Assembly: GCF_029948125.1 (NCBI RefSeq)
Contig: NZ_JASAMB010000003.1
Coordinates: 62,001 to 126,000 of the forward strand
DNA: 64,000 nucleotides
Source: Catellatospora sp. KI3
Lineage (GTDB): Bacteria; Actinomycetota; Actinomycetes; Mycobacteriales; Micromonosporaceae
Reading direction: 5' to 3'
The translations under genes and the position numbers were made by a program. The notes beneath the pieces were generated by a model. That model searched no databases, was not told the DNA's origin, and saw only the letters and a program-made list of their open reading frames with translations. This document shows, one piece after another, positions 1-64,000 of the stretch; the first letter of the stretch is position 1, and the number at the start of each line of letters is the position of its first letter.

Positions 1-2024
1 CCGGCCCGGCTGAGCACCGCGACGAGCGGTGCCAGCGCGATGAACGAGGTGCCTGGATCGGCTGACCGCGCATTCTCCTGCGCGAGCTGGGCGAATTCCA
101 GCGCTTGGGAAACATCCCGCTGAACTAGGAGGGCATTGGCGATGCCGATTAACGCGTAGGTACGCCATCGTGGTCTGACAATTGACTTTGCCAGGCCGGA
201 TGCGGCCGCTATGGTCCCCGCGTGGGCCATGGACGCCGCCGTCACCGCCAGAATCGAGCCGTCATTGTCGGCGTCGAGGTTCGCGGGATCGACGATTCCG
301 ATCAGTGTGGTGAGCAGTGCGGAGGCCCGAGTGGTGTCCTCGACGGAGGCGGCGGCCTCGATCAGGCCCGCCAGCGCCCACGCGCGCGAGTCGTGGTGCA
401 GCGCCGAAGAGGCTTCGTCGGCGGCTCGCCACCGGTCGGCTGCCGCGACGCGATCACCTGACGTCGCGTACGCCACGGCCAGGCTGGACCAGGCGTAAGC
501 CTGCCATCGTGGGGCGCCGATCCGGTTCGCGACGGCCTCGGCGCGTGGGAGGTCGCCCTGCTCGGTCAAGGCTCGGACGACCAGCGCCAGCGCCCACGCC
601 CGCCGCTCGGGGTCCGGAATCGAGTAGGCCATCTCCTCGGCCCGGTCAGGCTGCCCTAGCCGGGCCCACACGGCGGGAAGATTGACGCGCGTCCCGTCGG
701 CCCGTTTGGCCAGTCGATGGCGATGTACGGTCAGTCGGGCGATCGCGTCGAGGTCGGGCTCCGGTTGGGCGAGCAGGCGGTCCTGGCCAATTATGATCTC
801 TCTCAGGGCCGCGCCGTGGCCGCCGCTCAGGCGAAGCATCCGGTGATGGCGGGCCGGATCCGTGCCGCAGACCACCATGCGCGCCAGATCCTCGGTGTCG
901 CGCAGCACGTCGAAGTAGCCGCGCAGCAGGTACTCCGGCGTGTCGACGGGCCAGCGCCGGAGCCGGTAGCCATCGGCCCAGCCGTGCAACTGCAACCGGG
1001 ACTCGGCCAATCGGGCCGCGCCCAGACTGTCGATGGCCTCGGTCTGGAGTTCCTCGTGGCCCAGGACGTAGACGTCCGTCGGGCTTGCCCCCGTCCAGCG
1101 TGTCGTACGTCTGGCGAAGCTCCGGCCCGCGATCGTCCGCAGCTGCCGCTGCACCTGCCGGAGCGGCCGATCGGTCAGCTCCGCAAGGTCGCGGTCGCTC
1201 AGCCCGCCTCCGGCCGCAGTGAGCAGGCTCAGCAGTTCCTGGTCGGCAGATGGGCCGTCGAGCAGCCGCTGAATCTCGCGGATCATGTCCATCCGCACGA
1301 CGCCTGCCTGCGCTGAACCGCTCAGCGGCCTGACGATGCGGCCGTCGCGAAGCGGATGACCCTCCGGCACGTCGTCGGGGACGGGCGGATTCGGGCGGCC
1401 TGCCACGATGACCTTCAGGCCGTTGGGCAGCGGCCACGGCAGCATCGCCGCGACGCTGTAGGCGTCTGGCCCCAGCGTCACACCGCGATCCTCGTCCAGG
1501 CCGTCCACGACCAGGACCAGCCGCTCGCCTCGTGCGGTGCATCGGGCGGCGGTCCGGTGCAGCAGATGGAGCAGCTCCATCTCGGCGGTGGCCTCGGTAA
1601 CGGTCGGCCTCGGTTCGCCGAGCATCTCGGCGAGCTGGGGCAGCAACACGTCTACGAATGCCACCCTGTCCTGGTGCCCGCGGAACCGCGCGGTGATGAA
1701 GAAGGAGACGATCCGGACGCCTGCCGGCGGGTGCAGCACGAACCACGACAGCAGCGCGGACTTGCCCGCCCAGGCGGGAGCCTGCCAGTAGCTGTACGAC
1801 CCGGTGTCGCTGGTGCAGAAGCGTGCCAGTTCTGCCAGCTCGTCGTCACGGTCGAGCAGGCTGTCCGGCGCGATCCGCGCCACGTGCTGCTCCCGGTAAG
1901 GCGAATAGGTGGGCGCTGGGGCCACCATGTACAGGTCGCCGTTGACGATGCCGGAGTTGGCGAAACCGCCGTTGGTGGCGGTGGCGTGTCCGGTCTCGGT
2001 GGCGATGAGGCGCGGTCTGGGCAT
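1..2024 (-). CDS. STAND/NACHT-like P-loop NTPase, C-terminus cut by window edge
   Basis: At least 674 residues; the reading frame is open to base 1, so the C-terminus is missing. The ATG at 2024 has an AGAGGTGG ribosome site just upstream. The N-terminus (residues 6-26) is a Gly/Ala-rich motif of the form TGxAxAxxGGxAxSG(V/I). A Walker A (APAWAGKS, residues about 82-89) and a Walker B (LVLVVDGLDED, about 170-179) follow, then a winged-helix-like stretch. The C-terminal part is rich in Ala, Leu, Trp and Arg helices resembling TPR-like repeats. This layout (short N-terminal motif, NTPase, helical repeats) is typical of actinobacterial signalling or conflict NTPases. It follows a small membrane protein (64 bp gap, same strand) carrying two copies of the same motif. 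The family is inferred; the biological role is unknown. Confidence 0.75.
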   Translation of the reverse strand, partial: MPRPRLIATETGHATATNGGFANSGIVNGDLYMVAPAPTYSPYREQHVARIAPDSLLDRDDELAELARFCTSDTGSYSYWQAPAWAGKSALLSWFVLHPPAGVRIVSFFITARFRGHQDRVAFVDVLLPQLAEMLGEPRPTVTEATAEMELLHLLHRTAARCTARGERLVLVVDGLDEDRGVTLGPDAYSVAAMLPWPLPNGLKVIVAGRPNPPVPDDVPEGHPLRDGRIVRPLSGSAQAGVVRMDMIREIQRLLDGPSADQELLSLLTAAGGGLSDRDLAELTDRPLRQVQRQLRTIAGRSFARRTTRWTGASPTDVYVLGHEELQTEAIDSLGAARLAESRLQLHGWADGYRLRRWPVDTPEYLLRGYFDVLRDTEDLARMVVCGTDPARHHRMLRLSGGHGAALREIIIGQDRLLAQPEPDLDAIARLTVHRHRLAKRADGTRVNLPAVWARLGQPDRAEEMAYSIPDPERRAWALALVVRALTEQGDLPRAEAVANRIGAPRWQAYAWSSLAVAYATSGDRVAAADRWRAADEASSALHHDSRAWALAGLIEAAASVEDTTRASALLTTLIGIVDPANLDADNDGSILAVTAASMAHAGTIAAASGLAKSIVRPRWRTYALIGIANALLVQRDVSQALEFAQLAQENARSADPGTSFIALAPLVAVLSRA

Positions 2025-2088
2025 CCACCTCTCCGCAAAGGAGCCGTGTCGTGGCGGCTGCGGGTCACCGGCGTCACCGGCGACCGGA

Positions 2089-2436
2089 TCAGCTGAGCCG
2101 GACGCCACTGGTGGCCTCGCCGCCGTCGGCCGCCTCCGCTCGCCCGGTGCCCCGGACGGAGATCTCCCCTGATCGACCGGCGGGGGCTGTCACTCCGCTG
2201 ACGGCAGATCCTGACCCTCGGGCCTCGGCCGGGCCGGTGTCGGACACTCGTATCCCTCCCGCGCGCCGCCCCGGCAGCGCAGCCCACGCCGCCACACCCA
2301 GGGCGGCCACGGCCGCCAGGGCCGAAACCACCGCGGAGGCGTCGGCGAGATGGTCGTTTCCCACCAGCGACAGCAACAAGGCTGTCGCCGCGACGCCGAA
2401 CAGCGTGATCATCAGGACCAGGCGCCGTGCGTTCAC
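2089..2436 (-). CDS. Small two-helix membrane protein with two copies of the NTPase N-terminal motif
   Basis: 115 residues from a GTG start. Two hydrophobic helices (about residues 7-27 and 34-54) make a hairpin anchor. The soluble tail contains two 21-residue repeats, residues 62-82 and 92-112, of the pattern TGxAxAxxG(G/S)xAxSGV. Residues 6-26 of the downstream NTPase match the same pattern. It is probably co-transcribed with the NTPase. Inference: the tail recruits or activates the NTPase at the membrane, or the reverse, by like-with-like contact. No enzyme domain is visible. Confidence 0.7.
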   Translation of the reverse strand: MNARRLVLMITLFGVAATALLLSLVGNDHLADASAVVSALAAVAALGVAAWAALPGRRAGGIRVSDTGPAEARGSGSAVSGVTAPAGRSGEISVRGTGRAEAADGGEATSGVRLS

Positions 2437-2682
2437 TATGTCACCACCATCGAGTGCTTGCGGGAGCGGACGCCTGAGTCTAGGGCCTGGGCCCAGGATC
2501 GAAAGGCGACCTCGCTCGTAAGAGATCGCATGTCCCGCCCGTCTCGGCTCCCCTGGCCGTACTTGGTCGGTGCCCGTATCCGGTGGGGCGGTTCAGATCC
2601 ACCGACGATGTGGCGATCTGATCCACCCAAGTGGAGATTTCCAGAACGATGCCGGTCCGCTACGCTCCTTGAGACCGGGCCG

Positions 2683-2694
2683 GAGAGCGCTCTC
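2683..2694. promoter_or_regulatory. LacI-family-like operator 1
   Basis: Perfect 12-bp palindrome GAGAGCGCTCTC, about 93 bp before the start of the secreted beta-helix gene. Palindromes centred on AGCGCT are the usual operators of LacI-family sugar regulators in actinomycetes, such as CebR. A second, imperfect copy lies 53 bp (about five helical turns) downstream. No LacI-type regulator gene is visible in the window. Confidence 0.6.
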
Positions 2695-2735
2695 TCTGTT
2701 ATCTGCCAAGCAGATCACGCCTACCTGTCATGGGC

Positions 2736-2747
2736 GAGAGCGCTGTC
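2736..2747. promoter_or_regulatory. LacI-family-like operator 2
   Basis: GAGAGCGCTGTC, one mismatch from the perfect palindrome at 2683-2694. The centre-to-centre distance of 53 bp and position about 40 bp before the ATG at 2787 fit a repressor pair acting on the beta-helix gene. It also means the more upstream possible start at 2730 is unlikely, since it would place this operator inside the coding sequence. Confidence 0.5.
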
Positions 2748-2786
2748 CCGTGCCCGGACGTCCCCACACGAGAGGACTTCCTCGCA

Positions 2787-4652
2787 ATGATGAGCACGAG
2801 TCGCGGCGTCACCGTACGCCGAAGATTCGCCCTCGGTCTGGCGTCGGTTGCCGCCGTCGCCATCGTGGGCAGCACCGGTGCGGCGGCGGTCGCCGTCGCG
2901 CCGCCGTTCGGCGCGGCCGACCTCGGTGCCAACGTGACGGTCTTCGACCCGAGCACGCCGGTAGCCGAGATCCAGGCCGCCCTGGACGCCGCGAACACCG
3001 CCCAGGTCGCCAACGAGATGGGCACCGACCGGTACGCGTTCCTGTTCAAGCCGGGCACCTACGGCACGGCCGAGCAGCCGCTGCAGATCAAGGTGGGCTA
3101 CTACACCGAGATCGCGGGCCTGGGCGCCAACCCGACCGACGTCGTGATCAACGGCAAGGTCGAGGTCTACAACCGGTGCCTGGCCGACGGCGGCACCAGC
3201 AACTGCCTGGCCCTGGTCAACTTCTGGCGCACGCTGGCCAACCTGACCATCAACGTCAACGCGGCCGGCCAGGACGGCTGCCGCGCCTCGGCCGACTTCT
3301 GGGCCGTGTCGCAGGCGGTGTCGCTGCGCCGCCTCAACATCACCGGCGCGAACCTGTCGCTGATGGACTACTGCACCGCCGGCCCGCAGTACGCCAGCGG
3401 CGGCTTCATCGCCGACTCCAAGCTGCCGTTCGTCATCAACGGCTCGCAGCAGCAGTGGCTCATCCGCAACAGCCAGGTGGACGGCTGGTCCAACGGCGTG
3501 TGGAACCAGGTGTTCAGCGGCGTGGTCGGCGCCCCCGACGACGCGGCCTTCCCGGACCCGCCGTACACCACGCTGGACGCGACCCCGGTCAGCCGGGAGA
3601 AGCCGTACCTGTTCGTGGACGGCAACGGCAAGTACCAGGTGCGGGTGCCCTCGGCGCGGACGAACACCAGCGGCATCTCGTGGGCCGACGGCCTGACCGC
3701 CGGCCGCACCGTCCCGCTGAGCGACTTCTACATCGCCAAGCCGGGCGACTCCGTCGCGAAGATCAACCTGGCCCTGACGCTGGGCAAGAACCTGCTGCTC
3801 ACCCCGGGTGTGTACGACATCGCCCGCAGCATCGAGGTGTGGCGCCCCGACACCGTGGTGCTGGGCCTGGGCCAGGCGACGCTGACCGCGGTCAACGGCG
3901 CCACCCCGCTCAACCTCGCCGACGTGCCCGGCATCATCGTCGCGGGCGTCACCATCGACGCGGGCCTGCAGGAGTCCCCGGTCCTGCTGCGCGTCGGCCG
4001 CAAGCACAACTTCCTGGCCTGGTCGCAGGCGAGCAACCCGACCACCCTGTCCGACGTGTACTTCCGCGTCGGCGGCCCGCACGTCGGCAAGACCGACACC
4101 GCGCTGGAGGTCAACAGCGACCACGTGCTCATCGACCACACCTGGGTGTGGCGCGGCGACCACGGCGTGGAGGGTTTCACCGACACGCAGCGGTGGAACA
4201 CCAACACCGGCCGGTACGGCGCGGTCATCAACGGTGACCACGTCACCGCCACCGGCCTGTTCGTCGAGCACTTCCAGCGCCACAACACGGTCTGGAACGG
4301 CGAGGACGGCACCACCATCCTGTACCAGAACGAGCTGCCGTACGACCCGCCGACGCAGGCGGACTGGATGAACGGCTCGGTCGAGGGCTACTCGGCGTAC
4401 AAGGTGGGCGACAACGTGCGCACGCACAAGCTCTACGGCGGCGGCGTGTACGTGTTCAACCAGAACAACCCGTCGATCCACACCGAGAACGGCTTCGAGG
4501 TCCCGAACCGGCCCGGCGTGCAGCTGTTCCACATCATGACGGTGAACCTGAGCGCCGGCACCATCGACCACGTGGTCAACGGCATCGGCGACCCGGCCGA
4601 CACGACCCGCGTCGGCGGCCCGGTGTTCATCGCGCAGTACCCGACTCCGTAA
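2787..4652 (+). CDS. Secreted right-handed beta-helix (pectate-lyase-like) protein
   Basis: 621 residues from the ATG at 2787, preceded by AGAGGA at a good distance. The N-terminus carries RRRFALGL followed by a hydrophobic stretch and AAAVA, a Tat-like signal peptide, so the protein is probably exported. The body shows repeated short strands typical of a right-handed beta-helix and resembles secreted actinobacterial proteins named coagulation factor 5/8 or adenylyl-cyclase-like, which belong near the pectate lyase / GH55 fold. Two segments (about residues 60-300 and 325-610) start with similar phrases, KPGTYG and TPGVYD, suggesting two tandem helix domains. The two upstream LacI-type operators suggest sugar-controlled expression. 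The substrate is unknown. Confidence 0.75.
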   Translation: MMSTSRGVTVRRRFALGLASVAAVAIVGSTGAAAVAVAPPFGAADLGANVTVFDPSTPVAEIQAALDAANTAQVANEMGTDRYAFLFKPGTYGTAEQPLQIKVGYYTEIAGLGANPTDVVINGKVEVYNRCLADGGTSNCLALVNFWRTLANLTINVNAAGQDGCRASADFWAVSQAVSLRRLNITGANLSLMDYCTAGPQYASGGFIADSKLPFVINGSQQQWLIRNSQVDGWSNGVWNQVFSGVVGAPDDAAFPDPPYTTLDATPVSREKPYLFVDGNGKYQVRVPSARTNTSGISWADGLTAGRTVPLSDFYIAKPGDSVAKINLALTLGKNLLLTPGVYDIARSIEVWRPDTVVLGLGQATLTAVNGATPLNLADVPGIIVAGVTIDAGLQESPVLLRVGRKHNFLAWSQASNPTTLSDVYFRVGGPHVGKTDTALEVNSDHVLIDHTWVWRGDHGVEGFTDTQRWNTNTGRYGAVINGDHVTATGLFVEHFQRHNTVWNGEDGTTILYQNELPYDPPTQADWMNGSVEGYSAYKVGDNVRTHKLYGGGVYVFNQNNPSIHTENGFEVPNRPGVQLFHIMTVNLSAGTIDHVVNGIGDPADTTRVGGPVFIAQYPTP

Positions 4653-4670
4653 CACCCGCAGTCGGAGCAC

Positions 4671-4710
4671 CGCGGCCGGCCGACGCGCGAGCGTCCGGTC
4701 GGCCGCGGCC
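4671..4710. terminator. Probable hairpin terminator after the beta-helix gene
   Basis: Imperfect inverted repeat: CGGCCGAC-type arms (CCGGCCGAC and GTCGGCCG) around a GC-rich loop, about 20 bp after the stop codon. No T-run, as usual in high-GC actinomycetes. Confidence 0.4.
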
Positions 4711-4760
4711 GTCTGCGCCGACAGTGCTTGCGACGGGCCGGTGCCGGGTATGTGGCTGCC

Positions 4761-5792
4761 GTGCGTCTGCGTCGTAGCGACCTGTCGAAGCCGGGCATCA
4801 GCCGCCGCCGGCGCGGCAAGGGCTTCTCCTACACCCTCGGCGGCGAGCCGGTCACCGACCGGGCGGTGCTGGACCGCATCGCGGGGCTCGCGGTGCCGCC
4901 CGCGTGGAACGACGTATGGGTCTGCCCCGACGAGCGCGGCCACATCCAGGCGACCGGCACCGACGCGGCTGGGCGCAAGCAGTACCGGTACCACGACCTC
5001 TGGCGGGCCAAGCGCGACCGGCAGAAGTTCGGCCGCCTCGACGAGATGGCGCGGGCCCTGCCGAAGATGCGCGCGGCGGTGGCTCGTGACCTCGGCGGCC
5101 GGGGCCTTTCCCGCAGCCGCGTGCTGGCCGCGGCGGTCCGGCTGCTCGACCGCGCCGCCGTGCGCGTCGGCAGTGAGCAGTACGCCGTCGACGATCCCGA
5201 CCTGGGCGAGGCGACGTTCGGGCTGGCGACGATCCGGCGCGAGCACGTGCGGGTGCGCGGCAGCCGGCTGACGCTCAGCTTCCCCGCCAAGGGCGGGATC
5301 GAGGCGGCGGTCACCGTGGACGACGACGCGCTGGCCGGCGTGGTGCGGGCGCTGCTGCGGCGGAAGGACCCGTCGGAGGAGCTGCTGGCGTACCGCACCG
5401 GGCAGGAGTGGCACGACGTCAAGAGCGGCGACGTCAACGACTACCTGCGCGAGATCAGCGGTGCGGAGATCACCGCCAAGGACTTCCGCACCTGGCACGG
5501 CACCGTGGCGGCGCTGGTGAGTCTGTGCGCCGCCGGGGCGTGCGGGTCGGCCACGGCTCGGAACAAGGCGGTGGCCGCGGCGATGCGGGACGCCTCGCAG
5601 GTGCTGGGCAACACGCCGGCCGTGGCGAAGGCTTCGTACGTCGATCCGCGGCTGGTCGACGAGTTCCACGGCGGTTCGCTGGCACCGCTGGACGGTCTAT
5701 CCAGCGCGGACGGCGACGCGGTCGCGGCCGCCTTCGCCGACGAGCGGCTGTGGCGCCGCGCGGAGAAGGCCGCTATGCGGGTGCTCTCCTGA
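4761..5792 (+). CDS. Type IB DNA topoisomerase (poxvirus/eukaryote-like)
   Basis: 343 residues from the GTG at 4761 (MRLRRSDLSKPGI). An upstream TTG at 4728 and GTG at 4752 are alternatives. The N-terminal domain contains PPAWxDVWVCP and HIQATGTDAAGRKQYRYH, characteristic of bacterial topoisomerase IB. The catalytic domain has RLLDRAAVRVGSEQY, KDFRTWHGT, and the nucleophile Tyr in ASYVDPRLVDEF near the C-terminus. It relaxes supercoils by a transient 3'-phosphotyrosine link. It is convergent with, and overlaps by 20 bp, the next gene on the other strand. Confidence 0.92.
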   Translation: MRLRRSDLSKPGISRRRRGKGFSYTLGGEPVTDRAVLDRIAGLAVPPAWNDVWVCPDERGHIQATGTDAAGRKQYRYHDLWRAKRDRQKFGRLDEMARALPKMRAAVARDLGGRGLSRSRVLAAAVRLLDRAAVRVGSEQYAVDDPDLGEATFGLATIRREHVRVRGSRLTLSFPAKGGIEAAVTVDDDALAGVVRALLRRKDPSEELLAYRTGQEWHDVKSGDVNDYLREISGAEITAKDFRTWHGTVAALVSLCAAGACGSATARNKAVAAAMRDASQVLGNTPAVAKASYVDPRLVDEFHGGSLAPLDGLSSADGDAVAAAFADERLWRRAEKAAMRVLS

Positions 5793-6513
5793 GCGTGCCC
5801 TGGTCACTCAGGACTTCGACGCGGGCCCACACCACCTTGCCGTCGCTGGTCAGCAGGCAGCCCCAGTCGCGTGACAGGGCGGACACCAGCTCCAGGCCGC
5901 CCCCGGCGTCGTGCGGGCCTGGCGCCTGGGGCGGGAACGGGTCGCCGTCGCGGACCGCCACGTCGATGCCGCCGGGCACCGCACGCAGGGTCAGCTGGAG
6001 TTCGGTGCGGGCGTGCACGATGGCGTTGGCGGCCAGTTCCGAGGCGAGCAGGCGCACGATCTGGGCCGGTCGGCGCAGCCCGAAGTCGTGGCAGGCCTGC
6101 CACGCGAGGTCGCGGGCGGCGGCGCAGCTGGGAGCGACCGGTGGTAGCCGCAGGGACCGGCGCGGGGCGGCGGGCAACTGCCGAGCGGTGGCCACGGCGT
6201 CGGCCGTTTCGGCGTACGTGGTGATGCCGTCGATCCCTGTCAGCCAGGCCGGGGGCGCCGCGACCAGCAGTGGTGCTCCCGGCCAGCGCCGGGCGGTGCG
6301 GGCCATGCCGAGCAGCCAGGCCGGAAGCCGCGGGTCGAGGCAGGGGGCGGCGGTCAGGTCGAGCAGCACGCCATCGGGCTGGTCGGCCAGGCAGTCGGTG
6401 ACCGTCACGCCCAGTTCGACCACTGTCGACTCATCCAGTGTGCCCGCCACCACGATCTCTGCGATCGGGAGGTGGCGCCTGACATGGCACACCAAAGTCG
6501 GCATATATCCCAT
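5773..6513 (-). CDS. STAS domain fused to a HATPase_c anti-sigma-type kinase
   Basis: 246 residues from the ATG at 6513 (MGYMPTLVCHV). Residues about 5-100 look like a STAS domain. Residues about 120-240 carry ELAANAIVHARTELQLTLR (N box) and a GGGLELVSALSRDWG G-box, the GHKL fold of RsbW/SpoIIAB-type kinases. Such proteins sequester sigma factors or phosphorylate STAS antagonists in partner switching. The neighbouring SigB/F-type sigma gene at 7221 and the STAS gene at 31939 are plausible partners. Having both modules on one chain is less common than separate proteins. Confidence 0.8.
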   Translation of the reverse strand: MGYMPTLVCHVRRHLPIAEIVVAGTLDESTVVELGVTVTDCLADQPDGVLLDLTAAPCLDPRLPAWLLGMARTARRWPGAPLLVAAPPAWLTGIDGITTYAETADAVATARQLPAAPRRSLRLPPVAPSCAAARDLAWQACHDFGLRRPAQIVRLLASELAANAIVHARTELQLTLRAVPGGIDVAVRDGDPFPPQAPGPHDAGGGLELVSALSRDWGCLLTSDGKVVWARVEVLSDQGTLRRAPA

Positions 6514-6578
6514 GTCCCCGTCTTCGCGACTATTAATCCCTGACTGACCGGGGACATTGAGGGGACGTCGCGCTACGG

Positions 6579-6983
6579 TCACGCCGCCGCCTGCCGCTGG
6601 TAGTCGGCCAGCTCGTCCCGATCCAGGTCGGCCCGGCTCACCACGCCGACCACCCGCCCCGCCTCGCACACCGGCAGGCGCCCCAGGCCGTGCAGCGCCA
6701 TGAGCCGCAGGGCCTCGGTGATGTCGTCATCGGCGTGCACGGTCACCAGCTCCCGGCCGAGCAGGTCACGAACGGTGGCGGCGTGCGGGTCCAGGTCCTC
6801 GGCCAGCCCCCGGGCCACCAGTTCGTATGCGGTGAGTGTGCCGATCAGCGTCGTCCCATCGGTCACCAGCAGCTCGTCGATGTCGTGCGAGCGCATCAGC
6901 CGGCTCGCCTCGACCAGCGCGGCATCGGCGTCGACGCATACCAGGTCGCCGGTCATCACGTCGCGGACCAGGACGGTGTCCAT
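6579..6983 (-). CDS. CBS-domain pair protein
   Basis: 134 residues. Two CBS motifs in tandem: VRDVMTGDLVCVDADAALVEASRLM followed by IDELLVTD, and VRDLLGRELVTVHADDDITEALRLM followed by LGRLPVCEAGRVVGVVSRADL. CBS pairs bind adenosine nucleotides and act as energy or redox sensors. GTG at 6986 is an alternative start. A SigF-like promoter (7035-7010, minus strand) lies directly upstream, divergent from the sigma-factor promoter, so it is probably a stress-regulon member. Confidence 0.88.
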   Translation of the reverse strand: MDTVLVRDVMTGDLVCVDADAALVEASRLMRSHDIDELLVTDGTTLIGTLTAYELVARGLAEDLDPHAATVRDLLGRELVTVHADDDITEALRLMALHGLGRLPVCEAGRVVGVVSRADLDRDELADYQRQAAA

Positions 6984-7009
6984 CACGACTCCCTTCGTAG
7001 GGCGCTGAC

Positions 7010-7035
7010 GTTCCCGACCCTCCCATCGCCGAAAC
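7010..7035 (-). promoter_or_regulatory. SigB/F-like promoter for the CBS gene
   Basis: On the minus strand GTTT (7035-7032), 16 nt, GGGAAC (7015-7010), 27 bp before the ATG at 6983. It matches the GTTT-N15-17-GGGTAT pattern known for actinobacterial SigF/SigB, with two changes in the -10. Confidence 0.5.
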
Positions 7036-7051
7036 TGCCTGTTCAGAAGCG

Positions 7052-7077
7052 GTTTGGTGCCGAACGGGGCCGGGTAT
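7052..7077 (+). promoter_or_regulatory. SigB/F-like promoter upstream of the sigma-factor gene
   Basis: GTTT (7052-7055), 16 nt, GGGTAT (7072-7077): an exact match to the SigF/SigB pattern, about 144 bp before the sigma gene start. It suggests positive autoregulation. It is back-to-back with the CBS promoter, 16 bp apart. Confidence 0.7.
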
Positions 7078-7220
7078 CAGCGTGGTTCGCCGTATGGCGA
7101 CGATGACCGCCGAGCAGCCTTCTGAGGCGGCGGCCGGTGCTCCAGCAGCAGGGCACGAAGCTTGGACTACGCCCTCGGCAGCGCGCGCCGCGCCTGTCCG
7201 GGCAGGCTGGGTGACCGGCA

Positions 7221-8018
7221 ATGACCACGACCAAGTTCCTCGAACCCGATCCGGGTTCCGAGACACCGACGGCTGACTGCGAACAGGCGCTGAGCCTCCT
7301 GCACCGGCTGCCGCCCGAGGACGCCGGCACGATGCGGCTGCGCAACGAGATCATCTGCCGCTGCCTGCCGATGGCGCGCAGGCTCGCCGAGCGGTTCCGC
7401 AACCGGGGCGAGGACGTCCAGGACCTGATCCAGGTCGCGACGATCGGGCTGATCAATTCCGTCGACCGGTTCGACCCCGACCGGGGCGTGCCGTTCGCGT
7501 ACTTCGCGGCGCCGACGATCCTGGGCGAGATCAAGCGACACTTCCGCGACCGGACCTGGACCCTGCACGTCTACCGGTCGCTGCAGGATCTGCACGTGGC
7601 CGTGTGCCGGGTGGTGCCCGAGCTGACCCAGGCGCTGCAGCGTACGCCCACGGCCGCGGACATCGCCGCGAGCCTGAAGGTCGACGTGGCCGAGGTGCAG
7701 CAGGCCATGGAGTGCTCGGCGGCCCACACCACCGGGTCGATCAACGCGCCGATCACCGGCGACGACCGCGACAGCCAGATGGGCGACCTGCTCGGGGCGC
7801 CGGACAGCACCCTGGAGGGCGTCGCCGACCGGCAGGTGCTGTACGACGCGATCGCCACCCTGCCCGAACGCGACCAGCGCATCCTGCGGATGCGGTTCGT
7901 CGACGGGCTCACCCAGAGTGAGATCGCCGCGCAGATCGGCGTCTCGCAGATGCAGATCTCGCGGCTGCTGGCGCGCACGTTCGACCGGCTGCGCGAGCAG
8001 CTGACGATCGACGACTGA
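7221..8018 (+). CDS. RNA polymerase sigma factor, SigB/SigF family
   Basis: 265 residues. Region 2 shows EDVQDLIQVATIGLINSVDRFDPDRGVPFAYFAAPTILGEIKRHFRD, the hallmark of the SigB/F/G group. Region 3 (TPTAADIAASLKVDVAEVQQAM) and region 4 (LPERDQRILRMRFVDGLTQSEIAAQIGVSQMQISRLL) complete it. These sigma factors direct general stress or late developmental transcription and are held inactive by GHKL-type anti-sigma kinases. The anti-sigma gene is not immediately adjacent; the STAS-kinase fusion at 5773 is the nearest candidate. Several SigF-like promoters in the window are candidate targets. Confidence 0.93.
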   Translation: MTTTKFLEPDPGSETPTADCEQALSLLHRLPPEDAGTMRLRNEIICRCLPMARRLAERFRNRGEDVQDLIQVATIGLINSVDRFDPDRGVPFAYFAAPTILGEIKRHFRDRTWTLHVYRSLQDLHVAVCRVVPELTQALQRTPTAADIAASLKVDVAEVQQAMECSAAHTTGSINAPITGDDRDSQMGDLLGAPDSTLEGVADRQVLYDAIATLPERDQRILRMRFVDGLTQSEIAAQIGVSQMQISRLLARTFDRLREQLTIDD

Positions 8019-8023
8019 GCGGC

Positions 8024-9286
8024 TCAGCCGGCCAGGGCCGCCCGCAGCGTGTGGCGGACCTGGCCGACGCGTACCGGGATACGCCGGCGGCGGGCCATCA
8101 GCATCGCGGCGGCGGCGGTGGCCGCCGTCGTGGCCAGGCCCGCGGCGACGAGGGTGGTGCGCGGCCCGGCGAGCTCCGCCAGCAGGCCGAGCAGCGGGGC
8201 TCCGGCCGCGGCCGCCAGCGAGCCGGTCGCGGCGAGCGCGGCCAGGACCCGGCCCCGCAGGGCGGCACTGGTGTCCAGCTGCACGCGGGTGCTGACGGCG
8301 GTGTCGATGAGCACCGCCCCGGCCGCGATCGGCACCAGCGCCAGCGCGAACGACCACAGCTGCGGTGCGAAGCCTGCCAGGACCTGCAGTGCGCTGGTGA
8401 CCAGGGCGGCCCCCACCAGGGTCCGGTAGCCGAGTACGGCCTGGCGGGCGGCCAGCAGTCCGCCGGCCACCGTGCCCGCGGCGAACACGGTGGACAGCAG
8501 CGCGTAGCCGCCTGCCCCGGCGTGCAGCGGTCCGTCGCTCATCGCGGCCATGGTCACCTGGTAGTTGCGGCCGAGGCTGCCCAGCACCAGGGCCAGCGCG
8601 AGCGCGGTCAGCACCATGGGCCGACGGCGCAGGTGCGCCAGCAGGCCGGTGGCGGGCTGGTGCGCGGCCGGGGCGGCGGTCGGCAGGTCGAGCGGGTGCA
8701 GGTCGCGACCGCGGATGGCGGCCACGGCGGCGATGACGAGCAGGAAGCTGACCGCGTTGCCCGCGAACAGCAGCGTCGGGCCCCACGCGGCGACGATGAC
8801 CCCGCCCAGGCTCATGCCGAGGATCCGGCCGCAGGAGCTGACCAGGGAACCCAGGGACAGGGCGTTGGACAGCGCAGCCCGGTCGACGGTCGCGGCGGCA
8901 TACCGGCCCATGACGGGGCCCTCCAGCGCGGTCACCGCCCCGCCCAGCAGGGAGATCGCGTAGACGGCGGGCAGGTCGCGGGTCGAGGGCGTGTACGCGG
9001 TGAACGCCAGCGCGGCGGCGAGCGCGGCATGGGCCGCCTGGGTGGCGACGAGCAGCGGCCGGGCGGGCAGCCGGTCGGCGAGCATGCCGCCCAGACCGCC
9101 GAGGAGCAGTACGGGCAGGGTCTGCAGGGCGACGGTCACGCCCATGCTGGCGGCCGAGCGGGTCGACTGGAGGACGTACCAGTTGACGCCGAGGACCTGC
9201 ATCCAGGTGCCGACGATGGAGACCAGGCAGGCTCCGGTCCAGAGGCGGAACGCGCGGTGACGCAGCGCCGCGAACATGTGCCGCAC
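8024..9286 (-). CDS. Major facilitator superfamily transporter
   Basis: 420 residues with about 12 hydrophobic segments. Near the N-terminus, GGLGGMLADRLPARPLL matches the MFS loop 2-3 motif (GxLaDrxxxR). The closest known style is the EntS/TMS-like drug or siderophore exporter group. It ends 6 bp after the convergent sigma-factor gene. The substrate is unknown. ATG at 9277 is an alternative start. Confidence 0.85.
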   Translation of the reverse strand: MRHMFAALRHRAFRLWTGACLVSIVGTWMQVLGVNWYVLQSTRSAASMGVTVALQTLPVLLLGGLGGMLADRLPARPLLVATQAAHAALAAALAFTAYTPSTRDLPAVYAISLLGGAVTALEGPVMGRYAAATVDRAALSNALSLGSLVSSCGRILGMSLGGVIVAAWGPTLLFAGNAVSFLLVIAAVAAIRGRDLHPLDLPTAAPAAHQPATGLLAHLRRRPMVLTALALALVLGSLGRNYQVTMAAMSDGPLHAGAGGYALLSTVFAAGTVAGGLLAARQAVLGYRTLVGAALVTSALQVLAGFAPQLWSFALALVPIAAGAVLIDTAVSTRVQLDTSAALRGRVLAALAATGSLAAAAGAPLLGLLAELAGPRTTLVAAGLATTAATAAAAMLMARRRRIPVRVGQVRHTLRAALAG

Positions 9287-9385
9287 GACAATGTGCCTTT
9301 CGGGGGTGGATCAGGTCGCCCGTGGGTCGGGGACCTGCCAGTGTGCTGGCAGATGTCGATCAGTGGGTACTTCTGGTGAGCCGCC

Positions 9386-10378
9386 TCACCGCACGGGCCG
9401 CGGCCGCGGCCCGGCGCGCAGCCAGCCGCGCAGCCAGTGCCAGACCGCCAGCGGCGGGATCGCGGCACTGGTCAGCAGCATCGTCGTACGCTCGGCGGCC
9501 GTCGGCGGGCCGGGCGCGATGCGCGCGGCGGCGAACTCGGCCGTGCCCGCGAGCCAGCCGAGCGCGCCGACCGCCGCCGCCAGGCCCGCCGGTCGCCGGG
9601 CCCGCCGGTCGGCGGCGCAGGCCGCGGCGACCAGGGCGCCGACCCCGGCCAGCGTGATCGCGACGTGGCGGGGGCGGCGGCCGGGCGGCACCTGCAGCAG
9701 GCTGCGCCAGTGGCTGCCGTAGAGGCGGTACAGCAGGGCGTCGTCGGCGTTGCCGCGCTGGGTGCGCAGGCTCACCCAGCGGTTCTCGGGCCGTACCGGG
9801 TGGGTGGTCTGCCGGGCCCCGCGTACCAGCCGCCAGCCCGCCGCCCGGACGCGGAAGGCCAGCTCGGCGTCCTCCCGGTACGCGCGCGGGAACCGCTCGT
9901 CGAACCCGCCCACGGCGGCCAGCGCCGAGCGGCGGTACGCCATGTCGGCGGTGATCCAGTGGCTGGTAGACAGCGCGGCGGTGCACCGCTCCCAGTCGGT
10001 GGGGCGCCGGTCCGGCGGCAGCGGCACGCGGATCCGGCCGATGCTGCCGCCGACCGCCCCGGGCAGGCTCAGGTCGGCGCGCAGCGCGTGCCACCAGCCC
10101 GGACCGGGCCGCACGTCGTCGTCGAGGAAGGCGATCCAGTCGTGGCGGGCCGCGCGCCAGCCGACGTTGCGCGCGGCGGCGGGTCCGCGTCCGGGCCCGT
10201 CCAGCACCCGGGTCAGCGCCCGCAGCCGGGCCGGCACGGCCACGTCCACCGGCCGGTCGCGCACCACCAGCAGCTCCACCTCGCCGGGGGCGGCGGTGCC
10301 CAGCTGGCCCGCGAGCACGGCGAGCAGCTCGTCGAGGCTGGCCCGGCCGATGGTCGGGACGACCACGCTGACGTTCAC
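9386..10378 (-). CDS. Family 2 glycosyltransferase with C-terminal membrane helices
   Basis: 330 residues. The GT-A fold begins MNVSVVVPTIGR and contains FLDDDVRPGPGW (DxD metal site) and GGFDERFPRAYREDAELAFR (catalytic ED). Two or three hydrophobic segments end the protein, suggesting a membrane-attached enzyme. Its GTG start overlaps the stop of the carbamoyltransferase gene by 4 bp, so the two are translationally coupled. It probably decorates the heptose-containing glycan made by the divergent operon. Confidence 0.85.
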   Translation of the reverse strand: MNVSVVVPTIGRASLDELLAVLAGQLGTAAPGEVELLVVRDRPVDVAVPARLRALTRVLDGPGRGPAAARNVGWRAARHDWIAFLDDDVRPGPGWWHALRADLSLPGAVGGSIGRIRVPLPPDRRPTDWERCTAALSTSHWITADMAYRRSALAAVGGFDERFPRAYREDAELAFRVRAAGWRLVRGARQTTHPVRPENRWVSLRTQRGNADDALLYRLYGSHWRSLLQVPPGRRPRHVAITLAGVGALVAAACAADRRARRPAGLAAAVGALGWLAGTAEFAAARIAPGPPTAAERTTMLLTSAAIPPLAVWHWLRGWLRAGPRPRPVR

Positions 10379-12030
10379 CGGGGGCTGCCGAAGGCGACCG
10401 GGCGGCGTACGGCGTACGGGCCGAGCACGAGCAGGTCGACCGGGGCGGCCCCGAACAGCTCCATCGCCTGGCGCGGGGTGTCGACCATGGGCTGCCCGGC
10501 GATGTTGAGCGAGGTGTTGACCACCACCGGCAGGCCGGTGCGCCGCTCGAACGCGGTCAGCATCGCCGCCACCCGCGGCTCGACGGCCGGGTCGACGGTC
10601 TGCACCCGGGCGGTGCCGTCGACGTGCACGACCGCCGGGATGCGCTCGCGCCAGTCCGGGCGCACCCGGTGCACGAACAGCATGTACGGGCTGGGCAGCA
10701 TCCCTTCGAAGATGTCGGCGGCCCGGTCCAGCAGCACCATCGGTGCGACCGGCCGGAACTGCTCGCGCCCCTTGATGTCGTTGAGCCGGGCGGTGGTGCC
10801 CGGGTCGCCGGGGTTGGCCAGCAGCGACCGGTGCCCCAGGGCGCGCGGCCCGTACTCGGCGCGGCCGTCGAACCAGGCCACCACGCCATCGGCGGCCAGC
10901 ACCGCGGCGGCCGCCTCGGCGACGCTGGGCGGCCGCTCGTAGGGCAGCCCCGCCCGGAGCAGCTCGGCTTCGAGCTGGTCGTCGGTGAAGCCGCGGCCCA
11001 GGTCGGGGCCGGGCATCGGCTGCGGGGTGTCCTCGTACAGCCGGGCCAGCTGAAGCGCGGCGCCCAGCGCCGTGCCCGCGTCACCGGCGGCGGGCTGGAC
11101 CCAGACGTCGTCGAACGGGCCGTCGGCGGCCAGCCGGGCGTTGGCGACGCAGTTGAGCGCCACCCCGCCCGCCAGCGCCAGCCGGGTCGCCCCGCCGCTG
11201 GCGTCGTACAGCCAGGCGGCCAGGTCCAGCAGCACCTCCTCCAGGCGGTGCTGGACGCTGCACGCCAGGTCGGCGTGGTCGTCGTCCAGCGGGTCGTCCT
11301 CGTGGTGGCGGGCCTTGGCCATGGCGGCCCAGTCGACCGGTTCGGTGCGGAAGCCGCCGTCGGCGGTGGGGTAGACCAGCTCGCGCAGCGCGGGCAGGAA
11401 CCGGGCCCGGCCGTAGGAGGCCAGCGCCATCACCTTGTACTCGTCGCAGGAGCGCAGGAAGCCCAGGTGCGCGGTCAGGTCCTCGTAAAGCAGGCCGAGC
11501 GAGTGCGGCAGGGTCTGGCCGTACAGGGGTCGCAGCAGGCCGTCGCGGTAGACGCCGGACAGGTGGCTGGTGGCCTCGCCGCGCCCGTCCAGGACCAGCA
11601 CGGCGGTGTCGCCGCCGACCGGCGCCGCCAGGGCCGCCGAGGCGGCGTGGGCGACGTGGTGCGGCACGAACCGGACGGCGCTCGGGTCGAGGCCGGGCAG
11701 CTCCTCGGCCAGGAACGAGGGCGCCCGGCGGGCGTAGTCCTGGCGCAGCCAGTCCCACGGGTCGTCCAGGCCGACCTCCTCGGCGGGGTGGCACAGGCCG
11801 GGGTCGAAGGAGTAGCCGACCGCGTCGAGGTCGGCGGGGGTCAGCCCGGCTTCGGCCAGGCACCACCGGGCGGACTGGGCGGGCAGCTCCCACGCCGAGA
11901 ACGGCACCGGCCGCTTGCCGTGCTTGCGGCGGCTGAACCGCTCCTCCTCGGCGGCCGCGACGGTGCGGCCGTCGACGACCAGGGCCGCCGCCGGGTCATG
12001 GAACACCGCGTTGATACCGAGCACCTTCAT
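10375..12030 (-). CDS. NodU/CmcH-type O-carbamoyltransferase
   Basis: 551 residues from the ATG at 12030 (MKVLGINAVFHDPAAALV). The N-terminal domain has EEERFSRRKHGKRP and HHVAHAASAA, the Kae1-like carbamoyl-adenylate site. The C-terminal YrdC-like part has GRAEYGPRALGHRSLLANP, FRPVAPMVL and NTSLNIAGQPMVDTP. Family members move carbamoyl from carbamoyl phosphate to a hydroxyl of a sugar or antibiotic. Lying beside ADP-heptose genes, a carbamoylated heptose is the natural guess. It is divergent from the GmhB-GT9 fusion gene. Confidence 0.88.
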   Translation of the reverse strand: MKVLGINAVFHDPAAALVVDGRTVAAAEEERFSRRKHGKRPVPFSAWELPAQSARWCLAEAGLTPADLDAVGYSFDPGLCHPAEEVGLDDPWDWLRQDYARRAPSFLAEELPGLDPSAVRFVPHHVAHAASAALAAPVGGDTAVLVLDGRGEATSHLSGVYRDGLLRPLYGQTLPHSLGLLYEDLTAHLGFLRSCDEYKVMALASYGRARFLPALRELVYPTADGGFRTEPVDWAAMAKARHHEDDPLDDDHADLACSVQHRLEEVLLDLAAWLYDASGGATRLALAGGVALNCVANARLAADGPFDDVWVQPAAGDAGTALGAALQLARLYEDTPQPMPGPDLGRGFTDDQLEAELLRAGLPYERPPSVAEAAAAVLAADGVVAWFDGRAEYGPRALGHRSLLANPGDPGTTARLNDIKGREQFRPVAPMVLLDRAADIFEGMLPSPYMLFVHRVRPDWRERIPAVVHVDGTARVQTVDPAVEPRVAAMLTAFERRTGLPVVVNTSLNIAGQPMVDTPRQAMELFGAAPVDLLVLGPYAVRRPVAFGSPR

Positions 12031-12069
12031 GCGGGCGGCAGTTCCCGGGCCCCAGCGGTTCAAAACGGT

Positions 12070-12142
12070 GCAATCTCCTCGCTGGAGATTTCTATCCTGG
12101 CCGGAGATTGCCCACTGCGCAGTAACAAGCACTGAAATCTCC
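12070..12142. promoter_or_regulatory. Cluster of four GGAGATT(G/T)C half-sites between divergent operons
   Basis: Minus-strand copy at 12070-12078, plus copies at 12084-12092 and 12103-12111, minus copy at 12134-12142. The first two form an inverted pair with a 5-nt gap, the last two an inverted pair with a 22-nt gap. They lie in a less GC-rich intergenic region between the carbamoyltransferase start (12030) and the GmhB-GT9 start (12198). This looks like an operator for an unidentified regulator controlling both directions. Confidence 0.5.
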
Positions 12143-12163
12143 TTTTCGCTGCGTTTGAGTACG

Positions 12164-12188
12164 GTTTGCCGGGCGAGGGATCGGGTAC
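12164..12188 (+). promoter_or_regulatory. SigB/F-like promoter for the heptose operon, giving a leaderless mRNA
   Basis: GTTT (12164-12167), 15 nt, GGGTAC (12183-12188). The GTG start at 12198 is only 10 nt beyond the -10 element and no ribosome site is visible, so transcription would begin at or next to the start codon. Confidence 0.45.
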
Positions 12189-12197
12189 CGAGCCCAG

Positions 12198-13760
12198 GTG
12201 CTTCCCGAGACTCCGTCCGCAGGGCTCTTCGACGCGGTCCTGTTCGACCGCGACGACACCCTGATCCGCGACGTCCCCGGCATCAGCGACCCGGACCTGG
12301 TCGAGCCGATGCCGGGAGCCCGCGCCGCCCTCGACGCGCTGCGCGCGGCCGGGCTGCGCCTGGGGGTGGTCACCAACCAGGCGGCCGTCGGCCGAGGCCA
12401 GACCAGCGCCGCCGCCCTGGGCGCCGTCAACGACCGGGTGGAGCGGCTGCTCGGGCCCTTCGACAGCTGGCGCGTCTGCTGCCACGTCCCCGCCGACCGG
12501 TGCGGCTGCCGCAAACCCGCCCCCGGGCTGGTCCGAGCCGCCGCCCGCGACCTCGGCGTGGCGACCGTCCGCTGCGTCGTGGTCGGCGACATCGGCTCCG
12601 ACCTGCGCGCCGCCGCGGCCGCGGGCGCCACCGGCCTGCTGGTGCCGACCGCCCGCACCCGTCCTGACGAGACAGCCGCCGCCTCGTACGCCGTGCCCGA
12701 CCTGGCGGCGGCCGCGGCGTGGATCCTGGCCCGGCAGGCGGCCGCCCGCGTCGCCGACCGCGACGACCAGCCGGGCCACGTCCTGGCGGTGCGGTCCGAC
12801 TCCGCCGGCGACGTGCTGCTGACCGGCCCGGCCCTGCGCGCCCTGGCGGCCGGCTCCCGTTCGCTGTCGCTGCTCACCGGCCCGCGCGGCACCGCCGCCG
12901 GACGCCTGCTGCCCGGCGTCGACCGGCTCGCCGAATGGCCTACGCCGTGGATCGACCGCGATCCCGCCCCGGTGACCGGCGACGCCGTCGACCGTCTGCT
13001 CCGGACGGTACGCGACTGGAGCATCGACGAAGCGGTGGTGTTCACCTCCTACCACCAGTCGCCGCTGCCCTACGCGCTGCTGCTGCGGCTGGCCGGCGTC
13101 GGCCGCGTCAGCGCGATCTGCGAGGACTACCCGGGTGCGCTGCTGGACGTGCGCCACCACGTGCCCGACGACCTGCCCGAACCGCACCGCGCCCGGTCGC
13201 TCGCGGCCGCAGCCGGCTTCCCGGTGCCCGCCGACGATGACGGCCGTCTGCGGGTGTCCATCCCGCCAGCGCGGCGCACCGGCCGGGTCGTGGTGCACCC
13301 CGGTGCGAGCGCGTCCGCGCGCGGCATCCCGACGAAGGTCGCCGTGGACCTGGTCCGGGCGCTGGCTCGCACCGGCCGGCAGGTCGTCGTCACCGGCGGG
13401 CCCGCCGAACGCGACCTCACCGCCGAGGTCGCCGGGCACGCCGGAGTCGACCTGGGCGGCCGCACCGACCTGGCCGCGCTGGGCCGGCTGCTGGCCGCCT
13501 CGGCCTGCCTGGTCAGCGGCAACACCGGCCCGGCGCACCTGGCCGCGGCCGTCGGCACGCCGGTGGTCAGCCTGTACGCCCCGACCGTGCCGTTCGCCCG
13601 CTGGGGCCCGTACGGCGTGCCGCACGTGCGGCTGGGCGACCCGGCCGCGCCGTGCCGCGACTCCCGGGCCGTGGCCTGCACGCTGCCCGGCCACCCGTGC
13701 CTGTCCGAGGTGGACGCCGCCGACGTCGTCGCCGCCGTGGAACTGCTGACCGGGGAGTAG
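12198..13760 (+). CDS. HAD-family heptose bisphosphate phosphatase (GmhB-like) fused to a GT9 heptosyltransferase-like domain
   Basis: 520 residues. Residues about 12-185 are HAD-IIIA: motif I FDRDDTLI, motif II VVTNQA, a zinc-loop CHVPADRCGCRKP and motif III-IV GDIGSDLRAAAAAG, as in D-glycero-D-manno-heptose 1,7-bisphosphate 7-phosphatase. Residues about 195-520 are GT9: RSDSAGDVLLTGPALRAL at the start, HPGASASAR, and SGNTGPAHLAAAVGTPVVSLY near the end. The fusion joins sugar-phosphate processing with transfer. First gene of a seven-domain, tightly overlapping operon up to 18447. GTG start with no evident ribosome site. Confidence 0.88.
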   Translation: MLPETPSAGLFDAVLFDRDDTLIRDVPGISDPDLVEPMPGARAALDALRAAGLRLGVVTNQAAVGRGQTSAAALGAVNDRVERLLGPFDSWRVCCHVPADRCGCRKPAPGLVRAAARDLGVATVRCVVVGDIGSDLRAAAAAGATGLLVPTARTRPDETAAASYAVPDLAAAAAWILARQAAARVADRDDQPGHVLAVRSDSAGDVLLTGPALRALAAGSRSLSLLTGPRGTAAGRLLPGVDRLAEWPTPWIDRDPAPVTGDAVDRLLRTVRDWSIDEAVVFTSYHQSPLPYALLLRLAGVGRVSAICEDYPGALLDVRHHVPDDLPEPHRARSLAAAAGFPVPADDDGRLRVSIPPARRTGRVVVHPGASASARGIPTKVAVDLVRALARTGRQVVVTGGPAERDLTAEVAGHAGVDLGGRTDLAALGRLLAASACLVSGNTGPAHLAAAVGTPVVSLYAPTVPFARWGPYGVPHVRLGDPAAPCRDSRAVACTLPGHPCLSEVDAADVVAAVELLTGE

Positions 13761-13762
13761 CC

Positions 13763-14734
13763 GTGAACATCCTGCTCTGGCACGTGCACGCCGCCTGGAC
13801 CACCGCGTTCGTCCAGGGCCCGCACACGTACCTGCTGCCCACCACCCGCGAACGCGGCCCGTACGGCCGCGGGCGGGCGCGCACCTACCCGTGGCCGCCG
13901 TCCTGTGTGGAGGTCACCCCGGACGAGCTGGCCACCGCCGAGGTCGACCTGATCGTGCTGCAGCGGCCCGAGGAGTGGCAGCTGGCGGCCCGCTGGCTGC
14001 GCCGCGAACCCGGCCGCGACGTGCCCGTGGTCTACGTCGAGCACAACACCCCGCGCCGGGACGTCCCCGACAGCCGCCACCCGATGGCCGACCGCGACGA
14101 CGTGACCCTGGTGCACGTCACGCACTTCAACGACCTGTTCTGGCAGGCGGGCGCCACCCGCACCGTCGTCGTCGAGCACGGCATCCCGGTCCCGGCGGTG
14201 TCCTACACCGGCGAGCTGGCCCGCATCGCGGTCGCGGTCAACGAACCGCTGCGCCGCGGCCGGGTCGCCGGCACCGACCTGCTGCCCCGCTTCAGCGAGG
14301 CGGCCGGGCTGGACGTCTACGGCATCGGCGCCGGCGCCCTGCGCTGGGACGTCCCACCCGGCACCGGCCTGTACGACGACCCGCCGCAGCCCGAACTGCA
14401 CCGCCAGCTGGCCCGCCACCGGGTGTACCTGCACCCGTTCCGGTGGACCTCGCTGGGGCTCAGCCTGCTGGAGGCGATGATGATCGGCGCGCCGGTGGTG
14501 GCGCTGGCCACCACCGAGGCGGTCGAGGCGGTCCCGTCCCACGCCGGTGTCCTGTCGACCAGGGTCGACACCCTGGTCGAGGCGGTGCAGTGGCTCATCG
14601 CCGACCCGCAGACCGCCACCGAACTGGGGGCGCGCGGCCGTGCCGCGGTCAGCGCCCGCTACGGCCTGGACCGTTTCACATCCGCCTGGGAGCGGCTGTT
14701 CAGGGAGGTCATCCCATGTATGTCGCACCGATAG
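13763..14734 (+). CDS. GT4-like glycosyltransferase
   Basis: 323 residues from the GTG at 13763, 2 bp after the previous stop. The C-terminal half shows YLHPFRWTSLGLSLLEAMMIGAPVVAL, the GT-B donor-site signature (E-x7-E-like), followed by ARGRAAVSARYGLDRF. The N-terminal half is less conserved and contains VYVEHNTPRRDVPDSRHP. It overlaps the GmhA gene by 19 bp. The likely role is transfer of a sugar onto the heptose glycan. Confidence 0.8.
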   Translation: MNILLWHVHAAWTTAFVQGPHTYLLPTTRERGPYGRGRARTYPWPPSCVEVTPDELATAEVDLIVLQRPEEWQLAARWLRREPGRDVPVVYVEHNTPRRDVPDSRHPMADRDDVTLVHVTHFNDLFWQAGATRTVVVEHGIPVPAVSYTGELARIAVAVNEPLRRGRVAGTDLLPRFSEAAGLDVYGIGAGALRWDVPPGTGLYDDPPQPELHRQLARHRVYLHPFRWTSLGLSLLEAMMIGAPVVALATTEAVEAVPSHAGVLSTRVDTLVEAVQWLIADPQTATELGARGRAAVSARYGLDRFTSAWERLFREVIPCMSHR

Positions 14735-15351
14735 ACCAGACGCTGCTCACCGGCCATCTGCGCAAGCTGGCCCAGACCGCCGCGACGTTCGAGGCCCAGG
14801 CGGCCAAACTCTCCCGCTGGGGCAACCTGCTCGCCCGCACCCTGCTCGGCGGCGGTCGGCTGCTGGTGGCCGGCAACGGCGGCAGCGCCGCGCAGGCCCA
14901 GCACCTGGCCGCCGAGTTCGTCGGCAAGCTCGACGGCGACCGGATGCCGCTGTCGGCGATCGCGCTGACCGCCGACAGCTGCGGCGTCACCGCCATCGCC
15001 AACGACTACGGCTACCCGGCCGTGTTCGCGCGGCAGGTCCGCGCGCACGGCCGGGAGGGCGACGTGCTGCTGCTCATCTCCACCAGCGGCCGCAGCGAGA
15101 ACCTGCTGTCGGCCGCCGACGCGGCCCGCGCGACGGGGCTGCGGGTCTGGGGGTTCACCGGCGACCTGCCCAACCCGCTGGCGCAGCGCTGCACCGACGT
15201 GGTGGCCGTGCCGAGCCGCGATACCCAGATCATCCAGGAGCTGCAGCTGGCGGCCGGGCACGTGCTGTGCGCGTACGCCGACGCGGCGCTGCCGCGGGCC
15301 CGGGGCGAGCTCCGGCTGCTGCGCGTGCCCGAGCCGCAGGAGGTGGCGTGA
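14716..15351 (+). CDS. gmhA: Sedoheptulose-7-phosphate isomerase (GmhA-like SIS domain)
   Basis: 211 residues. SIS fold with AGNGGSAAQAQHLAAEFVGK (phosphosugar and zinc region), STSGRSENLL, and DTQIIQELQLAAGH, matching GmhA, which converts sedoheptulose 7-phosphate to D-glycero-D-manno-heptose 7-phosphate. Translation is coupled to both neighbours: it starts inside the previous gene and its TGA overlaps the next ATG. Confidence 0.88.
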   Translation: MYVAPIDQTLLTGHLRKLAQTAATFEAQAAKLSRWGNLLARTLLGGGRLLVAGNGGSAAQAQHLAAEFVGKLDGDRMPLSAIALTADSCGVTAIANDYGYPAVFARQVRAHGREGDVLLLISTSGRSENLLSAADAARATGLRVWGFTGDLPNPLAQRCTDVVAVPSRDTQIIQELQLAAGHVLCAYADAALPRARGELRLLRVPEPQEVA

Positions 15352-16778
15352 TGGGCGCACCGCTGGTCGTCGTCGGCGACTCGCTGCTCGACGTGGACGT
15401 CTCCGGGCAGGTCGACCGGGTCTGCCCCGACGCGCCCGTGCCCGTCTTCGAGGCGGGTGTGGGCACACCCCGGCCCGGCGGGGCCGCGCTGGCCGCGACG
15501 CTGCTGGCGCTGAGCGGGCACCAGGTGCGGCTGGTGACCGCGATCGGCCCCGACGAGGCCGGCCGGCGGCTGCGCGACCTGCTGCGCGCCGCCGGGGTCG
15601 GGGTGCTGCTGCTGCCGTACGACGGCGGCACGCCCGAGAAGATCCGGCTGATCACCGACCGGCAGGTGGTGCTGCGCCTGGACCGCGGCTGCCGGGTGCA
15701 TCCCGTCGGGGCACCGGGCGGGGCGGCGCTGGTCGCGCTGGCCGAGGCCCCGGCGATCCTGGTCAGCGACTACGGCCGGGGCGTGGCCGCGCACAACGAG
15801 GTACGCCGCGCCCTGACCACGGCGGCCTCCAGCCGCCCCGTGGTGTGGGACCCGCACCCGCGCGGGCCCGGCCCGGTGCACGGGCTGCGCCTGGTCACCC
15901 CGAACGAACGCGAGCTGCCGGTGGCCGACCAGCCGTCGGTGCACGCCGACCGCCTCGGGGCGGTCGCGCGCCGCGCCGCCGGGGCCCGCCTGCTGTGGCG
16001 GGCCGGTGCGGTGGCGGTGACGCTGGGCGCGCAGGGCGCGCTGGTGTGCGACGGCAGCCCCGCCCCGCTGATGGTGGCCTCGCCGCTGCACGCCGACGGC
16101 GACGCCTGCGGCGCGGGCGACCGCTTCGCCGGGGTCGCCGCCGCGCTGCTGGGCGAGGGGGCCCTGGTCTCCGAGGCGGTCGCGGCCGGAGTCGAGGCGG
16201 CGTCGCGGTTCGTCGCCACCGGCGGCGTGCAGCGCTACGAGCAGCGCGCGGGCCTGCCCGGTCTGGCGCCGGTCGGTCTGGACGCGGCCCTGGCCGCGGT
16301 CGAGCGGGTGCGGGCCGCGGGCGGCCGGGTGGTCGCCACCGGCGGCTGCTTCGACCTGCTGCACCCGGGGCACGTGGCGACGCTGCGCGCCGCCCGGCAG
16401 CTCGGCGACTGCCTGGTCGTCTGCGTCAACTCCGACGACAGCGTACGGCGGCTCAAGGGCGACGGGCGGCCGGTCGTGCACGAGCACGACCGCGCCCAGA
16501 CCCTGGCCGCGCTGAGCTGCGTCGACGCCGTCGTCGTGTTCGGCGAGTCCAGCCCCGTCGAGGTACTGGGCCGACTGCGGCCGGACGTGTGGGTCAAGGG
16601 CGGCGACTACAACCTGGAGCACCCGCGACCCGGGCAGGCGATGCCCGAGGCGGACCGGGTCCGCGACTGGGGCGGGCAGTGCGTGCTCGTGCCGTACGTC
16701 GCCGGGCACTCCACCACGCAGCTCATCCGCAGCGCGCGCCGAGCCGGGCGCGACGCCGAGCAGAGGAGTCCACGATGA
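15351..16778 (+). CDS. hldE: Bifunctional heptose 7-phosphate kinase / heptose 1-phosphate adenylyltransferase (HldE-like)
   Basis: 475 residues. Residues about 1-310 form a PfkB/ribokinase-like kinase ending in DGDACGAGDRFAG (catalytic Asp, anion hole). Residues about 320-465 form a nucleotidyltransferase with TGGCFDLLHPGHVATLRAAR (HxGH) and VNSDDSVRRLKGDGRPV. Together they make ADP-heptose. Starts by TGATG overlap with gmhA and ends in ATGA overlap with the SDR gene. Confidence 0.9.
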   Translation: MGAPLVVVGDSLLDVDVSGQVDRVCPDAPVPVFEAGVGTPRPGGAALAATLLALSGHQVRLVTAIGPDEAGRRLRDLLRAAGVGVLLLPYDGGTPEKIRLITDRQVVLRLDRGCRVHPVGAPGGAALVALAEAPAILVSDYGRGVAAHNEVRRALTTAASSRPVVWDPHPRGPGPVHGLRLVTPNERELPVADQPSVHADRLGAVARRAAGARLLWRAGAVAVTLGAQGALVCDGSPAPLMVASPLHADGDACGAGDRFAGVAAALLGEGALVSEAVAAGVEAASRFVATGGVQRYEQRAGLPGLAPVGLDAALAAVERVRAAGGRVVATGGCFDLLHPGHVATLRAARQLGDCLVVCVNSDDSVRRLKGDGRPVVHEHDRAQTLAALSCVDAVVVFGESSPVEVLGRLRPDVWVKGGDYNLEHPRPGQAMPEADRVRDWGGQCVLVPYVAGHSTTQLIRSARRAGRDAEQRSPR

Positions 16779-17464
16779 ACAGCAGCAACCCGGGGCGGGT
16801 CCTGATCAGCGGCGGCGCGAGCGGGCTCGGTGCGGCGGTCGTCCGGGCCGTCGCCGACGCCGGTGGCAAGCCGTACGTGCTGGACCGCGACCCCGTCGAG
16901 GGCGACCACCGGCTGGTCGACGTCGCCGACACCGCCGCCGTCACCGAAGCCGTCACCGAGCTGGGCCGGCAGACCGGCGGCTTCGACGCCGTGGTCACCG
17001 CGGCGGGCTGGGACCAGCCCGGCCGCCTGGCCGACGTGCCCGCCGACCGCTGGGACCGGGTCGTGCACATCGACCTGCTCGGCACGGCCGCGGTCATCCG
17101 GGCGGCGCTGCCGTTCCTGCCGATCGGCGGCGGCGGACACATCGTCACCGTCGCCTCGACGCTGGGGCTGCGGGCCGTCAGCGACGCCACCGCCTACTGC
17201 GCCGCGAAGTTCGGCGTCGTCGGGTTCACCCGGGCGCTGGCGGTCGAGCTGGCCGGGCAGGTCGGGGTGACGCTGCTGATCCCCGGAGGCATGCGCACGG
17301 CCTTCTTCGACGGGCGCACCGAGCAGTACCGGCCCTCGGCCGACGCCGCCCTCAACGACCCGGCCAACGTGGCCGCGGCGGTGCTGTTCGCGCTGTCGCA
17401 GCCGCCCGGTTGCGCGGTGCGCGAACTGGTGGTGTGCCCGGACACGGAGCCGTCCTACCCGTGA
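16775..17464 (+). CDS. Classical short-chain dehydrogenase/reductase
   Basis: 229 residues. Rossmann motif SGGASGLGAAV near the N-terminus, catalytic Ser in VASTLGLRA, and YCAAK (YxxxK). It is a classical, not extended, SDR, so it is not the HldD epimerase that usually completes L-glycero-heptose synthesis. It may oxidise or reduce the sugar or another intermediate. Coupled by 4-bp overlaps on both sides. Confidence 0.82.
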   Translation: MNSSNPGRVLISGGASGLGAAVVRAVADAGGKPYVLDRDPVEGDHRLVDVADTAAVTEAVTELGRQTGGFDAVVTAAGWDQPGRLADVPADRWDRVVHIDLLGTAAVIRAALPFLPIGGGGHIVTVASTLGLRAVSDATAYCAAKFGVVGFTRALAVELAGQVGVTLLIPGGMRTAFFDGRTEQYRPSADAALNDPANVAAAVLFALSQPPGCAVRELVVCPDTEPSYP

Positions 17465-18447
17465 GCCGCTCGCGCCGCATCCTCGTGCTGCGGGCGCTGG
17501 GCATCGGGGACCTGGCCGCGGCGGTGCCGGCACTGCGCGCGCTGCGCACCGCCCGGCCCGACGCGCGGATCACCCTGGCCGCACCGGACTGGCTCGCGCC
17601 GCTGGCCGGGCTGACCGGTGCGGTCGACCGCGTGGAGGCGGTGGACGGCCTGGCCGCCTCCGTGGTCGGCGGCGGCCCGTACGACCTGGCGGTGAACCTG
17701 CACGGCCGGGGGCCCCGGTCGCACCTGCTGCTGCGGCGCAGCACCTCGGCGGGGCTGTGGGCGTTCCGCTGCCCCGCCGCCGAGCACGGCACCGGTCCGG
17801 ACTGGCGCGCCGCCGAGCACGAGGTGGCCCGCTGGTGCCGGCTGCTGCGCTGGTACGGCGGCACGCCCGACCCGCAGGACCTGGCGCTGCGGCGGCCGCG
17901 GCTCGCGGTGCCGACGGGGCTGACGCTGGTCCACCCGGGGGCCAAGACGGCCGATCGACGCTGGCCGGCGGCTCGTTTCGCCGAAGTGTGCGCCGCGCTG
18001 CACCGGTCGGGCCACCGCGTCGCGCTGACCGGCTCGGCCGCCGAGCGGGACCTGGGCCTGGACATCGCCGCGCGGGCCGGGCTGGGCGAGGACCGGGTGC
18101 TGGCGGGCCGCACCGGCGTGGCGGAGCTGGCGGCGCTGGTGGCCGCCGCGCGGCTGGTGGTCAGCGGGGACACCGGCATCGCGCACCTGGCCACCGCGTA
18201 CGCGGTGCCCTCGGTGGTCATGTTCGGGGCGCTGGGTCCGCACCTGTGGGGTCCGCCCGCGGGACGCCCGTGGCATCAGGCCCTGTGGCACCCGGATCCG
18301 GCGGCGCTGCCGCGCCCTGCATCCGGTCCCCATCCCGCGCTGCTGGCCACGACCTGTACGCAGGTCATCGAGGCAGCGGAGCTGGCGTGCGCCGCAGCGC
18401 CCGCTGGAGCCGGTCCAGCCGTGCCCGCAGCGCCCGCTGCAGCATGA
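17461..18447 (+). CDS. GT9 family heptosyltransferase-like glycosyltransferase
   Basis: 328 residues from the GTG at 17461. It opens RRILVLRALGIGDLAAAVPALRAL, the GT9 start signature, and later has HPGAKTADRRWPAARFAEV and SGDTGIAHLATAYAVPSVVMFG, as in ADP-heptose:LPS heptosyltransferases. It is the second GT9 module of the operon. Its last 83 bp overlap a gene on the opposite strand. Confidence 0.87.
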   Translation: MSRSRRILVLRALGIGDLAAAVPALRALRTARPDARITLAAPDWLAPLAGLTGAVDRVEAVDGLAASVVGGGPYDLAVNLHGRGPRSHLLLRRSTSAGLWAFRCPAAEHGTGPDWRAAEHEVARWCRLLRWYGGTPDPQDLALRRPRLAVPTGLTLVHPGAKTADRRWPAARFAEVCAALHRSGHRVALTGSAAERDLGLDIAARAGLGEDRVLAGRTGVAELAALVAAARLVVSGDTGIAHLATAYAVPSVVMFGALGPHLWGPPAGRPWHQALWHPDPAALPRPASGPHPALLATTCTQVIEAAELACAAAPAGAGPAVPAAPAAA

Positions 18448-18931
18448 CCGGGTACACGTGCAGCACGATGTTCAGGATGGACAGCCACGCCACCGCGGTC
18501 CAGGCGCGCGCCACGACGGCGGCGAGCACCAGCGCCGTTCCGATGACGGCGAGGATCAGGTGGCTGAGCTCCGCCCGGCGGGTGCCGAGCTCGAACGCGT
18601 CCAGCGAGGCGCGGGTGCCGTCATAGGACCTGTCCTTGCGGTTCGCGCGCTCCCAGCCGATCCGGCGCAGCAGGAGCATGAACGGCCAGACGCCGAGCCT
18701 GCGGTAGAGCCCCGGTTCCCAGGCGCGGACCTGATACCAGCCGCCGCTCGGGGACGGCCGCAGCGCCGACATCGAGGCCGACATCCCCGCCATCATGGCG
18801 AAGTGGACCACCCAGGCGAAGGCGAAGCCGCCGAAGCCGAGGAACGCGCCGGTCGCCCAGCTCACCGCCACGACCGCCGCCGCGCCGAACACGACGGTCA
18901 GCAGTGCGCGGGGACTTTGCCCACGACTCAT
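18365..18931 (-). CDS. Small membrane protein resembling CrtO-type glycosyl acyltransferases
   Basis: 188 residues from the ATG at 18931. Two N-terminal helices, a central loop with YQVRAWEPGLYRRLGVWPF and ELGTRRAELSHLILA, and C-terminal helices ending NIVLHVYPVMLQRALRARL. The WE-x2-LYRRLGV, E-x2-RAE-x2-H and N-x5-YP-x3-QR pattern recalls glycosyl-4,4'-diaponeurosporenoate acyltransferase (CrtO) relatives. That match is from memory and moderate. An acyl transfer onto the glycan or carotenoid is a guess. The 3' end overlaps the GT9 gene by 83 bp in antiparallel orientation. Confidence 0.55.
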   Translation of the reverse strand: MSRGQSPRALLTVVFGAAAVVAVSWATGAFLGFGGFAFAWVVHFAMMAGMSASMSALRPSPSGGWYQVRAWEPGLYRRLGVWPFMLLLRRIGWERANRKDRSYDGTRASLDAFELGTRRAELSHLILAVIGTALVLAAVVARAWTAVAWLSILNIVLHVYPVMLQRALRARLDRLQRALRRTPAPLPR

Positions 18932-18959
18932 GCGGGCAGCGTAGTGGTGCGGCGCCCCG

Positions 18960-20201
18960 TCAGAGGAACCGGGCCGGTACCGCCGCGTCGACATAGCGCT
19001 CGGCGGCCACGACCTGCCCGTACACCGTCGCCAGGCGGTGCGCGGTGTGCTGCCAGGTGTACCGGTCCCGGGCGATCGCTCCGGCCATCCGCCCGTAGGC
19101 GGCGCGCCGGGCCGGGTCGCCCAGCAGGTGCCCGAGCGCCGCGGCCAGGGCGGGCACGTCGCGGGGCGGCACCAGGGCGCCGGTGACCCCGTCGCGTACC
19201 GAGTCGATCAGCCCGCCGACCGCGTACGCGACGACCGGCACCTGGCAGGACATCGCCTCCAGCGGCGTGATGCCGAACGGCTCGTAGTCGGGTGTGCACG
19301 CCACCACGTCCGCCGACCGGTACAGCGCGGGCATCTGCGCCTGCGGCACCCCGCCCAGCAGCGTCACCCGGTCGCGTACGCCGAGGCGGGTCGCCAGTTC
19401 GAGCAGCCGGACCGCCTCCGGTTCGGCGTCGAGCGCGGCCGCGGGCGGACCGCCCACGATGACCAGCTCGACCCCCGGCAGCGCGGGCATCGCGGCGATG
19501 AGGTCGGCGAACCCCTTGCGCGGCACGAGCCGCCCCACGCTGACCACCCGGGCGGGCCGCCGCGACCCCGGGCTACCGGCCGGTGCCGGGGTGAACACCG
19601 AGGTGTCGACGCCTGACGGGATGACCGTGGTCTTCTCCGTCGGCAGGCCGTACCGGCGCAGCTCCGCCACCTCGTCGGAGCACTGGGCGATGATCCGCGC
19701 CGCGGCGAGGCCGACCTGGCGCTCCAACCCCACCCGGCCGGGCGGGCTGGTGTCGGCGGGGCCCTGCATGCGCTTCTTCACCGCACCCAGCGCGTGGTAG
19801 GTGACCACGAACGGCCGGGCGCGCCGCTGGGTCGCCCGCAGGGCCGCGACGCCGCTCATCCAGAAGTGCGCGTGCACCACGTCGGGCTCGAACCCCGGGC
19901 GGTGCCACCGGCGCAGCAGGAAGTCGCCGAAGGGACCCATGTACGGCAGCAGCTCGTCCTTGGGCACCGCCTCGGCCGGCCCCACCGGCACGTGCTCGAC
20001 GCTGTAACCGTCCGGCACGTGCACCACCGGCGGCAGCTCGGGGTCGTCGCGGCGGGTGTACACCCGTACCTGGTGCCCCAGGCGCACCAGGGCGGCGGCC
20101 AGCTGGGCGACGTGCACGTTCTGGCCGCCGGCGTCGACGCCGCCGAGCGCGGCCAGCGGGCTGGCGTGTTCGGAGATCATGGCGATACTCAGCGCGGACA
20201 T
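18960..20201 (-). CDS. GT4 family glycosyltransferase (MshA/sucrose-phosphate-synthase style)
   Basis: 413 residues from the ATG at 20201, with GAGGAG upstream. The N-terminal phrase GGVDAGGQNVHVAQLAAAL is the acceptor-domain signature of MshA-like GT4 enzymes. The donor domain has VSVGRLVPRKGFADLI and YEPFGITPLEAMSCQVPVVAYAVGG. It probably transfers a sugar to a small acceptor or a glycan. A SigF-like promoter lies just upstream, suggesting stress induction. Confidence 0.85.
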   Translation of the reverse strand: MSALSIAMISEHASPLAALGGVDAGGQNVHVAQLAAALVRLGHQVRVYTRRDDPELPPVVHVPDGYSVEHVPVGPAEAVPKDELLPYMGPFGDFLLRRWHRPGFEPDVVHAHFWMSGVAALRATQRRARPFVVTYHALGAVKKRMQGPADTSPPGRVGLERQVGLAAARIIAQCSDEVAELRRYGLPTEKTTVIPSGVDTSVFTPAPAGSPGSRRPARVVSVGRLVPRKGFADLIAAMPALPGVELVIVGGPPAAALDAEPEAVRLLELATRLGVRDRVTLLGGVPQAQMPALYRSADVVACTPDYEPFGITPLEAMSCQVPVVAYAVGGLIDSVRDGVTGALVPPRDVPALAAALGHLLGDPARRAAYGRMAGAIARDRYTWQHTAHRLATVYGQVVAAERYVDAAVPARFL

Positions 20202-20228
20202 CGCGGGGCTCCTCTCGACCGAGCCGCA

Positions 20229-20254
20229 GTACCCCCGCCCCCGGGCGGGCAAAC
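20229..20254 (-). promoter_or_regulatory. SigB/F-like promoter for the GT4 gene
   Basis: On the minus strand GTTT (20254-20251), 16 nt, GGGTAC (20234-20229), 28 bp before the ATG at 20201. It fits the pattern found at the other sites. Confidence 0.55.
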
Positions 20255-20315
20255 GGTGCGATTACCCGGGGCGCTGCGCGGGTACGGACCGGTCGCGAAC
20301 TGCGAGGGGGCAGCC

Positions 20316-22670
20316 ATGGATGACCGCATCGCCGACGTCTGGGGGCGGCGCACGCCCTACCGCGGGGGCGGGCACTGGCCCGTGCGGGAGGACAGCCACC
20401 TCGCCGACGGCGTCGACCCGCGGCGGGTGCAGTGGGTGCCGTCGGCCTGCGTGCTCTGCAGCAACGGCTGCGGCTGCGACATCGCGGTGCTCGACGGCCG
20501 CATGGTCGGGGTGCGCGGCCGGGTCCGGGACCGGGTCAACCACGGCCGGCTCGGGCCGAAGGGCCTCTACGGCAGCTGGCAGGCCCAGAGCAGCCCGGAC
20601 CGGCTGACGGTGCCGCTGCTGCGCCAGGGCGGCCGGCTGGTGGAGACCGACTGGGACACCGCGATGGACCGCATCGCGGCGGTGTCGCGGGCCCTGCTGG
20701 ACGACAAGGGCCCGCTCTCGCACGGCTTCTACACCTCCGGCCAGCTGTTCCTGGAGGAGTACTACACCCTGGCCGTCATCGGCAAGGCGGGCCTGGGCAC
20801 CCCGCACATGGACGGCAACACCCGCCTGTGCACCGCGACCTCGGCCGCGGCGCTGAAGGAGAGCTTCGGCTGCGACGGGCAGCCCGGCAGCTACACCGAC
20901 GTCGACCACGCCGACGCGATCTTCCTGTACGGCCACAACGTCGCCGAGACGCAGACGGTGCTCTGGTCGCGAATCCTCGACCGGATCGAGGGCCCCGACC
21001 GGCCGAGGATCGTCTGCGTCGACCCGCGCCGCACCGCCGTCGCCCAGGCCGCCGACCTGCACCTGCCGGTCCGCCCCGGCACCAACCTGGCGCTGCTCAA
21101 CGCGATCGTGCACGAACTGATCGCCGCCGACCTTATCGACCACGACTACGTCCGCGACCACACCAGCGGCTTCGCGCAGCTGCGCGACACGGTCGCGTCG
21201 TACGGCGCCGACAACGTCGCCGAGCTGTGCGGCGTACCAGCCGACGACATCCGCCGCGCGGCGCACCTGTTCGGCACCACCGGACGGGTCCTGTCGACGG
21301 TGCTGCAGGGCTTCTACCAGTCGCACCAGGCCACCGCCGCGTCGTGCCAGGTCAACAACCTGCACCTGCTGCGCGGCATGCTCGGCCGCCCCGGCTGCGG
21401 CGTGCTGCAGATGAACGGCCAGCCCACCGCCGAGAACACCCGCGAGTGCGGCGCCGACGGCGACCTGCCGGGCTTCCGCAACTGGGCCGACGAGGAGCAC
21501 ATCGCGCAGCTGGCGAAGCTGTGGAACGTCGACCCGCTGGTCATCCCGCACTGGTCGCCGCCGACCCACGCCATGCAGATCTTCCGCTACGCCGAGCAGG
21601 GCTCGATCCGGCTGCTGTGGATCAGCGGCACCAACCCGGCGGTGTCGCTGCCGGACCTGGCCCGCATCCGGGCCGTCCTCGGCGACGAGAAGCTGTTCGT
21701 GATCGTGTCCGACTGCTTCCTGACCGAGACCGCGCAGCTGGCCGACGTGGTCCTGCCCGCCGCGATGTGGGGTGAGAAGACCGGCACCTTCACCAACACC
21801 GACCGCAGCGTGCATTTGAGCCTCAAGGCGGTCGACCCGCCCGGCCAGGCCCGCTCCGACCTGGACGCCTTCTGCGAGTACGCCCGCCGGATGGACCTGC
21901 GCGACCGCGACGGCGCCCCGCTGATCGGCTGGTCGGACCCGGAGGGCGCCTTCGCGGCGTGGCGCGAGTGCAGCCGGGGCCGCCCCTGCGACTACACCGG
22001 CCTGTCCTACCAGCGGCTGCGCCACGGGCCGGTGCAGTGGCCGTGCAACGACGAGCACCCGGACGGCCAGGAGCGGCTCTACGGCGACGGCGTGTTCCCG
22101 ACGGCGCTCGGGCGGTGCGAGGAGTTCGGCCACGACCTGCTCACCGGGGCGGCAGTGACCCCGGAGCAGTACCGGGCGCTGCGCATCGACGGCAGGGCCA
22201 GGCTCCGCGCCGCCGACTACGTGCCCGGCGAGCACACGACCACCGAGGAGCATCCGCTGCTGCTGACGACCGGGCGTACGGCGTACCACTTCCACACCCG
22301 CACCAAGACGGCCCGCGCGCCCGAACTGAACCGGGCCGCGCCGCGGCCCTGGGTCGAGGTGAGCGCCGCCGACGCCCGCCGGCTGGACCTGCGCGAGGGC
22401 GACACGGTCCGGGTCGAGTCCGCCACCGGCCACGTCGACCTGCCGGTACGCGTCACCGATGCCCGCCCCGGCACCGTCTTCATCCCGTTCCACTACGGCT
22501 ACTGGGACACCGACTCTACCGAGCCGCGCGCCGCCAACGAGCTCACCGCGACCGCCTGGGACCCGGTGTCCAAGCAGCCGCATTTCAAACTCGCCGCGGT
22601 ACGCCTGACCCTGCTGGCGCGCGGCGACCAGTCGGCCCCGCCCGGCGGCGACGCCGCCATCGGGGTGTGA
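20316..22670 (+). CDS. Molybdopterin oxidoreductase (nitrate reductase / formate dehydrogenase family)
   Basis: 784 residues from the ATG at 20316, after GAGGGGG. N-terminal cluster region CVLCSNGCGC gives CxxCxxxC, but the expected fourth Cys (usually GRLCxKG) is Gly in HGRLGPKGLY. The Mo-bis-MGD domain follows: DGNTRLCTATSAAAL with a likely Cys ligand, WGEKTGTFTNTDRSVHL, and a C-terminal MGD-binding domain with TTGRTAYHFHTRTKT and PFHYGYWDTD. No electron-transfer subunit is adjacent, only a small helical protein. The substrate is not evident; nitrate, formate or another small oxide are possible. Confidence 0.85.
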   Translation: MDDRIADVWGRRTPYRGGGHWPVREDSHLADGVDPRRVQWVPSACVLCSNGCGCDIAVLDGRMVGVRGRVRDRVNHGRLGPKGLYGSWQAQSSPDRLTVPLLRQGGRLVETDWDTAMDRIAAVSRALLDDKGPLSHGFYTSGQLFLEEYYTLAVIGKAGLGTPHMDGNTRLCTATSAAALKESFGCDGQPGSYTDVDHADAIFLYGHNVAETQTVLWSRILDRIEGPDRPRIVCVDPRRTAVAQAADLHLPVRPGTNLALLNAIVHELIAADLIDHDYVRDHTSGFAQLRDTVASYGADNVAELCGVPADDIRRAAHLFGTTGRVLSTVLQGFYQSHQATAASCQVNNLHLLRGMLGRPGCGVLQMNGQPTAENTRECGADGDLPGFRNWADEEHIAQLAKLWNVDPLVIPHWSPPTHAMQIFRYAEQGSIRLLWISGTNPAVSLPDLARIRAVLGDEKLFVIVSDCFLTETAQLADVVLPAAMWGEKTGTFTNTDRSVHLSLKAVDPPGQARSDLDAFCEYARRMDLRDRDGAPLIGWSDPEGAFAAWRECSRGRPCDYTGLSYQRLRHGPVQWPCNDEHPDGQERLYGDGVFPTALGRCEEFGHDLLTGAAVTPEQYRALRIDGRARLRAADYVPGEHTTTEEHPLLLTTGRTAYHFHTRTKTARAPELNRAAPRPWVEVSAADARRLDLREGDTVRVESATGHVDLPVRVTDARPGTVFIPFHYGYWDTDSTEPRAANELTATAWDPVSKQPHFKLAAVRLTLLARGDQSAPPGGDAAIGV

Positions 22671-22682
22671 GGAGGACCGACC

Positions 22683-23141
22683 ATGCACCTGCCCGTCTAC
22701 CTCGGCCTGCTGGACAGCGGTGAGCAGGCGCTGGCCGACAGCTTCGACCTGGTCGCCGAGGGGCACGGCGACGAGCCCGACGTCCGGCAGCTGTGCCGCA
22801 CCCTGGCCGCGCAGTGCCGGGAGCGGGTCGCGGCGCTGCGACCGGTGCTCGACCGCTACGGCGAGAAGCCGGCGGCCGAACCCGAGCGGCTGCACGCCGA
22901 GGCCCTGCCCGCCGCGCGTACCGGCGCGGTCGGACTGCTGCGCGACCTGCAGGACCTGGTGCTGCTGGCCACGCTCGTGGACAGCAGCTGGACGGTGGTC
23001 TGCCAGGCCGCGCAGGGGCTGCGCGACCGGGAGCTGCTGGCGGTGGTCTGCCAGGCGCAGCCGCAGGTGAGCAACCAGCTCGCCTGGCTGACCACCCGGA
23101 TCAAGAGCGCCGCGCCGCAGGCGCTGCTGGCCGCCGCCTGA
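22683..23141 (+). CDS. Small all-helical protein linked to the molybdopterin oxidoreductase
   Basis: 152 residues, 12 bp after the oxidoreductase with GAGGA upstream of the ATG. It is almost entirely helical, with ferritin/DUF892-like spacing (DSFDLVAEGHGDEPDVR, CRTLAAQCRERVAAL, LVLLATLVDSSWTVVCQAAQGL) but no clear di-iron EXXH set. Co-transcription suggests a chaperone or partner of the enzyme. The function is not known. Confidence 0.65.
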   Translation: MHLPVYLGLLDSGEQALADSFDLVAEGHGDEPDVRQLCRTLAAQCRERVAALRPVLDRYGEKPAAEPERLHAEALPAARTGAVGLLRDLQDLVLLATLVDSSWTVVCQAAQGLRDRELLAVVCQAQPQVSNQLAWLTTRIKSAAPQALLAAA

Positions 23142-23158
23142 CCGATCGTCGCACCGAC

Positions 23159-23183
23159 GTTTGCCCTGCGCCCAGCCGGGAAC
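23159..23183 (+). promoter_or_regulatory. SigB/F-like promoter for the Zn alcohol dehydrogenase
   Basis: GTTT (23159-23162), 15 nt, GGGAAC (23178-23183), 37 bp before the ATG at 23220. The same GGGAAC -10 variant occurs at the CBS and TraR promoters. Confidence 0.5.
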
Positions 23184-23219
23184 TGCCCCACGACGCAGTC
23201 GACGGAGGAGGCGGACGCG

Positions 23220-24401
23220 ATGAGGGCAGTGACCTGGCACGGCCGGGGTGACGTGCGGGTGGAGACGGTGCCGGATCCGATCCTGCAGGAGCCGACCGAC
23301 GCGGTCATCAGGGTGACCTCGAGCGGCATCTGCGGCTCGGACCTGCACCTGTACGAGGTGCTCACCCCGTTCATGGCCGAGGGCGACATCCTGGGCCACG
23401 AACCGATGGGCATCGTCGAGGAGGTCGGCCCCGCGGTGACCGGGATCAGACCGGGCGACCGGGTGGTGGTGCCGTTCAACATCGCGTGCGGCCACTGCTG
23501 GATGTGCGGGCAGGGTCTGCAGAGCCAGTGCGAGACGACCCAGGTGCGGCAGGAGGGCATGGGCGCGGCGCTGTTCGGCTACACCCGGCTCTACGGGCAA
23601 GTCCCCGGCGGGCAGGCGCAGTTCCTGCGCGTGCCGCAGGCGCAGTACGGCCCGATCACCGTCCCCGTCGGCCCGCCCGACGACATGTTCGTCTACCTGT
23701 CCGACGTCCTGCCCACCGCCTGGCAGGCGGTCGAGTACGCGGCGATCCCGCAGGGCGGCTCCGTGCTGGTGCTCGGGCTGGGCCCGATCGGCGACATGTG
23801 CTGCCGGGTGGCGGCGCTGCGCGGCGCGGGGCAGCTCATCGCGATCGACCCGGTGCCCGAGCGCCGCGAGCGCGCGCGTGCCCGGGGCGTGACCACGCTG
23901 GACCTGGGCGACCGGGACGACCTGGTCGCCGCCGTCCGGGAACTGACCGGCGGCCGCGGACCGGACTCGGTCATCGACGCGGTCGGCATGGAGGCCCACG
24001 GCTCGCCGGTCAGCGCCACGCTGCAGAAGATGACCGGCGTGCTGCCGGACGCGGTGGCGGCCAAGCTCATGGAGACCGCCGGGGTCGACCGGATGGCGGC
24101 GCTGAACCTGGCCATCGAGGCGGTGCGCCGGGGCGGCACCATCTCGATCATCGGCGTGTACGGCGGCATGGCCGACCCGCTGCCCATGCTGACCCTGTTC
24201 GACAAGCAGGTCCAGCTGCGCATGGGCCAGGCCAACGTGCGCAACTGGGTCGACGACATCATGCCGCTGCTCACCGACGGGGATCCGCTGGGCGTGCTGG
24301 ACTTCGCCACCCACCGGGTACCGCTGACCGACGCGCCCGAGGCGTACCGGACCTTCCAGGAGAAGAAGGACGGCTGCGTCAAGGTGCTGCTGCAGCCGTG
24401 A
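23220..24401 (+). CDS. Zinc-dependent alcohol / formaldehyde dehydrogenase (MDR family)
   Basis: 393 residues. Catalytic zinc residues in GICGSDLH and LGHEPMGIVEEVG; structural zinc Cys set in ACGHCWMCGQGLQSQC; Rossmann motif GLGPIGDMCCRVAALRGAG. Length and the long insert before the Rossmann fold resemble glutathione-independent formaldehyde dehydrogenases. Detoxification of aldehydes under stress would fit the SigF-like promoter upstream. Confidence 0.9.
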   Translation: MRAVTWHGRGDVRVETVPDPILQEPTDAVIRVTSSGICGSDLHLYEVLTPFMAEGDILGHEPMGIVEEVGPAVTGIRPGDRVVVPFNIACGHCWMCGQGLQSQCETTQVRQEGMGAALFGYTRLYGQVPGGQAQFLRVPQAQYGPITVPVGPPDDMFVYLSDVLPTAWQAVEYAAIPQGGSVLVLGLGPIGDMCCRVAALRGAGQLIAIDPVPERRERARARGVTTLDLGDRDDLVAAVRELTGGRGPDSVIDAVGMEAHGSPVSATLQKMTGVLPDAVAAKLMETAGVDRMAALNLAIEAVRRGGTISIIGVYGGMADPLPMLTLFDKQVQLRMGQANVRNWVDDIMPLLTDGDPLGVLDFATHRVPLTDAPEAYRTFQEKKDGCVKVLLQP

Positions 24402-24416
24402 CGCCGACGCGGTGGG

Positions 24417-24482
24417 GTGCGGGACGTGTCGCTGAGCCCGCGGGAGCGCGAACTGCTCGGCCTTTCCGCAGCTGGCAGGCCG
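24417..24482 (+). pseudogene. Possible LuxR-type HTH fragment in the intergenic region
   Basis: A short reading phase encodes SLSPRERELLGLSAAG, closely matching the first helix of LuxR/GerE DNA-binding domains (LTPRExEVLxLxAxG). The match stops before the recognition helix, and the SigF-like promoter follows at once. It could be a remnant of a lost regulator or chance. Confidence 0.3.
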
Positions 24483-24506
24483 TTTGAGGTAGGTCCCGGC
24501 GGGTAC
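24482..24506 (+). promoter_or_regulatory. SigB/F-like promoter for the three-gene envelope operon
   Basis: GTTT (24482-24485), 15 nt, GGGTAC (24501-24506), 90 bp before the ATG at 24596. Confidence 0.6.
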
Positions 24507-24595
24507 GTGTCGACATCGGCCACACGGAATGCGACGGCTCCTTCCGGCGCCGCGCGGCCCGCAACGGCCACCAGATCGTGGAGGGGGAACACGAG

Positions 24596-25561
24596 ATGAC
24601 AGAGCAGTACCGGGATACCACCGAGCGGGACACCGCCAGTGGCGGCTCCGGGCTCGGCGGACCCGCCGGGCAGCCGTCCGCGGAAGGGGTGTCGCGCGAG
24701 CAGCACGACCTTTCGCAGACGCCGGGCAAGTTCACCGACGACTCCCCGGTCGACGCGGCCACCGGCGACCCGACCACCGCGACGGCCGCCGACGACGCCA
24801 GGCCGTCACCGCTTTCGGGCGACCCGGCGACGCCGACGAGGGGCTACGCACCGGACGCGCCGGGTGTGCCGAGCGGCATGACCGGGCCGCCCATCGCGGC
24901 CGAGGCGGCGCAGGCCGTGCCCGTGCCGGCCCAGACCGGCGGCCTGACGCCGTCGACCCGCACCGAGCCCGAACCTGAGTCCGGCGGCGGTATCGCCGGA
25001 GCTAAGGAGCAGGTCAAGCAGGTGGCGCAGGAGACCGGTGCCCAGGCGCGCGGCCTGCTGGACACGACGACACGGGAGCTCACCGAGCAGGCCTCCACCC
25101 AGCAGCAGCGCATCGCCGGCACGCTGCACACGCTCGCCGACGACCTCGCGACCATGCGGGGCGGCGAGGGCGGCGACCGGATGGCCGGGGAGCTGTTGCA
25201 GCAGGTCTCCGAGCGGGCGCACCAGGCCGCCGACTGGCTCGAACACCGCCAGCCCGGCGCGATCCTGGACGAGGTGCGCGACTACGCCCGGCGCCACCCG
25301 GGCACGTTCCTGCTCGGCGCGCTGGCCGCGGGGCTGGTCGTGGGCAGGCTCACCCGCAACATCGCGTCGTCGAGCGGCTCGTCGGACGGCTCGCCGGGCG
25401 ACTCCGTGATGATCGAGCACCCGACCGGGCCGGCGACCCGGATGGTTCCGGAGCGGCCGGCCACCGCCGCCGGTCTGACCGGCGGGCCCAGGACGCCCGA
25501 CGACCTGGCGTCCACGGCGCGCATCGGCGGCCTGGAGCAGGAGAGCGGGGTCGCGCGATGA
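24596..25561 (+). CDS. Low-complexity protein with C-terminal membrane anchor
   Basis: 321 residues from the ATG at 24596. The first 130 residues are disordered and rich in Gly, Thr, Pro and Asp. Residues about 140-220 form amphipathic helices (AKEQVKQVAQETGAQARGLL). A single membrane segment FLLGALAAGLVVGRLTR follows and a polar tail ends the protein. No enzyme motif. It leads an ATGA-coupled operon with a holin-like and a DUF3618 protein, a set repeatedly seen in actinobacterial envelope-stress operons. Confidence 0.7.
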   Translation: MTEQYRDTTERDTASGGSGLGGPAGQPSAEGVSREQHDLSQTPGKFTDDSPVDAATGDPTTATAADDARPSPLSGDPATPTRGYAPDAPGVPSGMTGPPIAAEAAQAVPVPAQTGGLTPSTRTEPEPESGGGIAGAKEQVKQVAQETGAQARGLLDTTTRELTEQASTQQQRIAGTLHTLADDLATMRGGEGGDRMAGELLQQVSERAHQAADWLEHRQPGAILDEVRDYARRHPGTFLLGALAAGLVVGRLTRNIASSSGSSDGSPGDSVMIEHPTGPATRMVPERPATAAGLTGGPRTPDDLASTARIGGLEQESGVAR

Positions 25562-25998
25562 GAACCGAACCGCTGCGTACGGGACCGGACCTGCCCGCGG
25601 GCGGCCCGACCCAGCAGTCGATCGGAGACCTGATCGGCGACATCAGCACCGACCTGTCGACGCTGATGCGGCAGGAGCTGGAGCTGGCCAGGGCCGAGTT
25701 CCGGCAGGAGGCGGCCAAGGCGGGCCGCGCGGCCGGGATGTTCGCCGCGGCCGGGATCGCCGGGTTCCTGGCGGTGCTGTTCGTGTCGCTGGCCCTGTGG
25801 CGGCTGCTGTCGGCGGTGATGGACGCGGGCTGGGCCGCGGTGATCGTGGCGGTCCTCTGGGCCGTCGTCGGCGCCATCCTGTACGGGGCCGGCCGGTCCT
25901 GGCTGCGTCGGCTGAAGCCGATGCCGCAGACGACACAGACCGTGAAGGAGATGCCTTCGGCGCTGCGGGGGCACAGCCGTGAGGGGGACATGCCATGA
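25558..25998 (+). CDS. Phage-holin-family (DUF1469/Holin_3) membrane protein
   Basis: 146 residues. An N-terminal amphipathic helix with DLIGDISTDLSTLMRQELELARAEFRQEA precedes two membrane helices (about residues 58-80 and 90-112). This is the usual Holin_3 superfamily layout. In bacteria these are chromosomal envelope proteins and not phage lysis genes. It overlaps both neighbours by 4 bp. Confidence 0.85.
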   Translation: MRTEPLRTGPDLPAGGPTQQSIGDLIGDISTDLSTLMRQELELARAEFRQEAAKAGRAAGMFAAAGIAGFLAVLFVSLALWRLLSAVMDAGWAAVIVAVLWAVVGAILYGAGRSWLRRLKPMPQTTQTVKEMPSALRGHSREGDMP

Positions 25999-26537
25999 GT
26001 ACGCAGCCCGAGCAGATCCGCCGGGACATCGAACGCACCCGGGAGGAGCTTCGCGGCAACGTCGACGCGCTCAACGACCGGGTGAACCCGTCTCGGGTGG
26101 TCGGCCGCCGGGTCGACGCGGCCAGGGGAATGGTCACGTCGGTGCGCGAGCGGGTCATGGGCACCGCCCAGCACCCGCTGCGCAGCGGCGAAGGAGCCGT
26201 GTCGGCGCTGACCGACAAGGCGTCGTCGGCGGCCGACTCGGTCGGCGCCACCGCCTCGGCGGCCCAGCAGCGGGTGCTGTCCAGCACCCAGGGCAGCCCG
26301 CTGGCCGCGGGCCTGATCGCCTTCGGGGCCGGGGTGCTCATCTCGGCGCTGCTGCCGGCCAGCGAGCCGGAGCAGCGGCTGGCCGGCCAGCTCAAGGAGA
26401 AGGTGTCCGAGCACGCCGACGAGCTCAAGGAGCAGGCGTCGCAGGCGGTCGGGGAGGTGCGCGAGCACCTGCGGGAGCCGGTGCAGCAGGCGGTCGAGTC
26501 GGTCAAGTCCTCCGCTTCGGAGGCGATGCCGAGCTGA
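25995..26537 (+). CDS. DUF3618 protein
   Basis: 180 residues. The N-terminus EQIRRDIERTREELRGNVDALNDRVNP is the DUF3618 signature. A membrane helix (GLIAFGAGVLISALLPA, about residues 108-125) is followed by helices rich in Lys and Glu. Last gene of the envelope operon; a perfect 18-bp hairpin terminator follows. Confidence 0.85.
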   Translation: MSTQPEQIRRDIERTREELRGNVDALNDRVNPSRVVGRRVDAARGMVTSVRERVMGTAQHPLRSGEGAVSALTDKASSAADSVGATASAAQQRVLSSTQGSPLAAGLIAFGAGVLISALLPASEPEQRLAGQLKEKVSEHADELKEQASQAVGEVREHLREPVQQAVESVKSSASEAMPS

Positions 26538-26550
26538 CTGTCGGCAAGGG

Positions 26551-26598
26551 GCCGGTCGGCCGGTCCGGGCAGCACCGCTGCCGGACCGGCCGACCGGC
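26551..26598. terminator. Bidirectional hairpin terminator, 18-bp perfect stem
   Basis: Arms at 26551-26568 and 26581-26598, fully complementary, with a 12-nt loop. It sits between the convergent DUF3618 and SpoIIE phosphatase genes and abuts the stop of the latter. Confidence 0.8.
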
Positions 26599-26601
26599 GT
26601 A

Positions 26602-27795
26602 TCAGACGGTGGCCCGGCGGGTCGCCTCGGCCGACCACTCGACCAGCATCAGCGTCGCGTCGTCGCGGACCGGGCCCTGCGGGAACTCGACCACCCGGCG
26701 GGCCAGCTGCCGCAGCGTCTCCGGCGCGGGCAGCTTCGCCAGCTGCGCCCGCTCGGCCAGGTCCGCCAGCCGCTGCTCGCCGAACGGCTCACCGGCACGG
26801 TTGCGGGCCTCGACCACCCCGTCGGAGAAGAGCAGCAGCCGGTCACCCGGCTCCAGGTTCTCCTCGCCCACGTCGAGCCGGGCGTCGGCCAGGCCTAGCG
26901 GCATCCGTCGGCCGCCGGACAGCGCGCCCACCGTCCTGCTGCCGCGCAGCAGCAGCGGGAACGGGTGCCCGGCGTTGACGTAGCGCAGCACGCCCGCGTC
27001 GGTGTCCAGCTCGCAGAGCAGCCCGGTCACGAAGGCCCGCTGGCCGAACTGCTGCGCCAGCGACCGCTCGGCCGCCTGGACCAGGTTGGCCAGGGCCGGG
27101 TCGCGCTGCCGCGCGGCCCGGATCGCGCCCAGCGCCGTCACGGACATGACCGCGGCCGACAGGCCCCGGCCGACCGCGTCCAGGATCAGGAAGCGGGCGT
27201 ACGGTCCGTCGAGGGCGTAGTCGAACGCGTCGCCGCCGATGTCGTACCGGGGCTCCAGGATGGCGCTGACCACCAGCCGGTCGGAGGTGAACGTCAGCGG
27301 CGGCAGGGCCGAGGTGAGCATCTCGGCCGCCACCGTCATCGGCCTGCTGCGCCGCAGCCGGCGCAGCGCGTCGCCGTAGGGCATCTTCACCCCGATCAGA
27401 TGCCCGGCCAGGTTGACGTAGGTCTCGCACCACTCGCGCACCGGCGCGAGGTCACCGGGCACGAGCATCTCGACGACACCGAGCCGCTCGGACCCGTCCA
27501 CCAGCGGGACCCACAGCCGCCCCGGCGCGGTGTCCGCCGGGTACTGCGTGGTGACGGTGGTGTAGGCGCGGCCCGCCAGGGTGGTTTCGATCTCCAGCGG
27601 GGGGCCGGTGGGCTTGCCGCGCTCCGGGATCGGGCGCAGGCAGCGCTGCTCGACGTCGGCCAGGTAGCAGGTGGTCTCCATGCGCAGCGGGCGCAGCGCC
27701 GCGCCTACGCACTCGGCGACCTGCTCGGACCGCGCGTGCTGGACCAGTTGGAGCAGATCGATGATGGCCGCGTGCCAGGGGTCGTACCGCATCAT
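26602..27795 (-). CDS. GAF-like plus SpoIIE/PP2C serine phosphatase
   Basis: 397 residues. Residues about 1-150 are a sensor-like domain (GAF type). Residues about 175-390 are the SpoIIE phosphatase with EPRYDIGGDAFDYAL (metal Asp), GRGLSAAVMSV, TGLLCELD and LLFSDGVVEARN. Such enzymes dephosphorylate STAS antagonists and so release sigma factors. The STAS protein at 31939 and the sigma factor at 7221 are possible targets. Start ATG at 27795; ATG at 27792 is equally possible. Confidence 0.87.
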   Translation of the reverse strand: MMRYDPWHAAIIDLLQLVQHARSEQVAECVGAALRPLRMETTCYLADVEQRCLRPIPERGKPTGPPLEIETTLAGRAYTTVTTQYPADTAPGRLWVPLVDGSERLGVVEMLVPGDLAPVREWCETYVNLAGHLIGVKMPYGDALRRLRRSRPMTVAAEMLTSALPPLTFTSDRLVVSAILEPRYDIGGDAFDYALDGPYARFLILDAVGRGLSAAVMSVTALGAIRAARQRDPALANLVQAAERSLAQQFGQRAFVTGLLCELDTDAGVLRYVNAGHPFPLLLRGSRTVGALSGGRRMPLGLADARLDVGEENLEPGDRLLLFSDGVVEARNRAGEPFGEQRLADLAERAQLAKLPAPETLRQLARRVVEFPQGPVRDDATLMLVEWSAEATRRATV

Positions 27796-27840
27796 GCCTC
27801 CAACCAGGTGGACCGGGTTCGTACCCCGGTGCGGCGGGCC

Positions 27841-28557
27841 CTATTCGCCGGTCTGCCGGTGCGGCGCCGTCACCGGCTTGGACTCCGGTGAGCCGTGCTG
27901 CCGCAGGAAGATGCTCAGTACGACGAGCGCGCCGACGGCGAGGAACTCGCTCTGCCAGTTCTGCATGGACTGGAACCAGAAGTCGGAGGAGCCGAGGAAC
28001 TGCCAGGCGCTCACCCCGGGCTGGCCGCGCAGGGCCTGCTGCTCGTTGTAGTCGGCGGTGCCGCCCAGCAGGTGGCTCACGAACGACAGCGCGAAGAAGG
28101 CGAGCAGCACGATGGCGAGGCTGTTGCGGTAGACCGCCTGCGCGAAGCCGTGGCCCTTCGAGGCCTGCGGCGCGTCGGGACCGGCCTGGTCCGGCTCGTC
28201 CTCGGGGCGGTCCTTCTGCTCCGGCTTCTTCGACTCCGCCGAGCCCCGCTGCACCAGGTACGCCGTCAGCAGCACGTACGCGCCCATCTGCAGGAACTCA
28301 GACTCCCAGTTCTCGAAGACGGCCTCGGCGAAGTGCCCGGTGGCCAGGTAGTGCCAGTACGAGTCCCCGGCCTGGCCGAACTCGGCGAGCTCCTCGTTGC
28401 GCACCTGCCACCCGAACACGCTCTGCAGCACCAGGAACAGGATGAACGCCCCGAACATGGCCAGAGAGAGGGCGTTGTCGCGGATGAAGCCCTTCGTGGC
28501 GCTCTGCGGCTCGACCTGACGCTGCTCAGAGTCGCGGAGTATGTCACCGGTCGTCAC
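27841..28557 (-). CDS. DUF6766-type four-helix membrane protein with internal repeat
   Basis: 238 residues from the GTG at 28557. Two halves repeat the same plan: helix, a loop of about 40 residues, then NWESEFLQMGAYVLLTAYL plus RGSAESK in the first half and NWQSEFLAVGALVVLSIFL plus HGSPESK in the second. This is an evident duplication. A charged linker (about residues 105-140) separates them. The function is unknown. A GGGTAT at 28622-28617 on this strand could be a SigF-like -10, but no -35 is at the right distance. Confidence 0.75.
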   Translation of the reverse strand: MTTGDILRDSEQRQVEPQSATKGFIRDNALSLAMFGAFILFLVLQSVFGWQVRNEELAEFGQAGDSYWHYLATGHFAEAVFENWESEFLQMGAYVLLTAYLVQRGSAESKKPEQKDRPEDEPDQAGPDAPQASKGHGFAQAVYRNSLAIVLLAFFALSFVSHLLGGTADYNEQQALRGQPGVSAWQFLGSSDFWFQSMQNWQSEFLAVGALVVLSIFLRQHGSPESKPVTAPHRQTGE

Positions 28558-28693
28558 TTCGCACCCCCGATGTGCCCGGCGCCGCCCGGCGGTACGGGGC
28601 AGCGCACGAGGCATCTATACCCCGATCGGCGCAAACCATGCCGCAACGGCCGCCGACCGGAGCCGCCGGGCGGGTAAACCCGCAGGTGGTGGC

Positions 28694-28720
28694 GTTTTAC
28701 GGAAGCCGCTTGCCGGGTAG
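28694..28720 (+). promoter_or_regulatory. SigB/F-like promoter for the DUF4142 gene
   Basis: GTTT (28694-28697), 17 nt, GGGTAG (28715-28720), 39 bp before the ATG at 28760. Confidence 0.5.
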
Positions 28721-28759
28721 GACTGCCGGACGCAGAACAGCGACGAAGGGCGGAAGGTC

Positions 28760-29329
28760 ATGTGGAAGCGGATTGTGGTGCTGCTGGCCGCTGTGGCGAT
28801 GGCGCTGGTGGGCGGCGCGGCGGGGACGGCGCTGGCGGCCGTGCAGCCGTCGGAGCAGGACACGACGTGGATGGCCGCGGCACACCAGGCGAACCTGGCG
28901 GAGATCGCGACCGGCAAGATGGCACAGGAGAAGGCGAGCTCCGACACGGTCAAGCAGCTCGGTGAACGGTTCGTCACCGACCATACGAAGCTTGACCAGT
29001 CCCTGACGGCTCTGGCGCAGCAGCTGAACGTGACCCTGCCGGGCGAGCCGAACCAGGAGCAGCAGGCGGTCGCCCAGAAGCTGCAGGCGGCCAGCGGCGG
29101 CGAGTTCGACCGGATGTGGGTCGAGCAGCAGCTGGCGGCGCACGCCAAGTCGATGCAGGCCACCCAGCAGGAGGTCGACAAGGGTGAGCTGGCGCAGGTG
29201 AAGCAGGCGGCCGAGCAGGCCATGCCCGTCATCCAGGCCCACCACCAGGCACTGATGGACGCGGCGCCGGACTTCGGCGTCACCCCGCAGACGCCCGGAC
29301 CCATGACGACGCCGAGGCCGGGACAGTGA
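28760..29329 (+). CDS. Exported DUF4142 (ferritin-like) protein
   Basis: 189 residues. A clear Sec signal peptide (MWKRIVVLLAAVAMALVG...ALA) is followed by a four-helix DUF4142 domain with HQANLAEIATGKMAQEKA, FVTDHTKLDQSL, and HHQALMDAAPDFG, then a Pro/Thr tail. Family members are periplasmic or surface helical bundles often induced by stress. The role is unknown. Confidence 0.85.
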   Translation: MWKRIVVLLAAVAMALVGGAAGTALAAVQPSEQDTTWMAAAHQANLAEIATGKMAQEKASSDTVKQLGERFVTDHTKLDQSLTALAQQLNVTLPGEPNQEQQAVAQKLQAASGGEFDRMWVEQQLAAHAKSMQATQQEVDKGELAQVKQAAEQAMPVIQAHHQALMDAAPDFGVTPQTPGPMTTPRPGQ

Positions 29330-29464
29330 CACTCCACGGTCGCTCTGCTTGAAGTGCGACTGGTGCGCAGCGCAGATTGTGGCCGGGGCCGCCGCCGCGG
29401 CCACCGTCGTGTCCGCCCATCCGGAGGCGTTTGAGCAGCTCAAGCCAGCGGTACAGACGCTCTC

Positions 29465-30451
29465 ATGGCTGAGAAACCGCTTCGTGAGGCCGGTGCGGCA
29501 CCACCGCCGGAAGCCGGACCGGACAGCCCGGCGTCGCTGGGCCGCCGCTCCTGGTGGCAGGTGCTGCGCCGCACCGTCAACCAGTTCAGCACCGACGACC
29601 TGGGGGTATGGGCCGCCGCACTCACCTACTACGGCATGCTGTCGCTCTTCCCAGGGCTGCTGGTGCTGACCGCCCTGCTCGGGCTGTTCAGCGACGACCT
29701 GGTCGGCGGGCTGGTGAACGACGTGAAGCCGATCATGCCCGGACCGGTGCAGGACATCGTCACCACCGCCCTGGCCGACGTGCAGCAGAGCCCGCGCAAG
29801 GCCGGCGTCGCCGCGATCGTCGGACTCGTCCTGGCCACGTGGTCCGCGTCGGGGTACATCGACGCGTTCATGAAGGCCTCGAACGCGATCTACGACGTGC
29901 CCGAGGGGCGGCCGCTGTGGAAGCGGCTGCCGCTGCGGCTGGGCGTGACCGTGCTGACCGGCGTACTGCTGGTGGTCTGCATTCTGATCGTCGTGCTGGG
30001 CGGCAGGCTCGCCGATACGCTGGGGGACTCGCTCGGCATGTCGAGCGCCGCCGTGACCGCTTGGAAGATCATCAAGTGGCCGATCCTGGTGCTGCTGGTG
30101 GCCCTGCTGCTGGCGATCCTGTACTGGGCGGCGCCCAACGCGCGGCAGGGCGGCTTCCGCTGGAGCAGTCCGGGCGGCCTGCTCGCGGTGCTCCTGTGGA
30201 TCCTCGTCTCGGTCGCCTTCGGCTTCTACGCGGCGAACTTCGCCTCCTACACGGCCACCTACGGCGCCCTGGGCGGCGTGATCGTGTTCCTGATCTGGCT
30301 GTGGCTGACCAACATGGCCATCCTGCTGGGTGCCGAGTTCGACGCCGAGCTGGAGCGCGAGCGGGCCATCGCCGCCGGGCACCCGGCCGAGCAGGAGCCG
30401 TACCTGCAACTGCGCGACGACCGCAAGGTCGACGACACGAAGGACCTCTGA
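29465..30451 (+). CDS. YihY/BrkB family inner-membrane protein
   Basis: 328 residues with six or seven membrane segments. Family marks: AAALTYYGMLSLFPGLLVL, ATWSASGYIDAFMKASNAIYDVPEGRP, and GGVIVFLIWLWLTNMAILLGAEFDAELER. YihY proteins are conserved membrane proteins of debated function. A weak GTTT-N16-CGGTAC (29429-29454) precedes it. The stop is followed by a strong hairpin. Confidence 0.88.
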   Translation: MAEKPLREAGAAPPPEAGPDSPASLGRRSWWQVLRRTVNQFSTDDLGVWAAALTYYGMLSLFPGLLVLTALLGLFSDDLVGGLVNDVKPIMPGPVQDIVTTALADVQQSPRKAGVAAIVGLVLATWSASGYIDAFMKASNAIYDVPEGRPLWKRLPLRLGVTVLTGVLLVVCILIVVLGGRLADTLGDSLGMSSAAVTAWKIIKWPILVLLVALLLAILYWAAPNARQGGFRWSSPGGLLAVLLWILVSVAFGFYAANFASYTATYGALGGVIVFLIWLWLTNMAILLGAEFDAELERERAIAAGHPAEQEPYLQLRDDRKVDDTKDL

Positions 30452-30462
30452 CCGCACAGCAC

Positions 30463-30490
30463 GGGCACCCGCCGAGGAGGGCGGGTGCCC
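30463..30490. terminator. Hairpin terminator between convergent genes
   Basis: Perfect 11-bp arms GGGCACCCGCC (30463-30473) and its complement (30480-30490), with a 6-nt loop. Confidence 0.8.
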
Positions 30491-30517
30491 GCGGTGAGCC
30501 GGGCGGCGTCGGGCGGT

Positions 30518-30886
30518 TCAGCGTCCGCGATCGGCGGCACTCTGGCACGGGACGCACTGGGTCGCCCACGGCATGATCTCCAGCCGCCCCACCGGGATCC
30601 GGCCGTCGCACGTCTCGCAGGTGCCCAGCGTGCCCGCCTGCCAGCGCACCAGCGCGGCCTCCAGCCGGTGCAGCTGCTCGTGCAAGGCCGCCGACACCAG
30701 GTCGTGCTGCGCGCTCTCGGAGGCCAGCGAGCCGGCGTCGGCGATGTCGCCGGGGCCCTGCTGCGCGACGTTGAGCTCCGAGCGCACCTGCGACTCCAGG
30801 CGGATGTGCTCGGCCGCCTCGTCGTACCGCTGCTGCAGCAGGCGGCCGAGGCCGTCCATCGTCAGTTCTTCCGCCATCGCAGTCAT
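30518..30886 (-). CDS. TraR/DksA-type C4 zinc-finger protein
   Basis: 122 residues. Two helices forming a coiled coil lead to a four-Cys zinc site, CETC near residue 90 and CVPC near residue 113. DksA-like proteins act in the RNA polymerase secondary channel, and small actinobacterial members are linked to stress. A SigF-like promoter lies 35 bp upstream. ATG at 30886 or 30877 could be the start. Confidence 0.85.
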   Translation of the reverse strand: MTAMAEELTMDGLGRLLQQRYDEAAEHIRLESQVRSELNVAQQGPGDIADAGSLASESAQHDLVSAALHEQLHRLEAALVRWQAGTLGTCETCDGRIPVGRLEIMPWATQCVPCQSAADRGR

Positions 30887-30920
30887 CGCCGGCTCCTAAC
30901 GTGCCTTGGTTTCGCGGTCT

Positions 30921-30945
30921 GTTCCCTCAGGGATGACTGTTAAAC
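30921..30945 (-). promoter_or_regulatory. SigB/F-like promoter for the TraR/DksA gene
   Basis: On the minus strand GTTT (30945-30942), 15 nt, GGGAAC (30926-30921). Confidence 0.5.
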
Positions 30946-31015
30946 GTCGCGATGGCGAAAGGGGTTCGGCTCCGGTGGGATCGGCCGCGGCGCCCCGAAA
31001 CGGACCGGGAGCGAG

Positions 31016-31040
31016 GTTTGCCGACCCCCGCGGCGGGCAT
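31016..31040 (+). promoter_or_regulatory. SigB/F-like promoter for the GlsB/YeaQ gene
   Basis: GTTT (31016-31019), 15 nt, GGGCAT (31035-31040), 39 bp before the ATG at 31079. Confidence 0.5.
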
Positions 31041-31078
31041 TCGGGAGCCGAAGACGTCACGCGCAAAGGAGTACGGTC

Positions 31079-31348
31079 ATGACTGTCGCCGGAATCATCT
31101 CGGCCATCATCGTCGGCCTGGTCATCGGCGCGCTGGGCCGGTTGGTCGTGCCCGGCCGCCAGGATCTGCCGATCTGGCTCACCATCGTCGTCGGCATCGT
31201 CGCCGCGCTGATCGGCACCGCGCTGGCCCAGGCTGTGGGGGTCGCGGTCACCGACGGCATCGACTGGATCGAGCTCGTGTTCCAGATCGGTCTGGCGGCG
31301 CTGGGTGTGGCGCTGTTCAGCGGGGTCCGCGGGCGCCGCTCCATCTGA
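31079..31348 (+). CDS. GlsB/YeaQ/YmgE-type small membrane stress protein
   Basis: 89 residues with three membrane helices: GIISAIIVGLVIGALGRLVVPG, PIWLTIVVGIVAALIGTALA, and ELVFQIGLAALGVALFSG. This matches the transglycosylase-associated (GlsB/YeaQ) family, small envelope proteins raised in general stress. AAAGGAG lies just before the start. Confidence 0.88.
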   Translation: MTVAGIISAIIVGLVIGALGRLVVPGRQDLPIWLTIVVGIVAALIGTALAQAVGVAVTDGIDWIELVFQIGLAALGVALFSGVRGRRSI

Positions 31349-31358
31349 CGCCACCTGT

Positions 31359-31398
31359 ACGCGGAGAGGGCCGGGTATGCACCCGGCCCTCTCCGCGT
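31359..31398. terminator. Bidirectional hairpin terminator, 18-bp perfect stem
   Basis: Arms 31359-31376 and 31381-31398 with a 4-nt loop ATGC, between the convergent GlsB and DUF427 genes. Confidence 0.85.
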
Positions 31399-31399
31399 G

Positions 31400-31771
31400 T
31401 CAGCGGTCGTCGGCCCGACCGCCCTCTTCGAGGCGGACCGGCGGACCGAAGGCGACCGCGCGCCGCAGTGCCCGCGCCGAGGGCCAGGGGTGGTCGTAGC
31501 TCCACGCGGACGCCGCGCCGACCACCCCGCCGACCTCGACGTCGAAGTAGCGGGCCACCCCTTTCCACGGGCACCAGCTCCGCTTGCGGCGGGGGCGCAG
31601 CCGCTGCCACCGCACCGCCTCGGCCGGGAAGTAGCACGCTCCGTCCCGGTGGATCACGTCGGCGCTCTCGGCCAGCACGGTCCCTCGCCACACGGCCCGC
31701 ATGACCGCCCGTGGCCGGTCGACGGCACGGCGGCGCCGGAACAGCGGAAAACCGGGATATAGCGCCTTCAT
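31400..31771 (-). CDS. DUF427 protein
   Basis: 123 residues. VLAESADVIHRDGACYFPAEAVRW, CPWKGVARYFDVEV and SWSYDHPWP-like phrases identify the DUF427 beta-barrel fold (proteins named DUF427/NTPD-like). The function is unknown. It ends right at the shared terminator. Confidence 0.85.
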   Translation of the reverse strand: MKALYPGFPLFRRRRAVDRPRAVMRAVWRGTVLAESADVIHRDGACYFPAEAVRWQRLRPRRKRSWCPWKGVARYFDVEVGGVVGAASAWSYDHPWPSARALRRAVAFGPPVRLEEGGRADDR

Positions 31772-31807
31772 CAGCCGAATACGCCTGAACTCGCTCCTGA
31801 CGGAGAT

Positions 31808-31833
31808 GTTTGGACCCGCTGCGCCAAGGGTAA
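31808..31833 (+). promoter_or_regulatory. SigB/F-like promoter for the STAS-ANTAR operon
   Basis: GTTT (31808-31811), 16 nt, GGGTAA (31828-31833), about 105 bp before the GTG at 31939. Confidence 0.5.
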
Positions 31834-31938
31834 TCCCATGACCTCACGCGTTTTGGAACACGACCTGTCGGTGACGTAGGGCAGGCCAGCGTTGACACGG
31901 TTGATGAACCAGCCACTCGCTTCAGCTCTGGAGACGAC

Positions 31939-32271
31939 GTGTCTGGCAACCGTACGACCAAAAAGTGGACCCAGCTCATCTCCGGCCGCACCGCGGTCCT
32001 CGTCCTCAGCGGCGAGCTCGACCTCGCCACGGTGGAGGATCTCGAACGTTTCCTCGACGGCATGCGCCACACGGGCGCGGACTGCGTCGTCCTGGACCTG
32101 TCCGAGGTCTCCTTCATCGACTGCCAGAGCATGAGGATCATCGGCCACGCCGCACTGGCCGCCCTGTCGACCGGCATGGACGTGCGGGTCGTCGGCCTCA
32201 GCAACCTGTCGGCCCTCGTGTTCCGCGTCTGCGGACTCGGCGAACTGCTGCCCGCCGAGGGGCCGGGGTGA
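31939..32271 (+). CDS. STAS-domain anti-sigma factor antagonist
   Basis: 110 residues from a GTG. Core AVLVLSGELDLATVEDLERFL and VVLDLSEVSFIDCQSMRIIGHA: the phosphorylatable Ser of SpoIIAA/RsbV (usually DSSG) is replaced by Cys-Gln-Ser (DCQS), with Ser retained one position later. In partner switching the unphosphorylated form binds the anti-sigma kinase. It is followed 10 bp later by an ANTAR protein. Confidence 0.85.
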   Translation: MSGNRTTKKWTQLISGRTAVLVLSGELDLATVEDLERFLDGMRHTGADCVVLDLSEVSFIDCQSMRIIGHAALAALSTGMDVRVVGLSNLSALVFRVCGLGELLPAEGPG

Positions 32272-32281
32272 GGAGGTCCAG

Positions 32282-33697
32282 ATGACCCGGGAGCCAGAGC
32301 GCGCCGACGGCGCCGGAGCTTGGGAGGCCGCGGCCGACGAGCGCGAACGCCTCGCCGACGAGCGGGAACTGCTCGCAGACGAGCGCGAGCTGCTCGCCGA
32401 CGCGCGGGACCGGCTCGCCGACCGGCACGACGTGGCCCTGGACCGGCAGGAGCGGCAATCGGCCCACGTGCCCGCGGACCACGGGACCGCGGCGGCCCGC
32501 GCGGCCGTGGCGCGGGCGGAGCAGTCGTTGCTGCGGGCGCAGGCGCAGCTGCGGCGCGCAAAGGCCGCCAGCGCTCGCGCGGAAGCTCAGCTGAGCAGGA
32601 CCGCCGCCGGGGAGCAGCGCAGCCGAGCCTCGGCGCTAGCCGACGCGGAGACCGACGCGGGCGAGCGGGCATGGTCGCGGGAGCGGCGCGGCTTCGTGGC
32701 CGCCGAGCGGGAGCAGCTCGCCCGGCGCCGCGACGAGCTGGCAGACGCCCGCGACGAGGACGCCGCGCTGCGTGAAGGGCAGGCCGACCAGCGGGAACGG
32801 AACGCCCTCCGGTGGGAGCGCCGACTGGCCGCCGGGCCTTCGCCCCGAGAGGGGCGCCTCGCCTCGGCGGCGGGCGGGGACCGGGGCCGACCGGGGCGCG
32901 CGCAGGCGCCGACCCGGCCGCCGGAGCAGGGCCGTACCGGCGAGGGGCAGGCTGACGGAGGGTGGACGCCCGAGTCGTACGGGCCGCTGCTCCTGGCCAG
33001 CTTCGCCGAGCTGGCCCGCCTGCTGGTCCGCTCGGACAACCTCGACGAGATCCTGCCGCATGTGCTCAAGCAGACCGTCGAGGTGGTGGCCGGCTGCACC
33101 TGCGCGGCCGTCACCCTGTGGCGCGACGAGCGCGCCACCGCGCCGGTCGCCACCGATCCCGTCGCGGCGGAACTCGACGAGACGGCCTTCGGCACCGGCG
33201 TGGGGCCCGGCCCGCAGGCCCTGAGCAGCGCACAGCCGCTGTACGCGCCGCGGCTGGCAACCGACCGGCGCTGGCCCGCGCTGGCCGCCACCGCCGGTCA
33301 GCTCGGCGTCGCGTCGGTGCTGAGCGTCGGCTTGTGCACGCGTCAGCCGGGCCAGTGGACACCGGTCGGTGCGCTCACGCTCTACGGCGGCACCGAGGAC
33401 GCGTTCAGCCCGCAGGACCGCGAGCTGGTCGACATCCTGGCGGCGTACCTCGCCGTCGCGGTGACCCTGACCGGGCGCCACGAGGAGGTCGAGCGCCGGG
33501 AAGCCGCCCTGCACCGGGCGCTGAGCAGCCGCGACGTGATCGGCCAGGCCAAGGGGATCCTGATGGAGCGGCAGCGGCTGTCGGCGGCCGACGCCTTCGA
33601 CGTGCTGCGGCACGCGTCGCAGCGGCTCAACCGCAGACTGGTCGACGTGGCGCAGCACCTGGCCGACACCGGCGAGCTGCCCGCACCGACGGACTAG
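32282..33697 (+). CDS. Coiled-coil, GAF and ANTAR RNA-binding regulator
   Basis: 471 residues. Residues 1-190 are a heptad-rich coiled coil dense in Arg, Glu and Ala (repeated DERE/LADERELLAD units). A GAF domain spans about 235-395. The C-terminal 60 residues are an ANTAR domain with SSRDVIGQAKGILMERQRLSAADAFDVLRHASQ. ANTAR domains bind paired hexaloop hairpins and prevent early termination. The long coiled coil is unusual for GAF-ANTAR proteins. It is co-transcribed with the STAS gene. Confidence 0.85.
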   Translation: MTREPERADGAGAWEAAADERERLADERELLADERELLADARDRLADRHDVALDRQERQSAHVPADHGTAAARAAVARAEQSLLRAQAQLRRAKAASARAEAQLSRTAAGEQRSRASALADAETDAGERAWSRERRGFVAAEREQLARRRDELADARDEDAALREGQADQRERNALRWERRLAAGPSPREGRLASAAGGDRGRPGRAQAPTRPPEQGRTGEGQADGGWTPESYGPLLLASFAELARLLVRSDNLDEILPHVLKQTVEVVAGCTCAAVTLWRDERATAPVATDPVAAELDETAFGTGVGPGPQALSSAQPLYAPRLATDRRWPALAATAGQLGVASVLSVGLCTRQPGQWTPVGALTLYGGTEDAFSPQDRELVDILAAYLAVAVTLTGRHEEVERREAALHRALSSRDVIGQAKGILMERQRLSAADAFDVLRHASQRLNRRLVDVAQHLADTGELPAPTD

Positions 33698-33710
33698 CCG
33701 AGTTCGGATC

Positions 33711-33745
33711 ACGCGGCCGGGCGTCAGGTCGACGCCCGGCCGCGT
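33711..33745. terminator. Hairpin terminator, 15-bp perfect stem
   Basis: Arms 33711-33725 and 33731-33745 with loop AGGTC, between convergent ANTAR and GH6 genes. Confidence 0.85.
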
Positions 33746-33752
33746 TGCCGGT

Positions 33753-35204
33753 TCAGCTGCAGGTGGCGCCGTTGAGCTTGAAGGCGGTCGGGTTGCCGTT
33801 GGTCCCGCTGTAGGTGGCCTGGAACCCGAACGAGGTGCTGGCGTTGGTCGCCAGCGAGCCGTTGTGGCCGGCGTTCTTGGCGGTCACGGCGGTGCCGCTC
33901 TGGGTGACCGTGGCGTTCCAGGCGTTGGTGATCTGCTGGTTGCCGCCGAAGTTGAAGGTGACGGTCCAGGCGGTGATCGCCGGGCCGCGGTTGGTCAGGG
34001 TGACCGTGGCGGTGAAGCCGTTGTTCCACTGGCTGTCCACCTTGTACACCACCGTGCACGCCCCGGCCGGGGTGCTCGCCGAGGGCGAGGGCGACGGGGA
34101 GGCGGACGGGGACGCCGACGGCGACGGCGAGGCCGACCGCGAGGGCGACGGCGACGGCGAGGCGGGCGGCGACGACGGCGGCACCGACGGGCTCGGCGGC
34201 GGGCTGGTCACCACGCCGTTCTGGGCCAGCGAGTAGGCGAGGTCCGGCACGAAGGTGCCGGCGCTGGAGGCGCAGCCGTCGGCCTCGCCCGGGGGCTTGA
34301 CCCAAAGGAACGCGTCCACGGTGGACTCATTGGTCGCGGTGGTCGGCGCGAGGCCGGTGCCGCGGCCGGCCGGGTCGCACCACTCGCTGCCCAGCGGGCC
34401 CTTGCCGTTGCGGCTGACGTCGACGACCTGGTGCAGGTTGCCGTTGCCGAGTGCGTTGAGCACGTTGCGGCCGAAGTTGACCTCGTCGGCGGTCCAGCGG
34501 AAGTTGGACACGTTGGAGTAGAACCCGGCGGCGTTGGCCACGCCCGCGGCCTGCAGCCGCGACGCGGTGTCGGCGGCGCTGTTCCAGGCGGAGTGCCCGG
34601 CGTCGAGGTACACCTTGGCGCTGGGGTTGACCTGCTTGAGCTTGGTGACGGCGTAGCTGAGCGCCGAGTTGCGCTCGGACTTCTCACTGGCAGACAGGCA
34701 GGTCTGCAGCGCGAGGCTGTCGGGTTCGAGGATGACCACGGCGGTGCGGGTGCCCAGTCCGGCGGCGAACGCGTCGACCCAGGTGCGGTAGGCGGTGTAG
34801 CTGGGGGCGCCGCCCGCGCTGGCGCCGCCGCAGTCACGGTTGGGGATCATGTACGCGACCAGGACCGGGATCTGGTTGACCGCGTTGGCGGCGCCGACGT
34901 ACGAGCTGACCTGCGACTGGATGGTGCTCTGGTTGTAGTTGGCGAACCACCGGGCCTGCGGCTGGCTGCCGATGCGCTGGCTGATCAGCGAGGCGCGCGA
35001 GTCGTTGGGGTTGGCGGCCAGCCACTGGTTCACGGCCGAGGTGGGGTCGCGGTAGAAGCTGCCGCTCAGCGTGCCGGCGGCTGCTTCGCCGGGGCCCAGC
35101 AGCAGCCCGGCGAGGGTGGCGGTGGTCACGACGGACGCGGCGGAGATCGCGGCGGCGATCATCCGGTTGCGGCGTCGCGGTGATGGCGTGAGATCGGGTT
35201 TCAA
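33753..35204 (-). CDS. Secreted GH6 cellulase with C-terminal CBM2
   Basis: 483 residues. Signal peptide: RRRNRMIAAAISAAS... to GEAAAG. The GH6 domain (about 45-335) shows the catalytic Asp in VVILEPDSLAL, DAGHSAWNS, and FLWVKPPGEADG. A low-complexity Ser-Pro-Ala linker (about 335-380) follows. CBM2 (about 382-483) begins ACTVVYKVDSQWNNGFTATVTLTNRG, with conserved Trp residues and Cys at both ends. The enzyme cuts beta-1,4-glucan outside the cell. No CebR-like palindrome was found directly upstream. Confidence 0.93.
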   Translation of the reverse strand: MKPDLTPSPRRRNRMIAAAISAASVVTTATLAGLLLGPGEAAAGTLSGSFYRDPTSAVNQWLAANPNDSRASLISQRIGSQPQARWFANYNQSTIQSQVSSYVGAANAVNQIPVLVAYMIPNRDCGGASAGGAPSYTAYRTWVDAFAAGLGTRTAVVILEPDSLALQTCLSASEKSERNSALSYAVTKLKQVNPSAKVYLDAGHSAWNSAADTASRLQAAGVANAAGFYSNVSNFRWTADEVNFGRNVLNALGNGNLHQVVDVSRNGKGPLGSEWCDPAGRGTGLAPTTATNESTVDAFLWVKPPGEADGCASSAGTFVPDLAYSLAQNGVVTSPPPSPSVPPSSPPASPSPSPSRSASPSPSASPSASPSPSPSASTPAGACTVVYKVDSQWNNGFTATVTLTNRGPAITAWTVTFNFGGNQQITNAWNATVTQSGTAVTAKNAGHNGSLATNASTSFGFQATYSGTNGNPTAFKLNGATCS

Positions 35205-35383
35205 CGCATCTCCTGGAGACGTCTGTGATTGATCAGCGTGGTGCTGCCCAGACCTGTCTGCTACGGACGCGCGCCGTCACGGCGGCACAGCGGGTTGAAT
35301 CTGCCCTCCACCCGCGCTGCGCCCACCAGGGCTCCGCGCACATCATCGCCGCCGCAGCGCCACCCGTCAATGCGCCAGGAGAC

Positions 35384-35415
35384 GAGCCCGCCCGCGCGGC
35401 AGCGCGGACGGGCTC
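35384..35415. terminator. Hairpin terminator downstream of the aldo/keto reductase gene
   Basis: Arms 35384-35397 and 35402-35415, 14 bp with one mismatch, loop GGCA. Confidence 0.6.
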
Positions 35416-35429
35416 AGCGAGGGCGCAGG

Positions 35430-36290
35430 TCAGCCGAGCAGCGCCAGCTCGTCCGGGCTGAGGGCGAGGTCGGCCGCGGCGATGTTCTCCTCCAGGTGCG
35501 CCACCGAACCCGTACCCGGGATCAGCAGGATGTTGGGGGAGCGGGCCAGCAGCCACGCCAGCGCGACCTGCGCCACCGTGGTGCCGCGCCGCTCGGCGAT
35601 CGCGCCCAGGTGCCGGGTGGTCAGCGGCCGGAAGCCCCCGCCCACCGGGAAGAACGGCACGTACGCCACCTCCGCCTCGGCGCACTCGTCCACCAGCGCG
35701 TCGTCGCCGCGGTTGGTGATGTTGTACGCGTTCTGCACGCACACGACCGGCGCGATCGTCCGCGCCAGCCGGAACTCCTCAAGCGACACGTTCGAGACGC
35801 CCAGGTGCCGGATGAGCCCCTCCTCGCGCAGCCGCATCAGCGTCTCCAGCGGCTCGGCGATGGCGGAGCCGCCGTGTCCGTGGTCGCCCATCCGCAGGTT
35901 CACCACGTCGAGCCGGTCCACCCCCAGCGAGCGCAGGTTCGCCTCGACCCCCCGCCGCAGCCCGTCCGGGGTCAACCCGGTCTGCCGCCGGGCCGGCAGC
36001 GCGATGTCGGGACCCTCGACCAGCGACCCCACCTTGGTCACCAGCACCAGCCCGTCCGGGTACGGGTGCAGCGCCGATCTGATCAGCTCGTTGGCCGCCA
36101 CCCCGTCGCGGGCGTAGTAGTTCGACGTGTCGATGTGGTTCACCCCCAGCTCGACCGCCCGCCGCAGCACCGCCAGCGCGGTGTCGCGGCTGGGGCGCCT
36201 GCCCTGCGGCCAGCCCGTCAGCCGCATCGCGCCGTATCCCACGCGGGAGACGTCCAGGTCCCCGCCAAGCTTCCAGCTCTCGCCCGTCAT
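35430..36290 (-). CDS. Aldo/keto reductase
   Basis: 286 residues from the ATG at 36290. VGYGAMRLTG near the N-terminus, HIDTSNYYARDG with the catalytic Asp and Tyr, VTKVGS with the catalytic Lys, IRHLGVSNVSLEEF, and IPGTGSVAHLEENIAAADLALS (NADPH site). The substrate is unknown; the family reduces aldehydes and ketones with NADPH. Confidence 0.9.
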   Translation of the reverse strand: MTGESWKLGGDLDVSRVGYGAMRLTGWPQGRRPSRDTALAVLRRAVELGVNHIDTSNYYARDGVAANELIRSALHPYPDGLVLVTKVGSLVEGPDIALPARRQTGLTPDGLRRGVEANLRSLGVDRLDVVNLRMGDHGHGGSAIAEPLETLMRLREEGLIRHLGVSNVSLEEFRLARTIAPVVCVQNAYNITNRGDDALVDECAEAEVAYVPFFPVGGGFRPLTTRHLGAIAERRGTTVAQVALAWLLARSPNILLIPGTGSVAHLEENIAAADLALSPDELALLG

Positions 36291-36348
36291 ACCCGTGCTC
36301 CTTGAAGAAGGCACCCGCCCCGCGGCGTGGTCCGATTTGTACAGCTGA

Positions 36349-37692
36349 TCACAGGCGGCGGGTGAGGACCTGACCGGGCCACTGCCCGCTGGGCTGCGCG
36401 ACGCTGAACGTCTCCGCACGGGTGAAGCCCTGCCTCTCGTAGTAGCCCACCAGCACCCCCTCACCACCGGCGAAGCAGTCCAGCCGCAGCCGGCCGACCC
36501 GCTGCCGCAGCGCCAGCTCGCGGGCGTGGGCCAGCAGTTCGGCACCGACACCCCGCGCCGCTGGCGCGGCCCGGTCTGTGATCACCAGCTGGATGTACAA
36601 CTCCGGTTCGTCGGTCGGGGAAACGTAGGGCAGGGCTTCGCCGACCGAGAGCGCGCCGACGGCGACCCCGTCCCGCTCGGCGATCCACAGGCCGCCCGCG
36701 CGGGCGAACCCTTCGATCTGGCCGACGCGCCTGGGGTTGGTCGAGTGGGGTTCGGTCCCCCACTGGTCGGGTCGGCCGATCGACACGAGCCAGGCCGTCG
36801 CCCGGTCCATGAAGGCCAGCACGGTGGCGACGTCGTCGAGGCCGCCGGGGCGGATGACCAGGGTGGTGGCGTCAGGCATCCGGTGATCCTGGACAGGTCC
36901 GGCGCCGGTCGGCGGGATGCGGCCGCCCTCGGTGACGAGCCACTGGCCGGTCTCCCAATCGGACGGGCCGTCCTCGCCGCGGTAGAGCAGGTCGAAGCGG
37001 ATGCCCAGGTCCGGCCACGGGTGCCGGATCGGCACGACGCGGAAGATGTCCGCCAGGCCGGGGAATGTCAGCCCTTCCGGCTCCGGGAACAGCAGTTCCA
37101 GCTCGGCCCGGGCCAGGTCCGTGTACAGGGCGAACTGCCAGGACGTCTGGGTCAGGCGCTGCTCGTACACCAGCTCGAACCGGGGTTCGCGGCCGACCGG
37201 GAAGTCGCCGATGCCGGTGCCGAACTCGTGCGCGGAGGCGGGCAGGACGAACGGCCACTGCTCGCCGGTGGGGTAGCGGTACATCGCCGTCGTCGCGGCG
37301 ACGGTGCCCACGACCTGCTCCCACTGCGCCGGGGTGGTGCCGACGGGCAGGTTCACGCCGGTGTGGTCGATCCGGCGGACGTGGCCGGACAGGCGCCGGG
37401 TCAGCTCGGCCAGGTCGAGGGTGCCGGGCAGGGTGCACTGCCGGGTCTGCTCGCCGTGGGCCAGGCCGAGGACGACGCCACCCAGGGCGACCTCCGGCTC
37501 GGGTACGTCGGCCAGGGCGAAGGCCGTCACCGGGCGGGCGCCCGCGGGCACCGGCGGGGTGAGGGTCAACCGGTCGGTGCCGGCGTGCTCGGCGTACGGG
37601 ACCTCGGCGAGCAGGGCGCGCAGCCCGTCGAGGAACGCCTGCGACTGCGGCGTACGGGGCAGGCGGAAGACGATCTCGCGAAGCTGGTCCAT
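36349..37692 (-). CDS. GNAT acetyltransferase fused to an uncharacterised N-terminal domain
   Basis: 447 residues. The last 165 or so residues form a GNAT domain with WIAERDGVAVGALSVG, LVITDRAAPAARGVGAELLAHARELA (motif A) and LRLDCFAGGEGVLVGYYERQGFTR (motif B). The first 270 residues are of unknown family with several Trp and Pro-rich strands (WEQVVGTVAATTAMYRYPTGEQWPF). It is a single frame, so the fusion is real in this sequence. Confidence 0.8.
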   Translation of the reverse strand: MDQLREIVFRLPRTPQSQAFLDGLRALLAEVPYAEHAGTDRLTLTPPVPAGARPVTAFALADVPEPEVALGGVVLGLAHGEQTRQCTLPGTLDLAELTRRLSGHVRRIDHTGVNLPVGTTPAQWEQVVGTVAATTAMYRYPTGEQWPFVLPASAHEFGTGIGDFPVGREPRFELVYEQRLTQTSWQFALYTDLARAELELLFPEPEGLTFPGLADIFRVVPIRHPWPDLGIRFDLLYRGEDGPSDWETGQWLVTEGGRIPPTGAGPVQDHRMPDATTLVIRPGGLDDVATVLAFMDRATAWLVSIGRPDQWGTEPHSTNPRRVGQIEGFARAGGLWIAERDGVAVGALSVGEALPYVSPTDEPELYIQLVITDRAAPAARGVGAELLAHARELALRQRVGRLRLDCFAGGEGVLVGYYERQGFTRAETFSVAQPSGQWPGQVLTRRL

Positions 37693-37807
37693 GCATCCGA
37701 CCGTAGCGGCCGATGCGCCGGTACCGGTCTGACAATTTGACGTGACCGGCTGCGCCGACCGCCGAGCGAAAGGTCGTAAGGCCGAGCCCGCCGGCGGGAC
37801 CTCGGCG

Positions 37808-39574
37808 CTAGCGGTCGTCGGCGACCGAGGCCGTCCGCATCTCCACCATGATCTGCTCGGCGTCGAGGATGTCGAGCACCTTCTCCAGCTCGCGCGAGTC
37901 GTAGCGGCCGGTGGACCGGGCCCGCAGCAGCGCCGACCGCTGCCCGTCGATGACCCGCAGCCGCAGCTCGCGGTACTGCCGGATGCGCCGGTGGGTCTCC
38001 AGCGTGTCGATGTCGGGCACGGCCTCGTCCCGTACCACGTCGGCCCGGACCCGGGCGAGGACCTGCGGGTCGTACGCGTCCCCGCCGGGGCGGGTGAGCG
38101 CGTCGTCGTCCAGCAGCCTGCGGGCCGTTTCCTGGCCGGTACGCCGCAGCGCGGTCACGTCCTGCGCGACGCTCGCGGACGCGTCGCCCAGCGCCAGCCT
38201 GCGGATGAGCCAGGGCAGGGTGCCGCCCTGCACCAGCAGGGTGCCGGCGGCGACGGTGAACGCGATCAGCACCACGAACGAGCGGTGCGGGAAGTGCACC
38301 GGCAGCGACTGGGCGGCGGCCAGCGTGACCACGCCCCGCATGCCCGCCCACACCAGCAGGATCCCCTCCTGCTGGCGCAGCGGTCTGCTGGCGAGGTAGT
38401 CGATGTCGGCGATGCGCCGCACGATGGCGTGGCCGATGCGCTCGGCCCGGGCGGCAGGCACGGCCCGCGGCCCGCCGGACCGTCCGGCGAGGACGACAGT
38501 GCCGTCGTCGCCGGGGGTCGTGACGCGTCGGCCGACCGCGTCGTACAGCTCCACCGCCGCGTCGCGCCGGGCCTGCGCGCGCCTGGCCCGCCGGGCCAGC
38601 GACCACAGCAGCGGGGCCAGGTACGCCGCGCGGACGGCGAGCACGGCGACGGCGGCCAGGACGCCCACCCCGGCGGCGGTCAGCGCGCTGTCGCCCTCGT
38701 CGCGCACGTGCTCGACGAGGCCGAACAGTTCGAGCCCCATCAGCAGGAACACGCCGCCTTCGAGCAGGACCTCGACGGTGTGCCAGTTCGACCGCTCCGA
38801 GATCCGGTCCTGCGGGCTCAGGTAGCGGGCCGAGCCGACCCCGGTGACCAGGCCCGCGGTGACGACGGCGACCAGGCCCGAGGCGTGCAGGCGCTCGGCG
38901 GGCAGGTACGCCGCGAACGGGACGACGAACGACAGCGCGGTGGACAGGGTGGCCCCGCCGACGCGCCGCCGGGCTTTGAGGCCGACCAGTCCCACGACGG
39001 CGCCGCAGGCCACGGCCGCGGCCACCGCCCAGAGGAAGTCGCCGGCCACGTCGGCGACGCTCACCGCCGCGGCTGTGGCGGCGACCGCCGAACGCAGCAG
39101 GACCAGCGCCGATGCGTCGTTGAGCAGGCCCTCGCCCTCCAGGACCGTGATCACGCGTGGCGGCGCTCCGAGCCGTTTGGCGATGGCGGTCGCCACCGCG
39201 TCGGTCGGGCTGACGATGGCGCCCACGGCCACTCCGCCCGCGAGGCCCAGGCCCGGGACCAGGGCCGAGAACAGCAGGCCGAGCAGCAGCGACGTGATGA
39301 CGACGAGGACCACCGACAGGCCGCCGATCGCGGTGAAGTCACGCCGGAAGTCCATCGCGGGCAGCGACACCGCGGTCGAGTAGAGCAGCGGCGGCAGCAC
39401 CCCGGCGAGGATGACCTCAGGCTCGACCTCGACGGCCGGTACGAACGGCAGGAAGCTGACGGCGACCCCGACCGCGACCAGCAGCAGCGGCGCGGCGACC
39501 CCGGTCCGGTGGGCCAGCGCGTTGACGACGACGATGGCCACGACCGCGCCCACCGCGATGACCAGCAGTTCCAT
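37808..39574 (-). CDS. CPA1-type Na+/H+ antiporter
   Basis: 588 residues with about 12 membrane helices in the first 400. VGAIVSPTDAVATAIAKRLG and GEGLLNDASALVLLRSA hold the acidic ion-binding residues typical of NhaP/CPA1. The hydrophilic C-terminal tail (about 415-588) is helical and charged. It exchanges Na+ or K+ for protons in pH and salt homeostasis. Confidence 0.9.
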   Translation of the reverse strand: MELLVIAVGAVVAIVVVNALAHRTGVAAPLLLVAVGVAVSFLPFVPAVEVEPEVILAGVLPPLLYSTAVSLPAMDFRRDFTAIGGLSVVLVVITSLLLGLLFSALVPGLGLAGGVAVGAIVSPTDAVATAIAKRLGAPPRVITVLEGEGLLNDASALVLLRSAVAATAAAVSVADVAGDFLWAVAAAVACGAVVGLVGLKARRRVGGATLSTALSFVVPFAAYLPAERLHASGLVAVVTAGLVTGVGSARYLSPQDRISERSNWHTVEVLLEGGVFLLMGLELFGLVEHVRDEGDSALTAAGVGVLAAVAVLAVRAAYLAPLLWSLARRARRAQARRDAAVELYDAVGRRVTTPGDDGTVVLAGRSGGPRAVPAARAERIGHAIVRRIADIDYLASRPLRQQEGILLVWAGMRGVVTLAAAQSLPVHFPHRSFVVLIAFTVAAGTLLVQGGTLPWLIRRLALGDASASVAQDVTALRRTGQETARRLLDDDALTRPGGDAYDPQVLARVRADVVRDEAVPDIDTLETHRRIRQYRELRLRVIDGQRSALLRARSTGRYDSRELEKVLDILDAEQIMVEMRTASVADDR

Positions 39575-39682
39575 GCGCTTGGTCCTTACCTGTCCGGCAC
39601 CGTCCGCGATCTTTGAAGATCGTGTCCAGTATCCGGCCGCGGCCGATCCCGGGCGGCATGAGCGTGAACGCGTGTCCTGCGC

Positions 39683-40195
39683 TCAGGGCACGGGCACCTC
39701 CGCGCGCAGCAGGCCCTCGACGGTGTCGAGCTGCCGGGCCGACGAGCGGGCGCCGGTCCCGTCGTGCGCCGGGTCGGGCAGGTGCAGCTCCGTCTCGTCC
39801 GGGCCCGGCCGAGGCGAGCAGGTGGTGACCGCCGGGTGCGTCCGCAGCGGCGAGGCGGCGGGCAGCAGGAGGTCGACGTCCCACACGATGGTGGGCAGTC
39901 CGAGCCGGTAGGTGTAGTGCTCGACCAGTTCGGTCTGGCGGTGCAGTTCGCAGGTGTGACCGGCGGCGCCGCACCAGGTGGTGTTGCGTCCGCTGACCGG
40001 GCCGCACCATTCGGCGACGAACCCGTCCAGCCGGGGCAGGCCGACGTCCCAGTGGTACGGCAGGCGGCGCAGGTGCTCGGTGAGGTCCCGGTCGATCTGC
40101 AGGAACACCACGTCGTGTCCGCGCCCGATCAGTCCGTCCGCGAGGCGGCGGCGGCCGCCCTGCAGGAGACCCCGGTGGCTGTAGCCGATTCTCAT
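39683..40195 (-). CDS. Short protein resembling the N-terminal part of a CgeB-like glycosyltransferase
   Basis: 170 residues. It opens MRIGYSHRGLLQGGRRRLADGLIGRGHDVVFLQI, like the N-terminal Rossmann half of GT-B glycosyltransferases, and continues to PTIVWDVDLLLPAASPL, after which the donor domain is absent. It is therefore either a small stand-alone protein or a truncated remnant. It starts 11 bp after the LuxR gene and is probably in its operon. Marks the left side of the peptide cluster. Confidence 0.5.
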   Translation of the reverse strand: MRIGYSHRGLLQGGRRRLADGLIGRGHDVVFLQIDRDLTEHLRRLPYHWDVGLPRLDGFVAEWCGPVSGRNTTWCGAAGHTCELHRQTELVEHYTYRLGLPTIVWDVDLLLPAASPLRTHPAVTTCSPRPGPDETELHLPDPAHDGTGARSSARQLDTVEGLLRAEVPVP

Positions 40196-40205
40196 CGCGG
40201 CCGCC

Positions 40206-40967
40206 TCAACCCGATCCCCGTGCGGGGGAGTCCAGATTCGCGTACTTGTACGCGGCCAGGGCCGCCTCGGTGCGGGTGCGCAGGTTCAGTTTGGTGAGGA
40301 TGTGGTAGACGTGGCTGCGTACCGTCGCCTCCTGGATGCCCAGCCGCCGGGCGATGGTGACGTTGGTGATGCCGTCGCCCATCGCCTCGAAGACCTCCAG
40401 CTCGCGTACGGTCAGCGACGTCTCGATGTCGGCGAAGCAGGACGGCTCGTGGGTGATCTTCGCCGCCATCCAGCCGACCAGCGACGCCGCGATCGAGGAG
40501 GACAAGAAGGTGCGGCCCCCGGCGGCGTCGAGGACCGCGTTGCCGAGGTCCTCGTGGCTGGTGTTGCGGTCGACGAAGCCGCGGACCGACTTGGTCACCG
40601 CGCGGCGCAGCGTCGGCCGGTCGTCGGCGTCCATGACCGCCACCACGGGCAGCTCCCGCCGGGCGCTGCCCTTCTCGGGCAGGTTCAGCGGCAGGTCGTC
40701 GTGCAGCCACAGGTCGCTGATCAGCAGCAGGTCGGGTTGCAGCGTCGGCACGGCCGACAGCCCGTCGCGTACGGCGTGGAAGTCGCCGACCACGGCGATG
40801 CGCGAGTGCGCGCGCAGCACCGAGCGGAGCCCGGCCCACAGCAGGGGATCGCGCTCCAGGATGGCGACCCGCACGAGCCCCCCGTGTGCGTACGCCTCCG
40901 CCTCGGCATGGAGGACGGTGTCGTCTCCGGCGGTGGGAGGAGCCGATGGTGAGGTTGGAGCAGCCAT
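40206..40967 (-). CDS. LuxR/NarL-type regulator with atypical receiver domain
   Basis: 253 residues. The receiver-like domain (about 30-150) has the acidic pair in AILERDP and an Asp in LISDLWLHDD, but the conserved Thr/Ser (VVAVMDADD) and Lys (SVRGFVDRN) are missing, so phosphorelay is unlikely. The LuxR HTH (about 185-245) is intact: LTVRELEVFEAMGDGITNVTIARRLGIQEATVRSHVYHILTKL. It is a likely pathway-specific regulator of the peptide cluster. Confidence 0.85.
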   Translation of the reverse strand: MAAPTSPSAPPTAGDDTVLHAEAEAYAHGGLVRVAILERDPLLWAGLRSVLRAHSRIAVVGDFHAVRDGLSAVPTLQPDLLLISDLWLHDDLPLNLPEKGSARRELPVVAVMDADDRPTLRRAVTKSVRGFVDRNTSHEDLGNAVLDAAGGRTFLSSSIAASLVGWMAAKITHEPSCFADIETSLTVRELEVFEAMGDGITNVTIARRLGIQEATVRSHVYHILTKLNLRTRTEAALAAYKYANLDSPARGSG

Positions 40968-41027
40968 TCGCGAGTCACGCCTCCATTCCAGCTACAGGTA
41001 CCAGGGGGTATCGGTGCGGGCAGCCGG

Positions 41028-42164
41028 TCACGGCAGGCTGTCCCCGCTCGCGCCGGCGGTCGCCCTGAGGGCGCGGCTCAGCCGGTCCAGGCCGGTCGCG
41101 AACGCGTCCGGCCGGCCGCCGAAGCCCAGCCGCGCGTGGGCGGGGTGCCCGAAGCAGGAGCCGGGCACCATCAGTACGGAGCTCTCCCGGCCCAGGTGCT
41201 TGCACAGCTCGTCGGCGTCGGGGAAGCCCGTGAAGCGCGGGAAGGCGGTGCAGCCGCCGGTCGGCGGGGTCCAGCCGACCAGGCCCTCGTGCTCGGCCAT
41301 CCACGCCGCCAGCACGCCCAGGTTGGTCCGGGCCTGCTCGCGGCGCAGCCCCACCAGCAGGTCGGCGTGGTCGACGGCGCGTTCGGCGAAGAACTGGGTC
41401 AGCGGCGACAGGCAGATGGTCAGCGCGTCGCGCTGCGGCAGGAACGGCGCCAGCAGCTCCGGGGCGCCCAGGCACCAGCCCACCCGGGTGCCGGGCAGGC
41501 CGTACGCCTTGGACATCGTGCCGACGGACAGGCAGCGCTCGTACCGCAGCGACGGCTCGGGCAGCGGCTCGGTGTCGTAGGTCAGCTCGGTGAACGCGCC
41601 GTCCCAGACGAGGTAGGCGCCGCTGTCGGCCACGATGTCGAGCAGCTGCTCGAACTGCGGCAGGGTCAGGCTGACGCCGGTCGGGTTGTTCGGGAAGTTG
41701 ACCGCGACCATCCGGGTGCGGGTGGTGACCAGCCGGCGCAGCTCGTCGAGGTCGGGTGCGAAGCCGTCGTCCTCGCGCAGCCGCCACGGCACGACGCGGC
41801 AGCCGATCGACCGGGCGATGGAGCTGAGCGAGTGGTAGCCGGGGCTGACGACCACGACCTCGTCGCCGGGCTCCAGCAGGGTGCTCATCGCCAGGAAGAT
41901 GGCCTCGGTGGAGCCGTGCGTGGCGAACACGCGGTCGGCGTCGCCGCCGGTGAACCGGTCGGCCAGCGCCCGGCGCAGCCCGGGGCTGCCGTAGGTCTCG
42001 CTGTCGTCGAAGGTCAGCTCGTCCAGTTCGTCCTGCGTGATGCCCAGCAGCCGGCGCAGCTCGCCGACCGACCAGATCTGCACGCCGCTGCTGCCGAGGT
42101 CGATGGTGGTGGCGAAGTAGAACTCGCGCATCCAGTCCTCGAGAGCGGCCCTGCCCAGCCTCAT
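41028..42164 (-). CDS. PLP enzyme of the capreomycidine synthase (VioD) type
   Basis: 378 residues, aminotransferase fold type I. The N-terminus ALEDWMREFYFATTIDLGSSGVQ closely follows the PLEDWLRERYFxAKxDISSSGV start of VioD/OrfR-type enzymes (recalled, not searched). Other marks are VNFPNNPTGVSL, VWDGAFTELTY (Asp for the pyridine N), GTMSKAYGLPGTRVGW (Schiff-base Lys), and LMVPGSCFGHPAHARLGFGG. In viomycin and streptothricin pathways such enzymes cyclise 3-hydroxyarginine to capreomycidine. Two VioC-like hydroxylases in the same cluster support an arginine-derived residue. Confidence 0.75.
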   Translation of the reverse strand: MRLGRAALEDWMREFYFATTIDLGSSGVQIWSVGELRRLLGITQDELDELTFDDSETYGSPGLRRALADRFTGGDADRVFATHGSTEAIFLAMSTLLEPGDEVVVVSPGYHSLSSIARSIGCRVVPWRLREDDGFAPDLDELRRLVTTRTRMVAVNFPNNPTGVSLTLPQFEQLLDIVADSGAYLVWDGAFTELTYDTEPLPEPSLRYERCLSVGTMSKAYGLPGTRVGWCLGAPELLAPFLPQRDALTICLSPLTQFFAERAVDHADLLVGLRREQARTNLGVLAAWMAEHEGLVGWTPPTGGCTAFPRFTGFPDADELCKHLGRESSVLMVPGSCFGHPAHARLGFGGRPDAFATGLDRLSRALRATAGASGDSLP

Positions 42165-42207
42165 CGCGCCACCGCCGGGCGCCGGGTCGAAACCTCGTCC
42201 ATGGCCC

Positions 42208-43005
42208 CTAGCTTCCCGTCGCCTGGTAGCGGCGCAGTCCGAGCCGCCACACGGTGAGCGCGGCCAGCACCGCCGCGGCCGCCACGACCGGGGTCAGCAG
42301 GACCAGGTCGCGCTGCCCGAACAGCAGGTAGGTGACCGGGTAGTACGAGGTGAACGCGAACGGCACCATCCAGGTGAGCAGGGAGCGCAGCGCCGGGTGG
42401 TAGAGGTCCAGCGGGTAGCCGGCGAACATCGACAGCTCGTTGACCGACCGCATCGCCGAGAAGCTCTGCGTGGTCCAGAAGGCCAGCGACGCGAGCAGCA
42501 GCTTGATCGCGAAGTGGATCAGGGCACCGCAGACGACCAGGAGCAGGCCGACGCCGATCGCCTCGCCGGCGGGCACGGCCAGGTCGATCCGGCTCGACGC
42601 GTACGACACCAGCGCCACGCCCAGGATCAGCTCGCCGAAGGCGTCCGGCCAGACCAGGCGCTCGGAGAGCACCATCAGCAGCGGGTTGACGGGGCGGATC
42701 AGGTAGCGGTAGAACTCGCCGCCCCGGATCTCGAACGCGCTGATCAGCCAGATGTTGTCGGTGAACATCTTGTCCAGGCCGCGCGGCAGCATGGTGAAGC
42801 CGAGCAGGAACAGCACGTGCGCGAAGTCCCATCCGCCGACGGTCGGCACCAGCGCGAACAGTGCTCCGACCAGGGCGGCCTGCACGCCGAACATGACCAG
42901 GAAGCCGAACGCGCCGAGGATGAAGTCGCCGCGGTACTCGACCAGCCGGTGCAGCGAGACGCCGCACATGTACCAGGTCAACCGTAGTGTCTGCACGATG
43001 CTCAT
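42208..43005 (-). CDS. ABC-2 type permease
   Basis: 265 residues from the ATG at 43005, which overlaps the stop of the preceding permease gene by 4 bp. Six membrane helices and FTDNIWLISAFEIRGGEFYRYLIRP, characteristic of ABC-2 exporters of the antibiotic/lantibiotic type. Second permease of a two-permease exporter. Confidence 0.85.
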   Translation of the reverse strand: MSIVQTLRLTWYMCGVSLHRLVEYRGDFILGAFGFLVMFGVQAALVGALFALVPTVGGWDFAHVLFLLGFTMLPRGLDKMFTDNIWLISAFEIRGGEFYRYLIRPVNPLLMVLSERLVWPDAFGELILGVALVSYASSRIDLAVPAGEAIGVGLLLVVCGALIHFAIKLLLASLAFWTTQSFSAMRSVNELSMFAGYPLDLYHPALRSLLTWMVPFAFTSYYPVTYLLFGQRDLVLLTPVVAAAAVLAALTVWRLGLRRYQATGS

Positions 43006-43814
43006 CCGCCCAGTACCTCGATTCGGCGCAGTGCCGCGCGCCATACCAGCGCGCTCGCGATGATCATTACGGCGGCCCAGCCCGCCTGGCGGAGCAGGAT
43101 GAGCCCGGCCTCGCCGAGGCCGTCGAAGCGTCCGAGCAGCAGCCGGACCGGCCCGTCGACCATGCTCTGGAACGGCAGCGCCCCGGCGATCGCGGCGATC
43201 GGGCGGGGCAGCAGGTCCAGTGGCACCAGCGCGCCGGACAGGAACACGACCACGCTGTTGACGACCATGCTGACGCCCCAGGTGTTCGTCGTGATCAGCG
43301 CGGAGATGCCGACCAGCAGCTGGATCGTGAACGCGATGACCATCGACGGGACCGCGGCCAGCGCGAACAGGGCGACGCCGGACGCGGACGGGGCGTAGGG
43401 CGAGAACACCAGCGAGAAGATGACCACCAGTGGGATGCCGACCAGCAGGAACTCGGCCAGCACCACCGGCAGCGCCATGAAGGCGCGGCTGATCGGGTAG
43501 CTGACCGGCCGGACCAGCGAGACCGCGATGTCGCCGTCGGCGATCTCCTGCGCGGTGCCGTCCCCGGCCCCGCTGTTGTGCAGCAGGGTGAGCAGCTGCG
43601 CCGCGAGCAGGTAGGTGGTGATGGCGGCGGCGTCGTAGCCGCCGATGCTCTGGCCCGGGCTCTGGGTGATGACCGCGCGCCACAGGAAGACCACCACCGC
43701 CGTGCTGACGACTTTGATCAGCAGCGAGACGAACAGGTCGGACCGGTACTGCAGGCGGGCCTGCAGGGTGCTGCCGGCGAACGGCAGGTACCGGCGCAGG
43801 GCGGCCGCGCTCAT
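43002..43814 (-). CDS. ABC-2 type permease
   Basis: 270 residues, six membrane helices, with IADGDIAVSLVRPVSYPISRAFM and SALITTNTWGVSMVVNSVVVFLSGALVPLDLLP. It overlaps the ATPase gene by 4 bp, so the three exporter genes form one coupled unit. Confidence 0.85.
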   Translation of the reverse strand: MSAAALRRYLPFAGSTLQARLQYRSDLFVSLLIKVVSTAVVVFLWRAVITQSPGQSIGGYDAAAITTYLLAAQLLTLLHNSGAGDGTAQEIADGDIAVSLVRPVSYPISRAFMALPVVLAEFLLVGIPLVVIFSLVFSPYAPSASGVALFALAAVPSMVIAFTIQLLVGISALITTNTWGVSMVVNSVVVFLSGALVPLDLLPRPIAAIAGALPFQSMVDGPVRLLLGRFDGLGEAGLILLRQAGWAAVMIIASALVWRAALRRIEVLGG

Positions 43815-44809
43815 ACCCGTCCTCCGGCGTAGATCTCCTGGATGACCGTCTTCAGCTCGGGCTCGGGGGCGTAGCAGTCGCTGATCTCGAACCGTTCGAG
43901 CAGGCTGGCCAGCACCTCGCGGGAGGTGAGCTGGTCGGCGGGGTAGTCGATGCGCACCCGGTGGTCGTCGGTGACCGAGGCGGTCGCCTTGGGCAGCATG
44001 GCGTCGACCTCGCGGACGGTCTCATCGAGGGTCTCCGGGCCGCTGTGGCTGAACAGCACCGAGCGCTGCGACGCGGTGGCGACCAGACCGGCGATGGTGC
44101 CCTGGTGGATGACGCGGCCCTTGTCGACCACGAGGACCTGGTCGCAGATGGAGGTGATGTCGCCGAGGTCGTGGCTGGTGAGCACGACGGTGGTGCCCAG
44201 CTCGGCGTTGGCCCGGTTGACCAGCGCCCGGACGGCGTCCTTGACCATCAGGTCGAGGCCGATGGTGGGCTCGTCCCAGAAGACCACCTTCGGGTCGTGC
44301 AGCAGGGAGGCGGCGACCTCGGCGCGCATGCGCTGGCCGAGGCTGAGCATCCGGACCGGGGTGCCGCCGAGCTCGTCGATGTCCAGCAGCTCGCGGTAGA
44401 TGCCCAGGTTGCGCTGGTAGACGGCGTCGGGGATGTCGTAGATGCGCTGGAGGATCCGGAACGAGTCGGTCACCGACAGGTCCCACCACAGCTGGGTGCG
44501 CTGTCCGAACACGACGCCCATGGCCTGCGCCGCGCGGCGGCGGTCGCGGTACGGCTCCACCCCGTTGACCAGGCAGCTGCCGCCGGTGGGGGTCATGATG
44601 CCGGTGAGCAGCTTGATGGTGGTGGACTTGCCGGCGCCGTTGGCCCCGATGTACGCCGTCTTCGCCCCCGCCGGCACCTCGAACGAGACGTCGTCCACTG
44701 CCCGCACGGTCTCGTATTCGCGGCTGAAGAGGCTGCTCAACGCCCCTCTGAGGCCGGGTCGGCGCTTGTATTTACGAAATTCCATAGTCAAGTTCGTCGC
44801 TTTAATCAC
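43811..44809 (-). CDS. ABC transporter ATP-binding protein
   Basis: 332 residues from the GTG at 44809 (MIKATNLTMEF); GTG at 44818 is also possible. Walker A IGANGAGKST, Q-loop VVFGQRTQLWWD, signature MLSLGQRMRAEVA (LSxGQ), Walker B VVFWDEPTIGLD, H-loop LTSHDL. With two permeases it makes an ABC-2 exporter, the best candidate for product export or self-resistance. Confidence 0.9.
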   Translation of the reverse strand: MIKATNLTMEFRKYKRRPGLRGALSSLFSREYETVRAVDDVSFEVPAGAKTAYIGANGAGKSTTIKLLTGIMTPTGGSCLVNGVEPYRDRRRAAQAMGVVFGQRTQLWWDLSVTDSFRILQRIYDIPDAVYQRNLGIYRELLDIDELGGTPVRMLSLGQRMRAEVAASLLHDPKVVFWDEPTIGLDLMVKDAVRALVNRANAELGTTVVLTSHDLGDITSICDQVLVVDKGRVIHQGTIAGLVATASQRSVLFSHSGPETLDETVREVDAMLPKATASVTDDHRVRIDYPADQLTSREVLASLLERFEISDCYAPEPELKTVIQEIYAGGRV

Positions 44810-44865
44810 GGCGGCCACCGTAACAGTAGGCGACCCCGGCTGCAAGAGCCGCTAGACGGTGTGAG

Positions 44866-44893
44866 ATATTAAAAGGTTTTGGCCAATGCAAAT
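44866..44893 (-). promoter_or_regulatory. Probable promoter of the exporter operon
   Basis: AT-rich stretch (about 44855-44900) in a GC-rich setting. On the minus strand TAATAT (44871-44866) could be a -10 with TTTGCA about 15 nt upstream. The leader to the start codon would be about 45 nt. Confidence 0.3.
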
Positions 44894-44909
44894 AGGAGAC
44901 GGCAAGGGT

Positions 44910-44935
44910 GCCGAGCGCGCCGCACCGCGCTCGGC
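44910..44935. terminator. Hairpin between the BtrH-like gene and the exporter operon
   Basis: Perfect 10-bp arms GCCGAGCGCG (44910-44919) and its complement (44926-44935), 6-nt loop. It probably ends the leftward transcript from 50333 to 45079. Confidence 0.55.
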
Positions 44936-45078
44936 ATGAGATATACCCAGGTCAGCAGAGTGCCAACCGGCATTCGCCGTTCATCTGTCGATGTTTATCA
45001 CCTCAAGACAAGCGCGGTCGCGACCACGACTGCGGGCCGAGGACCCGGGCCCGCCACCCGGCCGCCGCCGCCGTCCGG

Positions 45079-46083
45079 TCACCTCCAGCCCCGCAGCAGA
45101 TCCACCGCCTGCTCCAGCACGCGCTGCTCGGTGTCGCGCATCCGGCCCAGCTGGTCGACCTCGGCCAGGCCGAACTCGGCCGCCTTCCCGCTCATCTCGC
45201 GGAACAGCATCCGGTTGCGCAGGTTGAACGCCTGCTTCTCCAGCGCCCTGCCCTCGGCCGCCAGCCCGGCGAGGCCGTCGCCGAGCAGCTCGGCCATCCG
45301 GTCCAGGCGGAACCGCATCAGCCGCTTGTGCTCCCACAGCACATGCAGGAAGTGGATGCTGTACTCGGCCTTGCCCGTGACGTAGTCGGCCAGGTACTCC
45401 TGCAGCGGCCCGTACGAGTCGATGCCGTAGCGGCGCGTCCAGGCCGGCTGGAACATCTCGAACGGGATGGACACGTTGGCGCCGCTGAGGTAGTCCTCGA
45501 ACGACCGCCGCACCAGCCGGAAGTTGAAGTCGTAGCTCGCGTCGGCGCGCACCCGGTACAGGTAGACCTGCGGGCACCAGTTGGGCACCGTGTCCAGGCT
45601 GCGGTAGGCCAGCCGCAGCTGCTCGAAGCCGATGGTGGACCGCCGGATGACGTCCTCCTTGGTGAAACCGAACGTCGAGAACGTCTTCGCCTCGTCGTCC
45701 ACGCCGCACAGCAGGATGTCGTGCGAGCCGTTGCGGACCCCGTAGCCGGGACGGCTCGGCACGTAGTAGTCGTCGAGGTTGAGGTAGACGTAGTAGCCCG
45801 CGTCGACCGCGTCCCGGCAGAACCGCACCGGGTCGACCCCGGTCGCGTTCACCCAGTCGCGGTTGGCCCGGACCACCTCCAGCCACGGGCTGATCGCGTA
45901 GTCGTACAGGCAGAAGCAGAAGGGCACGGGCGAGCCGGGGCTCTCGTCGTACGCGAGGTGGATGTAGTTGCTGAGGATCCAGTCCCGCGACCGGTCGTCG
46001 GTGCCCATGACCGCCAGCGGGAAAGCGTAGAAGTGGTATCCGAAAGCGATCGGATCGGCGAGGGGGAGCTCCTTCGCGGTCAC
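45079..46083 (-). CDS. BtrH-like biosynthesis protein of uncertain activity
   Basis: 334 residues from the GTG at 46083, with AAAGGAG upstream. The N-terminal 150 residues recall the BtrH N-terminal / papain-like fold (DAVDAGYYVYLNLDDYYVPS, RNGSHDILLCGVDDEAKTFSTFGF), where His and Asp could act in catalysis. The C-terminal 130 residues are helical (EYSIHFLHVLWEHKRLMRFRLDRMAELL). BtrH in butirosin synthesis moves an acyl group from a carrier protein to an aminoglycoside. A carrier-to-acceptor acyl transfer in this cluster is possible but unproved. Confidence 0.5.
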   Translation of the reverse strand: MTAKELPLADPIAFGYHFYAFPLAVMGTDDRSRDWILSNYIHLAYDESPGSPVPFCFCLYDYAISPWLEVVRANRDWVNATGVDPVRFCRDAVDAGYYVYLNLDDYYVPSRPGYGVRNGSHDILLCGVDDEAKTFSTFGFTKEDVIRRSTIGFEQLRLAYRSLDTVPNWCPQVYLYRVRADASYDFNFRLVRRSFEDYLSGANVSIPFEMFQPAWTRRYGIDSYGPLQEYLADYVTGKAEYSIHFLHVLWEHKRLMRFRLDRMAELLGDGLAGLAAEGRALEKQAFNLRNRMLFREMSGKAAEFGLAEVDQLGRMRDTEQRVLEQAVDLLRGWR

Positions 46084-46151
46084 GTCACTCCTTTGCCGGG
46101 GTAGGGGATGGGCCGGGCCCGCCCGATCGGCGGCCCGGCGGGGGCGGCCTG

Positions 46152-47123
46152 CTACACGGCCCGGACCTGAAGCTGGTTGAAGCCGTGCTCGTGCTGCTCG
46201 GCCGCGGGCCGCGTCCGCGGCGCGCGGACCAGGACCCGCTTGAGCCACCGGTCCGTGCCGTCGTAGCGGGCCTGGAACGAGCCGCGGCCGTGCACCGCGA
46301 CGTCGTTGTCGATGATCAGCAGGTCGCCGTCGGACAGCGGCACCATCACGCTGGTCTCGTCCAGCCGCCGCCCCAGGTCCGCGTACGCCTGCTCGAAGTC
46401 GTCGTCCGGCCCGAGCAGCCGGGTGTAGGTCGGGTCGTAGCGCAGGCACAGCTCGCCGTCGCGCCGCCACAGCGTCGCCATGCCCTGCGAGGCCCGCCCG
46501 CCGGCGACGTCGTCCTCGTAGCTGGCGTCGGGGAAGATGACCAGCTTCGGCTCGGACAGCGCGGCGACCTGCTCCGGGCTCAGCCCGATCGCACCGGTGG
46601 TGGCGATGCGGCTGCCCACGCCGTCGGGGTTGCGTACGCAGGCCAGCAGCAGGAAGTCGGCGCGATCGGGGTGGAACGCGTCCTCGGTGTGCCAGGTCAG
46701 CGGGGCGATGCTGCTGCCGCCGACCTGCACCGTCTCGTACCCGGGTGCGGGCAGGATGTTGTGGACGATGTGGCCGTCCTGCTGGTTCTCCCAGCCGAAG
46801 ACCTCCCCGTGCAGCGCGGCCACCAGGGTGAGGCCGAGGTCGAACCGGGCGGTGCGGGCGCGGTCGACGTCCTTCCAGTGCGTCGCGGTCGGCCCCTGTT
46901 CGCCGAAGGCGGCGAACAGGCCCTTGACGACCCGGTAGCCGACCCCGGGCGCGGGCGGCCGGGTCAGCTCGGCCAGCCGCGCCCGGGTCCCGGCGGCCAG
47001 TCCCGTGTCGGGCCGCGCCAGCACGGTGTCGGCGGTGACCCCGGCCGCCGCCAGGGCGCCGGCCGCGCGGACGAGCTCCCGGGCGAGCTCGTCCCGCTCG
47101 GTTTCGATGTCCAGAAGCGTCAT
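46152..47123 (-). CDS. Fe(II)/2-oxoglutarate oxygenase of the VioC/AsnO clavaminate-synthase-like type
   Basis: 323 residues from the ATG at 47123. Iron ligands: HxE in LTWHTEDAFHPDRAD and the distal His in IIDNDVAVHGRGSFQARYDG, with 2-oxoglutarate Arg in DRWLKRVLV. VioC, OrfP and AsnO, which hydroxylate beta-carbons of free Arg or Asn, have the same HTEDAFHPxRADF block. It is likely to hydroxylate a free amino acid such as arginine. A paralogue is at 54147. Confidence 0.85.
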   Translation of the reverse strand: MTLLDIETERDELARELVRAAGALAAAGVTADTVLARPDTGLAAGTRARLAELTRPPAPGVGYRVVKGLFAAFGEQGPTATHWKDVDRARTARFDLGLTLVAALHGEVFGWENQQDGHIVHNILPAPGYETVQVGGSSIAPLTWHTEDAFHPDRADFLLLACVRNPDGVGSRIATTGAIGLSPEQVAALSEPKLVIFPDASYEDDVAGGRASQGMATLWRRDGELCLRYDPTYTRLLGPDDDFEQAYADLGRRLDETSVMVPLSDGDLLIIDNDVAVHGRGSFQARYDGTDRWLKRVLVRAPRTRPAAEQHEHGFNQLQVRAV

Positions 47124-47148
47124 CTGACAGCCTTTCGGTCGCCGGGGT

Positions 47149-48087
47149 TCAGTAACCCCGCGAGAGGTCGACGGTGTTGCCCAGGGGCCGGGCGGAGCGG
47201 TAGCGGTGGACCTGGTCCAGCAGCAGGGCCAGGCAGCGCTGCTCGGTCTGCTCGGTGGTGTCGGCGCAGTGCGGGGTGATGACGGTGCCGGGCAGGTCCC
47301 ACAGTGGTGAGCCGGGCGGCAGCGGCTCGTCGTCGAAGACGTCCAGGGCGGCACCGGCCAGGTGCCCGGAGCGCAGCGCCGCGACCAGCGCGTCCTGGTC
47401 CACGACCGGTCCCCGGCCGACGTTGACCAGGAAGGCGCCGCCGGGCAGCAGCGCCAGCTCGGGGCCGCCGAGCAGGCCCCGGGTCTGCTCGGTCAGCGGC
47501 GCCGCGACCACCAGCGCGTCGAGCTGCCGCAGGAACTCGGGCAGCTGCGCCGGGCCGTACGTGCGTACCACCTCGGCCACCGCCCCGGGGCCGCGCCGCA
47601 GCCCCAGCACGGTCACGCCCAGGGCGCTCAGCAGCCGGGCGGTGGACCGGCCCAGGTCGCCCAGGCCGAGGACGCCGATGGTCTTGCCGCTGATCTCGTC
47701 GGCGGCGGCCGGACGCCAGCGCCGGTCGCGCTGGGCGTCCAGCAGCGCGGGCAGCCGCTTGTAGTGGGCCAGCAGCAGGGCCGCCACGTGCTCGGCCACG
47801 GCCGGGCCGTGCGTGCCGACCCCGTTGGTGACCACCACGTCGCGGCCGCGCAGCGCGGCCAGGACCCGCGGCGGCAGGCCGCTGGCCCTGGTGTGCAGCC
47901 AGCGCAGGCGGTGCTGGTCGGCGACGAACCGCGCCAGCTCCGCCTCGTCAGCCTCCCACACCAGCGCCGCCTCGACGTCCGGGCCGCTGTCGTCGAACCC
48001 GCCGTCCGGCCACGCCTGGGCGACCTGCTTCGCCACCGTCGGCGGCGCGCCGAACAGCCGGACCCGGGCGGGTGCGCCGGTGGTCAC
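47149..48087 (-). CDS. D-2-hydroxyacid dehydrogenase family protein
   Basis: 312 residues from the GTG at 48087, overlapping the mbtH stop by 4 bp. NAD site GVLGLGDLGRSTARLL; catalytic Arg in LVNVGRGPVVDQ, Glu in FDDEPLPPGS, His in VITPHCADTT. It interconverts 2-oxo and D-2-hydroxy acids, so it could prepare a hydroxy-acid or keto-acid precursor for the peptide. Confidence 0.87.
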   Translation of the reverse strand: MTTGAPARVRLFGAPPTVAKQVAQAWPDGGFDDSGPDVEAALVWEADEAELARFVADQHRLRWLHTRASGLPPRVLAALRGRDVVVTNGVGTHGPAVAEHVAALLLAHYKRLPALLDAQRDRRWRPAAADEISGKTIGVLGLGDLGRSTARLLSALGVTVLGLRRGPGAVAEVVRTYGPAQLPEFLRQLDALVVAAPLTEQTRGLLGGPELALLPGGAFLVNVGRGPVVDQDALVAALRSGHLAGAALDVFDDEPLPPGSPLWDLPGTVITPHCADTTEQTEQRCLALLLDQVHRYRSARPLGNTVDLSRGY

Positions 48088-48293
48088 CGGGTGCCCTGCG
48101 CCTGCAGGCGTACGCTGCGCGGGCGCAGGTCCGTCCACACCTGTCCGATGTGCTCGAGGCAGTCCTCGCGGCTGCCGGCGAACCCGTCGCCGGTCCAGCC
48201 CGCGGGCACGGGCTGCCCGTCCGGCCAGACGGAGTACTGCTCCTCGTCGTTCACGACGACCAGGTACCGCTGCGCTTCGTCAGCTTCGTGCAT
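48084..48293 (-). CDS. MbtH-like protein
   Basis: 69 residues. Diagnostic residues: NDEEQYSVWP, VPAGW, and CLEHIGQVWTDLRPRS. MbtH proteins bind NRPS adenylation domains and are often needed for activity or solubility. Two stand-alone A-domain proteins in the cluster are possible partners. Confidence 0.95.
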   Translation of the reverse strand: MHEADEAQRYLVVVNDEEQYSVWPDGQPVPAGWTGDGFAGSREDCLEHIGQVWTDLRPRSVRLQAQGTR

Positions 48294-48332
48294 GGGAGAG
48301 CTCCTCGACTGTCAGGGGCGCCGGGTCCGGGT

Positions 48333-50333
48333 TCACTCGACGATCACGGGCTTGGGCAGCTGGTCGGCGGCCTTGATGAAGCACGAGCCCGGCCCGCCGT
48401 CGCGCCGGAAGGAGGCGGCCAGCGCCGCGAAGTTCTCGTCGCTGGTCAGGTAGTAGTCGGCCAGCTTGTTGACCATGTCGGGGGTGGAGGTGCCGCAGCT
48501 GCGGCGGATGTCGGGCGACCAGGACAGCAGGAAGATCGCGGTCTCGGTGTAGCCCTGGTCCAGCCACTGCTGCCACATCGCGTCGCGGTCGGCCTCCTGG
48601 CCGGCGAAGAAGCCGACGGCGCGCTGGCGCGGCCCGGTCGGCGGCGGGGTCGCCGGCACCGGCTCGCGGCGCAGCTCGACCCGGCGCCCGGCCAGGTAGA
48701 GCAGGCCCAGCCCCTTGTTGATGCAGAAGGTCAGCGCCTCGGCGGCGGTGTTGACGTTGGGTTCGCCCTTGTCGTTCAGCGAGGTGTTGCACAGGATCGG
48801 CACGCCGGTCCGCTCCCGGAAGGCGTCGATCGCCTGGTGGAGCAGCGGGTTGGCGGCGGCGGTGACGGTCTGGTGGCGGGCGGTGCCGTCGAGGTGGACG
48901 ATCGCCGGGACCCGCTCGGCCGCGTCGTCGCGGACCCGGACCGCCTCCAGCATGAACGGCGACGGCCGGTCCTGGGCGAACCAGTCGCCGGAGTGCTCGG
49001 CCAGCACGATCGGTGCCACCGGGCGCCACCACTGGCGCTGCTTGTAGTGGTTGAGCAGGTCCTTCACCTTCGACGTGCGGGGGTCGCCGAGCAGGCTGCG
49101 GGCGCCCAGCGCCCGGGGTCCGATCTCGGCGGGGCCGTCGACCCAGGCCAGGACGTTGTCGGTGACGTCGGCGACGAACCGGTCGGCGGCGAAGTCGCTG
49201 ACGTCGGCGATCCACGGCGCGAACTCGGCCAGCGCCGCGTCCACGTCGCGCAGCGGCATGCCCTGGTACGGCGAGTCGATCCGCAGGTCGGCCCCGTCGA
49301 AGGCGCCGCTGCCGTACAGGCCCAGCAGGCCCAGGCCCAGCGCCTGACCGGAGTCGTTGGCGCAGGGCGGGGTCAGCAGCCCGCGGAACTTGAACCTGTC
49401 CAGCAGCAGCGTGTTGGTGGGGCAGTTCAGCGCGAAGCCGCCGCCCATGGCCAGGTAGGCGTCCTCGGTGCGGACCTGGCCGAGCTTGCGCAGCTGCTCG
49501 ACGTTGTCGACCGCGATCAGGTCGCAGGCGCGCTGGATGTGCTTCATCACCGCGCTGCGGATGTTCTCCTCGCGGCTGAACGCGCTGTCCATGCGGTGGC
49601 TGCCCAGCTGCTCCTCGGCCTCCTTGAGTAGCGTCTCCACCAGCTCGAAGGCGGTCTTCCAGGGCGTCTCGCGGCCGCCGCGCAGCCGCAGCGAGCCGAC
49701 CGCCGCCGCGATGTCGAAGGCGAACGCGGTGCCGGTGGCCGAGGCCAGCGCCATCAGCGAGCCCGGCTCCAGGCCGAACTTCGTCGAGGCGGCGGTGTAG
49801 AGCGGGCCGGGCGAGGCGACGGGGGCGAACGACAGGCGGCCCTGCTGGGAGAGGCAGCCGGCGTACCAGTACTGCGGGCTGCGGTTGTCCAGGACGGTGT
49901 CGGGCGCCCCGTCGACGGCCAGGCCGACGATGGTCTCGTTCTTGAACAGGGCGGTGTCCATGAGCAGCCCGCTGAACAGGTGGGACAGGCTGTGCACGGG
50001 GAACTTCTCGGCACCGGCGGGCACGGTGACCGGCTGCGCGCCGGGCAGTCCGGGCGTACCCCAGACCGCGCTCATGTCCGCCAGGCTGAGCCCTTCGTCG
50101 GCCAGCAGCGCGTTCAGGAAGGCCTCGGTCCGCTCGCGGGTGTACAGCGGCCACGCGTGGTGCTTCTGCCCGCTGACCCGCTCCACCTCCCACATGCGGG
50201 CGAGTTCGACCCGGCCGCGGGTGCGCCGCCACAGGGCCACGCAATGGTCGTGCCGGGCCGACAGAATGGCGATGTCACCCGGTGGAATCAGGTAGCACGA
50301 AAGAAAGTATTCGGTGTCGCGGCTGCTTTCCAC
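48333..50333 (-). CDS. Carbamoyltransferase (NodU/CmcH family), divergent member
   Basis: 666 residues from the GTG at 50333; an upstream ATG at 50417 is possible but lacks a ribosome site. Family marks: EVERVSGQKHHAW, HSLSHLFSGLL, GGGFALNCPTNTLLLDRF, DGPAEIGPRALGARSLLGDPR, WWRPVAPIVL and NTSLNDKGEPNVNTAAEAL. The C-terminal extension of about 100 residues beyond the usual end (from about 560) has no recognised motif. It likely carbamoylates a hydroxyl or an amine of the peptide. In viomycin and capreomycin clusters a carbamoyltransferase acts on the side chain. Confidence 0.82.
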   Translation of the reverse strand: MESSRDTEYFLSCYLIPPGDIAILSARHDHCVALWRRTRGRVELARMWEVERVSGQKHHAWPLYTRERTEAFLNALLADEGLSLADMSAVWGTPGLPGAQPVTVPAGAEKFPVHSLSHLFSGLLMDTALFKNETIVGLAVDGAPDTVLDNRSPQYWYAGCLSQQGRLSFAPVASPGPLYTAASTKFGLEPGSLMALASATGTAFAFDIAAAVGSLRLRGGRETPWKTAFELVETLLKEAEEQLGSHRMDSAFSREENIRSAVMKHIQRACDLIAVDNVEQLRKLGQVRTEDAYLAMGGGFALNCPTNTLLLDRFKFRGLLTPPCANDSGQALGLGLLGLYGSGAFDGADLRIDSPYQGMPLRDVDAALAEFAPWIADVSDFAADRFVADVTDNVLAWVDGPAEIGPRALGARSLLGDPRTSKVKDLLNHYKQRQWWRPVAPIVLAEHSGDWFAQDRPSPFMLEAVRVRDDAAERVPAIVHLDGTARHQTVTAAANPLLHQAIDAFRERTGVPILCNTSLNDKGEPNVNTAAEALTFCINKGLGLLYLAGRRVELRREPVPATPPPTGPRQRAVGFFAGQEADRDAMWQQWLDQGYTETAIFLLSWSPDIRRSCGTSTPDMVNKLADYYLTSDENFAALAASFRRDGGPGSCFIKAADQLPKPVIVE

Positions 50334-50609
50334 GTTGTCCGTCTCCCGTCTGAACCTGGCTGTCCGTGCTTTCGGCAAGGCCGACTCCGGTCGTCGAGAG
50401 CGCAGCATAGGCGGCATGACGGGAGTAGGTCGACAGCAGCTCAGGCAGGGTGACTAAGCGAAACGTTGAGGCCGTGGCAATGGTTTGTTGAATTGCTTCT
50501 GCTCGATTTAGACAATTGGCCGCTCAAGTGCTCGGCGGTAGCCTCCTCGGAGGACGAATGGAGTCCACGTGTTCAGTCTTGCTGGTCATACGGGAGATGG
50601 AACAGCGGC
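50334..50609. promoter_or_regulatory. Divergent promoter region of the NRPS and carbamoyltransferase genes
   Basis: Lower GC than its neighbours, especially 50480-50600. TTGAAT (50488-50493), 17 nt, GACAAT (50511-50516) is a weak plus-strand promoter candidate. No strong inverted repeat was seen. Confidence 0.3.
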
Positions 50610-53600
50610 ATGCGGATAACTCGGCGCAGTCTATGGGAATGCTCTTCTCCGATAAGTGCGGGCAGTGTGCACGGCGCCTTCGAGGCGCTGGCCGACGCTG
50701 ACCCGGACGCGGTCGCCGTGATCGCCGCGGCGGGCCGGCTGACCTATGCCGAGCTGGACGCGCTGGCCAACCAGCTGGCCCACGTGCTGGCCGCCGCGGG
50801 TGTGGGTCCGCAGTCGCACGTGGGGGTGCTGGCCGAGCCGTCGCTGGCCCTGGCGGTGGCGATCCTCGGGGTGCAGAAGGCCGGTGCGGCCTACGTGCCG
50901 CTGGACGCCGGGTACCCGGCGCAGCGGCTGGAGCATCTGCTGGCCGACTCGGGCGCGGCGGTGGTCGTCGCCCAGCACGACCTGGTGGACAAGGTGCCGG
51001 CCGCGGGTGCCCGGGTGGTCGCCCTCGACCCGTCCTGGCAGGTGCTGGCCGGTGCCCCGCAGACCCGGCCGGGCGTGGCGGCGGGGCTGGACGACGTGGC
51101 GGCCGTCTACTACACCTCGGGCTCGACCGGGTCGCCCAAGGGCGTGCTGATCACCCATCGCGGGCTGCTCAACCTGGCCGAGGCGGCCGCGGGCGAGTTC
51201 GGGCTCGAACCGGGCGACCGCTTCCTGCAGCTGGCCTCGATCAGCTTCTCCGCCGCGCTGGAGGAGATCTTCCCGCCGCTGCTGTGCGGCGCCACCGTGG
51301 TCCTGGCGGGCTACCGGCAGGCGCTGCCGTCGGTCGAGCACTTCCTGGACGTGCTGAAGACCGGGCAGATCAACGGATTCGAGATCACGACGGCGTACTG
51401 GCACCAGCTGGTGGACGAGCTGGCCGCCACCGGCGGCACACTGCCGGACTCGGTGCGGTTCGTCGTCATCGGCGGCGACCGCGCCAAGGCCGAGCACGTG
51501 CTGGAGTGGCGCAAGACCGGCATCCCGCTGATCAACGTGTACGGGCCCACCGAGTCCACGGCCACCGCGAGCTACCACCACACCGGCCGGGAGGTGCCGA
51601 CCGGGGACGGGCTGCTGCCCATCGGGCGCCCCATCCTGAACACGCAGCTGCACCTGCTGGACGCAGGCATGGCCCCGGTGCGGCCGGGTGAGGTCGGCGA
51701 GCTCTACATCGGCGGGATGGCGCTGGCGCGCGGCTACCACGGCGCACCGGCCAAGACCGCGGCCGCGTTCGTGCCGGACCCGTTCGGGGCCGCCGGCGGC
51801 CGCCTGTACCGCACCGGCGACCTGGCGCGCACCCTGCCCGACGGCACGGTCGAGTTCCTCGGCCGCAGCGACAACCAGATCAAACTCCGGGGGGTACGGA
51901 TCGAGCCGGCCGAGGTCGAGGTGGCCCTGCAGGGGCACCCGCAGGTGCGGCAGGCGCTGGTCACCGTGTCGGCCGACGACGAGCCCGAGGACCGCCACCT
52001 GGTGGCGTACCTGACCACCGCCGACGGCGTGCTCGACCAGGCCGGCCTGCGCGGGTACCTGGCGGCGATCCTGCCCGCGCACTCGATCCCGACCGTGTTC
52101 GTGGTGCTCGACCAGATCCCGCTGACCCCCAACGGGAAGGTCGACCGCCGGGCGCTGCCGCCGGTGACGGCGTCGCGGCCGGGCACCCCGTACGTGGCCC
52201 CGCGTCAGGGCACCGAGGCCGAGATCGCCTCGCTCTGGGCCGACGTGCTGAAACTCGACCAGGTCGGTAGTGCCGACGACTTCTTCGCCCTGGGCGGCAA
52301 CTCGCTGCAGGCCGTCCGCATCGTCTCGCTGGCCCGCCGCCGTTTCGAGGTGCGGCTGCTGCCGCACGACCTGCTGCAGGATCCCACGGTCGCGGCCTTC
52401 GCCACCCGCATCGACGGCCTGCGCCAGGAGCAGGCGGCCGACGGCGGGCAGGGTGTGCCGGACTGGGCCGCCTGGCGCGAGCGGCGCCGGCAGGTCGAGC
52501 GGGAGCTGCATGACCGGACGGGTCAGGCCGGGGCGGGCCCGATCGCGATGTCGCAGCAGAGCCTGTGGATGCTGAGCAAGTTCATGCCCCGCATCCCGCT
52601 CTACAACGAGGCGTGGCAGTGCCGCCTGCGCGGTGTGCTGGACGTCGCGGCGCTGCGGCGGGCGCTGTCGGCGATCGCCGCGCGGCACGAGACCCTGCGC
52701 ACCCGGTACGCGATGGTGGGCGGGCAGCCCGTCCAGGTGGTCGACGACGAGGTGGACATCCGGCTGGAGCACCGGGACCTGTCCGGAGTGGAGCCGGCTG
52801 ATCGCCTGGCGGCCGCCCAGGCCGAACGCGACGAGCTGATCCTCACCCCGCTGAACCCGGCCGAAACGCCGCTGGCCAAGGTGTGGCTCTACCCGCTGTC
52901 CGAGGACGACCACCTGGCCGTGTTCGTGATGCACCACATCGTCTTCGACGGGATCTCCAAGGAGGTCTTCCTGGACGAACTCGTGGCGCTGTACGAGGCG
53001 TTCCGCACCGGCGCCGAACCCGAGCTGCCCGAGCTGCCGCTGCACTACGGCGAGTTCGCCCTCTGGCAGCGCGCGCACCTGACCGGCGCCACCCTGGACC
53101 GGCTGGTCGGCTACTGGCGCGACCGGCTGGCCGACCCGCCGCCGCCGCTGCCGCTGCCGCTGGACCGGCCCGCGCCGGCCAGCCAGGACTACACCGGCGC
53201 CAAGATCGTGGTGCCGCTGCCGCCCGAGCTGCGCGACCGGGTGATCGCCCTGGCCCGCGCCGAGAGCGTCACGCCGTACATGGTGCTGCTCACCGCGCTC
53301 TACGGGCAGCTGCGCGGCAGCACCGGGCAGCACGACCTGTGCGTGGGCTCGCCGCTGGCCAACCGGGTGCAGCCCGGCCTGGACGCGCTGATCGGGTGCT
53401 TCATCAACTCCATCGCGCTGCGGGTCTCGGTCGACGGCGACCCGACCTACCGCCAGGCGCTGGGCCGGGTCCGGGCCGCGTGCCTGGACGCGATCGAGCA
53501 CCAGGAGCTGCCGTTCGACAAGCTGGTTGAGGAGCTGCGGCCGCCGCGCCACCCGGGGCGCAGCCCGTACTTCCAGGTGTGGTTCGCGATGTCGGACGAC

Positions 53601-54095
53601 ACCCTGCTGCGGCGGCAGACGCCGGGGCTGACCGTGGACGGGTTCGACGACCTGTCCACCGGGCTGTCCAACGGCATGGCCAAGCTCGACCTCAACTGGA
53701 TCGTCGTGGACCGGGGCGACCACTACGCGCTGTCGCTGGCATACCGCACCAGCCTGTTCGACGAAGGGACGGCCCGGACCATGGTCGACCAGTTCACCCG
53801 GACGCTGACCGAACTCGTCACCGAGCCCGACGCGCCGCTGGCCGGCCCGCCCGCCGCGGCCGCCGAGCCGTCGGCGCAGGAGCAGCTGCTGGCCATCTGG
53901 CGGGAGGCGTTCGAGGTCGACGACATCGGCCTCGACGACGACTTCTTCGAGCTCGGCGGCTACTCGATGCTCGCGGTGCAGGTCGTGACCCGGATCCAGG
54001 AGCAGTTCGGGGTGGAGGTGTCGTTCGTGGACTTCTTCGAGACGTCGAGCATCACCGAGATCACGAAGTTGATCGAACAGAGCCGTACGGCCTGA
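50610..54095 (+). CDS. Nonribosomal peptide synthetase, A-T-C-T
   Basis: 1161 residues from the ATG at 50610; a longer frame reaches 50466 but is AT-rich and unlike the rest. A domain (about 20-500) with YYTSGSTGSPKG, NVYGPTE and GKVDRR. First carrier Ser at about 563 in FALGGNSLQ. C domain (about 645-1060) with active MHHIVFDG. Second carrier Ser at about 1115 in FELGGYSML. No A domain precedes the second carrier, so it must be loaded in trans. By-eye pocket residues: S235, A236, E239, E278, V299, I301, V322, A330, T331, K517. Loss of Asp235 and two Glu residues suggest a basic, perhaps beta-amino, substrate. No thioesterase or epimerase domain. Confidence 0.9.
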   Translation: MRITRRSLWECSSPISAGSVHGAFEALADADPDAVAVIAAAGRLTYAELDALANQLAHVLAAAGVGPQSHVGVLAEPSLALAVAILGVQKAGAAYVPLDAGYPAQRLEHLLADSGAAVVVAQHDLVDKVPAAGARVVALDPSWQVLAGAPQTRPGVAAGLDDVAAVYYTSGSTGSPKGVLITHRGLLNLAEAAAGEFGLEPGDRFLQLASISFSAALEEIFPPLLCGATVVLAGYRQALPSVEHFLDVLKTGQINGFEITTAYWHQLVDELAATGGTLPDSVRFVVIGGDRAKAEHVLEWRKTGIPLINVYGPTESTATASYHHTGREVPTGDGLLPIGRPILNTQLHLLDAGMAPVRPGEVGELYIGGMALARGYHGAPAKTAAAFVPDPFGAAGGRLYRTGDLARTLPDGTVEFLGRSDNQIKLRGVRIEPAEVEVALQGHPQVRQALVTVSADDEPEDRHLVAYLTTADGVLDQAGLRGYLAAILPAHSIPTVFVVLDQIPLTPNGKVDRRALPPVTASRPGTPYVAPRQGTEAEIASLWADVLKLDQVGSADDFFALGGNSLQAVRIVSLARRRFEVRLLPHDLLQDPTVAAFATRIDGLRQEQAADGGQGVPDWAAWRERRRQVERELHDRTGQAGAGPIAMSQQSLWMLSKFMPRIPLYNEAWQCRLRGVLDVAALRRALSAIAARHETLRTRYAMVGGQPVQVVDDEVDIRLEHRDLSGVEPADRLAAAQAERDELILTPLNPAETPLAKVWLYPLSEDDHLAVFVMHHIVFDGISKEVFLDELVALYEAFRTGAEPELPELPLHYGEFALWQRAHLTGATLDRLVGYWRDRLADPPPPLPLPLDRPAPASQDYTGAKIVVPLPPELRDRVIALARAESVTPYMVLLTALYGQLRGSTGQHDLCVGSPLANRVQPGLDALIGCFINSIALRVSVDGDPTYRQALGRVRAACLDAIEHQELPFDKLVEELRPPRHPGRSPYFQVWFAMSDDTLLRRQTPGLTVDGFDDLSTGLSNGMAKLDLNWIVVDRGDHYALSLAYRTSLFDEGTARTMVDQFTRTLTELVTEPDAPLAGPPAAAAEPSAQEQLLAIWREAFEVDDIGLDDDFFELGGYSMLAVQVVTRIQEQFGVEVSFVDFFETSSITEITKLIEQSRTA

Positions 54096-54146
54096 CCGCA
54101 GGTCCCCGCGCCGGTCCCGGCACGCAGAGTTGGAGGAGTCAGCACA

Positions 54147-55175
54147 GTGTTCGTCATCGAGTTGTCAGACGACGACCGCCGGCAGGTGGACGGCCTGCTG
54201 GACGAGGTCATGGACTCGTGCGCCTCGGTCGAGGCCGCCGAGCTGCTCGACGATCTCACCGTCCTGGCGCAGGAGCTGCCCCGGGCGGTCCGGCGGCAGG
54301 CCAACCGCTACCGGCTGCACGAGCCGTCGGGCGGCTGCCTGTTCACCGGCTACCACGTGCGCGACGACCGGATCGGGCCCACGCCCGCCGCGTGGAACGG
54401 GGCGGCCGAGGGTGCCCGCTCCACCCTGCGCGAAGACATCTACCTGCTGCTGTGCGGCTCGCTGCTAGGCGACCCGATCGGCTGGGCCACCCAGCAGGAG
54501 GGGCGGCTGGTGCACGACGTGATCCCGATCAAGGGGCACGAGCACGAGCAGATCAACTCCTCGACGGCGGCGCCGCTGTGGTGGCACACCGAGGACGCCT
54601 TCCACCCGTACCGGGCCGACTACGTCGGGCTGATGTGCCTGCGCAACCCCGACGCGGCCGAGACGACCCTGGCCCACTTCGACGACCTGGAGCTGGACGC
54701 CGAGCGGGCGGCGGTGCTGGCCGAGCCCCGCTTCACGATCCGGCCCGACGAGTCGCACCTGCCGAAGAACCGCAGCGACGGCCGGCTGGACGCCCCCGCC
54801 GACCTGATCGAGCGCAGCCTGGCCCGGATCGAGCGGCTCAACGCCACCCCGGAGCGCAACGCGATCCTGTTCGGCGACCCGCGCCGCCCGTACGGGCGGC
54901 TGGACCCGTACTTCATGGACGCCGAGCAGCTCGACGCGGTCGCCGCGGACGCGTTCGACGCGCTGGTCAAGCAGATCGACGACAAGATCGGCAGTGTCGT
55001 GCTCACCCCCGGCGACGTGATCTTCATCGACAACTACAAGGCGGTCCACGGGCGCAGGCCGTACACCGCCCGCTTCGACGGCGCCGACCGCTGGCTGCGG
55101 CGCATCAACATCGCACGCGACCTGCGCAAGTCCAGGGACGCCCGGACCGGGCCGGCCGCCCGGGTCATCTTCTGA
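54147..55175 (+). CDS. Second VioC/OrfP-like Fe(II)/2-oxoglutarate hydroxylase
   Basis: 342 residues. HxE in LWWHTEDAFHPYRADYVG, distal His in FIDNYKAVHGRRPYTARFDG, Arg in DRWLRRINIARD. Closest in style to VioC and MppO, which beta-hydroxylate arginine or enduracididine; this copy has the HGRRPYTARFDGADRWLRR block typical of that group. The other copy at 46152 is more divergent. Paired with the VioD-like enzyme it could supply capreomycidine. It starts 51 bp after the NRPS, with TTGGAGG upstream. Confidence 0.87.
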   Translation: MFVIELSDDDRRQVDGLLDEVMDSCASVEAAELLDDLTVLAQELPRAVRRQANRYRLHEPSGGCLFTGYHVRDDRIGPTPAAWNGAAEGARSTLREDIYLLLCGSLLGDPIGWATQQEGRLVHDVIPIKGHEHEQINSSTAAPLWWHTEDAFHPYRADYVGLMCLRNPDAAETTLAHFDDLELDAERAAVLAEPRFTIRPDESHLPKNRSDGRLDAPADLIERSLARIERLNATPERNAILFGDPRRPYGRLDPYFMDAEQLDAVAADAFDALVKQIDDKIGSVVLTPGDVIFIDNYKAVHGRRPYTARFDGADRWLRRINIARDLRKSRDARTGPAARVIF

Positions 55176-55191
55176 GCCGAGAGGAAGCGCC

Positions 55192-56433
55192 ATGTTCAAG
55201 TACCGGCTCGCGGTCCCCGGGCCCACGCCGCTGCCACCCGAGGTGGTGGCCGCCGCGACCATCCCGATGGAGGACGAGCGCACGCACAGCTACGCCGCCG
55301 TCTTCAACCGGGTCCTGGACAACCTGAAGCGGACCCTGCTGACCCGCAACGACCTGCTGCTGTTCGCCTCCAGCATGACCGGCGCGTTCGAAGGCGCCGT
55401 GCAGAACCTGTTCTCGCCCGGCGACCGGGTCCTGGTGGTCAACAACGGGGCGTTCGGGCAGCGCTGGGTCGAGCTGGCCACCACGTTCGGCCTGGACGTG
55501 GTCGAGGTCGCCGAGCAGTGGGGCCGCCCGGTCGACATGCGCCGCGTCGCCGAGGCCGTCGCGGCCCACCCGGACCTGGTGGCGGCCATCGCCGTGCACT
55601 GCGAGACCTCCACCGCCACCGTCAACGACATGCGCGCCTTCGGGCAGGCCACGCGCGGGATCGTCAGTGTCGTCGACACGGCCTCGGGGGTGGGCGCCTG
55701 CGAGCTGCGTACCGACGAGTGGGGCCTGGACGTGGTCGTCGCGGGCTGCCAGAAGGCGCTGATGACCCCGCCCGGCCTGGCGTTCGCCAGCATCAGCCCG
55801 CGCGCCTGGGCGCTGCACGAGCGGGCGGCGCTGCCGCGCTACTACTTCGACTGGGACCGCACTCGCGACGCGCTGCGCGCCGACATCGCCCGTACCCCCT
55901 GGACACCGGCGGTGTCGCTGATCAACCAGCTGGACGTCGCGCTGCGCCGCCTGCACCACGAGGGCATCGAGAACGTGTTCGTCCGGCATGTGCAGCTCGG
56001 CCGGATGGTCCGCGCCGGGGTGCTCGGCATGGGCCTGGAGCTGCTGTCGGCCGACGACGACCGCAACGCCGCGGTCACCGCGGTGACCCTGCCCGCCGCC
56101 ATCGACGCCCGGGTCCTGGTCGACCACCTGCTCGACCAGTACGGCGTGCAGATCGTCGACAGCGGCGGCCCGCTGGCCGCCCGGGTCGTGCGCCTGGGCC
56201 ACTGCGGCTACGTGGACCTGCTCGACGCGGTCGCGCTGCTCAGCGCGTTCGGGCTGGCCCTGCGCGACCTCGGCTGCGCCGCCGACGTCGGCGGCGGCGT
56301 GGCGGCGGCCCTGGCCGTCGCGGCCGCGCACCGCGAGGAAGCCCGCCGCGCCCCCGCGCTCACCGCCCAGCTGCGCCCGCACGACCGGGCCGACCGCGCC
56401 GACGCCTACGAACTCGTGAGGAGCCCAAGTTGA
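55192..56433 (+). CDS. Class V aminotransferase (alanine-glyoxylate / serine type)
   Basis: 413 residues, 16 bp after the oxygenase gene with GAGAGGAAG upstream. PGPTPLPPEVVAA start, VVAVHCETSTA, VVDTASGVGACEL (Asp), and VVAGCQKALMTPPGLAFASI (Schiff-base Lys). Its TGA stop lies at the junction with the downstream transposon end (TTGAC at 56430-56434), so the natural C-terminus may have been altered. It may make or trim an amino or keto precursor. Confidence 0.82.
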   Translation: MFKYRLAVPGPTPLPPEVVAAATIPMEDERTHSYAAVFNRVLDNLKRTLLTRNDLLLFASSMTGAFEGAVQNLFSPGDRVLVVNNGAFGQRWVELATTFGLDVVEVAEQWGRPVDMRRVAEAVAAHPDLVAAIAVHCETSTATVNDMRAFGQATRGIVSVVDTASGVGACELRTDEWGLDVVVAGCQKALMTPPGLAFASISPRAWALHERAALPRYYFDWDRTRDALRADIARTPWTPAVSLINQLDVALRRLHHEGIENVFVRHVQLGRMVRAGVLGMGLELLSADDDRNAAVTAVTLPAAIDARVLVDHLLDQYGVQIVDSGGPLAARVVRLGHCGYVDLLDAVALLSAFGLALRDLGCAADVGGGVAAALAVAAAHREEARRAPALTAQLRPHDRADRADAYELVRSPS

Positions 56434-57828
56434 CTTCCTCCCCGCCTGAAGGCGGCGGATTCCCCTCAGCCTCACAGCTGAGCCGCACGCAAGCGTGCGG
56501 TCGGGACGACTTCCTGCTTCACAGCCGACAGCCCTGTCCGGGAGGACTCCCGTTGAGGTCTTACACCAGCTCCACAGGCAGACACCGCCAGCCCGGCGGC
56601 CAAGATATTCCTAGCAGCGTTGACGTCCCGATCATGGGTGGTGCCACATCGGGGGCACGTCCACTCGCGGACGTTCAACGGCATCTTCTCGTTCAGGTAG
56701 CCGCACTCCGGGGTGGAACACAGCTTCGAGCTGGGAAACCAGCGGACCAGCGGGACGAACGTCCGCCCATGCCAGTCGCACTTGTACTCCAGCATCCTGC
56801 GCAACTCGCCCCACGCCGCATCGGAGATGACCCTGGCGAGTCTATGGTTCTTGAGCATGTTGGACACAGCCAGTCCTTCGACTACGACCACTTGGTTTTC
56901 GCGGACGAGTCGCGTGGACAGTTTGTGCAGGTTGTCGCGTCGCCGATCGACGATACGCGCGTAGATCCTGGCGACTTTACGTCGAGCTTTGGCCCGGTTG
57001 GCTCCGTCGCCTTCAGCCTTGCGGGCCAGGTCGCGTTGGGCTTTGGCCAGCCGCACCCGGTCGGCGCGTTCGAACTTCGGGTTGGTGATCTTCTCGCCGT
57101 CGGACAGGGCCAGCAGGCAGTCGATACCCACGTCGATGCCCACCGCCGCGTCCACCGGCGGCAGCGGCGTCACCTCGTCCTCGCACAGCAGGGACACGAA
57201 CCAGCGCCCGGCCGCGTCCTGCGACACCGTCACTGTGGACGGCGACGCACCCGCGGGCAACGGCCGCGACCACACGATGTCCAGCGGATCCGCCATCTTC
57301 GCCAGGGTCAGCTTGCCGTCACGGAACCGGAACGCGCTGGTCGTGTACTCCGCCGAGCGCCGCGACCTCTTCCGCGACTTGAACCGCGGTTGTTTGGCCC
57401 GCTTGGCGAAGAAGTTGGTGAACGCCGTCTGGAGGTGCCGAAGTGCTTGCTGGAGCGGCACCGAGGATACCTCGCGCAGGTAGGCCAGTTCCTCGGTCTT
57501 CTTCCACGCCGTCAACATGGCCGAGGTCTGGTGGTAGTTGACCCGCTCGGCCCGCTGCTGCCACGCCTGGCTACGTGCCGCCAGCGCGAGGTTGTAGACC
57601 TTCCGCACGCACCCGAACGTGCGCGACAGCTCTGCCGCCTGCGCATCCGTCGGATGGAAGCGGTATTTGAACGCCCGCTTCACGTGCTTGGTCGTCACGG
57701 TCGCAACCTAACGACGGGGTGTGACAGACGACGGCGGCCCGCCGTGCAGGCGAATCGCCTTTCCCTGGCCCGCTATGCGGGCAGTCCGATTCCTCCCCGG
57801 TCTGAAGGCCGGGGCCTCCTCGGAGGTT
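56430..57828 (-). mobile_element. IS200/IS605-type TnpB-only element
   Basis: The tnpB gene lies between two related hairpins: CCGCC-TGAA-GGCGG at 56442-56455 and CCCCGG...CCGGGG at 57795-57814. On the minus strand both are followed by GGGGAGGAA(G)TC, so the two ends share a motif in direct orientation as in IS605 ends. The 56430-56434 junction reads TTGAC on the plus strand. The exact outer ends are uncertain. No tnpA is nearby, so movement would need help in trans. Confidence 0.6.
56472..57698 (-). CDS. tnpB: TnpB-family RNA-guided nuclease (IS605 OrfB)
   Basis: 408 residues from the GTG at 57698. RuvC residues Asp189 (GIDVGID), Glu274 (VVVEGLAVSNM) and Asp358 (DRDVNAARN) are all present; zinc Cys 327, 332, 348 and 351 are present. 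It is therefore apparently intact. TnpB proteins use a guide RNA from the element's 3' end to cut DNA. In this orientation that RNA would come from the stretch near 56430-56500. It lies inside the peptide operon, on the opposite strand. Confidence 0.9.
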   Translation of the reverse strand: MTTKHVKRAFKYRFHPTDAQAAELSRTFGCVRKVYNLALAARSQAWQQRAERVNYHQTSAMLTAWKKTEELAYLREVSSVPLQQALRHLQTAFTNFFAKRAKQPRFKSRKRSRRSAEYTTSAFRFRDGKLTLAKMADPLDIVWSRPLPAGASPSTVTVSQDAAGRWFVSLLCEDEVTPLPPVDAAVGIDVGIDCLLALSDGEKITNPKFERADRVRLAKAQRDLARKAEGDGANRAKARRKVARIYARIVDRRRDNLHKLSTRLVRENQVVVVEGLAVSNMLKNHRLARVISDAAWGELRRMLEYKCDWHGRTFVPLVRWFPSSKLCSTPECGYLNEKMPLNVREWTCPRCGTTHDRDVNAARNILAAGLAVSACGAGVRPQRESSRTGLSAVKQEVVPTARLRAAQL

Positions 57829-57832
57829 CACG

Positions 57833-60100
57833 ATGACCGCGCTGCACCTCACCACGGCCACCCCGGTCGTGCCCGCCCCGCGCCGGCACCGGGAGGCCAT
57901 CGGGATCGAACCGGCCCTGGTCGCCGCGTTCCTGGCGGTGCTGCACCGGTTCACCGCGCAGGCCCGCGTCAGCGTCGACTGCGCGGACGCCGACGGCCGC
58001 AGCTGGGCCGTCACCGCCGACTTCGACGTGCTGCCCACCTTCGGCGACCTGGCCGACACGATGTCCGCGCAGCTCGACGAGGTCGGAGCGGACGGTTTCA
58101 CCGAGTGCAGATACCAGGCGGCGGCAGGGTTCACGCTCACCCCCGACCCCGGGGCGCCCGGCGGTCGGCCATACCGCGTCACCGCCATTGGCACGACTGA
58201 CCCGCGACTGGCCGCGGCAGTCGACGGCGCGCTCGCGGTCGTCGCCGCGCACGGCGCGGCGGCGCGGCGGGAGCCCGTCGCGCGGCTGCGGCTCACCGAC
58301 GACGAGGACCTGCTGCGGGCGCTCGGCGTCAGCGACGACGCCCCGCCGACCGCGCGCTGCATCCACGACCTCGTCGCCGAGCAGGCCGCCAGGTCACCCG
58401 AGGCGGTCGCGGTCAGCCACGGTGCCCGGACCCTGACCTACGCGCAGCTGGACGAGCAGGCCGACGCCCTGGCCGGGCGGCTGCGCGACCGGGGCGTCCA
58501 GGCGGGCGACGTCGTAGCGGTGCTGCAGCGGCGCTCGCCGTCGATCGTCGTCACGCTGCTGGCCGTCCTGAAGGCAGGCGCCGCGTACCTGGTCCTGGAC
58601 GTGCAGGACACGCCGGTCCGCCGCGCGGCGCTGGTCCGCACCGCCGGGGCGCGGCTGGCCGCCGTCGAGAACGCGCTGCTGGAGCTGGTGCCCGAGGGCG
58701 TCGAAGTGCTCGACCTCGACGCGGCCGAGCCCGGGGCCCCCGCCGTGACCGACGGCGCGCAGCATCCGGACACCCTGGCCTACGTCAGCTTCACCTCCGG
58801 CACCACCGGCGAGCCGCGCGGCGTGGGCGTGCCGCACCGGGCCGTGTCCCGGCTGGTACGCGATCCGAACTGGATCGACATCGCCCCCGACGACGTGTTC
58901 CTGCTGCTGGCCCCGATCGCGTTCGACGCCTCCACCCTGGAGATCTGGGCGCCGCTGGTCAACGGCTGCCGCCTGGCCGTCGCCCCCGACGGGGTGCTCG
59001 AACTGGACCGGCTCGCCGACGTGCTCAAGCAGGAGGCGGTCACCGTGCTGTGGCTCACCGCGGGGCTGTTCCACCAGCTCGCGGCCACCCGCCTGGACGC
59101 GTTCGGCGGGATCCGGCACCTGGTCGCCGGGGGTGACGTCATCTCGCCCGGCCACCTGGACCGGCTGCTGCGGGCCCACCCGAACCTGGTCTTCACCAAC
59201 GGGTACGGCCCCACGGAGAACACCACGTTCACCACCTGCTGGACGACCACCGCCGCACCCGCCGCCGGTCCGGTGCCGATCGGGCACCCGATCACCGGCA
59301 CCCGGGTCGCCGTCCTCGACGCCGCGCTGCGCCCGGTCCCGCCCGGCTGCTGGGGCGAGCTCTACGCCGCGGGCGACGGCCTGGCCCGCGGGTACGTGAA
59401 CTCGGCGCAGGCGACCGCGGACCGGTTCCTGCCGGACGCGTTCTCCGGCGAGCCCGGCGCCCGGATGTACCGCACCGGCGACCTGGCCCGCTGGTCGGCC
59501 GACGGCGCCCTGGAGTTCGGCGGCCGGGTCGACAACCAGCTGAAGATCCAGGGGTTCCGGGTGGAGCCCGACCACGTCGAGGCGGAGCTGACCCGCCTGC
59601 CCGAGGTCCTCGACGCCGCGGTGGTCGCCCAGACCGACGACGCGGGCGGCAAGCGCCTGCTGGCCTACGTCGTGGTGGCCGAACACGACCACCCCGACGG
59701 TGAGGACCTGGGCGTACGGCTGCGCGAGCGGCTGCGGCAGACGCTGCCGCCGTACGCGGTGCCGTGGGCGATCGTCGTGCTCGACGAGCTGCCGCTCACC
59801 GCCAACGGCAAGGTCGACCGGCGCGCGCTGCCGGTGGCCTCGCGGATGCCGCGCAACGTCGGCAACGACTTCGTCGAGCCCCGCGACACCGTCGAGCGGC
59901 GCCTGGCGGCGCTGTGGGGCGAGGTCCTCGGGGTCGAGCCGGTCGGCGCCGACGACGACTTCTTCGACATGGGCGGGCACTCGCTGCTCGCCGCGGAGCT
60001 GCTGGGCACGCTCAAGGAGGGGTTCGGCGTGGACGTGCCCGCCCGGGTGCTGTACCTGCAGCCGACCATCGCCGAACTCGCCCAGCACCTGCGCGACTAG
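57833..60100 (+). CDS. NRPS A-T didomain protein with partial condensation-like N-terminus
   Basis: 755 residues. Residues 1-165 resemble the C-terminal half of a condensation domain (VAAFLAVLHRFTAQARVSVDC...) without an HHxxxDG motif. A domain about 175-665 with VSFTSGTTGEPRG, NGYGPTE and TANGKVDRR; carrier Ser at about 713 in DMGGHSLLAAE. By-eye pocket: D235 A236 L239 W278 L299 A301 G322 T330 F331 K517, close to known Val-like codes. Stand-alone A-T proteins beside a P450 usually tether an amino acid for beta-hydroxylation. The GGAGG ribosome site (57822-57826) lies within a possible CCTCC/GGAGG stem at the transposon end. Confidence 0.87.
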   Translation: MTALHLTTATPVVPAPRRHREAIGIEPALVAAFLAVLHRFTAQARVSVDCADADGRSWAVTADFDVLPTFGDLADTMSAQLDEVGADGFTECRYQAAAGFTLTPDPGAPGGRPYRVTAIGTTDPRLAAAVDGALAVVAAHGAAARREPVARLRLTDDEDLLRALGVSDDAPPTARCIHDLVAEQAARSPEAVAVSHGARTLTYAQLDEQADALAGRLRDRGVQAGDVVAVLQRRSPSIVVTLLAVLKAGAAYLVLDVQDTPVRRAALVRTAGARLAAVENALLELVPEGVEVLDLDAAEPGAPAVTDGAQHPDTLAYVSFTSGTTGEPRGVGVPHRAVSRLVRDPNWIDIAPDDVFLLLAPIAFDASTLEIWAPLVNGCRLAVAPDGVLELDRLADVLKQEAVTVLWLTAGLFHQLAATRLDAFGGIRHLVAGGDVISPGHLDRLLRAHPNLVFTNGYGPTENTTFTTCWTTTAAPAAGPVPIGHPITGTRVAVLDAALRPVPPGCWGELYAAGDGLARGYVNSAQATADRFLPDAFSGEPGARMYRTGDLARWSADGALEFGGRVDNQLKIQGFRVEPDHVEAELTRLPEVLDAAVVAQTDDAGGKRLLAYVVVAEHDHPDGEDLGVRLRERLRQTLPPYAVPWAIVVLDELPLTANGKVDRRALPVASRMPRNVGNDFVEPRDTVERRLAALWGEVLGVEPVGADDDFFDMGGHSLLAAELLGTLKEGFGVDVPARVLYLQPTIAELAQHLRD

Positions 60101-60131
60101 ACCACCTCACGAAACGAAGGGAGAAGGTGCC

Positions 60132-61382
60132 GTGAAGATGGCGACGGGCTGCCCCGTGTCGGGGGCGTTGCCGGATCTGACCGACCCGATGCTCTACAGC
60201 GACGGCGACCCGCACGACATCTTCCGCCGGCTGCGGCGGCACGATCCGGTCAGCTGGCAGGAGACGGCGACCGGTCCGGGCTTCTGGTCGGTGACGACCT
60301 ACCACGACGCCGACCTGGTGCTGCGCGACCACAGCATCTTCACCTCCGAGCGGGGCACGCTGCTGAACATCCTCGGCACCGACGACCCGGCCGGGGGCAA
60401 GCAGATGGCGGTGACCGACCCGCCCAGGCACACCCGCATGCGCGAGCCGCTGCAGCGGGCGCTGTCGATCAAGGCGGTGGAGCGGCACCGGGAGAGCATC
60501 CGGGAGAAGGTCCTCGCGCTGATCGAGCCGCTGTACGACGGCGGCGTCTTCGACTTCGCCGAGGCGATGGTCGCCATGCCGATGGCGGTCACCGGCACGC
60601 TGATGGGGCTGCCGCCGGCGGACTGGTCGCGGCTGACCACCATGACGACCTCGGCGATCGCCCCGGACGACCCGGAGTACACGCTGCCCGCCGGGCCGCA
60701 GGCCACCCTGGAGACGGCGCACCGGGAGCTGTTCGCGTACTTCCAGGAGATCGTCCACCAGCGCCGCAAGGCGCCCGGCGACGACCTGATCAGCTTCCTG
60801 ATGGAGATCGACCTCGACGGGCGGCGCATGTCGCTGGGCGAGATCATGTCCAACTGCTACAGCCTGCTGCTGGGCGCCAACGTCACCACCCCGCACGTGG
60901 CCAGCGCGGCGATGGCGACGCAGACCGGGACCGGGGTGTTCGAGGACTGGGCCGCCCATCCGGAGCTGACCGTCGGCGGCACCGAGGAGGCGCTGCGCTG
61001 GGCGTCCCCGGCCAACCACTTCATGCGCTACGCCGTACGCGACGTGACCATGCGGGACCGGCAGATCAAGTCCGGTGACGCGGTCGTGGTGTGGCTGGGG
61101 TCGGCCAACCGCGACGAGGAGGTCTTCGCCGACCCGTTCACCTTCGACATCCGCCGCAAACCGAACCGGCACATCGCCTTCGGCATCGGGCCGCACTACT
61201 GCGTCGGCCACACCGTGGCCAAGGTGACGCTGCGGCTGCTCTTCGCGGAGCTGCTCAGCCGGTTCAGCGACTTCGACCTGGCCGGGCAGCCGCAGCGGCT
61301 GCGGTCGAACTTCGTGGCCGGATACAAGCACCTGCCCATCGTCGCCAAGGTCCGGCCGGTGGCCGGGACCGTCGCCTACTAG
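60132..61382 (+). CDS. Cytochrome P450 acting next to an A-T didomain
   Basis: 416 residues from the GTG at 60132, with AAGGGAGAAGG upstream; ATG at 60138 is also possible. I-helix LLLGANVTTPHV (acid position Asn-Val, Thr present), ExxR in TEEALRW, heme Cys357 in FGIGPHYCVGH. Layout and neighbours match NikQ/NovI-type P450s that beta-hydroxylate a carrier-bound amino acid. Confidence 0.87.
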   Translation: MKMATGCPVSGALPDLTDPMLYSDGDPHDIFRRLRRHDPVSWQETATGPGFWSVTTYHDADLVLRDHSIFTSERGTLLNILGTDDPAGGKQMAVTDPPRHTRMREPLQRALSIKAVERHRESIREKVLALIEPLYDGGVFDFAEAMVAMPMAVTGTLMGLPPADWSRLTTMTTSAIAPDDPEYTLPAGPQATLETAHRELFAYFQEIVHQRRKAPGDDLISFLMEIDLDGRRMSLGEIMSNCYSLLLGANVTTPHVASAAMATQTGTGVFEDWAAHPELTVGGTEEALRWASPANHFMRYAVRDVTMRDRQIKSGDAVVVWLGSANRDEEVFADPFTFDIRRKPNRHIAFGIGPHYCVGHTVAKVTLRLLFAELLSRFSDFDLAGQPQRLRSNFVAGYKHLPIVAKVRPVAGTVAY

Positions 61383-61400
61383 CCGTCGAGGAGCGACCCG

Positions 61401-62177
61401 ATGTCGAGCACCCGCGGGCGCAGCAGCACCAAGTGGCTGCTGCGCGACCCGAGCCCGGACGCGAAGGTCCGGCTGTTCTGCATCCCCTACTCCGGCTGCG
61501 GCGCGAGCATGTACCGCCAGTGGCCGCAGTTCGTCGGGGACATCGAGATCTGCCCCGTGCAGCTGCCGGGGCGCGAGAACCGGCTGCGGGAGTCCGCGCA
61601 CCCGACGTACCAGGCGATGGGCGACGACCTCGCCGACGCGCTGCTGCCGTACCTGGACCGGCCGTACGGGCTGTTCGGGCACTGCGGGTCGGCGCTGGGC
61701 GCGTACGAGACCGCGGTGCGCATCGCCGAGCGCGGCTACCCGAACCCGGCCCGGGTGTTCGTGTCGTCGCAGCTGGCACCGCAGGACGGGCCGGGCGGGC
61801 GGTTCCTGGAGATGACCGACGCGGAGCTGCTCGACGAGCTGGCGAAGCTGACCGTCAAGCTCGGCGGCACCCCGGTGCCCAGCCTGCTGGAGCTGCAGCT
61901 GGGCGTGCTGGTGGGCGACATCGACGCCAACAAGCTCTACCACGTCGCGCAGCCGGCGCGGCTGCCCGGCCCGCTGACCGCCATCGGCTGGACCCGCGAC
62001 GTCGAGGTGCTGCACACCGCCATGGGCGGCTGGCCGGTGTGCGGCGACACGACGTACGAGCTGCTCGACGGCGAGCACTACACGTTCACCGAGGCGCCGC
62101 CCTCGCTGCTGGAGGTGTTCGCGGCCGGGCTGGCCGTACCCGGTGACCGGGCCGTTCCGGCGGTGTCGGCGCCATGA
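61401..62177 (+). CDS. Type II thioesterase-like hydrolase with Cys in place of the Ser nucleophile
   Basis: 258 residues. Alpha/beta-hydrolase of the thioesterase II group: FCIPYSGCGASMYRQWP, VQLPGRENRL, and GEHYTF for the catalytic His. The nucleophile motif usually GHSMG is GHCGS here (Cys95), so the nucleophile would be cysteine. It follows the A-T and P450 genes, as NikP2-like releasing enzymes do, and could free or transfer the hydroxylated residue. It overlaps the next gene by 4 bp. Confidence 0.82.
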   Translation: MSSTRGRSSTKWLLRDPSPDAKVRLFCIPYSGCGASMYRQWPQFVGDIEICPVQLPGRENRLRESAHPTYQAMGDDLADALLPYLDRPYGLFGHCGSALGAYETAVRIAERGYPNPARVFVSSQLAPQDGPGGRFLEMTDAELLDELAKLTVKLGGTPVPSLLELQLGVLVGDIDANKLYHVAQPARLPGPLTAIGWTRDVEVLHTAMGGWPVCGDTTYELLDGEHYTFTEAPPSLLEVFAAGLAVPGDRAVPAVSAP

Positions 62178-63466
62178 CGGCGAGCCCGGCCACCGCCGTG
62201 ACGCCGACCGGCTGCCCGTACGCCGCCGACGTGCCCCGGGTCGGCTTCGACAGCCACGACCCGGCGCTCGCGCGGGACCCGTTCGCGGCGCTGGACCGGC
62301 TGCGCGAGGACTGCCCGGTGGCCTGGAGCACCGCCTGGGACGGCTTCTGGGTGGTGACCGGGCACGCCGACGTCGGCGCGATCACCCGCGACCGCCGCTT
62401 CCACACCGGATACGAGCAGCGGGACGGCAGTTTCCAGGGCATCAGCATCCCGGCGATCGGCCAGACCGGCCGGCTGGTGCCGCTGGAGCTCAACGTGCCC
62501 GAGTCGCTGCGCTACCGCAGGCTGCTGGCCGCCTACTACACCCCGAACCGGGTCGCCGCGCGGATGGCGGAGTTCCGGCAGTTGGCCGACGAGTGCCTGG
62601 ACGAGGTGGTCGAGCAGGGCCGCTGCGACCTGGTGCGCGCGCTCACCGAGCGGATGGCCGCCATGCTGACCCTGCGCGACATCGGCCTGCCGGAGCAGCA
62701 GTGGGCGCAGGTCGACGCGGTGCTAGAGCAGGCGCTGCTCAACGGGCCGTCCGACCCCGACGCGGCCCGCCGGGCGGCGCAGGAGCTGTGCCTGATGATC
62801 GTCGACGCGATGGAGGAGCACCGCGACACCGGCGCCGGCTCCGGGCTCATCGCGGTGCTGCTGGACACGGTCCTGGACGGGCAGCCGGTGCCCGACGAGG
62901 CGATCGTGTCCATGATGTACACCCTGCTCATCGGCATCCACCCGACGTCGTGCCTGGTGTCCACTTCGCTGTGGCACCTGGCCCGCGACCCGGCACTGAG
63001 ACGGCGCCTGGCCGCCGACCCGGACCTGGTCCACCGGTCCGCCGACGAGTTCCTGCGCTGGGTGACGCCGATCCCGTCCACCGTGCGCACCGTCGCGCAG
63101 GACGTCCGGCTCGGCGGACACGACCTGCGCGCCGGGGACCGGGTGTACGTGTCCTGGGCCGGGGCCAACCGGGACGACTCGGTGTTCCCCGACGCCGCAC
63201 GGGTGGACGTCGACCGCGACGCCGGTGCGCACCTCTCCTTCGGCGGCGGCCCGCACTACTGTGTCGGTGCCGGGGCGGTGCGGGCGATGTTCACCGCGAT
63301 GGTGGCGGCGGTGCTGGCCCGGATGCCGGACTTCGAACTGGCGGACCCCGGCGCCGTCACATGGTTCCCGGACGTCAGCTTCTGCTACGGGGTCACCTCG
63401 CTGCCGGTGGTGTACACCCCGACGCCGCGCGCGCGAACCGGAGGAGGACGACCGTGGACGTCATGA
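62174..63466 (+). CDS. Second cytochrome P450, I-helix altered
   Basis: 430 residues. Heme Cys363 in FGGGPHYCVGAG and ExxR in DEFLRWV are normal. The I-helix reads IGIHPTSC: the usual acidic residue before Thr is Pro, and Gly is Ile. That changes the proton relay used to activate oxygen, so the reaction may be unusual, or the enzyme may use a substrate hydroxyl. It overlaps both neighbours. Confidence 0.85.
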   Translation: MTASPATAVTPTGCPYAADVPRVGFDSHDPALARDPFAALDRLREDCPVAWSTAWDGFWVVTGHADVGAITRDRRFHTGYEQRDGSFQGISIPAIGQTGRLVPLELNVPESLRYRRLLAAYYTPNRVAARMAEFRQLADECLDEVVEQGRCDLVRALTERMAAMLTLRDIGLPEQQWAQVDAVLEQALLNGPSDPDAARRAAQELCLMIVDAMEEHRDTGAGSGLIAVLLDTVLDGQPVPDEAIVSMMYTLLIGIHPTSCLVSTSLWHLARDPALRRRLAADPDLVHRSADEFLRWVTPIPSTVRTVAQDVRLGGHDLRAGDRVYVSWAGANRDDSVFPDAARVDVDRDAGAHLSFGGGPHYCVGAGAVRAMFTAMVAAVLARMPDFELADPGAVTWFPDVSFCYGVTSLPVVYTPTPRARTGGGRPWTS

Positions 63467-64000
63467 CCAGGGCCACCGCGGACCGCTGGCTGCGCCGCTA
63501 CCACCGCGGCGGTACGCCGCGGCTGCGGCTCTACTGCCTGCACTACGCCGGCGGCAGCCCGTCGATGTTCCGCGACTGGCCCGCGCTGCTGCCCGCCCAC
63601 GTCGCAGTGGAGGCGTTCATGCTGCCCGGCCGCGACGGCCGGTTCCGCGAACCCGCGCTCGAACGCATGGACGCCCTGGTCGGCGCCCTCGTCGAGGCGC
63701 TGCGCCAGCAGCCGGACACCCCGTACGCGCTGTTCGGCTACAGCTTCGGCGCCCAGGTGTCGTTCCACCTCGCCCACGCGCTGCGCGAGGCGGGGCTGCC
63801 GCAGCCGCGCACGCTGTTCGTCGCCGCCAGCGCCGGACCCAGCGAGCTGGGCCACGTCCCCGGCGTCGACGAGACCGACGAGGAGCTGGTCGGCTACATG
63901 CGCTCGCTGGGCGGCACCTCCTCGGCGGTGCTGGACAACCCGGAGCTGCTGGACCTGGTGCTGCCGACGCTGCGCGCGGACCTGCGGACGGTCGCGACCC
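63454..64000 (+). CDS. Type II thioesterase, cut by the right window edge
   Basis: At least 182 residues. The GTG at 63454 follows GGAGGAGG at a good distance; ATG at 63463 is an alternative. HYAGGSPSMFRDW, MLPGRDGRF, and the normal nucleophile motif FGYSFGAQ. Type II thioesterases remove wrong groups stalled on carrier proteins. Unlike the 61401 protein, this one has the standard Ser. Confidence 0.85.
   Translation, partial: MDVMTRATADRWLRRYHRGGTPRLRLYCLHYAGGSPSMFRDWPALLPAHVAVEAFMLPGRDGRFREPALERMDALVGALVEALRQQPDTPYALFGYSFGAQVSFHLAHALREAGLPQPRTLFVAASAGPSELGHVPGVDETDEELVGYMRSLGGTSSAVLDNPELLDLVLPTLRADLRTVAT

Follow-up and report, generated by a model that had tools for sequence, protein, structure and literature searches.

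Two neighbouring genes at the left end of the 64,000-nucleotide stretch of Catellatospora sp. KI3 DNA analysed here (the window) encode a small membrane protein and an NTPase, and a single short motif occurs twice in the tail of the former and once near the N-terminus of the latter. Is this similarity real, is it kept wherever such genes are neighbours and what might the two proteins do together?

The gene pair and its common motif

The features of the pair are as follows.

2089..2436, minus strand: 115-amino-acid two-helix membrane protein, candidate effector (ORF with GTG start)
2362..2418, minus strand: hydrophobic segment 1, membrane-protein residues 7–25 (hydropathy)
2275..2331, minus strand: hydrophobic segment 2, membrane-protein residues 36–54, rich in Ala, Gly and Val (hydropathy and alignment A3)
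2191..2253, minus strand: motif copy R1, IRVSDTGPAEARGSGSAVSGV, membrane-protein residues 62–82 (AlphaFold2 strands 62–65, 70–72 and 77–84)
2101..2163, minus strand: motif copy R2, ISVRGTGRAEAADGGEATSGV, membrane-protein residues 92–112 (AlphaFold2 strands 92–95, 100–102 and 107–114)
1..2024, minus strand: STAND NTPase with a TPR-like C-terminal part, 1,145 amino acids when complete (PADLOC STAND_TPR match)
1947..2009, minus strand: motif copy R0, LIATETGHATATNGGFANSGI, NTPase residues 6–26 counted from the ATG at 2024 (sequence)
1758..1781, minus strand: P-loop-like APAWAGKS, NTPase residues 82–89 (sequence)
1488..1520, minus strand: Walker-B-like LVLVVDGLDED, NTPase residues 169–179 (sequence)
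1..2632, no strand: right part of a segment of ∼4.1 kb (about −1450 to 2632) containing both genes (blastn of L002 against L205 and junction letters)

The NTPase gene overruns the left edge of the window by ∼1.4 kb, the full gene being L002:8588–12025 on the minus strand. GGAGAGG immediately precedes its ATG at 2024; a longer form starting at the GTG at 2108 is possible, in which case the motif would occupy residues 34–54. The two-gene segment of ∼4.1 kb is absent from the sister species G133, which has ∼120 bp in its place (blastn of L002 against L205).

An earlier note on this DNA had aligned residues 62–82 and 92–112 of the membrane protein with residues 6–26 of the NTPase without gaps, on TGxAxAxxGGxAxSG(V/I). 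Its coordinates are right, and the similarity between the two proteins exceeds chance. Over the 21 columns R1 and R2 share 12 identities, R1 and R0 eight, and R2 and R0 nine; R1 and R2 are separated by nine residues. The best ungapped 21-mer between the tail (residues 60–115) and NTPase residues 1–60 scores 42, a value that was reached by one of 10,000 shuffles (mean 16.0, s.d. 5.0), and the R1–R2 score of 49 was reached by none of 10,000.

The NTPase

The same note had placed a STAND-like NTPase beside the membrane protein, and the family search agrees: the NTPase matches the PADLOC model STAND_TPR with 322 bits (E = 2.7e-96, residues 50–572). In Pfam it matches NPHP3_N, AAA_16, NACHT and TPR_1, all below their cut-offs. 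The P-loop of its relative at locus L034, GDAWAGKS, resembles the APAWAGKS found here. With P-loop, Walker B and family profile all present, the protein is, by its sequence, a STAND NTPase of the STAND_TPR kind. A search of solved structures gave no credible match for either the NTPase or the effector.

STAND_TPR (PDLC01173) is described in PADLOC as ‘associated with cas1-less I-E system in Streptomyces’. According to that description the model includes an Xre-type HTH, whereas the N-terminus of the window NTPase carries the motif instead, and the match begins at model position 95. PADLOC's own term for STAND_TPR is ‘predicted ATPase’.

The membrane protein

Searches of Pfam and PADLOC with the 115-residue protein gave no family at E ≤ 1, and PHROGs gave none at E ≤ 0.1; its single NCBIfam match, at 14.2 bits, lies far below the 322-bit cut-off. 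Hydropathy gives two hydrophobic segments in all 19 aligned effector proteins, and conservation is strong along the second helix, which reads VAAVGVAVW in alignment A3. AlphaFold2 places helices at residues 3–24 and 30–53 of the full-length protein. A cytosolic tail is favoured by positive charges in 15 of the 19, according to a crude rule.

The AlphaFold2 model of the tail (pLDDT 86.2, pTM 0.57) has predicted strands at tail positions 3–6, 11–13 and 18–25 and again at 33–36, 41–43 and 48–55, such that each repeat has the same predicted three-strand pattern, which is also present in the full-length model. Two of the five tail models are confident (86.2 and 80.0) and the remaining three score 57.7, 57.7 and 48.9; regular solenoids can be over-predicted by AlphaFold2 for repeat sequences. 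The top Foldseek match of the tail in the PDB is to the HELLF prion amyloid fibrils (PDB entry 6eka) and is not significant (E = 2.7, TM 0.28, prob 0.05), while the full-length model returned a single match of no use (E = 7.8). The motif copies are rich in alanine and glycine and poor in the glutamine typical of prions, which we counted against an amyloid reading.

Recurrence of the pair

Three sets of loci were collected. The first contains 21 hand-picked loci, 20 of them places taken from a long match list whose tally, 300 of 300 at E ≤ 1, is uninformative. Several weaker rows were passed over for low scores or for frames that were long or interrupted by stops, among them G124, G254, G105, G149, G040 and G133, whose E-values lie between those of the places taken. 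A motif-bearing neighbour is present in 20 of the 21, as it is in all 18 actinobacterial loci from named records. When 121 genomes were scanned with a receptor-motif profile, 15 sites reached E ≤ 1e-3, three of which belonged to its training set, and 14 of these 15 are effector/partner pairs. Three loci are common to the first and named sets, and G000, G003 and G013 to the first and third. The total is 49 pairs, of which 20 come from the first set; the named records add another 15, the profile sites another 11, and L062, L210 and L211 make up the rest. The layout that had been proposed from the window, a membrane protein and a STAND NTPase with a common short motif, is therefore a recurrent one, and the concern that the motif might occur widely with no link to such NTPases is answered by the genome scan, where 14 of its 15 sites are pairs and not scattered.

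The pairs occur in three gene orders. They are divergent at L034 and L038 and convergent at L146, which argues for a linkage beyond operon inertia. Of the NTPase-like neighbours in the named set, 15 of 17 match STAND_TPR with 319–405 bits over their first ∼600 residues; those at L079 and L084, scanned in the same way, have no STAND_TPR match. Some pairs have another partner than a STAND NTPase, a minority being WD40, trypsin-like plus P-loop or membrane proteins: the partners at L045, L048, L149 and L073 look membrane-anchored, the one at L148 is a WD40 protein and that at L150 has a trypsin-like stretch. No motif-bearing partner was found at L046. At L125/L147 the NTPase is broken and the effector missing, at L051 the reading frame of the partner breaks after 90 residues, and the neighbour at L062 is an open segment of just 70 residues. 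The first ORF at L064 is a helical effector of yet another kind, and this locus is thus not counted as a hairpin pair. Actinomycete genera, which we take to be filament-forming, account for 17 of the 18 named-set loci; the remaining one is a MAG named just Actinobacteria.

A profile built from effector-side repeats alone (42 units from the 21 loci) was run over the 2,269 ORF segments of the same loci. No reversed-sequence decoy exceeds 9.0 bits, a level that 12 neighbouring partner genes surpass, the best of them with 25.4 bits and the window NTPase with 16.8 bits; one spurious forward segment, at 9.1 bits, lies slightly above the decoys. Eight of the 20 first-set partners are recognisable by eye alone, none of them above decoy level: six score 4.2–7.9 bits, and L040 and L052 are not among the 110 rows listed.

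A RHIM/PP-like comparison set was discarded. Its pattern NxGxQxGxN matched in 37 of 101 genomes of genus g50, and the 30 loci that were read encode unrelated or low-complexity proteins, several of the matched ones presumably being flavoprotein oxygenases.

Specificity within pairs

Receptor motifs are closer to the motifs of their own effector than to those of others (mean 48.0 versus 42.7, s.d. 1.2, when permuted; none of 20,000 permutations; 33 loci). This test omits L039, L072, L077, L079, L083 and L084 as duplicates or near-duplicates, L046, which has no partner, and the later profile-scan sites, L064, L210 and L211. For the STAND_TPR-like class taken separately the corresponding count is 78 of 20,000 permutations, and for the rest it is 63 of 20,000. 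At the first position of the [N/V/I][T/S]G element, N versus V/I covaries between partners. With letters assigned by hand, r is 0.56 over 35 pairs (17 of 20,000), L077, L079, L083 and L084 being omitted as duplicates or near-duplicates and L046 for want of a partner; with automatic letters, some rows of which are misread, r is 0.45 over 33 loci (161 of 20,000). The match loses significance when the STAND_TPR-like class is taken by itself (2,727 of 20,000). We regard this covariation as a supportive point of small weight.

Proposed mechanism and alternatives

We consider it likely that the two genes form a sensor/effector module with amyloid signalling like that of HET-S/NWD2 and BASS pairs, in which the effector is a minimal two-helix hairpin and not a BELL domain. 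The common motif, the 2+1 arrangement of its copies, the pairing kept across rearrangements, the closer match of motifs within pairs, the predicted three-strand repeats and the two hydrophobic segments all point this way, as does the presence of the motif on a BELL-like effector at L145. The pair probably serves as a switch for defence or cell suicide, a type already known in outline, and its membrane part is unusually simple. Judging from STAND biology, the NTPase would be the sensor and would oligomerise upon recognition of a trigger. The oligomers would gather their N-terminal motif copies into a β-solenoid seed with one rung per molecule, which the cytosolic effector tail, with its two copies, would extend by two rungs in the manner of the HET-S tail on NWD2. 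Stacking of the tails would cluster the hairpins, and the second helix, rich in small residues, may then disturb or open the membrane, leading to cell arrest or death.

A competing possibility, against which we lean slightly, is that the motif already figures among the ten published BASS families or among the pairs printed as ‘other BASS’, and that the two-helix protein is already counted among the BELL homologues. PMC8086366 describes BASS4 as a motif that effectors comparatively often carry in repeated form, like HET-s, and HET-s is its closest grammar match; glycine and alanine symbols are common in the BASS grammars given there. In one case, L145, the window motif is also carried by a BELL-like helical effector whose neighbour is an NTPase. 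Yet this is just one of 23 BELL-like matches, BASS families were defined from BELL-side sequences, and hhalign gives no profile similarity (probability 0.1) between the two-helix domain and the BELL-like family of this analysis, whose BELL identity we infer. Static tethering is unlikely: in this reading the motif, as a small β-solenoid or β-arch, would dock the NTPase to the membrane with no templated amyloid growth, and the membrane protein would be merely an anchor. The short and probably cytosolic effector tail would suit this, and homotypic adaptor domains common to effector and NTPase are known that work without amyloid (EADs, as presented in PMC7159879). However, the 2+1 copies and the near-absence of other effector domains mirror HET-S/NWD2, the second helix is conserved beyond the needs of an anchor, and the partners at L048 and L073 already look membrane-anchored, so that a tether would be unneeded.

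That the membrane protein is instead an antitoxin-like silencer, which inhibits the NTPase through the common motif, appears quite improbable. The adjacency of the genes and the motif similarity within pairs are compatible with any specific binding, but the Pfam matches of the STAND_TPR-like partners P0004, L034, L043, L146 and L074 are to NTPase families, TPR-like families or both, with no effector domain besides, the trypsin-like stretch at L150 being the exception; in the HET-S precedent, moreover, it is the effector that acts on the membrane. Convergence of low-complexity, Ala/Gly-rich tails in two functionally unlinked proteins is hardly credible. A GC-rich genome and such a composition do favour spurious matches, as the single high-scoring shuffle and the unrelated 9.1-bit segment illustrate. 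The repeat-profile scores, with partners of up to 25.4 bits against at most 9.0 for reversed decoys, the named-set pairs and the 121-genome scan among the 49 recurring pairs contradict it.

Within the preferred reading of a sensor/effector module, we suggest more tentatively that the two-helix hairpin might represent a modular class of membrane effectors, so far without a name, that respond to β-solenoid templating and are among the smallest activated by amyloid, and that the window motif might add a bacterial family, the eleventh or a later one, whose two-rung fold is HET-s-like. In addition to TGxAxAxxGGxANTG, the hairpin carries unrelated tail motifs that are common to adjacent STAND NTPases, of RVIQAGRDI type (L214/L215) and SGGxxxxxVIQGxTI type (L216/L217), and L066 provides a further candidate. 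If true, the prion-like signalling from NLR to membrane that is known in fungi and proposed in bacteria would be possible with just ∼60 effector residues and a motif tail, a module small enough for complete study by peptide fibrils, solid-state NMR and vesicle reconstitution. The use of a single effector domain with several families of motif and several types of receptor would be a natural experiment on signalling specificity, and a hairpin with a repeated tail beside a STAND gene would provide a search handle for modules missed by Pfam, NCBIfam, PADLOC and PHROGs.

Comparison with known systems

The EADs of Kaur et al. (2020; PMC7159879) resemble the window pair in that one small element is duplicated on NTPase-side and effector-side genes for homotypic recruitment. 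As characterised there, EADs came to light as domains of vWA-MoxR ternary systems, whereas the window has a motif of ∼21 residues in a two-gene layout.

BASS pairs are reported from filamentous bacteria (PMC7889193). According to the accounts in PMC7889193, PMC8086366, PMC12261475 and PMC9815663, they are adjacent genes with a C-terminal motif on a small membrane-directed effector and an N-terminal motif on the NLR or STAND protein, as in the window. Going by these descriptions, the effectors are set apart: a helical bundle with a hydrophobic helix in BELL, and a two-helix hairpin of ∼60 residues followed by two motif copies here. Pairs like that of the window likewise occur in actinomycetes that we take to be filamentous.

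No sequence homology to a HeLo domain or to HET-s was found for the window protein, nor among the Pfam matches listed for the 19 members of A3 (25 of 28 families), where the best E-value is 3.2e-4 and no family occurs in more than five members. The arrangement, as far as HET-S/NWD2 of Podospora anserina and HELLF are described in PMC4344463 and PMC7889193, is the same. HET-s contributes two rungs per monomer, each a 21-amino-acid pseudo-repeat, with a 15-amino-acid loop between them, and NWD2, the NLR adjacent to HET-s, has one such motif at its N-terminus (PMC4344463). The window loop is shorter, at nine residues compared with 15. The window effector is predicted to have three strands per repeat, like HET-S and HELLF, and its two 21-residue repeats are likewise matched by one N-terminal copy on the adjacent STAND receptor.

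The gene pair and its shared motif

The locus holding the window's pair (L002) encodes a two-helix membrane protein, the putative effector, and an adjacent STAND NTPase, the putative receptor. The features concerned are the following.

2089–2436, minus strand: small membrane protein gene (GTG start, 115 residues)
Residues 62–82 of the small protein, minus strand: effector motif copy 1, IRVSDTGPAEARGSGSAVSGV
Residues 92–112 of the small protein, minus strand: effector motif copy 2, ISVRGTGRAEAADGGEATSGV
From ATG 2024 past the window edge, minus strand: NTPase gene (1,145 amino acids; in full L002:8588–12025)
Residues 6–26 of the NTPase, minus strand: NTPase motif copy, LIATETGHATATNGGFANSGI
Residues 82–89 of the NTPase, minus strand: P-loop-like APAWAGKS
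Residues 169–179 of the NTPase, minus strand: LVLVVDGLDED
2781–4652, plus strand: conserved 623-residue protein gene on the right flank of the pair, marking the right edge of a variable segment
4728–5792, plus strand: ORF which, from the look of its sequence, we take to be DNA topoisomerase IB-like

The small protein has hydrophobic segments at residues 7–25 and 36–54, and two such segments are present in all 19 aligned small proteins; searches of Pfam, PADLOC, NCBIfam and PHROGs gave it no accepted match. The NTPase, with GGAGAGG directly 5' of its ATG, is assigned to STAND_TPR by PADLOC (322 bits) and has Pfam matches below cut-off only. Its APAWAGKS and LVLVVDGLDED resemble the Walker motifs of STAND proteins.

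The earlier note's claim that the membrane protein and the NTPase N-terminus have a motif in common is borne out. With both stretches shuffled, the score of the motif pair was reached by one of 10,000 shuffles, and the internal-repeat score of the effector tail by none of 10,000. A profile trained on the effector side only (42 repeat units from 21 loci) was run over 2,269 ORF segments from these loci, where 12 partner genes (top score 25.4 bits; the window's NTPase 16.8) and one unrelated segment (9.1) exceeded the best reversed decoy (9.0).

Recurrence of the pair

A first set of loci comprised the window's own and 20 hand-picked from a small-protein search of 300 same-family genomes. In 20 of these 21 a neighbour carries an N-terminal motif copy (two copies in L053), and L046 has no partner. 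The eight partners beyond the 12 were identified by eye; six of them score 4.2–7.9 bits with the effector-repeat profile, and the other two, in L040 and L052, are not among the 110 matches listed. Among ten partners scanned, L034 and L043 match STAND_TPR, L034 and L038 have NACHT above cut-off, L053 has NB-ARC with TPRs, and L035, L040 (both with TPRs) and L052 have AAA_16 below cut-off. The L050 partner has TPRs only in Pfam and a P-loop visible by eye, and those of L045 and L048 gave no NTPase in the family scans.

A hairpin-pattern scan of named genomes yielded 18 loci from Nonomuraea, Actinomadura, Crossiella, Kibdelosporangium, Acrocarpospora, Saccharothrix, Lentzea, Umezawaea, Labedaea, Amycolatopsis, Micromonospora, Paractinoplanes and one MAG; three (L079, L083 and L084) are judged to be on the same contigs as first-set loci. 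The motif is found on a neighbour in all 18 (by eye where the profile score was low). This neighbour is NTPase-like in 17, of which 15 match STAND_TPR (319–405 bits) and two (L079 and L084) do not, and is a membrane-anchored protein in L073. In L078:4904–9345 a single two-helix effector precedes two STAND-like NTPases that both bear a copy of the motif at the N-terminus.

The earlier note had proposed a profile search for repeated adjacency of the motif to STAND NTPases, and the motif proved to lie in gene pairs rather than at scattered sites. A receptor-motif profile of 22 sequences matched in 16 of 121 family genomes at E ≤ 0.01, and at 14 of the 15 sites with E ≤ 1e-3 effector and motif-bearing partner occur together, three of these sites (in genomes G000, G003 and G013) being already part of the profile. 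The exception, L147 in G102, lacks an effector, and its NTPase looks truncated. Weak matches in L127, L128 and L129 (E 0.004–0.006) look like noise. The L145 effector is not a hairpin: it belongs to a different, helical protein family and carries one motif copy. The partner is a large WD40 protein in L150 (by eye also with a trypsin-like stretch and a P-loop) and a smaller one with an apparent membrane segment in L148. Motif-bearing partners lacking a recognisable NTPase were seen in L148 (WD40) and in L149, L048 and L073 (membrane-anchored, with an outside-looking domain).

Altogether 49 pairs were counted: 20 from the first set, 15 further named, 11 further receptor-profile sites, and the three loci L062, L210 and L211. 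The neighbour in L062 is a segment of 70 residues. The genes are mostly co-directional, divergent in L034 and L038, and convergent in L146; the pairing thus outlasts rearrangement. Across the phylum the small-protein profile matched in only six of 396 genomes at E ≤ 1e-4, the window's own included, and the system is therefore patchy.

Presence and absence of the segment

L002 6901–8551 and 12633–14716 align with 2802–4452 and 4574–6657 of L205, the corresponding locus of the sister species G133, where some 120 bp stand in place of the roughly 4.1 kb that hold both genes. Of four other relatives compared, one (L206) matches both flanks of L002, which in it enclose about 1.9 kb of different sequence, and three (L207–L209) match on the right side only. 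Counting the window's own genome, all 11 of the genus have the right-flank 623-residue protein, with three to six matches each; in the same genomes the small-protein search gave a strong effector match in the window's genome only (next best E 8.5e-4). Be it by gain in the window's genome or by loss elsewhere, the two genes come or go as a unit.

Cognate similarity and predicted tail structure

Over 33 loci, receptor motifs score on average 48.0 against their own effector and 42.7 (sd 1.2) against random partners, and none of 20,000 permutations reached the cognate value. Within the STAND_TPR-like class it was 78 of 20,000, and for the remaining loci 63 of 20,000. Part of this similarity may stem from the shared descent of entire loci.

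AlphaFold2 predicts for the full small protein (19 sequences) two helices, then three strands per repeat at matching positions (mean pLDDT 75.2, pTM 0.42). The tail alone (18 sequences) gave the same strand pattern (pLDDT 86.2, pTM 0.57), two of the five tail models being confident. A Foldseek search of the tail over 350,542 PDB chains gave two matches at E ≤ 10. The top one, to HELLF prion amyloid fibrils (6eka), extends over the whole length but is not significant given its E of 2.7 and TM-score of 0.28. As described in PMC4344463, each HET-s monomer forms two rungs, which are 21-residue pseudo-repeats linked by a 15-residue loop, and the adjacent NLR carries one motif copy.

The effector domain with other motifs

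A hairpin-only profile (A6) matched in 14 of 246 genomes of the class. The hairpin also precedes other tails, making the two-helix effector domain modular: RVIQAGRDI-type repeats in L214 and L215, with a neighbour N-terminus like LARIYQAAGDLILYGG, and an SGGxxxxxVIQGxTI tail in L216 and L217, with one like NTISGGLFLSAVIQGHTV. In these four loci the tail motif is common to the effector and the next, STAND-like gene (L214, TPRs and a STAND match below threshold; L216, AAA_16 above cut-off and TPRs). L212 has a QARD-containing tail, and no partner was seen on the downstream side. TGERSVAAGGDIGxAVTGD-like C-terminal repeats follow a two-helix domain in L065 and L220, and other C-terminal motifs follow a two-helix membrane domain in L063, L066 and L213.

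A 230-residue helical open frame in L064:4844–6587 carries two copies of the window's motif, and the overlapping next frame two more; it is possibly a third effector type. A further helical family (L151–L173) starts like LAATGGAALVGAAATDAW. It fits the published effector domain BELL, judging by the description in PMC7889193. This BELL-like family has 23 matches in 101 genomes and uses other motifs, the window's motif occurring in one of the 23. In at least L151, L156, L161 and L167 the C-terminal motif is shared by the next gene. No profile similarity was found between the hairpin and this family.

Comparison with known signalling systems

STAND proteins oligomerise. Assembly of the receptor would bring its N-terminal motif copies together, and the assembled motif could then template the tail of the membrane-acting effector. 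The window's motif may already be on the list of bacterial amyloid-signalling (BASS) motifs: effectors of the BASS4 type comparatively often carry repeats of their motif, according to PMC8086366. For this reason we would place the pair as a variant within a known kind, that of HET-S/NWD2- and BASS-type signalling. It has the same anatomy as those signalosomes. Its unusual traits are an effector of just two helices and a doubled motif, a wide range of receptor types and the use of the same hairpin with different motifs.
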